From: Roseicyclus sp.
GTDB taxonomy: Bacteria; Pseudomonadota; Alphaproteobacteria; Rhodobacterales; Rhodobacteraceae
DNA: 64,000 nt
NCBI GenBank assembly: GCA_018401385.1
Contig: JAGYKZ010000003.1
Coordinates: forward strand, 1-64,000
Direction of reading: 5' to 3'
A model generated the notes under the pieces. That model was not told the DNA's origin. It made no database searches and was given only the letters and a program-made list of their open reading frames with translations. Both the position numbers and the translations under genes were made by a program. Below, piece after piece: positions 1-64,000 of the stretch; position 1 is the stretch's first letter, and the number at the start of each line of letters is the position of its first letter.

Positions 1-105
<105 letters not shown>

Positions 106-153
106 GGCGCATCTTTGGGCGCAAGACGCCCGAACCAAAAAGAGAGTGACGCA

Positions 154-777
154 ATGAGCGACCAGGCCTTGCAAGAATTGGCCAATTATCTGGCTGAAAA
201 GCAGCCCGAAGCGGTTATGGGCAGCACCATCACGCGTGGTGAACTGACCGTTGAAGTGGCGCTGGCCCATGTGTTGGATTTCGTGGAATTCCTGAAATTG
301 GATCGCAACTGCGCGTTTTCGACCTTGGTTGATATCACCGCGGTGGATCACCCTGGCCGCGACCGCCGCTTTGAATTGGTGTGGCATTTTCTGTCGATGT
401 ATCAAAACCAACGCATCCGCCTGAAAGCTGCGCTCCGCGAGGAGGATATGGCCCCGTCCATCGTGTCGATCCACCCATCGGCCAATTGGTTCGAGCGCGA
501 AGTGTTTGATATGTTCGGCATCTTGTTTACAGGCCACCCCGATTTGCGCCGCATCTTGACGGATTACGGGTTTCGCGGGCATCCGCTTCGCAAGGATTTT
601 CCGACCACAGGCTATGTTGAGCTGCGCTATGACGAGGCGTTGAAGCGCGTGGTCTATGAGCCTGTGCAATTGGTGCAGGAATATCGCCAATTCGATTTCA
701 TGAGCCCATGGGAGGGCGCGCAATACGTGCTGCCTGGCGATGAGAAAACAGACCAAGCCAAGGAGGCGCAGAAATGA
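154..777 (+). CDS. nuoC: NADH-quinone oxidoreductase subunit C
   Basis: ORF 115..777; likely start [13 protein letters not shown] at 154; ERE(V)[33 protein letters not shown] signature. Confidence 0.95.
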
Positions 778-1997
778 TGGACGGCTCCAAAGGATTTGAA
801 GACGCGCTGACAGGCGAACAGAAAATTCGCAATTTCAACATCAATTTCGGACCACAGCACCCCGCCGCGCATGGGGTGCTGCGCTTGGTTCTTGAGTTGG
901 ATGGTGAGATTTGCGAGCGCTGTGATCCGCATATTGGTCTTTTGCATCGCGGCACCGAAAAGCTGATGGAAAGCCGCACCTATCTGCAAAACCTGCCTTA
1001 TTTTGACCGTCTGGATTATGTCGGCACGATGAACCAAGAGCACGCATGGTGCTTGGCCATCGAACGCATGACTGGGGTCGAGGTTCCCCGCCGTGCGCAG
1101 CTGATCCGCGTGCTTTATTGCGAGATCGGGCGGATTTTGAACCATTTGCTAAACGTGACCACGCAGGCCATGGATGTGGGGGCGTTGACACCGCCGCTTT
1201 GGGGCTTTGAAGAGCGCGAAAAGCTGATGGTGTTCTATGAACGGGCCAGTGGCGCGCGATTGCACGCGGCCTATTTCCGCCCTGGTGGCGTGCATCAAGA
1301 TCTGCCGCCCGAATTGATCGCGGATATCGACACATGGGCGCAGGAATTCCCCCGCGTTTTGAACGACATAGACGGGCTTCTGACCGAAAACCGTATTTTC
1401 AAGCAGCGCAATGTCGATATTGGCATCGTGACCGAGGAAGATATCCAAAACTGGGCGTTTTCGGGGGTGATGGCGCGCGGTTCTGGTCTGGCATGGGATT
1501 TGCGCCGTGCGCAGCCTTATGAATGCTATAACGAATTCGAGTTCCAGATCCCTGTGGGGAAGAACGGCGATTGCTATGATCGCTATTTGTGCCGCATGGA
1601 AGAAATGCGCCAATCCATCTCGATCATCCACCAAGCTTGCGCCAAGCTGCAATTGCCCGAAAATCAGGGTGATGTTCTGGCGCGCGGTAAGGTGACACCG
1701 CCGTCTCGGGCCGAGATGAAGACCTCGATGGAGGCTTTGATCCATCATTTCAAGCTTTACACCGAAGGCTTCCACGTGCCTGAGGGCGAGATTTACGTGG
1801 CGGTCGAAGCGCCAAAGGGTGAATTTGGGGTTTACTTGGTTTCGGATGGCTCAAACAAACCTTATCGTGCCAAAATCCGCGCGCCGGGTTTTGCGCATTT
1901 GCAGGCCATGGACCATTTGTGCCGCGGCCATCAATTGGCGGATGTGTCCGCTATTTTGGGCTCGCTGGATGTCGTGTTCGGCGAGATTGACCGCTGA
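774..1997 (+). CDS. nuoD: NADH-quinone oxidoreductase subunit D
   Basis: 407 aa; [34 protein letters not shown]; 4-bp overlap with nuoC. Confidence 0.97.
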
Positions 1998-2063
1998 TCC
2001 AAGATCAGCCCCTGCTGCGGCGCCTGTGCTGTGGCAAAGAACCAGTTGACGGAACGAAGTAAG

Positions 2064-2909
2064 ATGCTCAGACGCCTGCACACCGAACAGCCAGACAGCT
2101 TTGCCTTCACGCCTGAAAATCAGGCATGGGCGGAGGCGCAAATCACAAAATATCCCGAGGGGCGTCAGGCATCCGCAATCATCCCGCTTTTGTGGCGCGC
2201 GCAGGAACAGGAAGGGTGGCTGACCAAGCCCGCGATCGAGACGGTCGCCGATATGTTGGGCATGGCCTATATTCGCGCGCTGGAAGTGGCGACTTTCTAT
2301 TTCATGTTCCAACTGCAACCCGTGGGCAGCGTGGCGCATATTCAGGTGTGCGGCACCACGTCTTGCATGATTTGCGGGGCCGAAGATTTGATTGGCGTGT
2401 GCCGTGAAAAGATCGCGGCAAATTCACATCAACTTTCCAAGGATGGCAAATTTTCGTGGGAAGAAGTGGAATGTCTGGGCGCTTGCGCCAATGCGCCGAT
2501 GGCGCAGATCGGCAAGGATTATTACGAAGACCTGACCGCCGTGCGCCTCGCTGAGATTATTGACGCATTGGCCGCAGGTCAGGTGCCAACGCCAGGACCA
2601 CAAAATGGCCGATATGCCGCCGAACCTGCATCGGGTCTGAGCAGCCTGACCGCGCATGAAAAGGGCCGTGATACACTGAATGCGTCCGCACGTTTGGCTA
2701 CGGATATTGGTGATACGGTCAAGCGGATTGACGGGACCGAAGTGCCGCTCTTGGCCCCATGGGGCAAGCAATCTTCTGCGGGCCTGCCCAAGGAGGCGGC
2801 CCGCCCGAAACCCGCAAATGCAGCGAAAAAACCTGTGGCGGTGAAAAAGGCATCTGGCGAAAAACCAGCCGCAAAGCCGCGCAAAGCCAAGCCCAAGGCA
2901 AGCGAATAA
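2064..2909 (+). CDS. nuoE: NADH-quinone oxidoreductase subunit E with long Ala/Lys-rich C-terminal tail
   Basis: ORF 2031..2909; thioredoxin-like 2Fe-2S motif [15 protein letters not shown]...[10 protein letters not shown]; tail ends [27 protein letters not shown]. Confidence 0.93.
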
Positions 2910-2932
2910 CACGGCGCGCACACCATATATTG

Positions 2933-2959
2933 AAAAACCTGCCGTTTTGGCAGGTTTTT
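2933..2959 (+). terminator. Intrinsic terminator-like hairpin after nuoE
   Basis: AAAAACCTGCC-GTTTT-GGCAGGTTTTT (11-bp perfect stem) followed by GTTTTTTATC. Confidence 0.75.
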
Positions 2960-3049
2960 GTTTTTTATCTTTGAAATTATAAGGTAAGTTGCGTTTGGGC
3001 GCGTGCGTGAGATGCGCGCGGATCTGATAGACCAGACGGGGGAAAATAA

Positions 3050-3757
3050 ATGAGCGTGAATTCAGGGGGTTTGAGCTGCGCGGCCATGTCATGGGGCTTG
3101 GCTGCTGTGCTCGGTGCTGTGGCGGGCGTGCTTTTGGCCGTTCTTGGTGAGTGGAGCTTTATGCAAGCCGTGTTCGCAGCGGTTATTGTGGCCGTTGCTG
3201 TGGGGGTTGTTCCTGATGCTGACCATCTGTCGCAGCCTGCCTGCGCCAGCCAATACCAAAGCGGATGCGCCAAAGGCAGAGAAACCTTTAAAGCGGCTGC
3301 ACCCAGAGGCCGCACCACCTGCGGTAACGGCAGCATCAAAGCTGCCGCCGCGCCAAAGGTTGCTGCGCCTAAAGCGGCCGCGAAACCCAAAGCCGCTACA
3401 GCCAAGGCAGCTGCACCAAAAGCAGCGGCCAAACCCAAGGCCGATCCTGCCCCAGTGGCGGCTGATGCGGGCAGCAAACCTGAAACGCTGAGTGCGGCAC
3501 GCGCCTCGGGTGCGGATGATCTCAAAATGATCAAAGGCGTTGGTCCCAAGCTTGAGAAAATGCTGAATGGCATGGGGTTTTACCATTTCGATCAAATCGC
3601 CGCATGGAAGGCGGCAGAGGTTGCATGGGTTGACCAGAATCTTGAGGGCTTTAAGGGCCGCGTCAGTCGTGACAATTGGGTGGCGCAGGCGAGAACCTTG
3701 GCTGCTGGTGGGCAGACGGAGTTTTCCAAACGTGTTGGTGATGGCGACGTTTACTAA
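3050..3757 (+). CDS. Membrane-anchored helix-hairpin-helix protein in nuo operon (probable compensating frameshifts about 3230-3340)
   Basis: N-terminal hydrophobic segment, Ala/Lys/Pro-rich linker, C-terminal DDLKMIKGVGPKLEKMLNGMGFYHFDQIAAWKAAEVAWVDQNLEGFKGR. The alternative frame reads LTICRSLPAPANTKADAPKAEKPLK, suggesting a local frame error. Confidence 0.75.
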   Translation: MSVNSGGLSCAAMSWGLAAVLGAVAGVLLAVLGEWSFMQAVFAAVIVAVAVGVVPDADHLSQPACASQYQSGCAKGRETFKAAAPRGRTTCGNGSIKAAAAPKVAAPKAAAKPKAATAKAAAPKAAAKPKADPAPVAADAGSKPETLSAARASGADDLKMIKGVGPKLEKMLNGMGFYHFDQIAAWKAAEVAWVDQNLEGFKGRVSRDNWVAQARTLAAGGQTEFSKRVGDGDVY

Positions 3758-3775
3758 GCCTTCATAACATTTCGT

Positions 3776-3816
3776 GAAAAGGCGGCCTTGCAGGAATGAT
3801 GCGGGGCCGCTTTTTC
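3776..3816 (+). terminator. Terminator-like hairpin after HHH gene
   Basis: GAAAAGGCGGCC ... GGCCGCTTTTTC, 17-nt loop, one G-T wobble. Confidence 0.5.
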
Positions 3817-3865
3817 TTGCAGCCTTGGCTCATGGCGGATAGAACCGCGCCAAACCGGGATCGCA

Positions 3866-4153
3866 ATGACCTCAGACCAGATGCCACAAAAGCCGCAAAA
3901 GCCATCTCCCCAAGAGGCCGCTCTGGACCGTAAGGGTCGGGTTGCGGCTTTGGTGATTGCGGGGGCAATGCTGATCTGGATGTTGATGCAACTTATCGGC
4001 GCGCATATGAGTTGGCCCCTGAGATTCGCGTTTTTGTTTGATCTTGCGGCAATGGCGGCCCTTTTCTGGGCGCTTGTTGTGGCGTATCAAGTATGGCAAG
4101 GCCGCAAAATGCTTCGGACCACGAATGCACAGCACCAGAACGACAAGGACTAG
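3866..4153 (+). CDS. DUF5337-like two-TM small membrane protein in nuo operon
   Basis: 95 aa, two hydrophobic helices, located between nuoE and nuoF. Confidence 0.7.
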   Translation: MTSDQMPQKPQKPSPQEAALDRKGRVAALVIAGAMLIWMLMQLIGAHMSWPLRFAFLFDLAAMAALFWALVVAYQVWQGRKMLRTTNAQHQNDKD

Positions 4154-4156
4154 GAT

Positions 4157-5450
4157 ATGCTTCAGGATAAAGACCGTATCTTTACCAATATCTACGGGAT
4201 GCATGACCGCAGCCTCAAAGGCGCAAAGGCGCGGGGGCATTGGGATGGCACCAAGGATTTGATCGGACTGGGGCGCGATAAGATCATCGAGATTATGAAG
4301 GCCTCTGGTCTGCGCGGACGTGGCGGCGCGGGTTTCCCAACGGGATTGAAATGGTCATTCATGCCCAAGGAAAGCGATGGTCGTCCGTCCTATTTGGTGG
4401 TGAATGCCGACGAATCCGAACCTGGCACCTGTAAAGACCGCGAGATCATGCGTCACGACCCGCACACGCTGGTCGAAGGCTGCTTGATCGCCTCTTTTGC
4501 GATGGGGGCGCACGCCTGCTATATCTATATTCGGGGCGAATATATCCGCGAGCGCGAAGCGTTGCAGGCCGCGATTGATGAAGCTTACGCAGCAGGGCTT
4601 TTGGGCAAAAATGCCGCAAAATCAGGCTGGGATTTTGATCTTTACCTGCATCACGGGGCAGGGGCCTATATCTGCGGCGAGGAAACCGCGCTTCTCGAAA
4701 GTCTTGAGGGCAAGAAGGGGATGCCGCGCATGAAGCCCCCCTTTCCTGCGGGCGCGGGTTTGTATGGCTGCCCAACCACGGTGAACAATGTCAGATCCAT
4801 CGCCGTTGTCCCACAGTTTTGCGCCGTGGCGCAGGATGGTTGCGGGTTTGGCCCGCCCAGATAGTCACAGACCTCCGAAACTTTTGCGATTTCAGACCAT
4901 GTAAATAACCCTTGTGTGGTCGAAGAGGCGATGTCGATCACATTCAGAAGAATTGATCGAGCGTCATTGCGGCGGCATTCGCGGCGGGTGGGACAATCTT
5001 AAGGCGGTCATTTCCCGGCGGCTCATCCAGTACTTAGCAGCATCCCGTGGCGAAAATATGCGCGAAGCGATCGCGGATTTCGACTATCTGCGCGAACAGC
5101 GGTCTGGCTTGGGCACCGCTGCGGTGATTGTCATGGATAAATCCACCGATATCATCAAAGCCATTTGGCGTTTGTCGAAATTCTATAAACACGAATCTTG
5201 CGGTCAATGCACGCCCTGCCGTGAAGGCACGGGATGGATGATGCGGGTGATGGAGCGCTTGGTCAAAGGCGAGGCATCGGTCGAAGAGATTGATATGTTG
5301 CTGGATGTGACGAAACAAGTTGAAGGTCATACCATCTGCGCCCTTGGCGATGCGGCCGCATGGCCGATCCAAGGGTTGATCCGCAATTTCCGCGATGAGA
5401 TCGAAGACCGCATCAAATCCAAACGCGGTGCGGCAATCGCAGCTGAATAG
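4157..5450 (+). CDS. nuoF: NADH-quinone oxidoreductase subunit F, frame broken about 4805-5055
   Basis: ORF 4157..4864 ([56 protein letters not shown]) and ORF 4914..5450 ([27 protein letters not shown]). [19 protein letters not shown] can be read in the gap in another frame. Total length fits about 431 aa. Confidence 0.92.
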
Positions 5451-5452
5451 GG

Positions 5453-5481
5453 GAAAACGGGGCCAGTGAGGCCCCGTTTTC
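5453..5481 (+). terminator. Perfect 12-bp hairpin immediately after nuoF stop
   Basis: GAAAACGGGGCC-AGTGA-GGCCCCGTTTTC. Confidence 0.6.
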
Positions 5482-5545
5482 ATGTGCGCCCTTTGCACGG
5501 AGTTTTGATTTGAACTGTCTGCGCGGCCTCGTGACATTGAGCATT

Positions 5546-5992
5546 ATGAAGAACCCAGTTGCACAGTTTCGCGCCGCCCGTAGTGTCGCCTTATCGGTGA
5601 TGGTTGTCGCGCTGTCTGTGTCTGGTCAGCCGTCCCATGCACAGGATCGCTTTGACGCGCTGCGCAATGATCCGGAAATCCATGAGGGGCTTTTGGCGAT
5701 TTCCATTGGACGGCTTGTGCGCAATCATTGCGACACCATAGACGCACGGGTTTTTCGCGCATGGGCGTTTGCGCAAAGCTTGGTTGATCGTGGCATTTCC
5801 TTGGGCTATTCGCGCGCAGAGCTTGAAGACTATCTTGAGAGCGATGCTGATAAAGACCGATACCGCAGCTTGGCCCGCGCCTATCTGGGCGCGCGCGGCG
5901 CAGCGGTCGAGGATGCACAATCTATGTGCAGATTGGGCCGCGATGAAATTTCTTCGCAGTCAGCCGTTGGCAGATTGCTTATTGAAGGTTAG
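5546..5992 (+). CDS. Secreted DUF5333-like protein in nuo operon
   Basis: ORF 5510..5992; signal peptide MKNPVAQFRAARSVALSVMVVALSVSGQPSHA; two Cys in mature part. Confidence 0.65.
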   Translation: MKNPVAQFRAARSVALSVMVVALSVSGQPSHAQDRFDALRNDPEIHEGLLAISIGRLVRNHCDTIDARVFRAWAFAQSLVDRGISLGYSRAELEDYLESDADKDRYRSLARAYLGARGAAVEDAQSMCRLGRDEISSQSAVGRLLIEG

Positions 5993-6064
5993 AAGGCACC
6001 AAACGCGAATATTCGGGGCGCAATTTCCAGACCCTTGCCCCAAGGCCAACGAAGGACCGCGCGC

Positions 6065-8080
<2,016 letters not shown>

Positions 8081-8117
8081 GCGTGCAGCATCATATTAAC
8101 TCAAAACGGGGTTCTAT

Positions 8118-8502
8118 GATGATCATGGGGCTGATATGGGCGGGCTTGGGCCTTGCAGGATGCCAGACCATCCCGCGCTATGATCAAGGACCCCCCGCTT
8201 TTTATGACGGTGTTGAGACAAGACTACTGGACGACGATTTGGTGAATTTTATCGTGCAAATGTCAGGTGCGGCCACGACAAGCAATGTCGAGGACTATGC
8301 CAAATGTGCGGCGGCGCAATATGCGCTGATCCGCGGATATGGCTTTGCGCGGCATCTGCGCACAAATGTATACGAAGAGGGTGGCATTTGGCGTGGAGAT
8401 GCGGTTTACACCATCTCGCCATCCCTCCCACGCGGGTCACAAACGATAGATGCAGAAGTCATCGTTGCGGCTTGTCAGGATAACGGCATACCCACGGTTT
8501 GA
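8118..8502 (+). CDS. Small predicted lipoprotein in nuo operon
   Basis: ORF 8083..8502; [19 protein letters not shown] lipobox; start uncertain (about 8116-8122). Confidence 0.6.
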
Positions 8503-8509
8503 GGACAAC

Positions 8510-9551
8510 ATGGACGGTTTCTTATCAACCACACCTGGAATGATGCTGATCATCGCGGCGCAATGCTTGCTGGTGATCGGTTTCGTGATGGTCTCGCTGC
8601 TTTTCCTTGTGTATGGCGACCGCAAAATTTGGGCGGCCGTCCAGATGCGCCGTGGTCCCAATGTTGTGGGGGCTTTCGGCCTTTTGCAAACCGTGGCGGA
8701 TGCGCTGAAATATGTGGTGAAAGAGGTGGTCATCCCCGCAGGTGCGGATCGCCCTGTGTTTTTGCTTGCGCCGATGACCAGCTTTGTTTTGGCGATGATC
8801 GCCTGGGCGGTGATCCCGTTCAATGACACATGGGTTCTGGCTGATCTGAATGTCGCAATCCTTTATGTTTTCGCGATTTCCTCGCTTGAGGTTTATGGCG
8901 TGATCATGGGGGGGTGGGCATCCAACTCAAAATATCCGTTCCTTGGTTCTTTGCGCTCCGCCGCGCAGATGATCTCCTATGAGGTGTCTATCGGTCTGAT
9001 CATTGTGGGGGTGATTATCTCGACTGGTTCGTTGAACTTTGGCGATATCGTGCGTGCCCAAGATGGGGCCTATGGCCTGTTCTCGTGGTATTGGTTGCCG
9101 CATTTCCCCATGGTGTTTTTGTTCTTCATCTCAGCCTTGGCCGAGACCAACCGCCCACCCTTCGACTTGCCTGAGGCGGAATCGGAATTGGTCGCAGGCT
9201 ATCAGGTTCGAATATTCCTCAACACCGTTTTTTTGTTGTTCATGGCGGGCGAATATATCGCCATCTTCCTGATGTGCGCGCTGATGACGCTACTGTTCTT
9301 TGGCGGTTGGCTGTCGCCCATTCCAGGGAGTTGCCGATGGCGCGCTGTGGATGGTGGCCAAGATGGCCGTGTTCTTCTTCTTTTTCGCGATGGTGAAAGC
9401 GGTTGTGCCGCGCTACCGCTACGACCAATTGATGCGGATCGGTTGGAAAGTGTTCCTGCCGCTCTCCTTGGCTTGGGTCGTCTTGGTGGCGTTTTTCGCG
9501 AAGTTTGAGCTGTTTGGTGGCGCCTATGCCCGTTGGGCGATTGGAGGTTAA
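8510..9551 (+). CDS. nuoH: NADH-quinone oxidoreductase subunit H, one apparent +1 frameshift at GGG 9326-9328
   Basis: [45 protein letters not shown]; continues in frame 9300..9551 ([25 protein letters not shown]). Confidence 0.95.
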
Positions 9552-9553
9552 CG

Positions 9554-10048
9554 ATGACGCAAATCGATTATACCCGCGCGGCGAAATACTTCCTGCTGCT
9601 CGACTTTTTTAAGGGCTTCAAGCTGGGGTTCAAATATTTCTTCGCCCCCAAGGCGACTGTCAATTACCCACATGAAAAGGGGCCGCTCTCGCCGCGCTTT
9701 CGCGGGGAACACGCGCTGCGCCGCTATCCCAATGGCGAAGAGCGTTGCATCGCCTGCAAACTCTGCGAGGCGATCTGTCCCGCACAGGCGATCACCATTG
9801 ATGCCGAGCCCCGCGAAGACGGCAGCCGCCGCACCACGCGCTATGACATCGACATGACCAAATGCATCTATTGCGGCTTCTGCCAAGAGGCCTGTCCTGT
9901 GGATGCGATTGTCGAGGGGCCGAATTTTGAATTCGCGACCGAGACACGCGAAGAACTGTATTATGACAAGGCCAAACTTCTGGCCAATGGTGAAAGATGG
10001 GAAGCGGAGATTGCCCGCAACCTGGAGTTGGACGCGCCCTATCGGTAA
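9554..10048 (+). CDS. nuoI: NADH-quinone oxidoreductase subunit I (two 4Fe-4S)
   Basis: [12 protein letters not shown] and [16 protein letters not shown]. Confidence 0.97.
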
Positions 10049-10071
10049 GTCCGTAGTTGTGAGTGTGTGAT

Positions 10072-10488
10072 ATGAGTAATGAGTCCCCCCCAAACCCGTT
10101 CGAGGCATTGATGCGCCAAACGCAAGAGATGACACAGGACTTCCTCAAGGCGGTGAACCCCGCAATGGCGAATATTTCTGCATCCAATCTCGACAAGCTC
10201 TGGCCCACCATGCCTGCGGAGATGATGGAGGCTTTCTTTGGAAAGCAATTCAATCCAGGGGGGCTTGATGCAAAAACGCGGCTTTTGTTGACCCTGCATG
10301 GTCTGACCGTTCAGGGCGCTTTGGCCGAGGCGCAAATCCGCATGACGGTGCGCCACGCGATCGAGGCGGGGGCAAGCCCGCAAGAGATTGCCGAAACCAT
10401 TGGTATGGCCGCCATGTTTGGTGGCGTGCCCGCGATGAACAAAGCGATGGACCTGGCCAAAGCGGCCATTGACGAAGGCGAGGATTAA
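10072..10488 (+). CDS. Carboxymuconolactone decarboxylase (AhpD-like) family protein in nuo operon
   Basis: LDAKTRLLLTLHGLTVQGALAEAQIRMTVRHAIEAGASPQEIAETIGMAAMFGGVPAMNKA; lacks a CxxC. Confidence 0.8.
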   Translation: MSNESPPNPFEALMRQTQEMTQDFLKAVNPAMANISASNLDKLWPTMPAEMMEAFFGKQFNPGGLDAKTRLLLTLHGLTVQGALAEAQIRMTVRHAIEAGASPQEIAETIGMAAMFGGVPAMNKAMDLAKAAIDEGED

Positions 10489-10491
10489 CAT

Positions 10492-11106
10492 ATGGGCGTG
10501 GCCGATATCACCTTCTACGCGTTTTCAACCGTTCTGGTTGCCGCTGCACTTTTGGTGGTGCTGGCCCGCAATCCCGTGCATTCGGTGCTGTGGTTGATCC
10601 TCAGCTTCTTGTCTGCGGCGGGGTTGTTCGTGCTTCTGGGCGCGGAGTTTGTCGCGATGCTGTTGATCATCGTCTATGTCGGCGCGGTTGCGGTGTTGTT
10701 CCTCTTTGTGGTGATGATGTTGGATGTCGATTTCGCGGAATTGAAAGCGGGCATGGCTCAATATATGCCGCTTGCGCTGCTGATTGGCGTGGTGCTGTTG
10801 ATCCAGCTTGGTCTGGCATATGGCACTTGGGTCTTTTCTGATGGAATTGACACCCGACTTGGCAATCCGACACCCGCTGTGGATGAGATGCACAACACCA
10901 AGGCATTGGGAATGATCCTGTATGATCATTACCTTTTGGCCTTCCAAATGGCAGGTTTGGTTTTGCTGGTTGCGATGATTGGTGCGATTGTGCTGACGCT
11001 GCGCCACCGTGTGGATGTGAAACGCCAGAATGTCTTGGCGCAAATGTATCGCGATCCAGCGAAAGCGATGGAATTGAAAGATGTAAAGCCTGGTCAAGGG
11101 CTGTGA
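10492..11106 (+). CDS. nuoJ: NADH-quinone oxidoreductase subunit J
   Basis: [53 protein letters not shown]. Confidence 0.97.
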
Positions 11107-11179
11107 CAAAAGCGGGGGCCGTTTGGCCCTCAGCGCATAAATTGAATGACCATGAGGGGTTCCCCCTCGGAGGGACGAG

Positions 11180-11488
11180 ATGACGATCGGACTGGAACAC
11201 TACCTGACGGTGGCGGCTGCGCTCTTTGTGATCGGGATTTTTGGCATATTCCTCAATCGGAAGAATGTGATCGTGATCCTGATGTCAGTCGAATTGATCT
11301 TGCTATCGGTGAATATCAACCTTGTCGCCTTCTCCGCCTATCTGGGCGATTTGACGGGGCAGGTCTTTACCATGTTCGTCCTTACAGTCGCCGCGGCTGA
11401 GGCCGCGATTGGTCTTGCGATCCTTGTCTGTTTCTTCCGCAACCGTGGCACCATCGCGGTTGAAGATGTCTCGAATATGAAGGGCTAA
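11180..11488 (+). CDS. nuoK: NADH-quinone oxidoreductase subunit K
   Basis: [35 protein letters not shown] at 11169. Confidence 0.97.
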
Positions 11489-11492
11489 GCCG

Positions 11493-13545
11493 ATGGAAAC
11501 GATCCTGCTATTTGCACCGCTCATCGGCGCGCTTTTGGCTGGCTTTGGCTGGCGCTGGTTCGGCGAACAGCTCGCCTGCATCATTGCAACGGCGATGTTG
11601 TTTTTGTCGATGATCCTGTCATGGATCATATTCCTTGGATTTGATGGCGAGACCTATTCGATTTCGATCCTGCGGTGGGTCGAGTCTGGGTCGCTCTTTA
11701 CCGATTGGGCCATTCGCATCGATCGACTGACCGCGGTCATGTTGATTGTCATCACCTCGGTTTCGGCGCTCGTGCATTTGTATTCATTCGGCTACATGGC
11801 CCATGACGAGAATTTCCGCGAAGGCGAAAGCTATCGCCCGCGCTTCTTTGCCTATCTGTCCTTCTTCACCTTCGCGATGCTGATGCTGGTGACGGCGGAT
11901 AACCTTGTGCAGATGTTCTTTGGCTGGGAAGGCGTGGGCGTCGCATCCTATCTGCTGATCGGCTTTTATTACCGCAAACCCAGCGCCAATGCCGCCGCGA
12001 TCAAGGCCTTTGTGGTCAACCGCGTGGGGGATTTCGGGTTTCTGTTAGGGATTTTCGGGCTGTATCTGCTGGCTGACAGTATCAAGTTTGACGATATTTT
12101 CGCCGCATGGGGGCAGAACTGGCCGAGCAAAGTTTTGCCTTCCTTGGCTTCCGGTGAATACTGTAACAATCGCGATGCTGTTGTTTTATTGGCGCGATGG
12201 GAAATGGCGCAGCTTTGCTGCACACGCCAGTTGCCAGATGCCATGGACCCCACCCCTAACGCCCGCGCTGATCCATGCCGCGACCATGGTGACTGCAGGT
12301 GTTTCTTGGTCTGCCGTATGTCGCCGATTATGGAATACGCGCCCTTGCCACGAATTTCATCATCATTCTTGGCGCGCTGACCGCGTTTTCGCGGCCACAG
12401 TGGGCTTGGTGCAGAACGACATCAAGCGCGTGATCGCCTATTCAACCTGTTCACAGCTGGGCTATATGTTTGTGGCTGCGGGGTTGGCGTTTACTCGGTG
12501 GCGATGTTCCACCTTTTCACCCACGCTTTCATTCAAGGCGATGCTGTTTCTGGGCGCAGGCTCGGTCATCCATGCGATGCATCATGAGCAGGATATGCGC
12601 AATTACGGCGGTTTGCGAAAGAAAATCCCCTACACATTTGCCGCGATGCTGATCGGCACGCTGGCCATTACGGGCGTTGGTATTCCGCTGACCTATTATG
12701 GCTTTGCAGGGTTCCTGTCCAAAGATGCGGTGATTGAAAGCGCCTTTGCCTTTGGTGGCAGTTTGGGAAATTACGCCTTCTGGATGCTTGTCATCGCTGC
12801 GGCCTTCACCAGCTTCTATTCATGGCGCTTGATGTTCCTGACCTTCTTCGGTGCGCCACGCGGCGACCATCACACACATGAACACGCCCATGAAAGCCCT
12901 GTGGTCATGCTGATCCCGCTTGGTGCGCTGGCCTTTGGGGCGGTCTTTGCTGGAATGATTTGGATCAAGCCTTTCTTCGGCCATCCAGATGAGGTCGGCA
13001 AGTTCTTTGGCGTGCCCTATGCCGAGGCCCAGATGGAAGAGGGCAATGACGCCGCAGATGATGGCACGCATCATTATGTCTTTACGGGTGCGCCGGGCGA
13101 AGGGGCGATTCACCAAGCCCCAAACAATACTGTTCTGAATGATGCCCATGACGTGCCCAAATGGGTGAAGGTCGCGCCGTTCATCGCGATGCTGGGTGGG
13201 CTGCTGGTCGCCTATATCTTCTACATCGCAGTGCCCAGCCTTCCTGCCCGGTGGGCCGAGGTGAACCGTCCGCTTTACCTCTTCCTGCTCAACAAATGGT
13301 ATTTTGACGAGATTTATGACGCGGTGTTCGTGCGTCCAGCGCAAGCGCTTGGTCGCTTCTTGTGGAAGTTTGGAGACACCAAGATCATTGACGGCGGGAT
13401 CAATGGGTTGGCACTTGGGATTATTCCCTTCCTCACCCGCCTCGCAGGGCGTGCGCAGTCGGGGTACGTTTTCCATTATGCATTTGCCATGGTGCTTGGT
13501 GTGGTTGCACTGATCACCTGGGTCAGCCTTTCGATCGGAGGCTAA
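11493..13545 (+). CDS. nuoL: NADH-quinone oxidoreductase subunit L, frame broken about 12120-12520
   Basis: ORF 11493..12380 and 12088..13545; [46 protein letters not shown]. Confidence 0.94.
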
Positions 13546-13554
13546 AGGATTTCC

Positions 13555-15099
13555 ATGGACAATCTTCTTTCCATCGTCACCTTCTTGCCACTGGTTGCGG
13601 CTTTGATCCTCGCGCTGTTTTTGCGGGGCGAGGACGCGGCAGCACAGCTTGGGGCCAAGCGTTTGGCGCTTGCGGCCACCACCGCGACCTTCCTGATCTC
13701 ACTTGCCATACTGGTCCAGTTCGATCCCAATGATACGGGCTTCCAGATGGTGGAGGAGCGCGAATGGCTGTTTGGTCTGACCTATAAGCTTGGTGTGGAT
13801 GGGATCAGCGTGTTGTTCGTCCTGCTCACCACCTTCCTTATGCCCATCACCATTGCCGCCTGTTGGGGGGTGGAGCATCGCGTCAAAGAATACATGATCG
13901 CGCTTTTGGTGCTCGAAAGTCTGATGATCGGCGTTTTTGTGGCGCTGGATCTGGTGCTGTTCTACCTGTTCTTCGAGGCGGGCCTGATTCCGATGTTCCT
14001 GATTATTGGGATTTGGGGCGGCAAGAACCGTATCTATGCGGCGTTTAAATTCTTTCTCTACACTTTCCTTGGCTCGGTGCTGATGTTGGTGGCGATGGTG
14101 GCGATGTATATTGACGCGGGCACCACCGATATCCCGACCCTGCTGACCCATGAATTCTCGGCGGCAGGCATCAGCTTGCTTGGGTGGCACATCGCAGGCG
14201 GGATGCAAATGTTGCTCTGGCTTGCCTTCTTCGCCTCTTTTGCGGTGAAAATGCCCATGTGGCCTGTCCATACATGGCTGCCCGATGCGCACGTTCAGGC
14301 CCCCACCGCAGGCTCCGTGGTGCTGGCGGCGATTTTGCTCAAGATGGGCGGCTACGGCTTCTTGCGCTTCAGCCTGCCCATGTTCCCTGTGGCCTCTGAC
14401 ATCATGGCCCCCTTGGTGTTGTGGATGTCGGTGATTGCCATCATCTACACCTCACTGGTTGCCATGGTGCAGGAAGATATGAAAAAGCTTATCGCTTATT
14501 CTTCGGTCGCACATATGGGATTTGTGACAATGGGCATTTTCGCGGCCAACCAACAAGGGGTTGATGGCGCGATATTCCAGATGATCAGCCATGGCTTTAT
14601 TTCCGGCGCCTTGTTCCTCTGTGTGGGCGTGATCTATGACCGGATGCACACGCGCGAGATTGATGCCTATGGTGGGCTCGTGAACCGTATGCCCGCCTAT
14701 GCGGCCGTGTTCATGCTCTTTACCATGGCCAATGTGGGCCTGCCGGGCACTTCGGGCTTTGTCGGCGAATTCCTCACCTTGATGGGGGTGTTCCAAGTCA
14801 GCACGCTGATCGGTCTTTTGGCCGCAACGGGCGTGATCCTTTCGGCCGCCTATGCGCTGTGGCTTTATCGCCGCGTGGTGTTTGGCGATTTGATCCGCGA
14901 AAGCCTGAAGTCCATCACGGATATGACGGCGCGCGAAAAGGCGATTTTTGCGCCGCTGGTTGTGATGACGCTTCTGTTGGGCGTTTATCCAAGCCTTGTC
15001 ACCGATATCATCGGCCCCTCGGTAGAGGCGCTTGTGTCACATTACCAAAGCAGCGTTGCGGCCTTTGCGCCAGTCACCGCGCTTGCAGCCACCCGTTGA
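13555..15099 (+). CDS. nuoM: NADH-quinone oxidoreductase subunit M
   Basis: 514 aa intact; [38 protein letters not shown]. Confidence 0.97.
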
Positions 15100-15109
15100 G
15101 GAAAGTCTA

Positions 15110-16547
15110 ATGATCGGCGCAGACCTTGCAGTTTTGATCCCCGAGATTGTCCTGTCCATCTATGCAATGGCGGGCCTAATGTTGGCTGTATACACCACCA
15201 AGGACGGGATGGCGCCTGCGCTGACCTATGCCACGGCGGCCGTCTTTGGGATCATGGCACTGTTCATTGCGGCAACGGCCAATGGCCCTGCGCAAAGTTT
15301 TGGCGGCATGATCGTTGTGGATGATTTCGCCCGATTTGCAAAAATCGTGATCCTGCTCTCTGCCGCGGCCGTCTTGATCGTTGGTCAGGACTCGATGCAG
15401 AAATCGGGCCTTGGTCGATTTGAATACCCGATGATCGTGACCTTGGCGGTTGTGGGTATGATGATCATGGTCTCAGCGGGCGATTTGATCATCCTCTATA
15501 TGGGGTTGGAGCTGCAGTCTTTGGCCCTTTACGTCATCGCAGCCCTGCGCCGCGACAGTGTGCGTTCAACCGAAGCAGGCCTGAAATATTTCGTTCTGGG
15601 CGCTCTCTCATCTGGTCTTTTGCTTTACGGTGCATCGCTGGTTTACGGCTTTGCGGGAACCACACTTTTTGCTGGCATCATCGAAGCCTCAGAAGGCGGG
15701 ATGTCTTTGGGCATGATCTTTGGCCTTGTGTTCATGGCAGCGGGTCTGGCCTTCAAAGTATCGGCTGCCCCATTCCATATGTGGACACCCGATGTTTACG
15801 AGGGCGCGCCAACGCCCGTGACGGCCCTTTTTGCGACCGCGCCGAAAATGGCCGCGATGGGGCTGTTCGCGCGCGTGGTCTATGACGCTTTCGGGATGGC
15901 CATTACAGATTGGCAGCAGATCGTTGCAGCCTTGGCGGTTTTCTCCATGTTCGTGGGGGCGATTGCCGCCATCGGTCAAACGGATATCAAGCGCCTGATG
16001 GCCTATTCCTCCATCGGCCATATGGGCTTCGCGCTGATGGGTCTGGCCGCTGGCACGGGGCAGGGTGTCGAGGCGATGCTTATCTATATGTCGATCTATG
16101 TGACGATGAATATCGGTGTTTTCGCCTTTATCATGTCGATGGAGAAAGACGGCTATCCCGTCACAGACATCTCGGCGCTCAACGGTTATGCCAGCGCGCA
16201 ATCGGGTCAGGCTTTGGCGCTTCTGGTTCTGATGTTCAGCCTTGCGGGCGTGCCGCCCATGTTGGGCTTCTTCGCCAAATATGCGGTATTGGTTGCGGCC
16301 GTGGATGCAGGGTTTGGTTTTGGCTGGCCGTGGCGGGCGTGATCGCCTCGGTGATTGGCGCCTTCTATTACCTGCGCATTGTCTATTTCCTCTATTTTGG
16401 CGAGCCGCGCGAAGGTCTTGATGGGCGGATGACCGGTCCAATGGGGTGGCCTGATGGCATCTGCGGTGACGTCTGATTGCGGGAATTGTCAATCTCTTCG
16501 GCATTGATCATTTGGCGGCAAACGCGGCGCAGGCACTTGTGCGCGCT
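15110..16547 (+). CDS. nuoN: NADH-quinone oxidoreductase subunit N, C-terminal frame broken after 16320; end approximate
   Basis: [28 protein letters not shown]-terminus continues in other frames ([38 protein letters not shown] ... [24 protein letters not shown]). Confidence 0.93.
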
Positions 16548-17291
16548 GACAGGGTGGCGGTTGAACGGGTCATCCTGAAGCCCGTATCGACAGCACCATG
16601 GCGGAGGCAGCGCCGGCGCTTGCGCGCCGCGCCACCAAGCACCCAACATGGATTTTGGCCCTTGCCCAGAGGCGGGATATGGGCGGCGGGGGCGGGATCG
16701 CGCGCCCCCTTGGCATTCACAGCATCGCTGATCCTGCCGCTTGATTGCACCCCGCAAGAGGCGGCTTTGCGTTCTTTCACGGCGGCCCTCGCCCTGCGCG
16801 CGGCTTTGGCGGATTATGCGCAGCCTGATGCCTTATCCCTGAAATGGCCCAATGATGTGCTGCTCAATGGTCAGAAAATCGCGGGCATTTTGTTGCAAAG
16901 CCATGGTGTTATGGCGGGCCAGCGCGGGCATTTGGTGATTGGCATCGGCGTCAACCTGCGGCACAGCCCAGAGCCTGACAGCCTTGAGGAAGGGGCGCTT
17001 GCCCCAACCGATCTGTTCAGCGTCACAGGCCAATGCCCAGAGCCTGAGGCATTTTTAGACAGGCTTGCCCCACGCCTTGCCCATTGGGAGTGGCAGATAT
17101 CACAAAATGGGTTCGCCCCCGTGCGCGCCGCATGGATGGCCCATGCCGCCAAGCGCGGCGAGGTGATCTTGGCGCGGCTTCCCAACCGCGATATCAACGG
17201 CGTTTTTGACGATATCGATGACAAAGGTAATCTGATATTAACCACAGCAAATGGGCCATGCGCGATTGCAGCGGCAGATATTTATTTTTAG
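16548..17291 (+). CDS. birA: Biotin--[acetyl-CoA-carboxylase] ligase, N-terminus frame broken (start approximate)
   Basis: RIDSTMAEAAPALARR...TWILALAQ readable across frames; SLKWPNDVLLNGQKIAGILLQS, VIGIGVNLRHSP. Confidence 0.85.
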   Translation, partial: DRVAVERVILKPVSTAPWRRQRRRLRAAPPSTQHGFWPLPRGGIWAAGAGSRAPLAFTASLILPLDCTPQEAALRSFTAALALRAALADYAQPDALSLKWPNDVLLNGQKIAGILLQSHGVMAGQRGHLVIGIGVNLRHSPEPDSLEEGALAPTDLFSVTGQCPEPEAFLDRLAPRLAHWEWQISQNGFAPVRAAWMAHAAKRGEVILARLPNRDINGVFDDIDDKGNLILTTANGPCAIAAADIYF

Positions 17292-17303
17292 GGGGCGTGT
17301 GGG

Positions 17304-18080
17304 ATGCTTCTTTGTGTGGATTGCGGCAATACGAATACAGTGTTCTCCCTCTGGGACGGCACGCGATTTCTGTGCACCCTGCGCACCGCGACCGAGCATC
17401 AGCGCACCGCAGATCAATATTATGTCTGGTATTCCACCTTGATGGATCACTATGGCCTGACACCCAAGATTGATGCGGTGATCATCTCCTCTACCGTGCC
17501 GCGTGTGGTGTTTAATCTGCGTGTTCTGTGCGACCGCTATTTTGAGTGTCGGCCCCTTGTGGTGGGCAAGCCTGATTGCCTCTTGCCGGTGCTGCCCCGT
17601 GTGGATGCGGGCACGCAGGTGGGGCCTGACCGTTTGGTCAACACCGCTGGCGCTTTTGACCGTCATGGCGGGGATCTGATCGTGGTGGACTTTGGCACAG
17701 CAACCACATTTGACGTTGTGGCCGAAGATGGGGCCTATGTCGGCGGTGTGATTGCGCCTGGCGTCAATCTTAGCCTTGAGGCGCTGCACCATGCGGCGGC
17801 CGCCTTGCCCCATGTCGATGTGACCAAGCCACAGACGGTGATTGGCACAAATACAGTGGCCTGTATGCAATCGGGGGTGTTTTGGGGTTATGTTGGCCTT
17901 GTGCGTGGCATTTGTGACCGCATTCGTGCAGAACGTGACCGTCCGATGCGGATTGTGGGGACAGGGGGGCTTGCGCCGCTCTTCTCTACGGGCGATGTGT
18001 TGTTTGACAGGATCGAGGATGATCTGACCATGCATGGTCTGACCGTGATCCATAAACATAACCAGGAACAGGCAAGCTGA
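17304..18080 (+). CDS. coaX: Type III pantothenate kinase
   Basis: MLLCVDCGNTNTVFSLWDG, VGPDRLVNTAGAFDRHGGDLIVVDFGTATTFDVV, TGGLAPLF. Confidence 0.95.
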   Translation: MLLCVDCGNTNTVFSLWDGTRFLCTLRTATEHQRTADQYYVWYSTLMDHYGLTPKIDAVIISSTVPRVVFNLRVLCDRYFECRPLVVGKPDCLLPVLPRVDAGTQVGPDRLVNTAGAFDRHGGDLIVVDFGTATTFDVVAEDGAYVGGVIAPGVNLSLEALHHAAAALPHVDVTKPQTVIGTNTVACMQSGVFWGYVGLVRGICDRIRAERDRPMRIVGTGGLAPLFSTGDVLFDRIEDDLTMHGLTVIHKHNQEQAS

Positions 18081-19759
18081 TGAGCGATCGAAACCGGCTG
18101 ATCTATCTTCCCCTTGGCGGGGCAGGTGAGATCGGAATGAACGCATATGTTTATGGCGTGGGCGAACAAGGTGCGGAGCGTTTGATCCTTGTCGATTGCG
18201 GCGTGAGTTTCCCCGATATGGATGGCCAGCCCGGTGTTGATCTGATCTTGCCCGATATCGCATGGCTGGAGGAACGCGCGGATCGATTAGAGGGGATTTT
18301 TATCACCCACGCCCATGAGGATCATGTGGGGGCCTTGGGGCATCTGTGGGGCCGCTTGCGCGCACCTGTCTTTGCGCGCAATTTCACCGCTATCCACGCC
18401 CGCCGAAAATTGGAAGAAGCGGGTCATGACCCCGATGTGGTGCGCGTGGTTGGCGCCTATCCCGAAGTGGTCGAGGCAGGGCCGTTCAAGGTGCAATTTG
18501 CGCCTGTTTCCCATTCCATCCCCGAAAGCGCGGGCCTTGTGATCGACACGGAACATGGCCGTGTGATCCATTCAGGCGATTTCAAGATCGACACAAACCC
18601 GATGGTGGGTGAACCTTTTGACGAGGGGATGTGGCGCGAAATCGCGCAAGAAGGTGTTTTGGCCTATATCTGCGACAGCACTAATGTGTTCTCCCGTCAC
18701 GAGGGGCGCAGCGAAAGCCAATTGCCCGAACCGATCACCGCGCTCATTGGGCGTGCGCGGGGGATGATGGTGGCCACAACCTTCGCGTCCAATGTGGCGC
18801 GGGTGAAAACCTTGGCCGATGCGGCCGTGGCCAATGGCCGTTCCGTCTGCCTTTTGGGACGCGCGATGCAACGCATGATCCGCGCATCTGTTGAGGCGGG
18901 CGTGTTAACCGATTTCCCATCGACCGTTTCGGTGGAGGAGGCGCGCGATATCCCGCGTGAAAATCTGATGTTGATTGTCACGGGCAGTCAAGGTGAGCGG
19001 CGCGCGGCCTCCGCGGCCCTGTCGCGGGGGTCCTATTTGGGAATGGAGTTGAAGGAGGGGGATATGTTCCTGTTTTCCTCCAAAACCATCCCAGGCAATG
19101 AGGTGTCGGTGGGGCGTATCCAAAACGCGCTGGCCGAAATTGGGGTGGAAATTGTGGATGAGCAATCGGGCTTTTACCACGTCTCTGGCCATGCCAATCG
19201 CCCCGATCTCGAAAAGATGCACGATATTCTGCGCCCGCGCATCCTTGTGCCCAATCACGGCGAATTCCGCCATCTGCGCGAACACGCGCGGCTTGCAATG
19301 GAAAAGGGGATGCTTGGCCTTGTGGCACCCAATGGCACGATGTTGGAGTTGTCTGGAAATGCCCCAGCGGCGGTGGAATATGTCGAGGTCGCACGCGATT
19401 ACTTGGATGGCAGCACCCGGATTGGTGCCTATGACGGGGTGATCCGCGACCGCATGAAATTGGCCCTGAACGGGCTTGTGATTGCGGCATTGATTGTGGA
19501 TGAGGATGATATCCTGATCGAGGACGCATGGGTGGAGCTGCGTGGCCTGCCTGATCACCTGCGCAATGGCCACGGCAGCCTGACCGAGATGCTTGAGGAC
19601 GAATTGGCAGAATTGCTGCCGCGTTTGGATCGCAAGATCACCCGTGATGATGACAAGATCGAGGAGGCGGTGCGCCGCGCGATCCGTCAATCGGTGCAAA
19701 CGGAAATTGGCAAAAAGCCTGAGGTCACTGTGATTATCAGCCGCCTTGTGGCGGAATGA
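18080..19759 (+). CDS. rnj: Ribonuclease J
   Basis: 559 aa; FITHAHEDHVGALGHL, HSIPESAGLVIDT, VSGHANRPDLEKMHDILRP; start overlaps coaX stop (TGATG). Confidence 0.93.
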   Translation: MSDRNRLIYLPLGGAGEIGMNAYVYGVGEQGAERLILVDCGVSFPDMDGQPGVDLILPDIAWLEERADRLEGIFITHAHEDHVGALGHLWGRLRAPVFARNFTAIHARRKLEEAGHDPDVVRVVGAYPEVVEAGPFKVQFAPVSHSIPESAGLVIDTEHGRVIHSGDFKIDTNPMVGEPFDEGMWREIAQEGVLAYICDSTNVFSRHEGRSESQLPEPITALIGRARGMMVATTFASNVARVKTLADAAVANGRSVCLLGRAMQRMIRASVEAGVLTDFPSTVSVEEARDIPRENLMLIVTGSQGERRAASAALSRGSYLGMELKEGDMFLFSSKTIPGNEVSVGRIQNALAEIGVEIVDEQSGFYHVSGHANRPDLEKMHDILRPRILVPNHGEFRHLREHARLAMEKGMLGLVAPNGTMLELSGNAPAAVEYVEVARDYLDGSTRIGAYDGVIRDRMKLALNGLVIAALIVDEDDILIEDAWVELRGLPDHLRNGHGSLTEMLEDELAELLPRLDRKITRDDDKIEEAVRRAIRQSVQTEIGKKPEVTVIISRLVAE

Positions 19760-19789
19760 AAAAACGCCCCAAATTTGGGGCGCTTTTTT
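19759..19789. terminator. Bidirectional intrinsic terminator between convergent rnj and helicase
   Basis: AAAAAACGCCCC-AAATTT-GGGGCGCTTTTTT. Confidence 0.85.
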
Positions 19790-21443
19790 AATCTTCCGCT
19801 GTCGCCTCGGCAGGGGTTTCGGCCTCTGGCGTAGGCTTTGGCTTGCGCGGGCTGCGCTTGCGCTTTGGCTTCGGGGCCTCCTCGGGGGTGGGCAATGGGG
19901 TGGCATCTATGGACTGCGCCGCATCTTGGCTCTCATCATCCCCCGCATCGACAGGTGCAGGGCTGCTGTTTGGTCCACGCCGCTCCTCAAAGCTGAGTGC
20001 GATGAAGCTTGGCATATGCTCACCCATGCCCACAATGCGGCCTCCACCATTTTGGTGGCCGCGATTGCGTCCGCCGCGCTCATTGCGGTCATATGTGCGC
20101 TCAGGGCGCGCAGTTTCAGCATTTTGGGGTGATGCGCTGTCCTCGGCGGCCTCTTTGGGCGCTTCGGTTTTTGCCGTGCTGGGTTCATCCGCTTCTTGCG
20201 TTTTGCGGCGACCACGCCCCCCGCGACTGCGGCGGGGTTTGTCGCTGTCCTCGGCGGTCTCGGGGGCTTCTTTGGATTTTTCCGCGCCAGAGGGGCTCCA
20301 AGGCAGGTCACTTGTGGGGATCGGCTTGCCGATCAACGCCTCAATCGCCGCAAGGTATTTTTCGTCAGAAGGCACAGAGATGGTGATGGCCCGCCCTTTG
20401 CGTCCTGCACGGCCCGTGCGGCCAATGCGGTGCACATAATCTTCTGCGTGGGAGGGCACATCATAATTGAAGACATGGCTGACGCTTGGCACATCCAACC
20501 CGCGCGCCGCAACATCCGAGGCCACAAGGAAGCGCAATTTTCCTTCTCGAAAACTGTCCAAGGTGCGGGTGCGGTGCGATTGGTCCAAATCACCATGAAT
20601 AGGCGCCGCATCCAGCCCGTGCTTTTGCAGCGATTTTGCAACGATATCCACATCGACCTTGCGGTTACAGAAGATGATCGCATTGGTGCAGCTCTCGCCC
20701 TCGGCCTCGATGGCGGCGCGCAGCATCTGGCGCTTGTCCTTTGCTGTGGTGTCGCGGCGCGTGGGTTTGAATGCAAACAGCGCCTGCGTGATCGTATCCG
20801 ATGTGGTCGATTGCCGTGCCACTTCGATCCGTGCGGGGTTCGACAGGAAGGTCGAGGTGATCCGCTCAATCTCAGGGGCCATTGTGGCGGAGAAAAAGAA
20901 GGTCTGCCGCGTAAAAGGTGTCAGGCTGAAAATCCGTTCGATATCGGGGATGAACCCCATATCCAGCATCCGATCCGCCTCATCGACCACCATGATCTGC
21001 ACACCCGTCAACAACAGCTTACCGCGCTCGAAATGATCCAAGAGACGGCCTGGTGTGGCGATCAGAACATCGACCCCGCGATCAATCAGCAGGTCTTGCT
21101 CCTTGAAACTGACGCCGCCGATCAACAGCGCCTTGGTCAGTTTGAGATGCTTGGTATAAGTGTCAAAATTTTCCGCCACCTGTGCCGCCAATTCGCGGGT
21201 CGGGCAGAGAACCAAACTGCGCGGCATCCGCGCCCGCGCACGGCCGCGTGCCAAAAGCGTGATCATTGGCAACGTGAAACTTGCCGTTTTCCCTGTGCCT
21301 GTTTGCGCGATCCCCAAAACATCGCGCCCTTCGAGGGCGGGGGGGATGGCACCAGCTTGAATCGGGGTGGGAGTTTCATATCCTGCTTCGGATATGGCCT
21401 TGAGAACCTTAGGGTTAAGGTTGAGATCGCTAAATTTCGTCAT
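19788..21443 (-). CDS. DEAD/DEAH-box ATP-dependent RNA helicase (RhlE-like)
   Basis: AQTGTGKTASF, VDEADRMLDMGF, FSATMAPEI, YVHRIGRTGRAGRKG; basic C-terminal tail. Confidence 0.93.
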   Translation of the reverse strand: MTKFSDLNLNPKVLKAISEAGYETPTPIQAGAIPPALEGRDVLGIAQTGTGKTASFTLPMITLLARGRARARMPRSLVLCPTRELAAQVAENFDTYTKHLKLTKALLIGGVSFKEQDLLIDRGVDVLIATPGRLLDHFERGKLLLTGVQIMVVDEADRMLDMGFIPDIERIFSLTPFTRQTFFFSATMAPEIERITSTFLSNPARIEVARQSTTSDTITQALFAFKPTRRDTTAKDKRQMLRAAIEAEGESCTNAIIFCNRKVDVDIVAKSLQKHGLDAAPIHGDLDQSHRTRTLDSFREGKLRFLVASDVAARGLDVPSVSHVFNYDVPSHAEDYVHRIGRTGRAGRKGRAITISVPSDEKYLAAIEALIGKPIPTSDLPWSPSGAEKSKEAPETAEDSDKPRRSRGGRGRRKTQEADEPSTAKTEAPKEAAEDSASPQNAETARPERTYDRNERGGRNRGHQNGGGRIVGMGEHMPSFIALSFEERRGPNSSPAPVDAGDDESQDAAQSIDATPLPTPEEAPKPKRKRSPRKPKPTPEAETPAEATAED

Positions 21444-21584
21444 ATACGTCCGTTCTTGCCAGTTTCAAACCAGCGTTCATGAAGGAGCGCATATCCTCGC
21501 GCGCTCCGCGGCGTGATCCCCAGCCAGATTGCCGAGAATGCATCAGCGTGTAGCGGAAAGTTGCGCAAGGGTCAAACGGGGTGT

Positions 21585-23188
21585 TTAAACCATCAATTCC
21601 TTGGTCGCGGAAAGCTGCACATCAGGGTAGTCGCGTGCCACGCGGTCGATGTCCCATTGCAGGCGGGTCAAATAGACGGGGTCGCCGTCATTGTCCTCGG
21701 CCATATGTTGCTTGTTGGCGGCGGCGAATGCCTCGACCTTGTCGCGCGGACCATGCACCCAACGGGCGGAGAGTAAATTGGCTTGCGTCAAACCGCCTGG
21801 GCAGGCCGTATTCAATTCGATACGGCTGGCCAAGACCTCGGTACAGCGCGCCAGCGACACCCGTCGAAATCCTGATCCCAAAACGGGCTTGAAAACACCG
21901 CAGCCCCTTCTTCGGCTTAGTGCATCAGGGCCTTTTCAAGGTGTTTTGCCTTCATCGGGTCGCCTGCGCGCGCCGCGGAGCAATTCAGGCGCAAAACTGG
22001 GGATGCCCGTAAAGCGCAGCCTTCGCCTTCGGTCAGCGCCCCAATGCGCAATTGCCCATGGTTGGGGATGCCGATGATGTGTCCCCTGCCCAGGCCTCTT
22101 CGGCCAATTCGCGGTCAGCAGCCAGAAACAGCACGGGGTTTGAGATCGCCATCGCCTTTTGCTGCGCACATGGTGTAGCTTCATGCCCCGTTCAAAAATG
22201 GCCCGAGGCCAAACGGATAAAAGCCACGCGGTCACGGTGTTTGGGGTCCATATTGGCCTGCGCACGAACACAAACCCCGTGACCTTGCCCTCCTCGGGCG
22301 TCTCGCGCGGATGGGCGGTTTGCACCTGTGGGGCAGGGCCGAATTCGGCAATGCCCGCCATCAATTCGCGCACGCCAAGAATTGATGGCCGAGCCAAACC
22401 AAATCGGCGTCATCGCACCTGCAGAGAAGGTGGCATGATCGAAAGCAGACGAAGTTCGCCAGGCCATCTCGATCTCTTCGCTGGCTTGGCAAGCTGTGCT
22501 TCAGGATGTGATCGGCCAGTTTGGGGTCTTCCAGCCCGCTCATCGCCTGACGGTTTCCGCCACACGGTTGCGGTCGGCGCGATCATCAATTCAAGACGGT
22601 CGTGGATCAGGTCATAGCACCCCAAGAAATCACGGCCCATCCCGATGGGTAACTGGCGGGAGCCACATCTGGCGAGATTTTCTTGGATCGTCAATGATTT
22701 CAAAAATGTGTCGCGGCTTTCGCGGTCCATCTTGTTGCAAAATGTCAGAGATCGGCGAATCGCGCAGGCGGCAGACCTCGAACAATTTCTGGGTCTGGCA
22801 CCACGCCCTTCGCGCCGAAATCAATCACCATGATTGCGGAATCGACGGCCGTCAGCGTACGATAGGTGTCTTCGGAGAAATCGCTGTGACCAGGGGTATC
22901 GACAAGGTTAAAGCGAAATTCGCGGTAATCGAAGGACATGGCCGAGGCCGAGACCGAGATGCCACGATCCTGTTCCATCTTCATAAAGTCCGAGCGGGTG
23001 CGCCGCGCCTCGCCTTTGGCGCGCACCTGACCTGCCATCTGGATCGCACCACCATAGAGCAGGAATTTTTCTGTCAGAGTGGTTTTGCCTGCATCAGGAT
23101 GCGAGATGATGGCAAATGTGCGCCGCCGACCAATCTCGGGCGGCAGGGTCGGGCGGTTTGATGTGATGTGGGATACATGATCGGACAT
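21585..23188 (-). CDS. prfC: Peptide chain release factor 3, frame broken about 21600-22770
   Basis: N-terminal ORF 22745..23188 ([46 protein letters not shown]); C-terminal fragment [28 protein letters not shown]. Confidence 0.88.
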
Positions 23189-23230
23189 GGGGCGCGGTAT
23201 AGGAGGCTTGTGATCCTTTGGAAAGGGGGA

Positions 23231-24250
23231 TCAACCTTGTGTGGGCTTTCGCCCCCCAAGCGAGGCATTTTGAAGCGCGGTCGCAGGGTCTTGACCAGAT
23301 TTGTGCAGGGCTATGGGGTCAAGCTCCAGCGCTGCGCGTGCCTCTGGGCTGAGGTCAGGATCGGTCGCGGTGGATATGCCATCGGGCAAAACGGGCCGCG
23401 TTTGGCCTGTTACCATCAGGCTTTCGACCGCAATCCCTTCGGCGTAAATGATCTCGTGATGGTCAAGCAGGATGTGAAACCCGTCAAAAAAGCCGCCGCC
23501 CTTGCGGATGATCGTGGTGCCGTTGATCAGATGTGCTGCTTTCACCATCACTTGGGCGCGGCCTGCTTCCAACACATCCGTGCGTTGCCACAGAAAGAGG
23601 CGATGATTTGGCATCAGGACAAGATCCCGCGCCACGTTCAACGCGCCTTTGCGGATCAAAACGGGGGCTGTGCTGCCGGTGCCGCGCAACACGGTGCGGC
23701 CAATCCAACGGATCGGTTGCGCCCCGTTCTCCCGCGTCAGCAGCATATCCCCGACCTGTAGCGCCTCCACGGGTCTTTGGGCGCCCGATGCCAAGGTGAT
23801 CTGTGTGCCCGCAAGAAAAGAAATACAGGCAATATCGGCAAATCGGAGGGAGGCGGTCTCGGCCTCCGTGCCGACCAGTTCATAATCCTCGCCGGGTTTC
23901 AGGGTGCAGAGCGGCAAGATATAATGCGCGGGCTGCCCTGCGGGCCAGATGGTCAGTGTCAAAACCTCCGCCAAGGTGCCATCAGGCGTCATCAATTGAT
24001 GACAGGCCGCAATCGTCAGTGGGTCGCCCGCCCGTCCCAATTGGCTGCCTTCGGCCACCACCTGCGCACCATTTGCGGTGTCGCGCATGGCCAAGATCAG
24101 CGGTGTTGCGCCTGTGCGGAAGCGATAAATGTCACCCGCTTCGACCTCGTCAAAGGTTCCAAGCGCGTCTCCCTCATTGGCACCGCGGTCAACGCAGAGC
24201 TGCGTGGCGGGATAGACATCGAATCTTAACTGTGCGGGTAAGCTGGCCAT
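23231..24250 (-). CDS. Hint (hedgehog/intein)-domain protein
   Basis: CISFLAGTQITLASGAQRPVEALQVGDMLLTRENGAQPIRWIGRTVL ... MPNHRLFLW; start likely MASLPAQLRFD at 24250. Confidence 0.8.
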   Translation of the reverse strand: MASLPAQLRFDVYPATQLCVDRGANEGDALGTFDEVEAGDIYRFRTGATPLILAMRDTANGAQVVAEGSQLGRAGDPLTIAACHQLMTPDGTLAEVLTLTIWPAGQPAHYILPLCTLKPGEDYELVGTEAETASLRFADIACISFLAGTQITLASGAQRPVEALQVGDMLLTRENGAQPIRWIGRTVLRGTGSTAPVLIRKGALNVARDLVLMPNHRLFLWQRTDVLEAGRAQVMVKAAHLINGTTIIRKGGGFFDGFHILLDHHEIIYAEGIAVESLMVTGQTRPVLPDGISTATDPDLSPEARAALELDPIALHKSGQDPATALQNASLGGRKPTQG

Positions 24251-24419
24251 ATCACCCTCCGTCACCCTCAATAGGAAGGGGATAGGGTTCGGTCAAGCGA
24301 TGCCTGCATAAATGGCAAAATGATCCTTGGGGCTGGAATTGCCCGCGTGCTGGGCCTAGTTTGCCCCTGACCATGCGCGGTGCCAATCCGTGCCGTGCTA
24401 AAATGTAAGGGAAGACAAG

Positions 24420-25199
24420 ATGGATTTGGGTATCAAAGGAAAACGCGCTTTGGTTTGCGCATCGTCCAAGGGTTTGGGACGCGGCTGTGCCGAAGCCTTG
24501 GCCGAGGCGGGGGTTGATCTGGTGCTGAACGCGCGCGGCGCCGAGGCGCTGGAGGCAACCGCAGCGAATATCGCCAAGACATACGGGGTTTCTGTGACCG
24601 CGATTGCAGGCGATATCACCGATGAGGCGGCGCGCGCGGAGGTGATCGAAGCGGCGGGCACGATTGATATTCTGGTGACCAATGCGGGTGGCCCGCCCCC
24701 CGGATTGTGGTCCGATTGGTCGCGCGATGATTTTATCAAAGCGCTGGATGCCAATATGCTGACACCAATCGCGCTGATGAAACACTATATGCCGCAGATG
24801 ATCGCGCGCGGCTGGGGTCGCGTGGTCAACATTACCTCGCAATCGGTCAAGGCGCCGATTCCGCAATTGGGCCTGTCTAATGCAGCGCGCGCGGGGCTAA
24901 CCGGTTACGTTGCGGGCACGGCGCGTCAGGTCGCCGCGCAAGGGGTGATTGTTAACAATCTGCTGCCGGGCATTCACGCGACCGACCGCGCTGTTGCGTT
25001 GGACGAGGGTGTGGCCGCGCGTGAAGGCATCAACCTTGAAGAGGCCCGCACCCGCCGTTTTGCAACCATTCCCGTTGGCCGCTACGGCACAGCACAGGAA
25101 TTTGGTGCGACCTGTGCCTTTCTGTGCTCGCAACACGTGGGCTTCATGGTGGGGCAGAATGTCCTTCTGGATGGTGGGCAAAACCCAATCACGATGTGA
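24420..25199 (+). CDS. SDR family oxidoreductase
   Basis: LVCASSKGLGRGCAEAL, VTNAGGPPPG, LDGGQNPITM. Confidence 0.9.
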   Translation: MDLGIKGKRALVCASSKGLGRGCAEALAEAGVDLVLNARGAEALEATAANIAKTYGVSVTAIAGDITDEAARAEVIEAAGTIDILVTNAGGPPPGLWSDWSRDDFIKALDANMLTPIALMKHYMPQMIARGWGRVVNITSQSVKAPIPQLGLSNAARAGLTGYVAGTARQVAAQGVIVNNLLPGIHATDRAVALDEGVAAREGINLEEARTRRFATIPVGRYGTAQEFGATCAFLCSQHVGFMVGQNVLLDGGQNPITM

Positions 25200-25274
25200 T
25201 CGGGGTGCTTGAAAGGGGGGCTTGTGCCTGATAGCTGACCTTCTTGAGTGTTTTTATCAGGATGTAGCCCCCCA

Positions 25275-26363
25275 ATGCCCCAATCCCCGCGCCTTGAGGT
25301 CAGCAACCTGTCCTGCGTCTTTGACGGGGTGGCGGTTGTGCGCGACATATCGCTGAATGTGGCAGCGGGTCAGATCATGTGTTTGCTCGGTCCCTCGGGC
25401 TGCGGCAAATCCACCACGCTTCGTGTGGTCGCAGGCGTGGAGCGGCAAAGCAGTGGTAAGGTTGCGCTCGATGGTGCCACGGTGTCGGACTCGACCCTGC
25501 ATCTGCCGCCAGAGGCGCGTTCGGTCGGGCTTATCTTTCAGGATTTCGCGCTGTTCCCGCATCTGAGCGTTGCGCAGAATATCGCGTTTGGTTTGCAGGG
25601 GCGCGGCGCTGACGTTAGCGCAAGGGTTGATGAATTGCTCGCCCGCGTGGACCTCAAGGGCTATGGCGACAAGGGCGTGCATATGCTCTCAGGCGGGGAG
25701 CAGCAGCGCGTGGCCTTGGCGCGCGCGCTTGCGCCGCGTCCCAAAGTGATGCTGATGGATGAGCCGTTTTCGGGGCTGGACAATCGCCTGCGCGATGGCA
25801 TCCGCGATGAAACGCTTGAGCTGTTGAAGGAGGAGGGCACGGCGGTTGTCTTGGTGACCCATGAGCCCGAAGAAGCGATGCGCATGGCCGACCAAATTGC
25901 CCTCATGCGCAATGGCCAAATCGTGCAACAAGGCGCGCCCTACAATATCTACAACGCCCCTGTGGATCAGGCGGCTGCGGCGTTTTTCTCGGATATCAAC
26001 GTGATCTCGGGGCGTGTGCAAGGCGCGCTGACAGATACCGCCTTTGGCCAATTCTTGGCGCCTGGTTTTGCAGATGGCACGGCGGTGGAAATCGTGTTCC
26101 GACCACAGCACGTCAAAATTGATTTTGACCGTGGCGGGCGCGGCCCCAATCCGACCGCCAGCGATGGTGTGCCCGCGCGCGCCATGGTGGAGCGGGCGCG
26201 GTTCATGGGGCATGAAAGCTTGGTCGAATTTCGGATGGAATTTAACGGTGATTTGATCCGCGCCACTGTTCCGGGGGTGTTCTTGCCGAAGAAAGGCACG
26301 CCGCTTTGGTTGAGCCTGCGGCGCGATAAGTGTTTTGTGTTTCCGGCCGCCCATACTGGGTAG
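25275..26363 (+). CDS. ABC transporter ATP-binding protein (FbpC/PotA-like, TOBE-type C-terminus)
   Basis: LLGPSGCGKSTTLRVVAG, LSGGEQQRVALARALAPRPKVMLMDEPFSGLD; start about 25275 (MPQSPRLEV). Confidence 0.9.
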   Translation: MPQSPRLEVSNLSCVFDGVAVVRDISLNVAAGQIMCLLGPSGCGKSTTLRVVAGVERQSSGKVALDGATVSDSTLHLPPEARSVGLIFQDFALFPHLSVAQNIAFGLQGRGADVSARVDELLARVDLKGYGDKGVHMLSGGEQQRVALARALAPRPKVMLMDEPFSGLDNRLRDGIRDETLELLKEEGTAVVLVTHEPEEAMRMADQIALMRNGQIVQQGAPYNIYNAPVDQAAAAFFSDINVISGRVQGALTDTAFGQFLAPGFADGTAVEIVFRPQHVKIDFDRGGRGPNPTASDGVPARAMVERARFMGHESLVEFRMEFNGDLIRATVPGVFLPKKGTPLWLSLRRDKCFVFPAAHTG

Positions 26364-26563
26364 GGCGGATCAATTCTTGGGTATTGGCGAAGTTTTCGTC
26401 TGTTCTGGGGCGTTTTGCCCCTTGCAGGCGGCGCAGGATTTGGCGACATTCGACAAGGCTCAATGGTCGCGTCTGAAAGTAAGGACGGTCCCTGAGGTTT
26501 CGACATAAATGCGGCGCGGCTGTTTTGGGTTTCCACCAGATCGCGCTGAAATGGGAGAGCGAG

Positions 26564-26785
26564 ATGTTCAACAATATTGGTCCAGCAGGGCTTTTGCTGA
26601 TCGCCGTTGTGGTACTGGTGCTGTTCGGGCGCGGTAAGATCGCGGGCCTGATGGGCGAAGTTGGCAAGGGGATCACGGCCTTCAAGCGCGGTGTCAAAGA
26701 CAGCACCGAAGAGCTTGAGAATAAGGCAGTGGATGGCGAGGATGCCCGTGATGTCACCCCTGAAAAAGAGCGTGACAAGGCCTGA
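26564..26785 (+). CDS. tatA: Twin-arginine translocase subunit TatA
   Basis: MFNNIGPAGLLLIAVVVLVLFGRGKIAGLMGEVGKGITAFKRGVKD. Confidence 0.93.
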   Translation: MFNNIGPAGLLLIAVVVLVLFGRGKIAGLMGEVGKGITAFKRGVKDSTEELENKAVDGEDARDVTPEKERDKA

Positions 26786-26827
26786 GGGCTGCTGATCGCA
26801 TCATGGTCGCAATAAAAAGGGTGTGCC

Positions 26828-27420
26828 ATGCCTGATATCGGGTGGATGGAATTGATGGTGATCGGCATCGTTGCCTTGATCGTTGTCGGGCCGAAAGACC
26901 TGCCCGTTATGTTCCGCAAGGCTGGTATGTTTGTGGGCCGCATAAAGGGCATGGCGCGTGAGTTCAGTTCGGCAATGAACGAAGCCGCGGACCAATCAGG
27001 GATGCGGGAGGTGAACCGCGAGATGAAGGCGCTGACCAATCCGCGCAAATATGGTTTGGACAAGCTTAAGTCATCCCTAAACGCTGATTTGGATTTGGAC
27101 GCGGATTTCAACAGCGATACCCCTTTGAAAACGGGAAATCAGGGCAAGCCTGCACAGGACAAGTCTACACAGGGCAAGCCTGCACAGGGCAATCCCACGC
27201 AAGCACCAGCGCCTGCCGTAAAGGTCAGCCAGTCTACAGCAAAAACCGAAGAAGCCTCTATAGCCACACCCACCAAATCGGTGGCCAAAGCATCGCGCCA
27301 AAGAAACCCGCGCAGCGTGTGGCCGCTAAAGGCCTGCAAAAGGCCCCTGCAAAGGCCTCCGCAAAACCCGCAGCAAAGCCTGCCGCAAAACCCCGCGCCA
27401 AAAAGGCGGATGAGGCATGA
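26828..27420 (+). CDS. tatB: Twin-arginine translocase subunit TatB (single -1 frameshift about 27290)
   Basis: [33 protein letters not shown]; after the shift reads [39 protein letters not shown] ending at 27420, ATGA overlap with tatC. Confidence 0.9.
27143..27202 (+). repeat. 15-bp tandem repeat, 4 imperfect units, in tatB
   Basis: GGCAAGCCTGCACAG / GACAAGTCTACACAG / GGCAAGCCTGCACAG / GGCAATCCCACGCAA, encoding [20 protein letters not shown]. Confidence 0.85.
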
Positions 27421-28310
27421 GCGAGGATAAAATTGACGACCATTCCGCCCCGCTGATCGAGCATTTGGCGGAATTGCGCACGCGGTTGATCCGCTCCGTT
27501 TTGGCCTTTGTGATCGGCATGGTCGCCATGTTCGTTGTGGCCGAGCCGATACTGGAATTCATCTCGCAGCCCTTGGCCGATGTGTTGCGCGCGCGCGGCG
27601 AGGATGCGCGGCTGATCTTCACCGCGCCGCAAGAGAAATTCTTCGTCTTGATCCGCATCTCCGTGATTGCGGGCTTTGCGGTGTCTTTTCCCGTGATCGC
27701 GCATCAGCTTTGGCGCTTTGTCGCGCCTGGTTTGTATAAGACCGAACAAAACGCCTTTTTGCCGTTCCTGATCGCCTCGCCCTTGCTGTTCTTGCTTGGC
27801 GCGGCATTCGCACATTACATTGTGACGCCATTGGCCATGAATTTCTTCATCGGTTTTTCCGATGCCATTCCCGCCCTCGCCAATTTGATCGCGGGAGAGG
27901 GCGAGTTTGAACCATCTGCTCCAAGCCAAGAGTTGCAGACCATTTTCCTTGGGTCTGTGCGCGAGTCGCTTGATCTGGCGTTGAAATTCATCTTCGCCTT
28001 TGGCCTCTGTTTTCAATTGCCTGTTCTTTTGACCTTGATGGGCAAGGCGGGTCTGGTCTCGGCTGCGGGTCTGCGCGATGTGCGCAAATATGCGATTGTG
28101 GGTATTTTGGTGGTCGCAGCCCTAGTGACCCCCCCCGATGTGGTGACGCAGCTGATTTTGTTTACCGCCGTTTATGGGCTTTACGAGATTTCGATTTTCT
28201 TGGTCATGTTGGTCGAGAAAAAGCGTGAAGAACGCCTCAAGGCCGAAGGTCTCTGGGATGAGGATGTGCCACAGGATGAGGCCGCGTCTGCGTCCGAACC
28301 GAAAGAGTAA
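27417..28310 (+). CDS. tatC: Twin-arginine translocase subunit TatC
   Basis: [39 protein letters not shown]-type region ([22 protein letters not shown]). Confidence 0.96.
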
Positions 28311-28316
28311 ATGGTG

Positions 28317-29167
28317 CCGCCAATGGCCAAAAAACAACTTGCCCGAATTGCCGATGCGCTTGAGCGGATGGCACCGCCCTTGGCCCATTCCCCGGATTGG
28401 GGGATGGCCGATGGGTTTGTGTGGCACGCCGATCCAGATCATCTGGAGCCTGTCCCACAGATATCCCGCGTGGCGGTGGAAATGTTGGTGGGAGTGGATC
28501 GCGCGCGCGACACGCTTGGCCAATACCCGCCAATTCGCACAGGCTATGCCGCCAATAACGCGCTTTTTGGGGCGCGCGCGGTATGGGGAAGTCATCGCTG
28601 GTCAAGGCTGCGCATGGCGCGGTGGTGGCTGAGGGATTGCCGCTCAAACTGGTCGAAATGCAGCGCGAAGATTTGCCAAGCATCGGCAGGCTTTTGGCGC
28701 TGTTGCGCGCGGCACCTGAGCGGATCATTCTGTTTTGTGATGATCTCTCGTTCAGCCATGATGACCAACATTACAAATCGCTCAAGGCCGTTTTGGATGG
28801 GGGCGTGCAGGGGCGGCCAGAAAATGTCATTTTCTACGCCACATCGAACCGCCGTCACCTGATGCCGCGCGAAATGATCGAGAATGAACGCAGCGGGGCG
28901 ATTAACCCTTCGGAGGCGGTCGAAGAGAAGGTCTCGCTTTCAGATCGGTTTGGTCTTTGGCTGGGCTTCCATCCCTGCACGCAGGATGAATATTTTGCCA
29001 TGATTGACGGCTATTGCCGCACCTATGGGGTGGATGTGCCCCAAGATCAGCTGCGCGCAGAAGCGATTGAATGGACAGCCACCCGTGGTGCGCGTTCAGG
29101 CCGCGTGGCGTGGCAGTTTTTCACCGATCTTGCAGGGCGGCATGGCGTCTCGCTTGGCCAGTCATAA
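28317..29167 (+). CDS. DUF815-family ATP-binding protein (one frameshift about 28568-28580)
   Basis: ORFs 28311..28862 and 28583..29167; GARGMGKSSLVKAAH (Walker A) spans the junction; ILFCDDLSF, VIFYATSNRRHLMPREM. Confidence 0.85.
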
Positions 29168-30109
29168 TCCGAATATCCGCTCGCCAAGGCTTAACCACAG
29201 CGGCATGGTGACGAAGGACAGCAATGTTTGCAGGGTGATCATGGCCGCCATCAAGGGCGCATCGCCGCCCATTTGGCGTGCCAATGTATAGGCGGCCACC
29301 CCCGTGGGCAACGCCCCGAAGGTCAGGGCGATTTGCGCCTGTAAGGGCGTGAGGTCCAAGACCAGTGCGAAAATCACGATCACGCCCGGAAAGAGCAAAA
29401 GTTTGGCAATGGCCGCGATGGCAAGCGGCCCCGCCTCGGTCGACAGGCCCCGCAATTTGAGGTTGGCCCCCACGCAAAGCAACATGATCGGCAGCGCCGC
29501 TTGGCCCAAGATTTCGAGACTGTCGTGAAAGACGGGCAGGCGCGGCAGCGCCGCAAGGTTCCATGCCAAAGCCGCCGCGATGGAGAGGATCAGCGGATTT
29601 TTGGCAAGGTTCTTGAGTGTTGCCATGATTTGGCCACCCAGACCAATCCCGCGCTCTTGCGGCAGCATTACCACAAGGATCGTCACCACGGTGAGATTGA
29701 CCACAGGCACAAGCAAGGCCGCCCCGATAATCGCAAGTTCCAACCCCTCGGGGCCATAAAGCGCGCCCGCGACCGCCAAAGCGATAAAGGTGTTGAACCG
29801 TCCAGCGCCTTGCACAAGCGAGCTGCCCGCCGCGCGCCCATGATGGCGCATCACGAAGGCCCCAATCAGCCCGGCCAGAATGCCCGCGAAAAAACCAGCA
29901 TAGAGCAGAGAGGCAAAGCCCCCCAAAGCAGCCGCGCCCAGATCCGCGGTAGAGATGCTGTGAAAGAAAATCGCGGGCATCAAGATCAGATAGACCAGAC
30001 GATCATTGAGGTTCCAAAACTCGTCCGAAGGCAGCCCCGCGCGGCGTAGGCCATAGCCTGTCAGGATCAACACGAAAATCGGGGCGATGGCGAGGGAGGT
30101 GGTGAACAT
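29162..30109 (-). CDS. AEC family transporter
   Basis: 10-TM pattern; IFVLILTGYGLRRAGL, PTGVAAYTLARQMGGD. Confidence 0.85.
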   Translation of the reverse strand: MFTTSLAIAPIFVLILTGYGLRRAGLPSDEFWNLNDRLVYLILMPAIFFHSISTADLGAAALGGFASLLYAGFFAGILAGLIGAFVMRHHGRAAGSSLVQGAGRFNTFIALAVAGALYGPEGLELAIIGAALLVPVVNLTVVTILVVMLPQERGIGLGGQIMATLKNLAKNPLILSIAAALAWNLAALPRLPVFHDSLEILGQAALPIMLLCVGANLKLRGLSTEAGPLAIAAIAKLLLFPGVIVIFALVLDLTPLQAQIALTFGALPTGVAAYTLARQMGGDAPLMAAMITLQTLLSFVTMPLWLSLGERIFGL

Positions 30110-30159
30110 AGGGGTGGTCTAGACCTCTCTGAGGGGCAGCGGATGGCCGATGCGATGTA

Positions 30160-30642
30160 TCAGGGCTGATATGGCGTAAAATCCTCGGGGCGGTAGCCAT
30201 TGGCCTTGGCAAGGCGCAAGGCGGCTTCGATGCGATCTGTGCCGCCTGTTGCATTGCGGTCAATCACCCAAGCAAACCGCCGGTCAGGCGCGCCCAGCAA
30301 AGCGGTGCGGTAGCCGTCATCAACCCACAACACCCAATAGGCCCGCCCCTCGGCATCACTGAATCGCGCGCGGTGCGGGGTGTTTGGGGCGGGCGCAAAG
30401 GCAAGGGTTTGACCCGTCCCGTCAATATAGCGCAGCGCGGTGATCCGATCTTGATCCGCCTCAAAGCTGAGTGCTTCAGGCGCGTTTGCTCCAAGCGCAT
30501 GGCGCATCACCCAAGGCCCCGCAAAGCGCGTGGCCTCAAATCGGGTGGTTGAGGCGATGGGGGCCTCTGTTTGGCTTGGGCCTGTGCACGCCGTCAGCGC
30601 CAGCAGCAGAAGGGCTGTAAGGGTGCGGGGCTTGCGCATCAA
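30160..30642 (-). CDS. Lipocalin-like lipoprotein
   Basis: Lipobox LLLALTAC; AGPWVMRHALG, YWVLWVDDGYRTALLGAPDRRFAWVIDRN. Confidence 0.65.
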   Translation of the reverse strand: MMRKPRTLTALLLLALTACTGPSQTEAPIASTTRFEATRFAGPWVMRHALGANAPEALSFEADQDRITALRYIDGTGQTLAFAPAPNTPHRARFSDAEGRAYWVLWVDDGYRTALLGAPDRRFAWVIDRNATGGTDRIEAALRLAKANGYRPEDFTPYQP

Positions 30643-31685
30643 TAGGGCAGGGGGTGGGCGCGGTGGATTGCGTCTATCTCGACCAAAACATCGCTCGAAA
30701 GGGTCACATCCAATCCGTCAAGGATGCGGGCCAATTGTGCGCTGGTGGTCGCCCCGAAAATGGTCGAGACAGGGAAGGGCCGCTGCACGCTAAAGGCCAA
30801 GGCCATATGAACAGGGTCTAGCCCGTGTTTTTGCGCCAGGTCCAGATAGGCCGCCACGGCCTCAAAGGCGCGGGCGGTTTTGCGCCCGCCCAAATCGCCA
30901 TTGCCCGCCATCCGCGACCCCTCGGGGACCGCGCCGTTTTGATATTTCCCTGTCAACAAACCTGCCGCCAGCGGCGAATAGGCCAAAAGGGTCAGTTGCT
31001 CATTCACCGCCAATTCGGCAAAATCGGTGTCGTAAAGGCGGCAGAGCAGCGAATATTCATTTTGCAGCGACATGACACGCGGCAATCCCCGATCCTCGGA
31101 CAGGCGCAGCCATTGCGAAACGCCCCAAGCCGTATCATTGGACAGCGCGAAATAGCGCAGCTTGCCCGCTTTGATCATCCGATCTGCCGCGTCCAGAATT
31201 TCTTCCATATGGGCAAGCGTCACAGATTTCACCTGTGCCGATGGGTCATACACCCAGTTCTGGCGGAAATGATACGAGCCGCGATTGGGCCAGTGCATTT
31301 GATATATGTCGATATAATCGGTCCCAAGTCGCGCCAGCGAGGCATCAAGGGCTGCGGTAAAGCTTGCGGCGGTGATATCCTCACCCATGCGCACGAAGGC
31401 CGCATTTTTTCCGGTAATCTTGGTGGCCAAGATATAATCGCCTCGCTTCGCGGGGTTGGCGCGGTTCCAATTGCCAAGGATGGTTTCGGTCAGGCCCACG
31501 GTTTCGGCACGCACGGGGTTGACGGGATACATCTCTGCGGTGTCGACAATATTGATCCCTGCCGCGAGCGCCATGTCCATTTGGCGATGTGCGTCCGCCT
31601 CGGGTGTTTGGTTGCCCCATGTCATCGTGCCAAGGCAGTAATCGGTGATCATTGTATCTGTGGTGCCGAGCGGTATGTGGCGCAT
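30639..31685 (-). CDS. Aldo/keto reductase (Tas-like)
   Basis: CLGTMTWGNQTPEADAHRQMDMALAAGINIVDTAEMYPVNP. Confidence 0.92.
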   Translation of the reverse strand: MRHIPLGTTDTMITDYCLGTMTWGNQTPEADAHRQMDMALAAGINIVDTAEMYPVNPVRAETVGLTETILGNWNRANPAKRGDYILATKITGKNAAFVRMGEDITAASFTAALDASLARLGTDYIDIYQMHWPNRGSYHFRQNWVYDPSAQVKSVTLAHMEEILDAADRMIKAGKLRYFALSNDTAWGVSQWLRLSEDRGLPRVMSLQNEYSLLCRLYDTDFAELAVNEQLTLLAYSPLAAGLLTGKYQNGAVPEGSRMAGNGDLGGRKTARAFEAVAAYLDLAQKHGLDPVHMALAFSVQRPFPVSTIFGATTSAQLARILDGLDVTLSSDVLVEIDAIHRAHPLPY

Positions 31686-31770
31686 CCCGTTATATCCTTC
31701 GCTTCGCTGTCATCCTACGGGCTATTGGTAGCCAGATAGGCGCGAAGGGCAAGGGCAGGCAGGAAAATTC

Positions 31771-31799
31771 TTGAAGAACAAAAAAGGAACATTTATAAG
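31771..31799 (+). promoter_or_regulatory. Putative SOS promoter: -35 TTGAAG, N17, -10 TATAAG with alphaproteobacterial LexA box
   Basis: TTGAAG 31771-31776; GAAC-AAAAAAG-GAAC (GAAC-N7-GAAC) 31776-31790; TATAAG 31794-31799. Confidence 0.65.
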
Positions 31800-31806
31800 G
31801 TCACCC

Positions 31807-32471
31807 ATGCACATCACCCATGGTTCTTTTGATCACATCACCGCCTCTGTCACGCGCGCAAACCGTTTTTGCACCTCTTTGATGGGTGTGATTTGCGGCT
31901 TGGGCGGATGCATGAGTTTTGTGGCCCTGCACGGCGGCGTTTGGCGCTTTGGGTGGCGGCGCAATTGGCGGGACCTGTGCTGTGGATCCGCCCCGCATAG
32001 CAGCCTGACCATCTGCATATGCAGGCTGTGGCGGAGGAAATGGATCCCGCCCGCTGATCTTTGCTGCGGTGGAGCGGCGCGAGGATTTGCTCTGGGTGAT
32101 GGAGGAGGCATTGCGCAGCGGCGCGTGCCCTATGGTGATTGCCGATCTTCTGGAACCCCCAATCTGACTTCGGTGCGCCGTTTGCACTTGGCCGCCGAAG
32201 CCTCGGGCAAATCGCCATTTGCGGCGCTTTTGACCCCACATCATGGCGGTGCAAGCGGGGTGGAGACACGATTTTCCTGTCCGCACACCATGGTTGCCTG
32301 AGCTCGTTGGAGGGCGGCAAGGGGCAGGATGTTGATCTGCCTGCAGGGCTTGAGGCGCGCCTGTGGCAGATGCGGCGCTTGCGCGCCCGCCTCGCCCCGC
32401 CTGCGTCATGGGAGGTGCGACACCGCCCCAAAGGGCTTCTGGCGCAATCCATTGCACCCAGCTTTGTCTGA
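31807..32471 (+). CDS. ImuA-like/RecA-like SOS protein, frame broken
   Basis: Multi-frame reading: [47 protein letters not shown] ... [62 protein letters not shown] ... [14 protein letters not shown]. Confidence 0.6.
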
Positions 32472-32552
32472 GCCTTTGCGCTGTCTAGCCATTCGGTTTG
32501 CTTTGGGTTAGACGCGGAAGCGAAAGAAATCATCTAACACAAGGCGGGCGTG

Positions 32553-34264
32553 ATGGAGCGTGTTCTGATCACTTCGGCGATCCCATATATCAACGGGATC
32601 AAGCATTTGGGAAATCTTGTGGGCAGCCAATTGCCCGCCGATCTTTTCGCCCGTTACAACCGTGGTCGGGGTCGCGAGGTTTTGTTCCTCTGCGCCACGG
32701 ATGAGCATGGCACACCCGCCGAATTGGCCGCGGCCAAAGCGGGCATGGATGTGGCCGAATATTGCGCTAAGATGCACGCGGTGCAGGCTGAAATCGCGCA
32801 AGGGTTTCGTTTGAGTTTCGACCATTTTGGCCGATCTTCCAGCCCGCAAAACCACCGACTGACACAGCATTTTGCGGGACGTCTGGCCGATGCGGGACTG
32901 ATTTCTGAGGTCAGCGAACGGCAAGTCTATTCCAATGCCGATGGCCGCTTTTTGCCAGATCGCTATATCGAGGGCACTTGCCCCAATTGCGGCTATGACA
33001 AGGCGCGCGGCGACCAGTGCGAGAATTGCACCAAACAGCTGGACCCAACCGATCTGATTGAGCCGCGCAGCGCGATTTCTGGCTCGACCGATTTGCAGGT
33101 GCGCGAGACCAAGCATCTTTACTTGCGCCAATCCTCCATGCGCGATCAGTTGAACGCATGGATTGATAGTAAAACGGATTGGCCGATCCTGACCACCTCG
33201 ATTGCGAAGAAATGGCTCAATGACGGTGATGGGTTGCAGGATCGCGGGATCACCCGTGATTTAGACTGGGGCATCCCCGTCAAGAAAGGCACGCAAGAGT
33301 GGCCCGGCATGGAGGGCAAGGTTTTCTATGTCTGGTTTGATGCCCCCATCGAATATATCGCCTGCGCTGCCGAATGGGTGGATGCGGGCAAAGGCAGCGA
33401 TTGGGAGCGGTGGTGGCGCACCGACATGGGCGCGCAAGATGTGCGCTATGTCCAGTTCATGGGCAAGGATAACGTGCCCTTCCACACGCTGAGTTTCCCC
33501 GCCACGATTTTGGGCAGCGGGGAGCCATGGAAGCTCGTAGATTACATCAAGTCGTTTAACTATCTCAATTACGATGGCGGCCAGTTCTCGACCAGCCAAG
33601 GGCGTGGTGTGTTTATGGATCAGGCTTTGTCGATCCTGCCGTCCGATTACTGGCGCTGGTGGCTGCTCAGTCATGCGCCAGAAACCTCGGATAGTGAGTT
33701 TACTTGGGAGAATTTCCAAGCGGGGGTGAACAAGGATTTGGCCGATGTGCTTGGCAATTTCGTCAGCCGTATCACCAAGTTCTGCCGCTCAAAATTTGGG
33801 GAAGTGATCCCTGAGGCGGGCGCATATGGCGCGCAAGAGGCGCGCGTCATGGCCGATTTGCAGGCCCGCCTTGACGCTATCAAACGCATATGGAGGCGAT
33901 AGAAATCCGCAAAGCCGCCGCAGAGCTGCGCGCGATTTGGGTGGTGGGCAATGAATATCTGCAATCTGCCGCACCATGGACCGTTCACAAGGAAGACCCG
34001 GATCGCGCCGCAGCGATCACGCGCTTCTCTCTGAATTTGATCCCGTTTTATGCGGTGCTCTCTGCGCCCTTCATTCCAGATGCCGCTCAGGCGATGCTCG
34101 ATGCGATGGGATGCACGGACGACACATGGCCCGTGGATGTGGCTGAGGGTCTGTCGCGCTTGCCCGCGGGCGACGCATTTGTGGTGCCTGATGTGCTCTT
34201 TGCCAAGATCAGCGATGAGCAGCGCGAAGCATGGCAAGCACAGTTTGCAGGGGTGCGCAGCTGA
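32553..34264 (+). CDS. metG: Methionine--tRNA ligase (frameshift about 33885-33895)
   Basis: [74 protein letters not shown]-terminus in ORF 33890..34264. Confidence 0.95.
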
Positions 34265-34371
34265 TACAGGGTTGAATTTCTTTGCCCTTTCGGCCTTCTC
34301 TTGTCAGGTTGGAGGTGGAAAGGGGAAAAGGATTGCGCAAACCTCAGATACATTCCCTGCCAAATGCCGCG

Positions 34372-36045
34372 CATGAGGCGCTGCGCCGTGGCATGATGCG
34401 CCTGCGCAGGAATGCGGCAGAGGCATGGTTTCTGATGCGCCGCCAAGGCCCAAGCCAAATGCAGTTTTGGTTTATCGCGCTTGTCATCGGGATTGCGGCG
34501 GGATTTGCAGCTGTGCTGTTTCGCCTCGGAATTGAGCGGCTCCAGGCCGTTCTTTACGGCACAGAGGATGTCCGTCAATTGCACAGCTTTGCCGAAAGCC
34601 TGCCGTGGTATTGGATTCTCTTGATCCCCATTCTGGGCGGCCTGACCGTGGGGTTGATCCTGCACCGTTTCACCCCTGATGGGCGGGTGCGCTCGGTGGC
34701 CGATGTGATAGAAGGTGCCGCATTGAATGAGGGCCGTGTTGAGATGCGCGCAGGTCTGGCTTCTGCAGCGGCCTCATTGATTACGCTCAGTTCGGGTGGC
34801 TCAACGGGCCGCGAGGGGCCAGTGGTGCATTTGGCGGCCGTGATTTCCACGAAGATTTCCGCGATCATCCGCGCCGATGGGATCACGGGGCGCGATCTTT
34901 TGGGATGTGCAGTGGCGGCAGCGGTTTCTGCCTCCTTTAATGCCCCCATCGCGGGGGCGTTGTTCGCGCTAGAGGTGATCTTGCGCCATTTTGCGCTGCA
35001 CGCTTTTGCACCCATTGTGATTGCAAGCGCGGCGGGCACAGTGATCAGCCGCCTGACCCTGGGCGATGTGACGGAGTTTTCCCTGGGCCGTGAAAACGCC
35101 TTGGCCTTTTATGCTGAATTGCCCGCGTTTTTGATTTTGGGCTTGGTCTGTGGCTTGGTCGCGGTGGTGTTCATCCGCGCCTGTTTCTGGGCGGATGACC
35201 AGGGCACCGCCGCGCAAAATGCCCTGCGCTTGCCTCGGTTTTTGCGCCCTGCTGTGGCGGGTGCGATGTTGGGTGCGATTGCGATTTTCTTTCCCCATAT
35301 CATTGGGGTCGGATACGAGACGACCAGCGCCGCGCTGACGGGTCAACTGCTGCTGCATGAGGCGATTGTGTTTACCCTGCTCAAAATCCTCGCGGTGGCG
35401 ATCACGGTGGCGGGCCGCATGGGGGGTGGGGTGTTTTCCCCCTCTTTGATGATTGGGGCCCTGACAGGTTTGGCTTTCGGCCTGATTGCAACGGCGATTT
35501 TGCCCGAGGTGTCGGGGGCCGCAACGCTCTATGCTTTGGCGGGCATGGGGGCCGTGGCCGCCGCCGTTCTGGGCGCGCCTATTTCCACCACATTGATCGT
35601 GTTTGAGCTGACAGGGGATTGGCAGACAGGGCTTGCGGTGATGGTCTCTGTGTCGATCTCAACGGCGGTGGCAAGCCGCCTTGTGGATCGCTCTTTCTTT
35701 CTCACGCAGCTTGAGCGGCGCAATATTCACCTTGCTGCCGGGCCTCAGGCCTATTTGCTGGCCATGGTGGGAGCAGGGCGCATCATGCGTCCGATGTCCG
35801 ACCCGCGCGCAGCACCACCTGACGCATTATTGCGCCAAGTCGAGGCGGGTATCTTCGTCACGCTTGACGATACCCTTGAAACCATCATCCCGATTTTCGA
35901 GCGAACCGAGGCCGAGTATATCCCTGTCATCAAGCCAAGCCCAAAGGACGGACCGCCCGCGCTGGAAGGCGCGGTGTTCCATATTGATGCCCTCAAGGCT
36001 TATACCCGTGCCATGGCGGACACAGCCGCCGAAGAGCACAGCTGA
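34372..36045 (+). CDS. Chloride channel/transporter (ClC) family protein
   Basis: GGSTGREGPVVHLAAV, MGGGVFSPSLMIGALTG, GAPISTTLIVFELTGDW; start uncertain (34282-34393). Confidence 0.88.
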   Translation, partial: HEALRRGMMRLRRNAAEAWFLMRRQGPSQMQFWFIALVIGIAAGFAAVLFRLGIERLQAVLYGTEDVRQLHSFAESLPWYWILLIPILGGLTVGLILHRFTPDGRVRSVADVIEGAALNEGRVEMRAGLASAAASLITLSSGGSTGREGPVVHLAAVISTKISAIIRADGITGRDLLGCAVAAAVSASFNAPIAGALFALEVILRHFALHAFAPIVIASAAGTVISRLTLGDVTEFSLGRENALAFYAELPAFLILGLVCGLVAVVFIRACFWADDQGTAAQNALRLPRFLRPAVAGAMLGAIAIFFPHIIGVGYETTSAALTGQLLLHEAIVFTLLKILAVAITVAGRMGGGVFSPSLMIGALTGLAFGLIATAILPEVSGAATLYALAGMGAVAAAVLGAPISTTLIVFELTGDWQTGLAVMVSVSISTAVASRLVDRSFFLTQLERRNIHLAAGPQAYLLAMVGAGRIMRPMSDPRAAPPDALLRQVEAGIFVTLDDTLETIIPIFERTEAEYIPVIKPSPKDGPPALEGAVFHIDALKAYTRAMADTAAEEHS

Positions 36046-36049
36046 TCCG

Positions 36050-36394
36050 TTAGAGTTGCTCCACCGTCACGCGATTGGAGAAAAACGCGATGTGGCCTGC
36101 GATGGCTTGCGCCTCATCTGTCGCGGGGGCCTCGTAGGACCATGCGGCATCATCAATCTGACCCGCCGCAGTGGATACGGCGAAATAGCTGGCCGTGCCC
36201 TTTTTCGGGCATTTCGTTGTGCTGGAGGATTTCTCAAGCAGGGCCATCGCGATATCTTCGCGTGGGAAATAGATCACAGGCGGCAAATCCCCTTCGCTCA
36301 CTTCCAAAGCCGCAGCGGATTCCGCTACGATCGCGCCACCTGCGCGCACAACATATTTTCCCGATGCGGGACGAATCGTGATTGTTTTGGTCAT
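36050..36394 (-). CDS. DUF427 domain-containing protein
   Basis: VYFPREDIAMALLEKSSSTTKCPKKGTASYFAV-type motif (VIYFPREDI...CPKKGTASYF). Confidence 0.85.
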   Translation of the reverse strand: MTKTITIRPASGKYVVRAGGAIVAESAAALEVSEGDLPPVIYFPREDIAMALLEKSSSTTKCPKKGTASYFAVSTAAGQIDDAAWSYEAPATDEAQAIAGHIAFFSNRVTVEQL

Positions 36395-36464
36395 GGCTTA
36401 GTCTCCTTCTCAGGCCTCTTTTACAGGCTGATGTGCAGAATAGCTAGGCAAGGTAACGGTGAGA

Positions 36465-38288
36465 CTACACAATCGGCGCGGTCGCGTGATGCAGCCAAAT
36501 CCGCGCCTCAGAGGGCAAGAGCGGGGATAATTCATCCTGCACGCGCGTGTGATAGCGGTTGAGCCATGCCAGCTCATCAGGGGCCATCTGCGCGCTCAGG
36601 ATCAAGCGCCGATCAATCGGCGCGAGGGTCAAGGTTTCAAATTCCAACATCTCACGCGCATCGCCCCCTGCAATCTCGGCAGCCGCGCGCACCGTGATGA
36701 GGTTTTCAATGCGGATGCCGTAGGCGCCCTCTTTGTAAAAGCCAGGCTCGTTAGAGAGGATCATCCCCACTTCAAGCGGCAAGGTTGAGGCGCGGCTGAT
36801 CCGTTGCGGGGCTTCATGCACGCTTAGATAGACGCCGACCCCATGGCCCGTTCCATGATCGTAGTCGCGCCCTGCGGCCCATAGGGGAGCACGGGCCAGC
36901 ACATCAAGGTCGCGGCCAGAAATACCCTTGGGAAAGCGCGCGCGGGAAATCGCAATCATGCCGCGCAGCACTTGGGTGAAGGCTTGTTTTTCCTCATCCC
37001 CAACGGGGCCAACGGGCAGGGTGCGGGTGATATCAGTGGTGCCGTCCAGATATTGGCCGCCTGAATCGATCAAGAACAAGCTGCCCTGTTCCAGCGCTGC
37101 ATTGGTTGCCGCGCTCACGCGGTAGTGCACAATTGCGCCATGCGCGCCTGCGCCGGCGATGGTGTCAAAGCTGATATCCTTTAGTGCGCCTGTGTCGCGG
37201 CGAAATTGCTCCAGCGCGCAAACGCAGTCGATCTCGGTCAGCCCAGCTTGAGGTGCGGTTTGGTCAAACCAATGCAGAAAACGGACAACCGCCGCGCCAT
37301 CGCGCAGATGAGCAGCGCGCGTTGCGGCAATTTCTGCGGGGTGCTTGCGGGATTTGGGCAGGATACACGGCTCTGGCCCTTCATCAATATCGGCTCCCGC
37401 CTTTTGAAGGATCAGGCGCAGCATCTGAGGCGCGCTTTCGGGGTCGAGGCGCACAGGGCCGCATTTTGCACAGCCTTGAAGATGATCTTCAAATCGGGCG
37501 GCGGGCAACAGCGTGACCTGATCCGGCAGTGTCACAGCGTCAAATTTTGCAGGGTCCGCAAAAAGGTCAACCGCGCCTGTGGGTTTCAGGATTGCAAAGG
37601 CTTGAAACACGGGCAGATGCGGCAGATCAGCGCCGCGCAGATTTAACAGCCATGCGATACTGTCGGGCAAGGTCAGCACAGCGGCGCTGATGCCTTGGGC
37701 CGCCAGATCAAGCCCAAGGGCGCTGCATTTCTCCGACAGGCTGCGCCCCGCATATTCAATGGGATAGGCGCTGACCTTGCCTTTTGGCGGGGCGGGGCGG
37801 TCCGTCCAAACAGCATCGACCAAATTCTCTTTGACAGGGTGAAGTTTGATCTGCGTGCCCGCGAGGGCCGTCTCTAACCGTGTGATTTCGGATATCGTGT
37901 GCAGCCAAGGATCAAATCCGATCACGCCGCCATGGGGCAGCGCCGATTTCAGCCATGTTTCAAGCTTGGTCTGCGGCCAGTCAATCGGATCAAAAAGTCC
38001 GGTATCAACTTCATCGCGCACTTGCAGCTTGTAGCGCCCGTCAATGAAGATCGCCGCCTGACCCTTCAGGATGGCGCAAAATCCCGCCGATCCTGAAAAT
38101 CCTGTCAGCCACAAAAGCCGTGCATCACAGGCCGCGACATATTCGCCTTGATGGGCATCGGCGCGCGGCACGATATATCCATCCAACCCTTTTTTGAGCA
38201 GTGTTTTGCGCAAGGCAGCCACGCGCGGAGCCGCTTCATCTGGCTGCGATTTGGTGGTGAAGCTTTGAAATTCCGCGTGTTTATCCAA
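36465..38288 (-). CDS. Aminopeptidase P family (Xaa-Pro aminopeptidase)
   Basis: [64 protein letters not shown]. Confidence 0.93.
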
Positions 38289-38289
38289 A

Positions 38290-40191
38290 GCGATATAATC
38301 CCGATTTTGTGCTGCTGCTGCGTATTCCCATCACGCGTGCCCGCGCCCGTGGGTCATTGTCAAAGAGGGCTGCTAATTGTTCTGTGATGGCGCCTGCCAA
38401 TTGTTCGGCATCGGTGATGGTGACCGCACGCTCGTAATATCGGGTCACATCATGGCCAATGCCAATGGCCAGCAACTCCACCGCGCGGCGGCGTTCGACC
38501 ATGTTGATCACATCGCGCAGGTGCTTTTCGAGATAATTGGCGGGGTTCACAGATAGGGTGCTGTCATCCACCGGCGCACCATCCGAGATCACCATCAAAA
38601 TCTTGCGTGCCTCGAGGCGGGCCCAGCATCCGCCGATGTGCCCATTCAAGGCGCCTGCTGCATCTATGTTTTCCTTCAAAGGCCCTCTTTCATCATCAGG
38701 CCCAGGTTGTCGCACCCGCCGCCACGGGGCATCTGCGGATTTATAAATGATATGGCGCAGATCATTCAGGCGGCAGTTGCTTGCGCGCCCCGCTGCGCCA
38801 GCCATTCCTCGCCAGGCCTTGCCGCCTTTCCCACGCCCGCGTGGAGTGAAGCCCAAAATCTCGACTTCACATCGCACCACGCTCCAGCGTGCGGGCTGGC
38901 TATCTGGCGCAGATCGCGGCGATGGAAATGGGCCGCCCGCGCATTGAGCCAAATTATTGTCCAATGAAGCGTCACCACCGTGTCGCGGAATTCGGTATCT
39001 TTCTCGACTTTGAAAGACAGGGTGGTGGGGTTGGCCACGACCCGTGCCAATCGGCCCTCAAAATCCCCTCCTCGCGGTCAAAGTCCCAAGAGCGGTTCTG
39101 CTGCGCTTGCAGGCGGCGTTACGGGCTTGTTAGCCAATCGAACTCACGGCACCCTTCAAGGTTCCAATTGTTAGTCCAGATAGGCGCGCAGGCGCTCAAT
39201 TCTGCGGCTCGGCCAAATCTTCGGCAGCGATTTCTTCGTCATGGGTGGTGGAAAAGCACACCGTATATTCAGGGTCCATCGGAATGCGGTGGTGCTGGGG
39301 CGGCTCAACGGGGCATTGCCATCGGGCAATTCCATTCCCTCGCCCTCCTCGACATCGCCGTTTTCATCCATCTGCTGTGCCTGCGAAGCGTCTGTTGCTC
39401 CTCTTGCGAACGCTCTGGGTCAGCATCGGCGCTGTCATCTTCCCTGACTTTCGCTCTCGCCTGTGCTGTCAGGGGTTTCTTGTTCTTCTTGATCCTGTTC
39501 GGCTGTCTTCATCCTGTTGATCGTCAGTGATCCGGGATCATCCGCCCAATTGGTCAGTAGCCGAGGTCGAGATGAATTGCCGCGCCACCCGCCCGAAAAC
39601 GCCGCTTGATCGTCCAACGACCCAGTCAGCGCATCGAGGCTTGCGCCGCAGCGCTCCTCGATGAAAGGCCGCCACAGCTCCACAATGTTCGCGCTTCTGC
39701 TGGCGTGGTCGTCCTGTCCACCCAATCTGGCGCAGCATATCAACCCGCCGCTGTGGATAGGGGCGCGCTCACTGCGCTCGGTGATTTCGCCATAGGCCTT
39801 TCGCCGACCTCAGCCCCACGATCTTCGCGTCAATATTGCCCGCAGTTCCCGGCATGACCCGCGCCCCGATGGCCGCAACGGGCGGTCTCAATGGCACTCA
39901 TCAAATCGCGGGCAATTGCCCTGTGGGTTCATATTTTTTGCAGCAATGCGCGGGTTATGAAACCGATGACGCAGCGCAAAAGCATCCCGCTGTGCCGCGT
40001 GCAAAGCAGCACCTCCCTCGCAGCTCATACGGCGGCTGATTTGCCCGGCAGGCGGATCGTGTCAATGCTGGCGCCTGGCGGGTCCACCGAAAAACTGACC
40101 CCGAGATCGGGATCATTGGCCAAAACCCGTGTCGCATCGGCAAGTGCCTTCTTGAACGGATCCCGGCTGGGTTATCGGTGGGCTTGCCCAT
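38290..40191 (-). CDS. cobT: Cobaltochelatase subunit CobT, heavily frame broken (3' end approximate)
   Basis: Start [10 protein letters not shown] at 40191; C-terminus [64 protein letters not shown]. Confidence 0.82.
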
Positions 40192-40212
40192 TGGGTTTTC
40201 TGATCTTTCCTT

Positions 40213-41203
40213 AGCCAAGGCTGACGCTTGCAGCCGCTCTGGCAGTTCCTCGTCAAAAGCAGCGCGATGGGAATTCCGCCACGGTCTGGCTATCAACTCG
40301 TCACATTTGTTGAGGAAGGACAGGCCGGAACCGCATAGCCCGTGTCGCGGAAAATTTCCATTCTGCTGCGCCCAATTGATGACGGTGCGCGGGCTCATCA
40401 CCGTTGACAGCTCGCCATTCATAAACGCGGTGCGAGGTCAAATCGGCCACAGTGGACCATCTGGCTCACGATCTTGCGCCCTGCGGCGGTGTTGTAATGG
40501 GGCGCTTTCGATAAAACGATTGCAGCCTCAGCATCGTGATTAACGAGATAGTTCAAGGTCGCCACGGCTCAGCCCGGTCCATCTGCGCTTGGTTGATCTG
40601 CTGCGTGCCGTGATAAAGACCCGTGGTATGCCAAGCCCACCGTGTTGGCGGTCGCGAAGAAGGCGAAATATTTATGTGGCGTGATGATTTCGTTTTGATC
40701 AAGCAGTGTCAGCTTGCCGTCATGCTCTAGCACACGCTGGATCACGAACGCTTACATCCGCGCGGCCTGCATCATATTCGTCAAACACGATCGCCACAGG
40801 ATTGCGCGGCGCCCAAAGAAGATGCCTTCATGAAATTCGGTCACCTGCTTACCATCGCGCAGTTTGATGGCGTCGCTTCCCGATCAGGTCGATGCGGCTG
40901 ATATTAACTGTCGAGGTTCACGCGCACGGCGGGCCAGTTGAGGCGCGCAGCGACCTGTTCGATATGGGTGGATTTGCCTGTGCCGTGATAGCCTTGGATC
41001 ATAACGCGGCGGTTGTGGGAAAACCCCGCCAAGATGGCCAATGTCGTATCGCGGTCGAATTTATAGGTGGGGTCGATCTCTGGCACACGGCTGGTTGCTT
41101 CGGCAAAGCCTTTCACCTTCATGTCACTGTCGATGCCAAACACATCGCGCACCGAAATCTCTTCGGTGGGTTTTGCATCTATTGCCAAGCTGCCATCTGC
41201 CAT
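40213..41203 (-). CDS. cobS: Cobaltochelatase subunit CobS, frame broken
   Basis: ISVRDVFGIDSDMKVKGFAEATSRVPEIDPTYKFDRDTTLAILAGFSHNRRVMIQGYHGTGKSTHIEQVAARLNWPAVRVNLDS; MNGELSTVMSPRTVINWAQ near the end. Confidence 0.88.
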
Positions 41204-41407
41204 AGTCTCAAACCTCGGGGGAGTTAAAATGCGTCATTTGTGGTGGTGCAACATATCGCGCCGCGCTGCAAGGGGAAGGGGGTGTGGAAAATTGTAGCCC
41301 GCTGCTGCCTTTCTCCCAGAATTACACGTTTAAGTCGAGGCGTGGTGGGGTGGCGCACCACCACCCCATTCCTGCCGCGCTCTGAGCTGCGCTGATAGAG
41401 GGCCCAT

Positions 41408-42568
41408 TCAGGGCTGGCTGGTCGCGGATAGAACGCCGTCAAAGCTTGTGAAACTGTCTTCGATCTGTGGCATAAGCCGCGCAATTTGCAGATATTGCGC
41501 AGCGGGGCCACGGATCAAAACGCCCTTTACCGCATCACCTTCAAGCCGCGCAAAGCCTGTGGCGAAGCGCGTCTCATCGCTTGCGGCCAAGCTGAAACCA
41601 TCACGCAGCAAATCGCGCATCCCGCCCTGTGGCATAATCTCTGGCCCTGTCAGTGTGTCAAAAAGCGATTGCAGACGGGTTGCCCCGCCATCGGCTGAGA
41701 TCAGGATCACCTCCACCCCGCGCGCATCTTTTGGCGCAAACACCGCAAACGGCGGAGCAAAGGCGGCAAATTCCACCAAAGACGCGGGGATCAGCGTTTG
41801 GATGCCGGCTTCGGTCTTGCGTATTGTTTCAAGGCCCAAACTGGCCAGATCATCGCGCCAATCAGCCAGCAGGCGCGCGCGCTGGGTCTCGGTTAGCACA
41901 GCTGTTTCGGGCAGATCATTGGCGCGCTGCCATGCCGCCATCGCGGCGCGTGTTGCAGGACCGAATGCGCCATCAATGGCACCGTAGTAATGGTTATGCC
42001 ATGCCAAGGCGCGTTGAATGTCATCGCGCGCGCTTGGATCCAGCGCGGCTTCACTGGCCTGCGCTTCGGCGAGCGTGGGGCGGGCTGTGGGGGCGCGGTC
42101 CGCGGCCTCTTGTCCGGCGACCGTGGAGGGGCGTTCTGGTTCGGGCAGCGGATCAATCGCAATGACCACGGGCGCCTCGGCCGCGATGGGCCAAAATTGG
42201 CGTGTGTAATTTTGCGCAGATTGCAGATAGCTGTCGCGGGGGATGCGCCCTGCCGCCCGCAGATCGCTCAAGCGCGCCATCGCCTCGGCGCGCGGCAAGG
42301 GGCCAAGCGCCAAAGCATACATACCCGTCTGCATGATGAATCCCGCAAGCGGGGCGGTGGTAGGGTCGGCGCCGTATGCACGCAGGCGCGCTTGGGCGGT
42401 CACAAGATCAGGATGGGCTTCTATCTGCACCCAAACCAGATCATTTTGCGCCTCCGCCCGCACCGTGTTTGCGCAGATGAGACAGAACACCACACCCATC
42501 ACCATGGCCCGCGTCACGATCCCGATCTTCGTCACGCGATATCCCCAAAAACCGCTGCTCAACATCAC
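41408..42568 (-). CDS. SPOR-like + peptidoglycan-binding (PG_binding_1) secreted protein
   Basis: N-terminal hydrophobic segment; ARDDIQRALAWHNHYYGAIDGAFGPATRAAMAAWQRAND peptidoglycan-binding repeat. Confidence 0.65.
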   Translation of the reverse strand: MMLSSGFWGYRVTKIGIVTRAMVMGVVFCLICANTVRAEAQNDLVWVQIEAHPDLVTAQARLRAYGADPTTAPLAGFIMQTGMYALALGPLPRAEAMARLSDLRAAGRIPRDSYLQSAQNYTRQFWPIAAEAPVVIAIDPLPEPERPSTVAGQEAADRAPTARPTLAEAQASEAALDPSARDDIQRALAWHNHYYGAIDGAFGPATRAAMAAWQRANDLPETAVLTETQRARLLADWRDDLASLGLETIRKTEAGIQTLIPASLVEFAAFAPPFAVFAPKDARGVEVILISADGGATRLQSLFDTLTGPEIMPQGGMRDLLRDGFSLAASDETRFATGFARLEGDAVKGVLIRGPAAQYLQIARLMPQIEDSFTSFDGVLSATSQP

Positions 42569-42688
42569 TGGCCTTCATCAAATCTCAAGACACCACCCTG
42601 TCGGTTAAGCTATCCACGCTGGGATCAAATTACATCCCCCCAATGCGGCCATGGCGCAGTTTTCCTGCTACCTGTGGTATCGCCGTGA

Positions 42689-42717
42689 TTGACCCTCACC
42701 TTCGCGCGTCCTATGTG
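42689..42717 (+). promoter_or_regulatory. Putative sigma70 promoter upstream of glyQ
   Basis: TTGACC-N17-TATGTG, 36 nt before glyQ start. Confidence 0.4.
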
Positions 42718-42752
42718 AACCACGAGTTTTTGTTCAGCCCAAGGACCGATCA

Positions 42753-43696
42753 ATGTCGCGCATGGAAAAGCCACGCAGTTTCCAAGAGATCATTCTGCGT
42801 CTTCAAGCCTACTGGGCGGCAAAAGGCTGCGCGGTGATGCAACCCTATGACATGGAGGTGGGCGCGGGCACATTTCACCCCGCCACCACGCTGCGCAGCC
42901 TCGGGACACGCCCGTGGGCTGCGGCCTATGTGCAGCCATCGCGCCGCCCTACGGATGGACGCTATGGCGAAAATCCCAACCGCTTGCAGCATTATTACCA
43001 GTATCAGGTGCTGATCAAACCAAGCCCGCCCGATTTGCAGGATCTTTATCTTGGCAGTCTCGCGGCCATCGGGATTGATATGTCCCTGCATGACATTCGT
43101 TTTGTCGAGGATGACTGGGAAAGCCCCACCTTGGGCGCATGGGGCCTTGGCTGGGAAGTCTGGTGCGACGGTATGGAGGTCAGCCAGTTCACCTATTTCC
43201 AACAGGTGGGCGGACATGATTGCCACCCGTCTCTGGCGAATTGACCTATGGTCTGGAACGTTTATTACATGTATGTGTTGGGCATGGATCATGTGATGGC
43301 CATGCCCTTCAATGATCCAGATGCACCGATTGCCGTTGACATATGGGGATGTGTTTCGTCAAACTGAGGAAGAATATTCCCGCTTTAACTGACTTACGGC
43401 CAACACGGACATCCCTGTTGCGCCAGTTTTCCAGAGGCCGAGGCCAGTATCGCGCATTCTTTCGGCTGAGGATACTGACCCAAAAACGGGCAAACGGATC
43501 ATCGTAGGCGCATCCGCCTATGATCAATGCATCAAGGCCAACCATATGTTCAACCTGCTGGATGCACGCCAGGTGATCTCACGGTGACCGAGCGAAACTA
43601 CCAGTAATTGCGCCCGTGCGTGCCTTGGCGAAAACTTTGCGCCGATGCCTTTGTGCAGACGAGGCGGGCGGATATGATGCAGGGTCGGCAGCATGA
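42753..43696 (+). CDS. glyQ: Glycine--tRNA ligase alpha subunit, frame broken after 43230
   Basis: [59 protein letters not shown]; end readable as [15 protein letters not shown] with ATGA overlap to next gene. Confidence 0.93.
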
Positions 43697-44260
43697 GCAA
43701 CAAAACCAAAGGACGCTTGGTTGTGGCGGCAGTTGCCCTCTCCGCTTTGGCGGCTGGGGCAGGGATGTGGTATGCGCAAACCCGCGCCTTTTATGCGCCG
43801 TCATGCCCGATGACCCCCGTGCGCAGATCACGTTGACGGTCGGGGACGCGCTCCAGCCCTTGGCGATTTCTGGCTTTGACGGGATTGACAGCAACAGCTC
43901 CCCATCCGCTATCGCGCCTGTTTTGCGGTGGAGGCTGGCCAGAAGGCGCTCTTGGCGGCGGCGAAGCACCACGCGGCAGCTTCGCCTTTGGTGGCGCCCG
44001 CGTGGTTTCGGTGCTGACGCCGAGGCCTTGGGGGCGGCCATCGAAGGGGGCGCAACGGCCTATCTGGGACAACGGGATTTCATTTACGGTGTCGATGTCG
44101 TTGTGGCGCTCGATGCGCAGGGCCGTGGCTAGCCATGGCGGCAGATCAACCCTTGCGGCGAGGCGGCCTTTAATGGCGATCCCTTGCCCGGGGATGTCCG
44201 CCCTATGATGCGGAGAGTGACCCGATGCCCCAACCGTCCGCCACGCTCAACAGAATTTAG
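43693..44260 (+). CDS. DUF6446-like membrane-anchored protein, frame broken
   Basis: [36 protein letters not shown]...AQITLTVGDALQPLAISGFDGIDS; end VRPYDAESDPMPQPSATLNRI*. Confidence 0.65.
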
Positions 44261-44271
44261 GATTTTTCGCA

Positions 44272-46350
44272 ATGCCCGATCTTCTGCTCGAACTCTTCTC
44301 CGAGGGAAATCCCCGCCCGTATGCGGGGCAAGGCCGCTGATGACCTGAAGAAACTGGTCGCCGATGGTCTGGTCGAGGCAGGGCTGACCCTAATACCTCT
44401 GCGGCCAGTTTCGCGACCCCCGCCGCCTGTGTCTGGTGGTGGATGGTCTGAGCGCCAATTCCCCGACCACAACTGAGGAGCGCAAGGCCCACGCGTGGAT
44501 GCACCTGAAGCCGCCATTGAGGGCTTCTTGCGCGGCGCAGGCGTGTCGCGATCTGTTGGAGACGCACTTGAACAAAAGGGCGAGTTTATGTGGCGCGGAT
44601 CACCCATCGAGGGCGCGCGGCGGGTGATATTATCGCTGATGTGATCCCCGCCGTGATCCACCAATTTCCCATGGCCAAAATCCATGCGTTGGGGGCAGGA
44701 TCTTTGCGCTGGGTGCGGCCTTTGCATTCAATCCTGTGCATCCTCACCGATGAGGCGGGCGCAAGCACGTTGTGCCCTTTGCGGTCTGACCATCGTGACA
44801 GGCGACCAAACACGCGGTCATCGCTTTATGGCCCCCTGACAGCTTTGGTGTGACCAGTTTTGGATTACGAGGCCAAACTCAAACGCTTTGCCCATGTGAT
44901 TTTGCGCGCCGATGAGCGTGCAGACGCCATCTGGCACAGGCCAGTCAAATGGCGCTGCTGCGGGGTTAGACTGGTCGAAGATCGCGCCCTCTTAGCCAGG
45001 TGGCGGTCTGTGGAATGGCCCGTTGTTTTGATGGGCGAGATTGGCGCAGATTTTCTGAACCTGCCGCCTGAGGTTTACAGACCTCGATGAAGGAGCATCA
45101 GAAATTCTTTTCCGTGAAGAACCCCAAAGCAGGGCGGATCGAACGGTTTGTGACTGTGTCCAGCCGCATCACAGCCGATGAGGGCGCGACCATTCTGGCG
45201 GGCAATCAAAAGGTGCTTTCAGCACGTCTGTCAGATGCGAAATTCGCCACCTGGGGAAAATAAGATTTGGGTGGCGAAATCGGATATCACCCAATGGACG
45301 AAAAGCCTGGAGAATGTGACCTTTCAGGCGGAACTTGGCTCGCAGGCCGCGCGGATAAACGGATTGCCGGAATTGGCGGCGGAACTGGCCCCGATTGTGG
45401 GCGCAGACGCGGATCAGGCGCCAAGCGGCCAAAATCGCCAAGGCTGATTTGTCCTCCGAGATGGTCTATGAATTCCCAGAATTGCAGGGCCTGATGGGGC
45501 GCTATTATGCTGCTGAGGCAGGCTATGCGCCCGAAATTGCGGCGGTCGCGCAGGAACATTACCAGCCTCTTGGTCCCTCCAGACGATGTGCCAAGCGCGC
45601 CTCTCTCGGTCGCTGGCCCTTGGCCGATAAGATCGACACGCTGACGGGCTTCTGGGCGATTGATGAAAAGCCCGCAGGCAGCAAAGACCCCTATGCGCTG
45701 CGCCGCGCGGCTTTGAAATTCGGTTGGTGTTGGACAATGGGGTGCGGTTGTCGCTGGCTGGGCCGCAAGGCATCTTTGCTGTGCCCATGACCATGTTGCA
45801 ACCCAGCTTCACACTAAAGGCTTTGACGAAAAGATTGCAGACCTCCTCGCCTTCTTCCGCTGACCGCCTCAAGGTGCATTTGCGCGATGAGGTGTGCGCC
45901 ATGATGTGATCGTGCCTGCCTGTCGATGGCGGGCAATGATGATCTGGCCTTAGTCGTGGCGCGGGCGCGTGCGGTGCAGGCGGTGCTGTCCACACCGATG
46001 ACGGTGAAAACCCTGATCAAGATATCGCCGTGCCAACAATATCTTGACGCAGGCCGAGGCCAAGGATGGTGGAATACCGCTATGGTGCGGATGTGAAATT
46101 TGGAAACGGAGCAAGAGCGCGGGCTGTTTGCCGCGCTTGAGACCGCGCGCGCCGCCGCCCAGCCCGCTGCAAGCGGGAGGATTTCGCAGCCGCCATGGCC
46201 GCATTGGCCGCCTTGCGGCCCCCCGATTGATGCCTTTTTGAAAAGGTGCAGGTCAATGCCGAAAGTGAGATCGTGCGGCGCAATCGTCTGAACTTGCTTC
46301 GTAAATTGTCGAAACCTGCCAGCTTAGGGTCGCCGATTTGTCATAGTTGA
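44272..46350 (+). CDS. glyS: Glycine--tRNA ligase beta subunit, heavily frame broken; end approximate
   Basis: [37 protein letters not shown] readable with one extra G; WIPREWS / [20 protein letters not shown] near the end. Confidence 0.82.
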
Positions 46351-46436
46351 GGTAATGCTGCATCGCGGCGCTTTACAGATACGTTATGATTGTATCTTAG
46401 TGTCTTGGCCCGTTTCGGCTAGAGTAAAATTGCAAA

Positions 46437-48957
46437 TGAAAAATCGCCCCGACTATCACGCTGATTACCGCTACGGCGGATATGGACACCGCCCTCATGG
46501 CAACCGCGCCAAATGTTTGCAGCGTTTGGTGCGTCTGGGTTGCCGTGCCGCTGACAGCGGCCTATCCTTTGAAGCTGTGCGCCAGATTGCGCAAGGGCGG
46601 TTCCCGATCTGGCCCCTCTCTGGGCTGAGTTCGGTCCAAATACGTTGGTGTCCTGTGCGCTCCAGCGGTCAAGCTGGCTGATTGGGGCGGGCCGGGCCAC
46701 AGTGCTGAATATCGGGATGAATGATGACTTGGCTGAACATTTTGCCAAGATCCACGGGCGCAGCGCGGCGGATCAACTCTATGTGAATTTCATCGCGCCT
46801 ATGCCGTGGATGTGCTGCGCCTTGATGCGGATGAGTTCGAGGGCCAATGACCCCGCGCATTGCGAAAGAACATTTCGAAGACCCGAGGCGGAGGAGGCTT
46901 TTCCACAAGACCCAGTGGTGCAATTGCGCGGTTTGCGATCCATGGCGCGGGCATGGGAGGGGACAACGGCGCGGCTGTTGCGGCAGGCTGGGAATGCACC
47001 TGCCGATGCGGGCTTGGGGCTCGTGGTCGCGCATGGCGCTGGCATCAACCAGGTGTCTCGGGATCGGGGGTTGTGCAGATGATCGACCCTGACACAGGGG
47101 ATGCCGATGTGATTGGCCGCTTCGTGCAGCAGGCGCAAGGCCGCGTTGCACTGCGCAAGGATGATGCCCTCTATATCAGCCAGGATGCGCGCGGCAATGC
47201 GCTGCAAAATATCGCGCCCGAAGCGTACCACGAATTGATTGCGGCAGGTGCCTTGATGCAAAAAACTGCGAAGAAATGCAAATTGAATTCACGCTGATGA
47301 ACGGTCAGCTGAACATTCTGGACGCGGTGCGTGCGCCGCGGTCGGCGCGGGCGGCTGTGGCGGGGAGTGTCGTCAAACTGGCGCAGGACGATGTGATTTC
47401 GCGCGGCGAGGCGCTGTTGCGCATCCCGCCCTTTCAGCAGGCAATTGCTGCACCGTCAAGTCGATGCAGAGGCCCCGCGCGATGTGTTGGGCCGCGGGAT
47501 TGCCGCAGCACCGGGCGCGGCAACCGGCAAGATTGTGTTTTCCTCCACCGCCGCGCAGGCCTTGGCCGCGCAGGTGAAGCCACGATTTTGGTCAAGCGTG
47601 GGGAAAACCAGCTCCGAGGATGTGCGCGGGATGCACGCCGCGCAAGCCATTGACAGAGCGCGGGGGATGACCAGCCATGCCGCCGTGATCGCGCGCGGGC
47701 TTGGCCTGCCTTGCGTTACGGGGGCCAGCAGCTTGCAATTGGATATGCGCAAAAAAACCCTGACCGCCCCAGGGCGGCGCGTGTTCCACGAGGGCGATGT
47801 CATCACCGTTGATGGCTCATCGGGCGAGATTTTGGTGGGCGCAGACCAAGCTGATCAAGCCCGCCATAGGTGAGGCCTTTGCCACGCTGATCCAATGGGC
47901 GGATGACATCCGCGACATCGGTATTCGTGTTAATGCCGATACGGTGGAGGATGTGGAAACGGCGCAGCAATTTGGCGTGGATGGGATCGGCTTGTGCCGC
48001 ACGGAGCATATGTTTTTTGATCCCAGCCGCCTGACATTGATGCGCGAGATGATTTTCGCGGAAACCGAAAGTGACCGTGCGGCGGCTTTAGGATCGGTTG
48101 TTGCCGATGCAGCGCAGGGATTTCACGGAGTTGTTTAAGCGGATGGAGGGCAAACCCGTTTGCATTCGTTTGTTTGATCCACCTTTGCATGAATTCCTGC
48201 CCTCGGATCGCGATGGTATTCGCGCCCTGGCGAGGCACTTGACCTGCCGATGAGCCGTGTTGCGGCGCGGGTAGAAAGCCTGGCGGAATATAACCCGATG
48301 CTGGGGATGCGGGGGGTGCGTCTGGGGATTACCGTGCCTGAGATTTACGATATGCAGGCCCGCGCAATTTTCGAGGCAACCATCGCCGCAAGCGAGGGCA
48401 AAGACCCCGTTGCGCCAGAGATCATGATCCCGCTTGTATCCGCCAAACGCGAGGTGGAATTGGTCAAGTCACGCGTGGATGCGGTGGCTGCCGCCGTTGC
48501 CGCCGAAAGCGGTAAACGGTTCACCTATCGCTTGGGCGTGATGGTCGAAACGCCACGCGCCTCGCTTCGGGCGGGCGAGATTGTGGAATGCGCGTCTTTC
48601 TTGTCCTTTGGCACCAATGACCTGACCCAAATGACCTATGGCCTCTCGCGCGATGATGCAGGGCGGTTTATGTCGGCCTATGTCCAGCAGGGCGTCTTTG
48701 TAGAGGATCCGTTTACGCGGTTGGACACGGAAGGGGTGGGGGAATTGTTGTTGATCGGGGCCGAACGCGGTCGTGCGGCACGCCCTGATGTGACATTGTC
48801 GATTTGCGGCGAACATGGCGGCGACCCCGATTCCATTCGCTTCTCGCGGGTTGCGGGATTTGATTATGTTTCCTGTTCACCTTTTCGTGTGCCATTGGCA
48901 AAACTATCTGCGGCGCAATGGGTGCTTGAGGACGAAAATATACTCGCAAAGCGTTGA
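46437..48957 (+). CDS. ppdK: Pyruvate, phosphate dikinase, frame broken before 48250
   Basis: [90 protein letters not shown]. Confidence 0.88.
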
Positions 48958-49136
48958 AAACGTAGCGAGTCTCTCTCCGTCTCAATCGGCGCTTTGATCA
49001 AAATGATGCGGTGATATCGGCGCAAAGCACAAAAACGCGGGTCAAGTTGTCGCTTTTGGCAAACCATGCTAGAAGCCTCCCTGCATTCTGAGCAACGGGA
49101 TGCGTCATTGGGGATCAACCCCAAGGAGCAGAGGTT

Positions 49137-49841
49137 ATGAGCTTTAAACAGGTATTCGCCGCGACTGCGGCTTCCCTTGTTTTTTTATCGAGTGCCGCTT
49201 TGGCGGAAACATCTTCCATCTATGATGGGGATTATCCCGTTGTGATGTCCTCCTCTCAGCCGCAATCAGGCTCGATGGAGCTGCGCCTGTCATCCTTGAT
49301 GTTCGATGAGCGGGCCGCGCTGCGCGGGGTCAGCTCGTCACAAGTGGCGCGTTTGGGGTCTTCGGTGCGTTCGCCTTTCGGGCGCAACGGCGCACCGCGC
49401 CAGATTTACAATGAGGCGCAGCTGATGTCGATTCCGCGCCCGCGCAGCAATGCGCAACACCGCTGTATGACCGAGGCGCTTTATTTCGAGGCGCGCGGTG
49501 AACCTATTCGCGGTCAATATGCGGTGGCCGAAGTGATCCTGAACCGTGTGGATCATAAGGAATATCCCAATAATATTTGTGACGTGGTCTATCAAAACGC
49601 GCATCGTCATTTGGCGTGCCAGTTCACCTATGCCTGTGATGGCTTGCCTGAAACGGTGACGGATCGGGCGATGTGGGAGCGGCTGTCGCGCATCTCGCGG
49701 ATCATGATGGATGGGGCGGATCGTCCTTTGACCTCTGGGGCCACACATTACCATGCCACCTATGTCAACCCAAATTGGGCGCGCGTCTATCCGCGCACGG
49801 CCTCGATTGGCCAGCACCGTTTTTATCGGATGCAATATTAA
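49137..49841 (+). CDS. Cell wall hydrolase (SleB-like)
   Basis: Signal peptide; MTEALYFEARGEPIRGQYAVAEVILNRVDHKEYPNNICDVVYQNAHRHLACQFTYACDG. Confidence 0.9.
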   Translation: MSFKQVFAATAASLVFLSSAALAETSSIYDGDYPVVMSSSQPQSGSMELRLSSLMFDERAALRGVSSSQVARLGSSVRSPFGRNGAPRQIYNEAQLMSIPRPRSNAQHRCMTEALYFEARGEPIRGQYAVAEVILNRVDHKEYPNNICDVVYQNAHRHLACQFTYACDGLPETVTDRAMWERLSRISRIMMDGADRPLTSGATHYHATYVNPNWARVYPRTASIGQHRFYRMQY

Positions 49842-49945
49842 GATCGGGTCGTTTGTGATTAAACTTGTGGCGGTTTTGCCCCCTGTCTTGCCGAAGCAAT
49901 TGCGTTATGCAGCTTTGAATCGATAACCCACGAAAGCCCGCGCGG

Positions 49946-50872
49946 ATGACGGAAGAGATTAAACTTGCCTTTGCGCATCCCTCCGAACGCGCAAAGGCCA
50001 CTGCCTCAGATCACCCTCTGGATCGCATTTCCATGTCCGATCATGAGCGCGATGTGGAAATCGGTGCTTTTCAAGCCGAGCGCGGAATTTTGCAGCGCAT
50101 TCGGTTTAACGTGGTGGTTGAGGTGCACTCACAAGCCGAAAGCGCCGAGGATGATGTGGATCGCATTTTATCCTATGACCGTATTGTCGAGGCGATTGAC
50201 GCGGAATTGGCGCTTGGTCGGGTCAACCTCCTTGAGACACTCGCCGTGCGGATTGCGGTACGGGTTCTGACCCATCCCTTGGCTGCGCGTTGTTTCGTGC
50301 GGATTGAGAAACTGGATCGCGGCCCTTATACATTGGGGGTTGAGATCATGCGCGAGGCCCCAAAAGGGCAGCGTGTCAGTCTGCTATCTGATGATGACCC
50401 GCATCCGTTGATCGTATTTTTGTCGAATAAGGCCATTGCGCGCAGGGATCTTTCCGATTTGCTGGACCACTTGGCGCAGGCAGGCGCACCCGTGATTTTA
50501 TGTGTCGGGTCGACCGGCCTAGAGTTGCCAAAGGCCCATCATGGAATGCCGCAGCGGCGCATTGACCTATTAGATATTGAGAAAAACGCGTGGGTTCTCG
50601 CCTCTTGCGATGACCGCTGTGTTGTTGTGGACAGTCGCACCGAACTGGACTGGGCGATGCGGCACGGACAAATTTCGGTTTGGGCACCGTCCAAGCTGGT
50701 GCTGGACAGTGCGGAGCCGCCAAAGGGCTTGAAACCCACGGGCGAACAATTGGCGCTGTGGTTGGCCGCGCAGTTCGAGGCGCAGCGTATCGTCTATTTG
50801 GGCGGCCACCCGCCGTTAACATCATCCATTCCTGTGCAGGCGTGGCCCGATGATGTGATGCCCGATCTTTGA
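49946..50872 (+). CDS. folB: Dihydroneopterin aldolase with about 165-aa C-terminal extension
   Basis: DRISMSDHERDVEIGAFQAERGILQRIRFNVVVEV, LSYDRIVEAIDAEL, LLETLAVRIAVRVL; extension LIVFLSNKAIARRDLSDLLDHLAQAGAPVILCVGS ... GEQLALWLAAQFEAQRIVYLGG. Confidence 0.82.
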   Translation: MTEEIKLAFAHPSERAKATASDHPLDRISMSDHERDVEIGAFQAERGILQRIRFNVVVEVHSQAESAEDDVDRILSYDRIVEAIDAELALGRVNLLETLAVRIAVRVLTHPLAARCFVRIEKLDRGPYTLGVEIMREAPKGQRVSLLSDDDPHPLIVFLSNKAIARRDLSDLLDHLAQAGAPVILCVGSTGLELPKAHHGMPQRRIDLLDIEKNAWVLASCDDRCVVVDSRTELDWAMRHGQISVWAPSKLVLDSAEPPKGLKPTGEQLALWLAAQFEAQRIVYLGGHPPLTSSIPVQAWPDDVMPDL

Positions 50873-50926
50873 GCTTGGGGTGGTGTGATCTTGAAGCGGC
50901 CCGCGCCACGGGATAGGGCTGATCCG

Positions 50927-51946
50927 ATGAATGCGTATTACCGTCCTATTCCGATCATTGGCCCTGCCATCGGGGCTGACGCGCTGCCCTTGGCGGGGGG
51001 CTGGTGTCATTTCACGCATATCGAACGGATCAGCCGCACGGGTGCGCGGGCGATTTTGCCCGCCACTGAATTGCCCGCGGCATGGCACGCCTCCCTCACA
51101 GCGGCGCGTGGCGATTTCGCGACCGTGCCAATGGGGCGTCCAAGCCTGATGGGGATTATAAACCTGACCCCAGACAGCTTTTCTGATGGGGGGCAGCACA
51201 ATCACGGTGACGCGGCCCTCGCGCAGGCAAGGCGCTTGTGGGCGGAAGGGGCAGATATTCTTGACCTTGGTGCCGAAAGCACGCGACCAGGTGCCAAAGA
51301 GGTGCCGCAGGCGCAGGAAATCGCGCGCCTGACGCCGGTGTTGGGGGCATTGAGCGGGGCAGGGGTGATTTCGCTTGATACGCGCAAGGCCGATGTCGCG
51401 CGCGCGGGCCTTGTGGCAGGGGCGCAGGTGATTAACGATGTTTCGGGGCTGCGTTTTGACGCTGCTATGATTGATGTCTTGCGTGAAACACGCGCACCTG
51501 TGGTTTTGATGCATTCCCTTGGCACGCCTGAAACCATGCAGGACTTGGCCCCCGATGCCTATCAAGACGTGGTATTGGACATTTTTGATGGGCTGGCCGC
51601 AATGCGCGATAAAGCGCTTGCAGCGGGTCTGTCACGCGATCAAATCCTGCTTGATATCGGTGCAGGCTTTGGCAAGACCTATCCTCAGACTCGCGCGCTT
51701 CTGCGCGATATCAGCCTGTTTCATGGGCTTGGCTGTGGTTTGCTCTTGGGCGTGTCGCGCAAGGGGTTTGTCGGCCATGTTACGGGTATCAAAGCGGCGG
51801 ATCAGCGTGATGCTGCATCGGCGGCAATTGGCTTATGGGCGATATCGCAGGGGGTTCAGATGCTGCGTGTTCATGATATAGCCGTGCATCATGCGATGAT
51901 TTCTGCCTATATGGTGGCAAGCGGTCTGACCCTTGGGGAGGGGTAA
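50927..51946 (+). CDS. folP: Dihydropteroate synthase
   Basis: LMGIINLTPDSFSDGG, DLGAESTRPGAKEV, GVSRKGFVGHVTG. Confidence 0.95.
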   Translation: MNAYYRPIPIIGPAIGADALPLAGGWCHFTHIERISRTGARAILPATELPAAWHASLTAARGDFATVPMGRPSLMGIINLTPDSFSDGGQHNHGDAALAQARRLWAEGADILDLGAESTRPGAKEVPQAQEIARLTPVLGALSGAGVISLDTRKADVARAGLVAGAQVINDVSGLRFDAAMIDVLRETRAPVVLMHSLGTPETMQDLAPDAYQDVVLDIFDGLAAMRDKALAAGLSRDQILLDIGAGFGKTYPQTRALLRDISLFHGLGCGLLLGVSRKGFVGHVTGIKAADQRDAASAAIGLWAISQGVQMLRVHDIAVHHAMISAYMVASGLTLGEG

Positions 51947-51950
51947 GGAA

Positions 51951-53280
51951 ATGGCACGAAAACTATTTGGGACGGACGGGGTGCGCGGGCAGGCGAACAG
52001 CTATCCGATGACCGCTGATATGGCCCTGAAATTGGGTGCGGCGGCAGGGCGCTATTTCCGCCGCAATATGGAACGCGGCCACCGTGGTGATCGGCAAGGA
52101 TACCCGCCTGTCGGGTTATATGTTGGAAAATGCGCTGACGGCAGGCTTTACATCTACAGGCATGGATGTGCTGTTGCTCGGGCCTGTGCCGACCCCTGCG
52201 GTGGGTTGTTGACCCCCTCCATGCGCGCCGATGTGGGTGTGATGATCTCCGCCAGTCACAATCCCGCTACGGATAATGGGATCAAGTTTTCGGCCCAGAT
52301 GGGTTTAAACTATCTGATGAGGCAGAGGCGGAAATCGAGGGCTTTGGTGTTTGGTGATATCCAACCCGCACAATCCGAAAATATCGGCCGTGCCAGCGCA
52401 TCGATGACGGGCGCTTTCGCTATGTGGAGCGGGTGAAGGGCACATTTCCGCAAGGCCTAAGCCTTGAGGGTTGAAAGGTGGTCATCGGTGCGCCAATGGC
52501 GCGGCATCGTGCCGCCCCGAAGTGCTGTGGGAATGGGGGCGGATGTGGTAGCCATTGGCGTGTCGCCCAATGGGTTCAACATCAATGATGGTGTCGGCTC
52601 AACCCATCCGCAGGCGCGATTGCACGCCTCAAGGAAACGGGCGCTGATGTGGCCCTGTGCCTTGATGGTGATGCCGATCGCATCGTGATCATTGACGAGA
52701 CAGGGCAGGTGGCCGATGGCGATCAGATCATGGCGCTTTTGGCGGCACGTTGGGCCGATGAGGGCGCCTGAAGGTGGCGCTTTGGTCAGCACGGTCATGT
52801 CGAATTTGGGTCTTGAGCGCTTCTTGGCTGGACGGGGATTGGCCTGCATCGCACCGCAGTGGGCGATCGCTACGTGGTCGAGGCGATGCGTGCGGGCGGC
52901 TATAATCTGGGTGGCGAGCAATCGGGCCATATCGTGATGAGCGACCATGCCACCACCGGGGATGGGTTGATGGCGGGATTGCAATTCTTGGCAGAAATGG
53001 TGCGCCAGAACAAACCTGCAAGCACACTTGCGCGCAGCTTTGCACCGTGCCGCAGATGCTGGAAAATCTGCGGTTTCGCCAGACAAGACCCCGTTGGAGG
53101 CGGCATCGGTCAAGGCGGCAATCGCCGAGGCAGAAGGCGCGTCTGGGACAGACAGGTCGTGTCTTGATCCCAAAATCAGGCACTGAGCCACTGATCCGCG
53201 TCATGGCCGAAGCCGAGGATGAGGCGCTTATGGCTGCTGTCGTGGGCGACATCACCGCCGCCATTCGCGCCGTTATGTAA
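51951..53280 (+). CDS. glmM: Phosphoglucosamine mutase, frame broken about 52080-53160
   Basis: [66 protein letters not shown]. Confidence 0.92.
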
Positions 53281-53371
53281 ACGCTGATGGGTGGTTTTTT
53301 CGAAAACCACCTTTTCAGAACGGTTCTGCAATGTCATACCCCGCGCAAACCGCTATTGCGTGAGGTGGATC

Positions 53372-54760
53372 ATGTTGGACGAACAAGACCTCCATCTGGA
53401 TGATGATCGTGACGCTTATGCGTTAGACGACAGTCTGCGGGCGCAGTTGCGGCGCGCGGTGAGCGCAAAAGATGTGGATGCAATTGATGCGCTGATGGCG
53501 CCGCTGCACCCCGCTGATATCGCCGATATTCTGGAGCAAATCTCAAGCTCCGAACGCGAAGCGTTGTTGACGCTTTGGTCGCGTGGGATTGATGGCGAGG
53601 TCCTCTCGGAACTGGACTGGTCGATCCGCGAGGATATCCTGCCGCTGCTGCCGCGCGATGTCTTGGCCGAAGCGGTGCGCGAGCTTGACTCCGATGACGT
53701 GGTCGATCTGGTCGAAGACCTTGAGGAAGACCAACAAGGCGCCATTTTGGGGGCCTTGGACGCCGCCGATCGTGTGGCGGTCGAGCAAGCGCTGAGTTTT
53801 CCCGAAGGATCCGCTGGCCGTTTGATGCAGCGCGAGGTTGTGCGCGCGCCCGAACATTGGACCGTGGGCGAGATGATTGATTATCTGCGCTCCGAAAAGG
53901 CGGAATTGCCTGAGCAGTTTTACCATGTGATCCTTGTGACCCCCGCGATGAAACCCGTGGGTTACGTGTCCTTGGGGCGGCTGTTGTCGAGCGCGCGCGC
54001 GACCGCGTTGATGGACATTCTGGAGGATAGCTTCCGCACCATTCCCGCCAAGCAGGACGAGGATGACGTGGCCTATGCGTTCAACCAATATCACCTGATT
54101 TCGGCACCTGTTGTGGATGATGATGGCCGCTTGGTTGGGGTGGTGACGATTGATGACGCGATGAGCGTCTTGGATGAGGTGAACGAGGAGGACTTGCGGC
54201 GTCTTTCTGGTGTGGGCGTTGATGAAAGCTTGAACGACACCACCTTTGAAACTGTGCGGCAACGGTTTCCTTGGCTGTTTGTCAATCTGGCCACGGCCAT
54301 TTTGGCCTCCATCGTGATCGCCCAATTCGAAGCGGTGATCGCGCAATTGGTGGCCTTGGCCGTGTTGATGCCGATTGTGGCTTCGATGGGCGGTAATGCT
54401 GGCACGCAAAGCCTTGCTTTGGCGGTGCGCGGCTTGGCCACGCGCGATTTGACATCCGCGAACCTGTGGCGTGTCGTGATGCGCGAGGCGGGCGTGGGCG
54501 CGCTCAATGGCATTGCCTTTGCCATCGTGATGGGGGTGGTCGGATATATCTGGTTTGACTCTGCGCTGCTCGGTGGCGTGATCGCGGCGGCGATGGTGGT
54601 CAATATGGTTGTCGCGGGCTTGGCGGGTATTCTGATCCCCGTGGCCTTGGAGCGCTTTGGCGCTGACCCTGCTCTGGCCTCAGGCACTTTTGTGACCACC
54701 GTGACAGACGTGGTCGGCTTCTTTGCCTTCCTCGGTCTTGCCGCTGTGCTGCTGATCTAG
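53372..54760 (+). CDS. mgtE: Magnesium transporter MgtE
   Basis: LHPADIADILEQ, MQREVVRAPEHWTVGEMIDYLR, VVDDDGRLVGVVTIDDAM, MPIVASMGGNAGTQSLALAVRGLA. Confidence 0.95.
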   Translation: MLDEQDLHLDDDRDAYALDDSLRAQLRRAVSAKDVDAIDALMAPLHPADIADILEQISSSEREALLTLWSRGIDGEVLSELDWSIREDILPLLPRDVLAEAVRELDSDDVVDLVEDLEEDQQGAILGALDAADRVAVEQALSFPEGSAGRLMQREVVRAPEHWTVGEMIDYLRSEKAELPEQFYHVILVTPAMKPVGYVSLGRLLSSARATALMDILEDSFRTIPAKQDEDDVAYAFNQYHLISAPVVDDDGRLVGVVTIDDAMSVLDEVNEEDLRRLSGVGVDESLNDTTFETVRQRFPWLFVNLATAILASIVIAQFEAVIAQLVALAVLMPIVASMGGNAGTQSLALAVRGLATRDLTSANLWRVVMREAGVGALNGIAFAIVMGVVGYIWFDSALLGGVIAAAMVVNMVVAGLAGILIPVALERFGADPALASGTFVTTVTDVVGFFAFLGLAAVLLI

Positions 54761-56618
54761 CCGTTTGGCACCTCAAGCGTGATGTTTTGACCGTCTTTGA
54801 TATATTGTAGCCTGTCGTCATCAATCGCGGCGACACGTCCACCGTCCAGACGGTCACCCACTTCGACCGTCACAAATCGCCCCGAAGCAAGGCGCACAAG
54901 CGCGCGGCGATTGTTTGAGGACCCTGTCACCCCGATCAAATTGGTGTTGCGCAGGTTGATGGCGTTGCGATTGGTCGCAGCGCGCGTCACCCGCTCGCCT
55001 GAAGGTGTATCGGTGCTGATGGCGGCGATTTCCGCCTCGATCTCCGCATCCGTCCCTGATTGCGCGGCCTCTGCGGCAACGCCACAGAGTTATTGTGGCT
55101 GCGGCCAGCCATATGGCGACAACTGCACAACCTGCCGCGCCTGTGGTGAAGTCCGAGCCGCGCCGACAACAATCGCTGATCAACGCTTGGTTGATGCTGC
55201 GCCCCGCGCCTGCTGGGCGGGCGGTCGCTGCCTCGGCAGGGCGTGTAAAATCCGCCCGTGGCCTCGGCGATTTCCTGCAAGGAGGCCGGACGCAGACGGG
55301 GGATAAAGGTGGCTAATTCGGCACGGGTGAAACCATTGAGCCGTTGTCGTTCCAGAATTTCCATAAAATTCTCGGGGCGCAGACGCGGTGGCGTGCTGGC
55401 CAAAGCCTCCAGCGTTTCGGCGGTGGCAGCGCGGGCGGCTTCCACAATCGCATCGGGGCGCGGGATTGCGGCCACCGAAGGCGCGCCTGCGATAATCAGT
55501 ACGCCCTCAGGGTTCAGCGTTCCTTCGGGGCTTGGGTCAACCAGACCTGCTGCATTGAGCACGCCGCCCGCCCCGAAAGGCAGAGGCGAGAGGATGGGCG
55601 CAGGCAGATCACCGCCCGTGCCCCCTTGGGGGGGACGCAAGGCAAGGGCATCTTGCTGGGTCACAATCGGATCAATCGCGTCAAGCCTGACCCGATCCGA
55701 AACCGTGCGCGGTGGCCTCAATGGGGCTATGGTCGCCGCAAGGGCAATTTCGGGCGCAGGCAAAACCGCGGGCGCGGGGCGGGCTTGGGGTGGCTGCACA
55801 GGTGCGACCACATCAGGCCCAACCACATCAGGCCCAACCACATCAGGTGCGATCACCTCTGGCTGTGCGGGATTGGTGGTGGCCACCACGACTTCGGGCG
55901 GGGCTGTTGGCGTGGCACTTTCTGTCAGGCTGTCTGATGGCGGTTCGGGCCATGTAAGCCAAAATACGGCAAGGGCCGCCACCACCGCCGCACTCAGACC
56001 CCCGCCAAGCGCCAAATGTGCGGAGTTCAAGCGCGGTCGCGCGGGTATGAAATCCCTCAAGCCCCAAGATGCTGCCATGGCTGGCCGTGCATTGGCGCGC
56101 GCATTGGGGCGTGGTGTGGCCTGTCCCACATCCAATGGTGGCGGGGCGCGCAACGTGAACACCGGGGCACCGTCATATTCTGTGGGGCGGGTTTCGACCG
56201 TCAGCGCCGCAGCCTTGATCCCATTGGCCGCAACAAAAGCCCGTGCATCCTCGATGGTTTCATGTGCGATGGCCGCGATCTGTAGGTCGTGCTCACAGCG
56301 CACCCAATCATAGCGTAGCTCGTCTAGATGGTAGGGTGTTAACCCGTCCAAGTGGGATTGCACTGCTGCGGCTTCTGCGTTGCGATCTGATGCGGCGGGG
56401 GCGGGGCAGGTGGTGAAAAGAACCTGCTCACGCGGTATGACCAGCAATAGCTGTGCATTCTCTTTGCTGTCGATCAAGGCCTTCATGCGCGCAAAGGCAT
56501 CGGCCAAATCTTGGGCAACAGGCGTGGTTGTGATCACGTTTTCCCACTGGTCATCCTCTTGGCGGGCCGCCAAAATAATCGCCTCTGGCGAGAGATGTAG
56601 CGTGAACTGCGTGGTCAA
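54757..56618 (-). CDS. PilM/GspL-like N-domain + TM + PilP/GspC-like C-domain protein (one frameshift about 55080-55160)
   Basis: ORF 54987..56618 (LLLVIPREQVLFTTCPAPAASDRNAEAAAVQSHLDGLTPYHLDELRYDW; TM AALAVFWLTWP) joined to ORF 54757..54990 (RNAINLRNTNLIGVTGSSNNRRALVRLASGRFVTVEVGDRLDGGRVAAIDDDRLQYIKDGQNITLEVPNG). Confidence 0.7.
55807..55851 (-). repeat. 15-bp tandem repeat x3 in the preceding CDS
   Basis: ACCACATCAGGCCCA x2 + ACCACATCAGGTGCG; encodes DVVGPDVVGPDVV. Confidence 0.85.
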
Positions 56619-56777
56619 AATATCCCTGCGCTTCTGTTGCTTGTAACTGGTGAGGCCATCATGCTGCGCATTGTGTGCGCTTGGCGATAGTTTATATGCA
56701 TTTTGGCGCAGTCATAAACCAGATAAGCGCGGATATTCGCAAAAATATCCACATATCTCGGCGCATCTTGCCTGCGG

Positions 56778-57306
56778 TCAGACAAGCTTCTCATAAATGC
56801 GGACGATCAGCAGCGCGACAAGCAACAGCCCCATCAATGCGAGCGCATCCATCACGCTCAAAAATAAGACAGTCTGCGCCGCATTAAATTGCATCCATTG
56901 TGTATGGATGATCCACGCAACAGCCGTTACCGCCGTGCTCGGTATCAAACAGGGCAGAAGGCGCTTATGAGCTGCGTTGTGCAGGGTACCATAAAGGCCG
57001 ATTTTCTCAAGCAGGCTGAAAAAGAAGATCGGCAGGATCACACCCATAAGGCCCAATGACAGGATTTCACGTGAATTCAATCTCGGTCTGAATGAAGCCA
57101 ATGGCGACCAATGCAGGCAGGCTGCAGACAGCGGCCATGCGCCCAAAGAGCCAAGTAAGCAACAATTTTGTCACGCTGACGAAGCCAAAAAGAAGGGGTA
57201 AAGCTCCGCCGGTAGGTTCTGATCTGTTCGGGATCAAAGCCATCACGGCCATGTTCAAAAGGACCGCAGAAGATAAAACCACTGACACAATAGCCGTTGT
57301 TTTCAA
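56778..57306 (-). CDS. Hypothetical multi-TM membrane protein (likely one frameshift about 57070-57140)
   Basis: ORFs 57067..57306 and 56778..57146 both hydrophobic and overlap at the boundary. Confidence 0.45.
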
Positions 57307-57483
57307 GGACTTTGCTCAAAATACACGCGCTTGCGCAGGCAATATCCAGTGTAACACGCGGTTTGCTCCTTAAATGGGTAGGGCTCCGTCTATTCTATGG
57401 TCGGCCAGATCGACAGACTTCTTATTTTCGATTAGCCGCATCGCCCAGATTTAAACTTTGCAAGCGCATATAGTTGCTAAGTG

Positions 57484-57880
57484 TCAATCGCTTTGCGCAG
57501 CAGGTTTGCCACTTCGATTTTTTATAATGCTTGGCGCGGCAGTCTGACTCAGCTCAATATATCCTTTTTTTCATAAGGGATTTAAGCGCACGATTGAAGG
57601 TTGCCGTTGGCACATCGCGCATCAGACTGTGGTTGTGGATTTCCGCAGAGGTCAAGACTTGATCTGATTTTCGGCAAGAAGATCGACCAGCGTAAAGCAG
57701 ATCCAGCTCAACCTTCGGCAGAGCAACCAAACCCAAATCCCGCTCGAGAGGCCAGAAGCTGCCGCATTCGGGACAACACATTGAGCGAGTTTTGATCCAA
57801 AGCGGTCCCTCCGATTAACCCATGAGATCAGCTTACCAGAGACGCGAGGCCCAACACGGCCAAGTTCCCCACTATTTTGC
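57484..57880 (-). CDS. Small winged-helix-like DNA-binding protein, frame broken; start uncertain
   Basis: SDQVLTSAEIHNHSLMRDVPTATFNRALKSLMKK then, across an A-homopolymer, GYIELSQTAAPSIIKNRSGKPAAQSD*. Confidence 0.45.
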
Positions 57881-58139
57881 AATATAATTCATATATGTTT
57901 CGTAAATGCAACGGCCAATTGCAATCTTGATCAAAAATTATCAAAATGATTGAAAAGCCCCTCTTCTTATGTCAAACGCGAGTCGTGGGGACGTTTGTGC
58001 CGAAGAAAACGAGAGGCTGCGCTGCTGCTTTCGTCTTCTTTGCTGAGACCATTCCCCGATCTGAATTTGAACACCCCTCCCGCAGCTGGCCAATCTTGCG
58101 GGTTGGGTGCGGGCTACCTGTAACCCCATCGTAGCCTGG

Positions 58140-58186
58140 GGGCAGAGGCCAGTCCCCAGTTTAGCAGCCGACACTGGCCTCTGCCC
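58140..58186. repeat. 14-bp perfect inverted repeat, 19-nt loop
   Basis: GGGCAGAGGCCAGT ... ACTGGCCTCTGCCC. Confidence 0.85.
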
Positions 58187-58197
58187 GAACCTGCAAC

Positions 58198-58236
58198 AAA
58201 AACCCCCGCCCAAAATGCGTTTTGACGGGGGTTTTT
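58198..58236 (-). terminator. Strong intrinsic terminator downstream of metY
   Basis: AAAAACCCCCG ... CGGGGGTTTTT with nested CAAAA-TGCG-TTTTG; T-run on both strands. Confidence 0.8.
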
Positions 58237-58254
58237 CTTTCAGCGGCGCATGAT

Positions 58255-59537
58255 TTAGGCGGTGGCTTTGGCCAAGGCCTGATCAAGATCTGCGTGATCA
58301 AATCATCTGCATCTTCAATCCCGATGGAGTACACGCACCACATTGCGCCCCTGCGGCCTGTTGCTGCTCAGGCGTTAACTGGGCGGTGGGTTGTAGCGGA
58401 ATGGATAATCAGCGAACGGGTATCGCCCAAATTGGCGACATGGCTGAACAGCTCAAGACTATCAACCAATTTTACGCAAGCCTCGTAGCCGCCTTTCACC
58501 GCGAAGGTAAACAGCGCGCCTGCGCCTTTGGGGCAGATATCTCAACCCGCCCATGATAGGGCGAGGAGGGCAGACCCGCATAGGTCACGAAATCCACGCG
58601 CGGATCTTTCTCCAACCATGCCGCGATTTTCGCGGCATTCTCAACATGGCGCTGCATCCGCAAAGATAGGTCTCAATCCCCATCAGCGTGCAATGCGCGG
58701 CTTGCGGGTTCATCGTCACGCCCAAATCGCGCAAGCCAATTGCGATGGAGTGAAAGGTAAAGGCCATTGGCCCCAAGCCTCGTGGAACTTCAGGCCGTGA
58801 TAGGCGGGTTCAGGGGCCGAGAGCGAGGGGAATTTGTCGCTGGCAGACCAGTCAAATTTCGCTATCGACCACACAGCCACCTGTCACAGTGCTGTTGCCT
58901 GTCAGATATTTGGTGGTGGAATGCACAACCAAAGTCGCGCCATGCTCAATTGGACGGCACATAAGGGGTGGCAGATGTGTTGTCCACGATCAACGGATGC
59001 CCGCGCCATCGGCGATATCCGCAATGCTGCGCAGATCGGTGATGTAGCCACCAGGGTTTGCGATGGCCTTCGCAGAATACGGCGCGGTGCTGCGCTGTCA
59101 ATCGCGGCTTTCACCGCGTCCAGATCATCGAAATCAACAAATTTCGCCGACCACCCAAAGCGTTTGATCGTCTGGCTGAATTGGTGCGTGACAGTGCCGC
59201 CATAGAGACGGTGGAGGCCACGATATTGCAGCCCGCCCCATCAGAGGGAAAAGTGCCGCTGATTCGCGCGCGGCATGACCCGGATGAACAGCACACCGCA
59301 CCAACACCGCCCTCAAGGGTCGCGATGCGCTCTTGCAGCACGGCCACGGTGGGGTTGGTCAGGCGCGAATAGATATAGCCCACCCAAAAAGCTGAACAAG
59401 CGCGCCGCGTGATCGGTATCTTTGAACACATAGGCGGTGGTTTGAGGATTGGCGTCTGGCGCGCCCGCTTGGTGTGGTCTGATGCGCGCCTGCGTGAATT
59501 TGCAGCGTGTCAAATTTCAGGCTTTGGGGTCGGACAT
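58255..59537 (-). CDS. metY: O-acetylhomoserine aminocarboxypropyltransferase / cysteine synthase, frame broken throughout
   Basis: Start MSDPK at 59537; TLQIHAGA-type start, [52 protein letters not shown]; end LAKATA*. Confidence 0.82.
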
Positions 59538-59688
59538 GGCGTTTCTCTCCTGGCGTGCTTCCTGACCGCTATGTTTAGGCGCAGGCGTGCAAAACAACAT
59601 CTGTCGCAGATGTTATTGGCATTGCCACTGGACCTTGGCGGCGCGTTGCTGCATTAGAGAGTTAATCGCGATTTATTTCGAGATCGTC

Positions 59689-60061
59689 ATGTTCTCATTC
59701 CTGATGCGCCTTGTGACGTGGTGGAACGGTCAAACGCTTGGCACGCAGCTGTACACTTGGCGCAAGGGCGTAGGGGTGGGCGAAGATGCTGAGGGCAACA
59801 TTTTCTACCAATCCGCGATGGCAACGCCGCTGGGTGATCTTCAACGGCGTGAGGCAGAAGCCAGCCGCGTCAGCCCAGGACTGGCATGGATGGTTGCATC
59901 ACACATGGGATAAATCCCGCTGAGGCCCCCATTGCGCGAAAGTCATGGGAAAAGGCGCATGAAATGAATTTGACAGGTTCTGTGCGGCCTATGCCTGTGG
60001 GTCTTCGCGCAAGGATGCACCTGTCGCGCGTCAAGATTATGAGGCATGGCGCCCCGAATAA
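59689..60061 (+). CDS. NDUFA12-like complex I accessory subunit, frame broken
   Basis: MFSFLMRLVTWWNGQTLGTQLYTWRKGVGVGEDAEGNIFYQ ... [33 protein letters not shown] ... YEAWRPE*. Confidence 0.8.
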
Positions 60062-60102
60062 CAGTCCCGCGATCAAGCGCCTACAGGAAAGGGGTTCCCG
60101 TT

Positions 60103-60555
60103 ATGGCTGGAGAACAGGTTGAGCGAGATTTTGCGGGCGGCGCGGTCGTGGCTGCTGCAGCGGGCTTTCTGTTTTATGCCGCCGAGATCGGGGGCGTTGG
60201 CGGGCGCGGTGCGGACAGTTACGAGTTGTCCGCCCTGTTTCGCTCCGCCGAAGGGATCAGCATCGGCACAGATGTGCGGCTTGCGGGCGTGAAGGTGGGA
60301 TCGGTCAGCAGCTTGCATCTTGACCCTGAAACCTTCCGTGCCGAAGCGATGTTGTCGATCCGTGACGATATTCTGTTGCCTGATGACAGTATTGTCTCCA
60401 TCGCCTCCGAAGGGTTGTTGGGCGGGTCTTTTGTCGAAATTCAACCCGGCGGCTCGCCGTTTAACTTGGCGGCAGGGGATGAGGTCATGAACACGCAAAG
60501 CTCGGTCAGCCTCGTCACATTGCTGATGCGCGCTTTTTCAGGCTCTGGCCAGTAA
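60103..60555 (+). CDS. mlaD: Outer membrane lipid asymmetry maintenance protein MlaD
   Basis: YELSALFRSAEGISIGTDVRLAGVKVGSVSSLHLDPETFRAEAMLSI...SEGLLGGSFVEIQPGG. Confidence 0.9.
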   Translation: MAGEQVERDFAGGAVVAAAAGFLFYAAEIGGVGGRGADSYELSALFRSAEGISIGTDVRLAGVKVGSVSSLHLDPETFRAEAMLSIRDDILLPDDSIVSIASEGLLGGSFVEIQPGGSPFNLAAGDEVMNTQSSVSLVTLLMRAFSGSGQ

Positions 60556-60556
60556 G

Positions 60557-61222
60557 ATGCGCACATCTTTGGCGGGATATCTCGCGGTTGTCACCCTATC
60601 CGCCCTGCCTGCCTTGGCGCAGGATCAGAATTTGGGCCTCAGCGGCACGATTTCGGAAGAGGGGATCGTGGTCATTCCGATTGATCCGCTGCCCCTTGGG
60701 CAAGACCGTCCACAGACCTTTGGTGAAGGGACATTGCCTGAAGGCGATGGGCGCGTGATTGCGCCTGCCCCCGTGATGGGGGAGGCTGCACCTGTGATTG
60801 TGCCGCAAGCGGATGGACAGGGAGCGACCCTGACCGATAATGGCGGTGCGGGTCAATCTGGCGTTGTTCTGGAAACACGCCCTGCGGAACCTGATTTGGG
60901 CGGTGTAACCTCCATCACAGAAATCGCAACGGAAACAGGGTCGGGTGCGCTGTTGCGGGCCTTGGACAAAACCCTTGCGCAATCTCGGGACATAGATTTG
61001 CAAACGGGGGAGGCCACGCGGCTGGGGCGTATTAATGTTGAAATGCTCGAATGTCGGTACCCCGAGGGCGACCCCAACTCAGATGCTTTCGCACATATGC
61101 GGATCAGCGATGATCAAGGTGGCACGCTGTTTGATGGCTGGATGGTGGCCTCCAGCCCCGCGTTGATTGCCTTTGATCACCCGCGTTATGATGTTTGGGT
61201 CTTGCGTTGCAACACATCCTGA
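60557..61222 (+). CDS. DUF2155 domain-containing secreted protein
   Basis: Signal peptide; [66 protein letters not shown]. Confidence 0.85.
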
Positions 61223-61840
61223 GGGGTAAACACCTTATCAGCTGCACGGAAATCGGCCTCTAGGGCCAAGGCGGCGTCCAACCTTTTGCGATATTCCGTG
61301 CGACTGATTTCTATCGCACCCAGGCTGAGGAGATGCGGCGTGGTGAATTGCACATCGAAAAGCGAAAACCCGCCCGCATTGAGACGTGCGACCAAATAGG
61401 CCAAGGCGATCTTGGACGCATCGCGGACCTTTGAAAACATACTTTCGCCAAAAACGCGCCGCCAAGAGCCACGCCATAGACCCCACCCGCACCAAATCGC
61501 GGCCCTGCCAAATTTCGAGAATGCGCAAAACCTCTGCGTGCAACGCCGTGTAAAGCTGCGTGATCTCGCTATTGATCCATGTCTCCTCCCGATCCGCGCA
61601 GGCGGCTACGACTGCCGCAAAATCGGCGTTGATCTTGACCTCGACCGCGGCCTGCCGAATTTTGCGGGCAAGGCTGCGGGAAATATGAAATCCATTCAGG
61701 GGAATGACCCCACGGCGCTTAGGTTCCACCCAAAATATGCGCGGATCATCGCGGCCCTCAGACATTGGAAAAATGCCCGCTGCATAGGCGTGCAACAACA
61801 GCTGCGGCGTAATCTGGGATGCGGGAATGGCGTCAGGCAT
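61186..61840 (-). CDS. aat: Leucyl/phenylalanyl-tRNA--protein transferase (frameshift about 61430-61460)
   Basis: [49 protein letters not shown]-terminus ORF 61186..61440 ends VLQRKTQTS*. Confidence 0.92.
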
Positions 61841-61915
61841 GAGGCACGGATAACATGAAAAGGGCCAAAATACTGCACGCATTTCGGCCCCATATGTGGA
61901 GATTTGGCGCGGCGG

Positions 61916-63246
61916 CTATGCCTTCCCGTAGGTGGTGTTCAGCCAATGCTCCAGCCAATGGATGTTATATTGGCCCGTTTGCACCGCTTCTTGGTCCAAC
62001 AATTCGTGAAAAAGCGGCACCGTGGTGTCGACCCCATCCACGATCAGCTCCGACAATGCGCGCTTGAGGCGGGCAAGCGCCTCGGGGCGGTCGCGGCCAT
62101 GAACGATCAGCTTGGCGATCAAGCTGTCATAATAGGGCGGAATGCGGTAGCCATCATAAAGCGCGCTATCCATACGCACACCAAGACCACCCGGCGCGTG
62201 ATATTGTGTAATTTTGCCCGGGCAGGGCGAAAATTGTGGGACTTTTTCTGCATTGATCCGCACCTCGATGGCGTGACCATTGATCTGCAAATCGTCCTGC
62301 GCAAAACTCAGCGGCAGGCCCGATGCCACGCGAATTTGCTCGCGCACCAAATCCACGCCAAAGATCCCCTCGGTAACAGGATGCTCCACCTGCAAGCGGG
62401 TGTTCATTTCGATGAAATAGAACGCGCCATTTTCGTAAAGGAATTCGATGGTGCCTGCACCCTCGTAGCCCATTTTTGCAATGGCATTGGCGCAGATTGC
62501 GCCGATTTCGGCGCGTTCCTTTGCGCTGATGGAGGGGCCTGGGGCCTCCTCAAATACCTTTTGGTGGCGGCGTTGCAGCGAGCAATCGCGCTCCCCCAAA
62601 TGAACCGCATTGCCCTTGCCATCACCAAAAACCTGCACCTCAATATGGCGCGGGGTGGTGAGGTATTTCTCAATATAGACAGCGTCATTGCCAAAGGCAG
62701 ATTTCGCCTCGCTGCGTGCGGTGCGGAAGGCGTTTTCCAACTCCTTGGCGCTTTGCGCCACTTTCATGCCGCGTCCACCGACTGCCGCCATGGTCGCCTT
62801 GATGATCACGGGGTAGCCCATATCCATGGTGGATTTTCTTTGGCCGCCTCCAGATCAACGCCGCCGTTGATCTGCACGGCATGGATGCCAAGCGCCTTTG
62901 CGGGCTTTATGGTGATCTGCGTTATCACCCATGGTGTGGATGTGTTCGGCCGAAGCAATGAATTTGATCCTGGATCCTTACGATTTGGCATAAAATTCGC
63001 GTTTCGACAAAACCGTAGCCTGGATGGATCACTGGCTCCCCAGGATCTCGCAGGCGGATGTGATGGACGGACTGACAGATAGCTGTTAAAAGCTATGGGG
63101 GGCCGAGATACGCTTTCATCGACATATGGACGTGCATCGCATCGCGTCTGGTGGTAAGTGCACCGCGACCGTCTCAATGCCCATTTCGCGTGCGGCACGG
63201 ATCATGCAGCGCGATTTCCCCGCGACATGATCAGATCTTTGAACAC
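61916..63246 (-). CDS. accC: Acetyl-CoA carboxylase biotin carboxylase subunit, N-terminus frame broken (probable GTG start)
   Basis: ORF 61916..62827: GYPVIIKATMAAVGGRGMKVA, PRHIEVQVFGDGKGNAVHLGERDCSLQRRHQKVFEEAP, FIEMNTRLQVEHPVTE. Confidence 0.94.
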
Positions 63247-63258
63247 TGAACTGGCCAT

Positions 63259-63755
63259 TTATTCGATGATCATCAAGGGCGCGTCAACCTATCGGGCGCT
63301 ACCCTGACCAAATCCGCTTTACCAGGTTCGCACGCGGGCTGGGGATTTGGTTCATGGTTTCTATGGCTTGATGATCAACAACACAGGCTGACCTCCTCGG
63401 CCGCCAGCTGCCAACAGACAAAGGCCGCTGCACCAGGTTCTGGGGCAAGATATGGGTGCTGACCATGGGCGCGAGGTGTCAAGGTATCTTTGCGCTGTGG
63501 ACAGGGTCTCTGGCGGGGGGGCGGTCGCGGTGGAGGGTGTGGCCGCTTGGGGAGCGGCAGGGGCTGGGCTGTAACTGCAACAGACGGCGGCGCGGCAACA
63601 GGGGCGGCGTGGATCTGGCGGGCAACACGTACGTTGAGGGTGTCGTCTTCGCCGTATTCGCGCAGGACTTCCACTTCGGTTAGATCGTTTTCGCGCAGCA
63701 ACTCCGCCAAAGCTTTGATGAAGCCAACATCACTGTCATGCGTATTCTTGCTCAT
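63259..63755 (-). CDS. accB: Acetyl-CoA carboxylase biotin carboxyl carrier protein, frame broken
   Basis: MSKNTHDSDVGFIKALAELLRENDLTEVEV, Pro/Ala-rich linker, end LMIIE*. Confidence 0.85.
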
Positions 63756-64000
63756 AAATCCCTCGCAGATTGTGGGTCAGCGTTTCAAAAGAGGCCCGCT
63801 TTCCGTATCTTTTCGCCTTGGTCGCATCCCAACTTGCAGCCAAATTTGGTGTTCTATAGGCCAGCGCGTGGCCCGTGGAAAGCACCAGATCACCAAAAAT
63901 ATACGCTTCTTCTGCAACGGGCGCTGATTTTCACGATATTGTCTGTCACTCGTGGCCGAAGTGATATGGCAGATTGCTTGTTCATGCAATGATTGACGGC

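Follow-up and report, generated by a model that had tools for sequence, protein, structure and literature searches.

SOS mutagenesis in many bacteria proceeds through ImuA, ImuB and DnaE2, which have mostly been studied as the products of a single operon. The imuA-imuB-dnaE2 cassette is LexA-controlled almost everywhere (PMC3901139), and in Dinoroseobacter shibae an imuA-type cassette is carried on a 126-kb plasmid (PMC9426580). The LexA motif published for the Alphaproteobacteria, GTTC-N7-GTTC (PMC8565304), is the reverse complement of GAAC-N7-GAAC and is also given for this class in PMC12700426. The locus analysed here carries the same direct repeat as the Caulobacter and Rhodobacter LexA operators, on the other strand and with no difference in motif, and is predicted to bind LexA. 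It resembles the imuABC cassette in that the same three proteins are, at the level of sequence, all encoded behind LexA boxes. It differs in that the genes form not one operon but three loci with separate boxes.

We examined a 64,000-nucleotide stretch (the window) from a Roseicyclus genome whose assembly is 69% complete (G000), together with three near-complete relatives from the same genus (G001, G002 and G003). Read directly, the order of elements in the window is AGGAAAATTC-TTGAAG-AACAAAAAAGGAACATT-TATAAG-GTCACCC-ATG (Table 1). The preliminary description had placed a GAAC-N7-GAAC repeat at 31776-31790 between the hexamers TTGAAG and TATAAG; the repeat is an exact match, and both hexamers are present with the 17-nt spacer it had given. 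The box ends 16 nt before the imuA ATG at 31807, which puts its first base 31 nt from that codon. A consensus promoter scan of the window did not call the TTGAAG/TATAAG pair, because the scanner demanded in the -10 element a final T that TATAAG lacks.

Table 1. Positions of the promoter elements, imuA and its neighbours in the window.
Feature	Position	Strand	Basis or remark
-35-like hexamer TTGAAG	31771..31776	+	Read directly; shares first base of LexA box
LexA box GAACAAAAAAGGAAC (GAAC-N7-GAAC, here GAAC-AAAAAAG-GAAC)	31776..31790	+	Exact match
-10-like hexamer TATAAG	31794..31799	+	Read directly; 17 nt after -35
imuA start codon, predicted leaderless transcription start	31807..31809	+	Start point predicted from spacing
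imuA-like gene, frame broken in this assembly	31807..32471	+	Alignment to intact genes of three same-genus genomes
Aldo/keto reductase gene, divergent neighbour (context only)	30639..31685	-	Pfam PF00248, E = 2e-56
metG, downstream neighbour (context only)	32550..34264	+	Pfam tRNA-synt_1g + Anticodon_3, two overlapping frames

The motif was searched for as the exact GAAC-N7-GAAC pattern and in individual genomic stretches. The window contains two copies where 1.25 would be expected, and 36 of 100 shuffles reached that count; because shuffles give similar counts, the match in the window is not significant on its own. There is likewise no excess of GAAC-N7-GAAC over chance in the genus genomes, where several exact matches sit within coding sequence and look like chance. 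The second copy in the window (26268-26282), which is located in a coding gene and is absent from the corresponding position of G003, also looks like chance.

It is conservation, not the pattern count, that separates the imuA box from chance. In the three relatives imuA is flanked, as in the window, by an aldo/keto reductase gene and metG, and in the genus alignment the box, AGAACAAAA-A-GAACA, forms an island of identity within a diverged intergenic stretch. The first set of loci was built from 30 orthologous loci of the family, all of which carry the exact box, and 40 more, giving 44 loci in which imuA is of the orphan type and about 25 of the cassette type. The exact box stands upstream of imuA at 44/44 orphan-type loci. 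A second set of 80 named Rhodobacterales loci, which takes in Ruegeria, Roseicyclus, Nioella, Tateyamaria, Phaeobacter and Cereibacter, overlaps the first in part, so the two are not fully independent; here the exact box is present in 78 loci and the other two have one mismatch each. The two closest entries in this set are Rhodobacteraceae bacterium XHP0102 and Rhodobacterales bacterium LSUCC0387. The preliminary description had named a box not conserved ahead of orthologues as one refutation of its reading; both sets (44/44 and 78/80) show it conserved. A GAAC repeat arising by chance, as might be supposed of a pattern expected about once per window, is refuted by its constant placement in more than 100 orthologous loci, and we give that idea practically no likelihood. 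That the operator belongs to the divergent aldo/keto reductase gene and not to imuA appears highly improbable. In the window the reductase gene begins on the opposite strand, 91 nt away from the box, and it is a neighbour at many orthologous loci too. But many loci lacking this neighbour retain the box, and the box keeps a fixed distance to the imuA ATG and a variable one to the reductase gene. An alphaproteobacterial-type LexA operator lying between the -35 and -10 elements of an orphan ImuA-like gene, as first proposed, thus remains the best reading, supported by conservation.

The promoter elements keep step with this operator. Aligned on the box, the family promoters give the consensus TTGA-GAAC-A(A/T)A-N4-GAAC-AT-NN-TAnnnT-N5-C-ATG, and the TTG of the -35 and the TA of the -10 stay in register with the box across orthologues (promoter statistics, n=45 in the first set and n=78 in the second). 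TTG is found at -4/-5 of the box in 38/45 and 74/78 promoters, while TAnnnT occupies the -10 position (offset 18-20) in 32/45, against 2.9 in shuffles, and in 67/78. The ATG follows the box start at 30-32 nt in 40/45 and 73/78 promoters, and Shine-Dalgarno-like motifs precede the imuA ATG in only 4/78. With a start about 7 nt past the -10 element, the first transcribed base would be the A of the ATG. The fixed spacing and the near absence of Shine-Dalgarno sites lead us to predict that the imuA mRNA is leaderless, with a 5' end placed by spacing. Translation cannot start further upstream in G001 and G002, where a TAG in the same frame precedes the imuA ATG by 12 nt.

A LexA-controlled promoter that is real but yields a short 5' leader, through another start point or a later start codon, is a less likely arrangement that merits some weight. 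The window has AAGG six bases before the imuA ATG, and some species have weak -10 elements. Set against this are the narrow range of box-to-ATG distances, the rarity of Shine-Dalgarno-like motifs and the in-frame stops that closely precede the ATG. The preliminary description did not mention a leaderless transcript, which the conserved geometry would imply. For comparison, Caulobacter CCNA_01391 is listed among the early SOS genes that have a LexA box (PMC12700426), and its primary start site is reported to be leaderless (PMC4287350). The passages of these two papers that concern CCNA_01391 do not tie it to imuA, and the leaderless imuA start proposed here is predicted from conserved spacing. 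Our search of the literature on leaderless transcripts with imuA and LexA found no direct imuA precedent.

The wider SOS regulon of the genus carries the same type of operator. A lexA gene (PF01726) is present in all four genus genomes, that is, in G000 and the three relatives, and its promoter contains two overlapping boxes in G000 and the relatives alike. Boxes also precede recA, a UvrD-type helicase gene and mmcB, so that lexA and recA of the genus too bear the alphaproteobacterial LexA operator. In Caulobacter, MmcB is a known SOS protein (PMC9578287).

Intact imuA orthologues in the genus encode 219-222 amino acids. Their best NCBIfam match is ImuA_translesion (NF033429), which an intact orthologue hits with E = 1.6e-13 and 51 bits, below the curated cut-off of 150; no Pfam model matches the protein. 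Searched against the PDB, a profile built from 25 orthologues hits RecA (E = 6.8e-4), and an AlphaFold model (pLDDT 87.4) gives Foldseek matches to RecA structures with E of about 1e-8, so that in its modelled structure the product has a RecA fold. The sub-threshold family match and this fold together support the earlier assignment of the product as ImuA-like. At the apparent place of the RecA P-loop the consensus reads CGPARRxLAL, by inspection only, and the Walker lysine therefore seems to be lost. A phylogenetic tree places 43/44 orphan-type ImuA proteins in one clade (support 99/93), separate from the family's cassette ImuA.

The imuA of the window had also been called an orphan, correctly, since imuB and dnaE2 do not adjoin it. 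Neither gene is adjacent to imuA at any of the 44 orphan-type loci, whereas both adjoin it in nearly all of the about 25 cassette-type loci. Both imuB and dnaE2 are present in all three near-complete relatives, where they and imuA are found at three different loci and each has a box to itself; on one contig of G001, imuA maps near 970 kb, imuB near 362 kb and dnaE2 near 309 kb. The imuB box, GAACAAAATGTGAAC, is exact in all three relatives, and the dnaE2 box, GAACAAAACGTGAAT, has one mismatch that is kept in all three. Orphan-type imuB and dnaE2 of other family members also retain their boxes. The position of the box relative to the promoter differs among the genes: it lies in the spacer at imuA, over the -10-like sequence at dnaE2 and just after the -10-like sequence at imuB. 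At ten orphan-type dnaE2 promoters (L258-L264, L266, L268 and L269) the box nearly always ends in GAAT rather than GAAC (GAACAAAACGTGAATATA), and the T of this GAAT also starts a -10-like TATAAT or TATACT. Judged by the spacing of the dnaE2 promoters, a leaderless mRNA may be made from some dnaE2 genes too.

In G000 imuB lies on a different contig from the window (L136, G000:C166:5380-7081) and has its own exact box, GAACAAATCATGAAC. The match holds one TGA and one TAG internally, and protein identity between G000 and G003 is 72% for imuB and about 92% for imuA. A search for dnaE2 in the 69%-complete G000 assembly did not find it.

At the cassette-type loci the box upstream of imuA is absent, except at L131. 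One genome, G038, has both types of imuA, with the cassette copy on a 126-kb contig. Twenty-two cassette-type imuA genes (L105, L107-L110, L112-L114 and L116-L129) contain an exact GAAC-N7-GAAC within the 3' end of the frame, where it encodes the peptide KNKxGT shortly before imuB begins. Glycine in this box is encoded by GGA in 22/22 cases, against 53/369 of the Gly codons in the same frames, and the internal box therefore looks like an imuB-dnaE2 LexA operator embedded in coding sequence. In many of these genes a -10-like TTATAA stands right before the internal box.

The preliminary description's ImuA-like label for the gene behind the promoter is supported, but an interruption of its frame had been missed. 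Compared with G003, the imuA of the window has 1-base deletions near 31866, 32055, 32160 and 32278, and a TAG at 31998-32000 replaces a conserved Trp codon. The window is collinear with G003 and shows about 470 frame-breaking gaps over 64 kb, which fall in dense patches across many genes (for example 6377-8000, 21772-23188, 38622-41271 and 43228-48957). One such gap is a one-base deletion near 33877 in metG. The number of gaps and the gap in metG thus indicate that indel errors are widespread in the assembly; with stretches so rich in errors, broken frames in the window are, absent reads, no proof of pseudogenes. We consider assembly error somewhat likelier than recent pseudogene formation as the source of the imuA lesions.

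A recently inactivated imuA, with the operator as a relic that still looks intact, is a possible but less favoured account. The concentration of four 1-base deletions and one TAG in 665 nt of imuA, next to immediate neighbours with hardly any gaps, speaks for it, as do the two stops in the imuB match of G000 and a somewhat raised proportion of nonsynonymous changes on this branch (10/29 in imuA versus 9/67 in metG; Fisher p = 0.025). Against it stand the roughly 470 gaps throughout the window, which affect many genes including the essential metG, the intact box and promoter of imuA, and the fact that changes in imuA on this branch are still mostly at the third codon position (8, 4 and 17 by position). 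Whether the lesions are assembly errors or mark a pseudogene, the reading of the promoter is the same.

The data above show the sequence elements, how they are conserved and held in register, the regulon around them, the ImuA-like family of the product and the scatter of the genes over the genome. From these we infer LexA binding, damage induction, a leaderless start and a role in translesion synthesis. A LexA dimer on GAAC-N7-GAAC between the -35 and -10 elements would block RNA polymerase. Upon DNA damage, RecA would promote self-cleavage of LexA and the imuA promoter would open. Transcription would then begin at, or 1-2 bases from, the ATG and give a leaderless mRNA, and the RecA-fold ImuA could join ImuB and DnaE2, made from distant loci with their own boxes, in an error-prone mutasome. 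Taken as a whole, this explanation, in which a LexA-repressed sigma-70-type promoter drives a stand-alone imuA whose leaderless mRNA encodes a mutasome protein, is very probably correct. Counting against it are an ImuA model score short of the curated cut-off, a -10 element that is not strictly conserved even among members of the genus, the broken imuA frame of this assembly and the failure to find dnaE2 in the incomplete G000 genome.

The operator type is already known, and the family-wide, stand-alone and apparently leaderless imuA module is a variant of what is known. We found no description of such a module, or of a scattered mutasome whose genes have their own boxes, in a literature search that covered cassette rearrangements incompletely. 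The broader proposal is that the Rhodobacterales imuA has an obligatorily leaderless SOS transcript, that operator, promoter and start codon form a module of ~38 nt across the family, and that the scattered three-gene mutasome is united only by separate LexA boxes at differing promoter points (the spacer in imuA, over the -10 in dnaE2 and the start site in imuB). We hold this to be slightly more probable than its opposite. With imuA, imuB and dnaE2 separate and each behind its own box, the timing and order of expression from each promoter become questions that can be asked. In this marine bacterium the imuA promoter should act as a damage-responsive switch for a mutation-prone repair gene, and a leaderless SOS mRNA, if true, might favour ImuA synthesis while translation is stressed.
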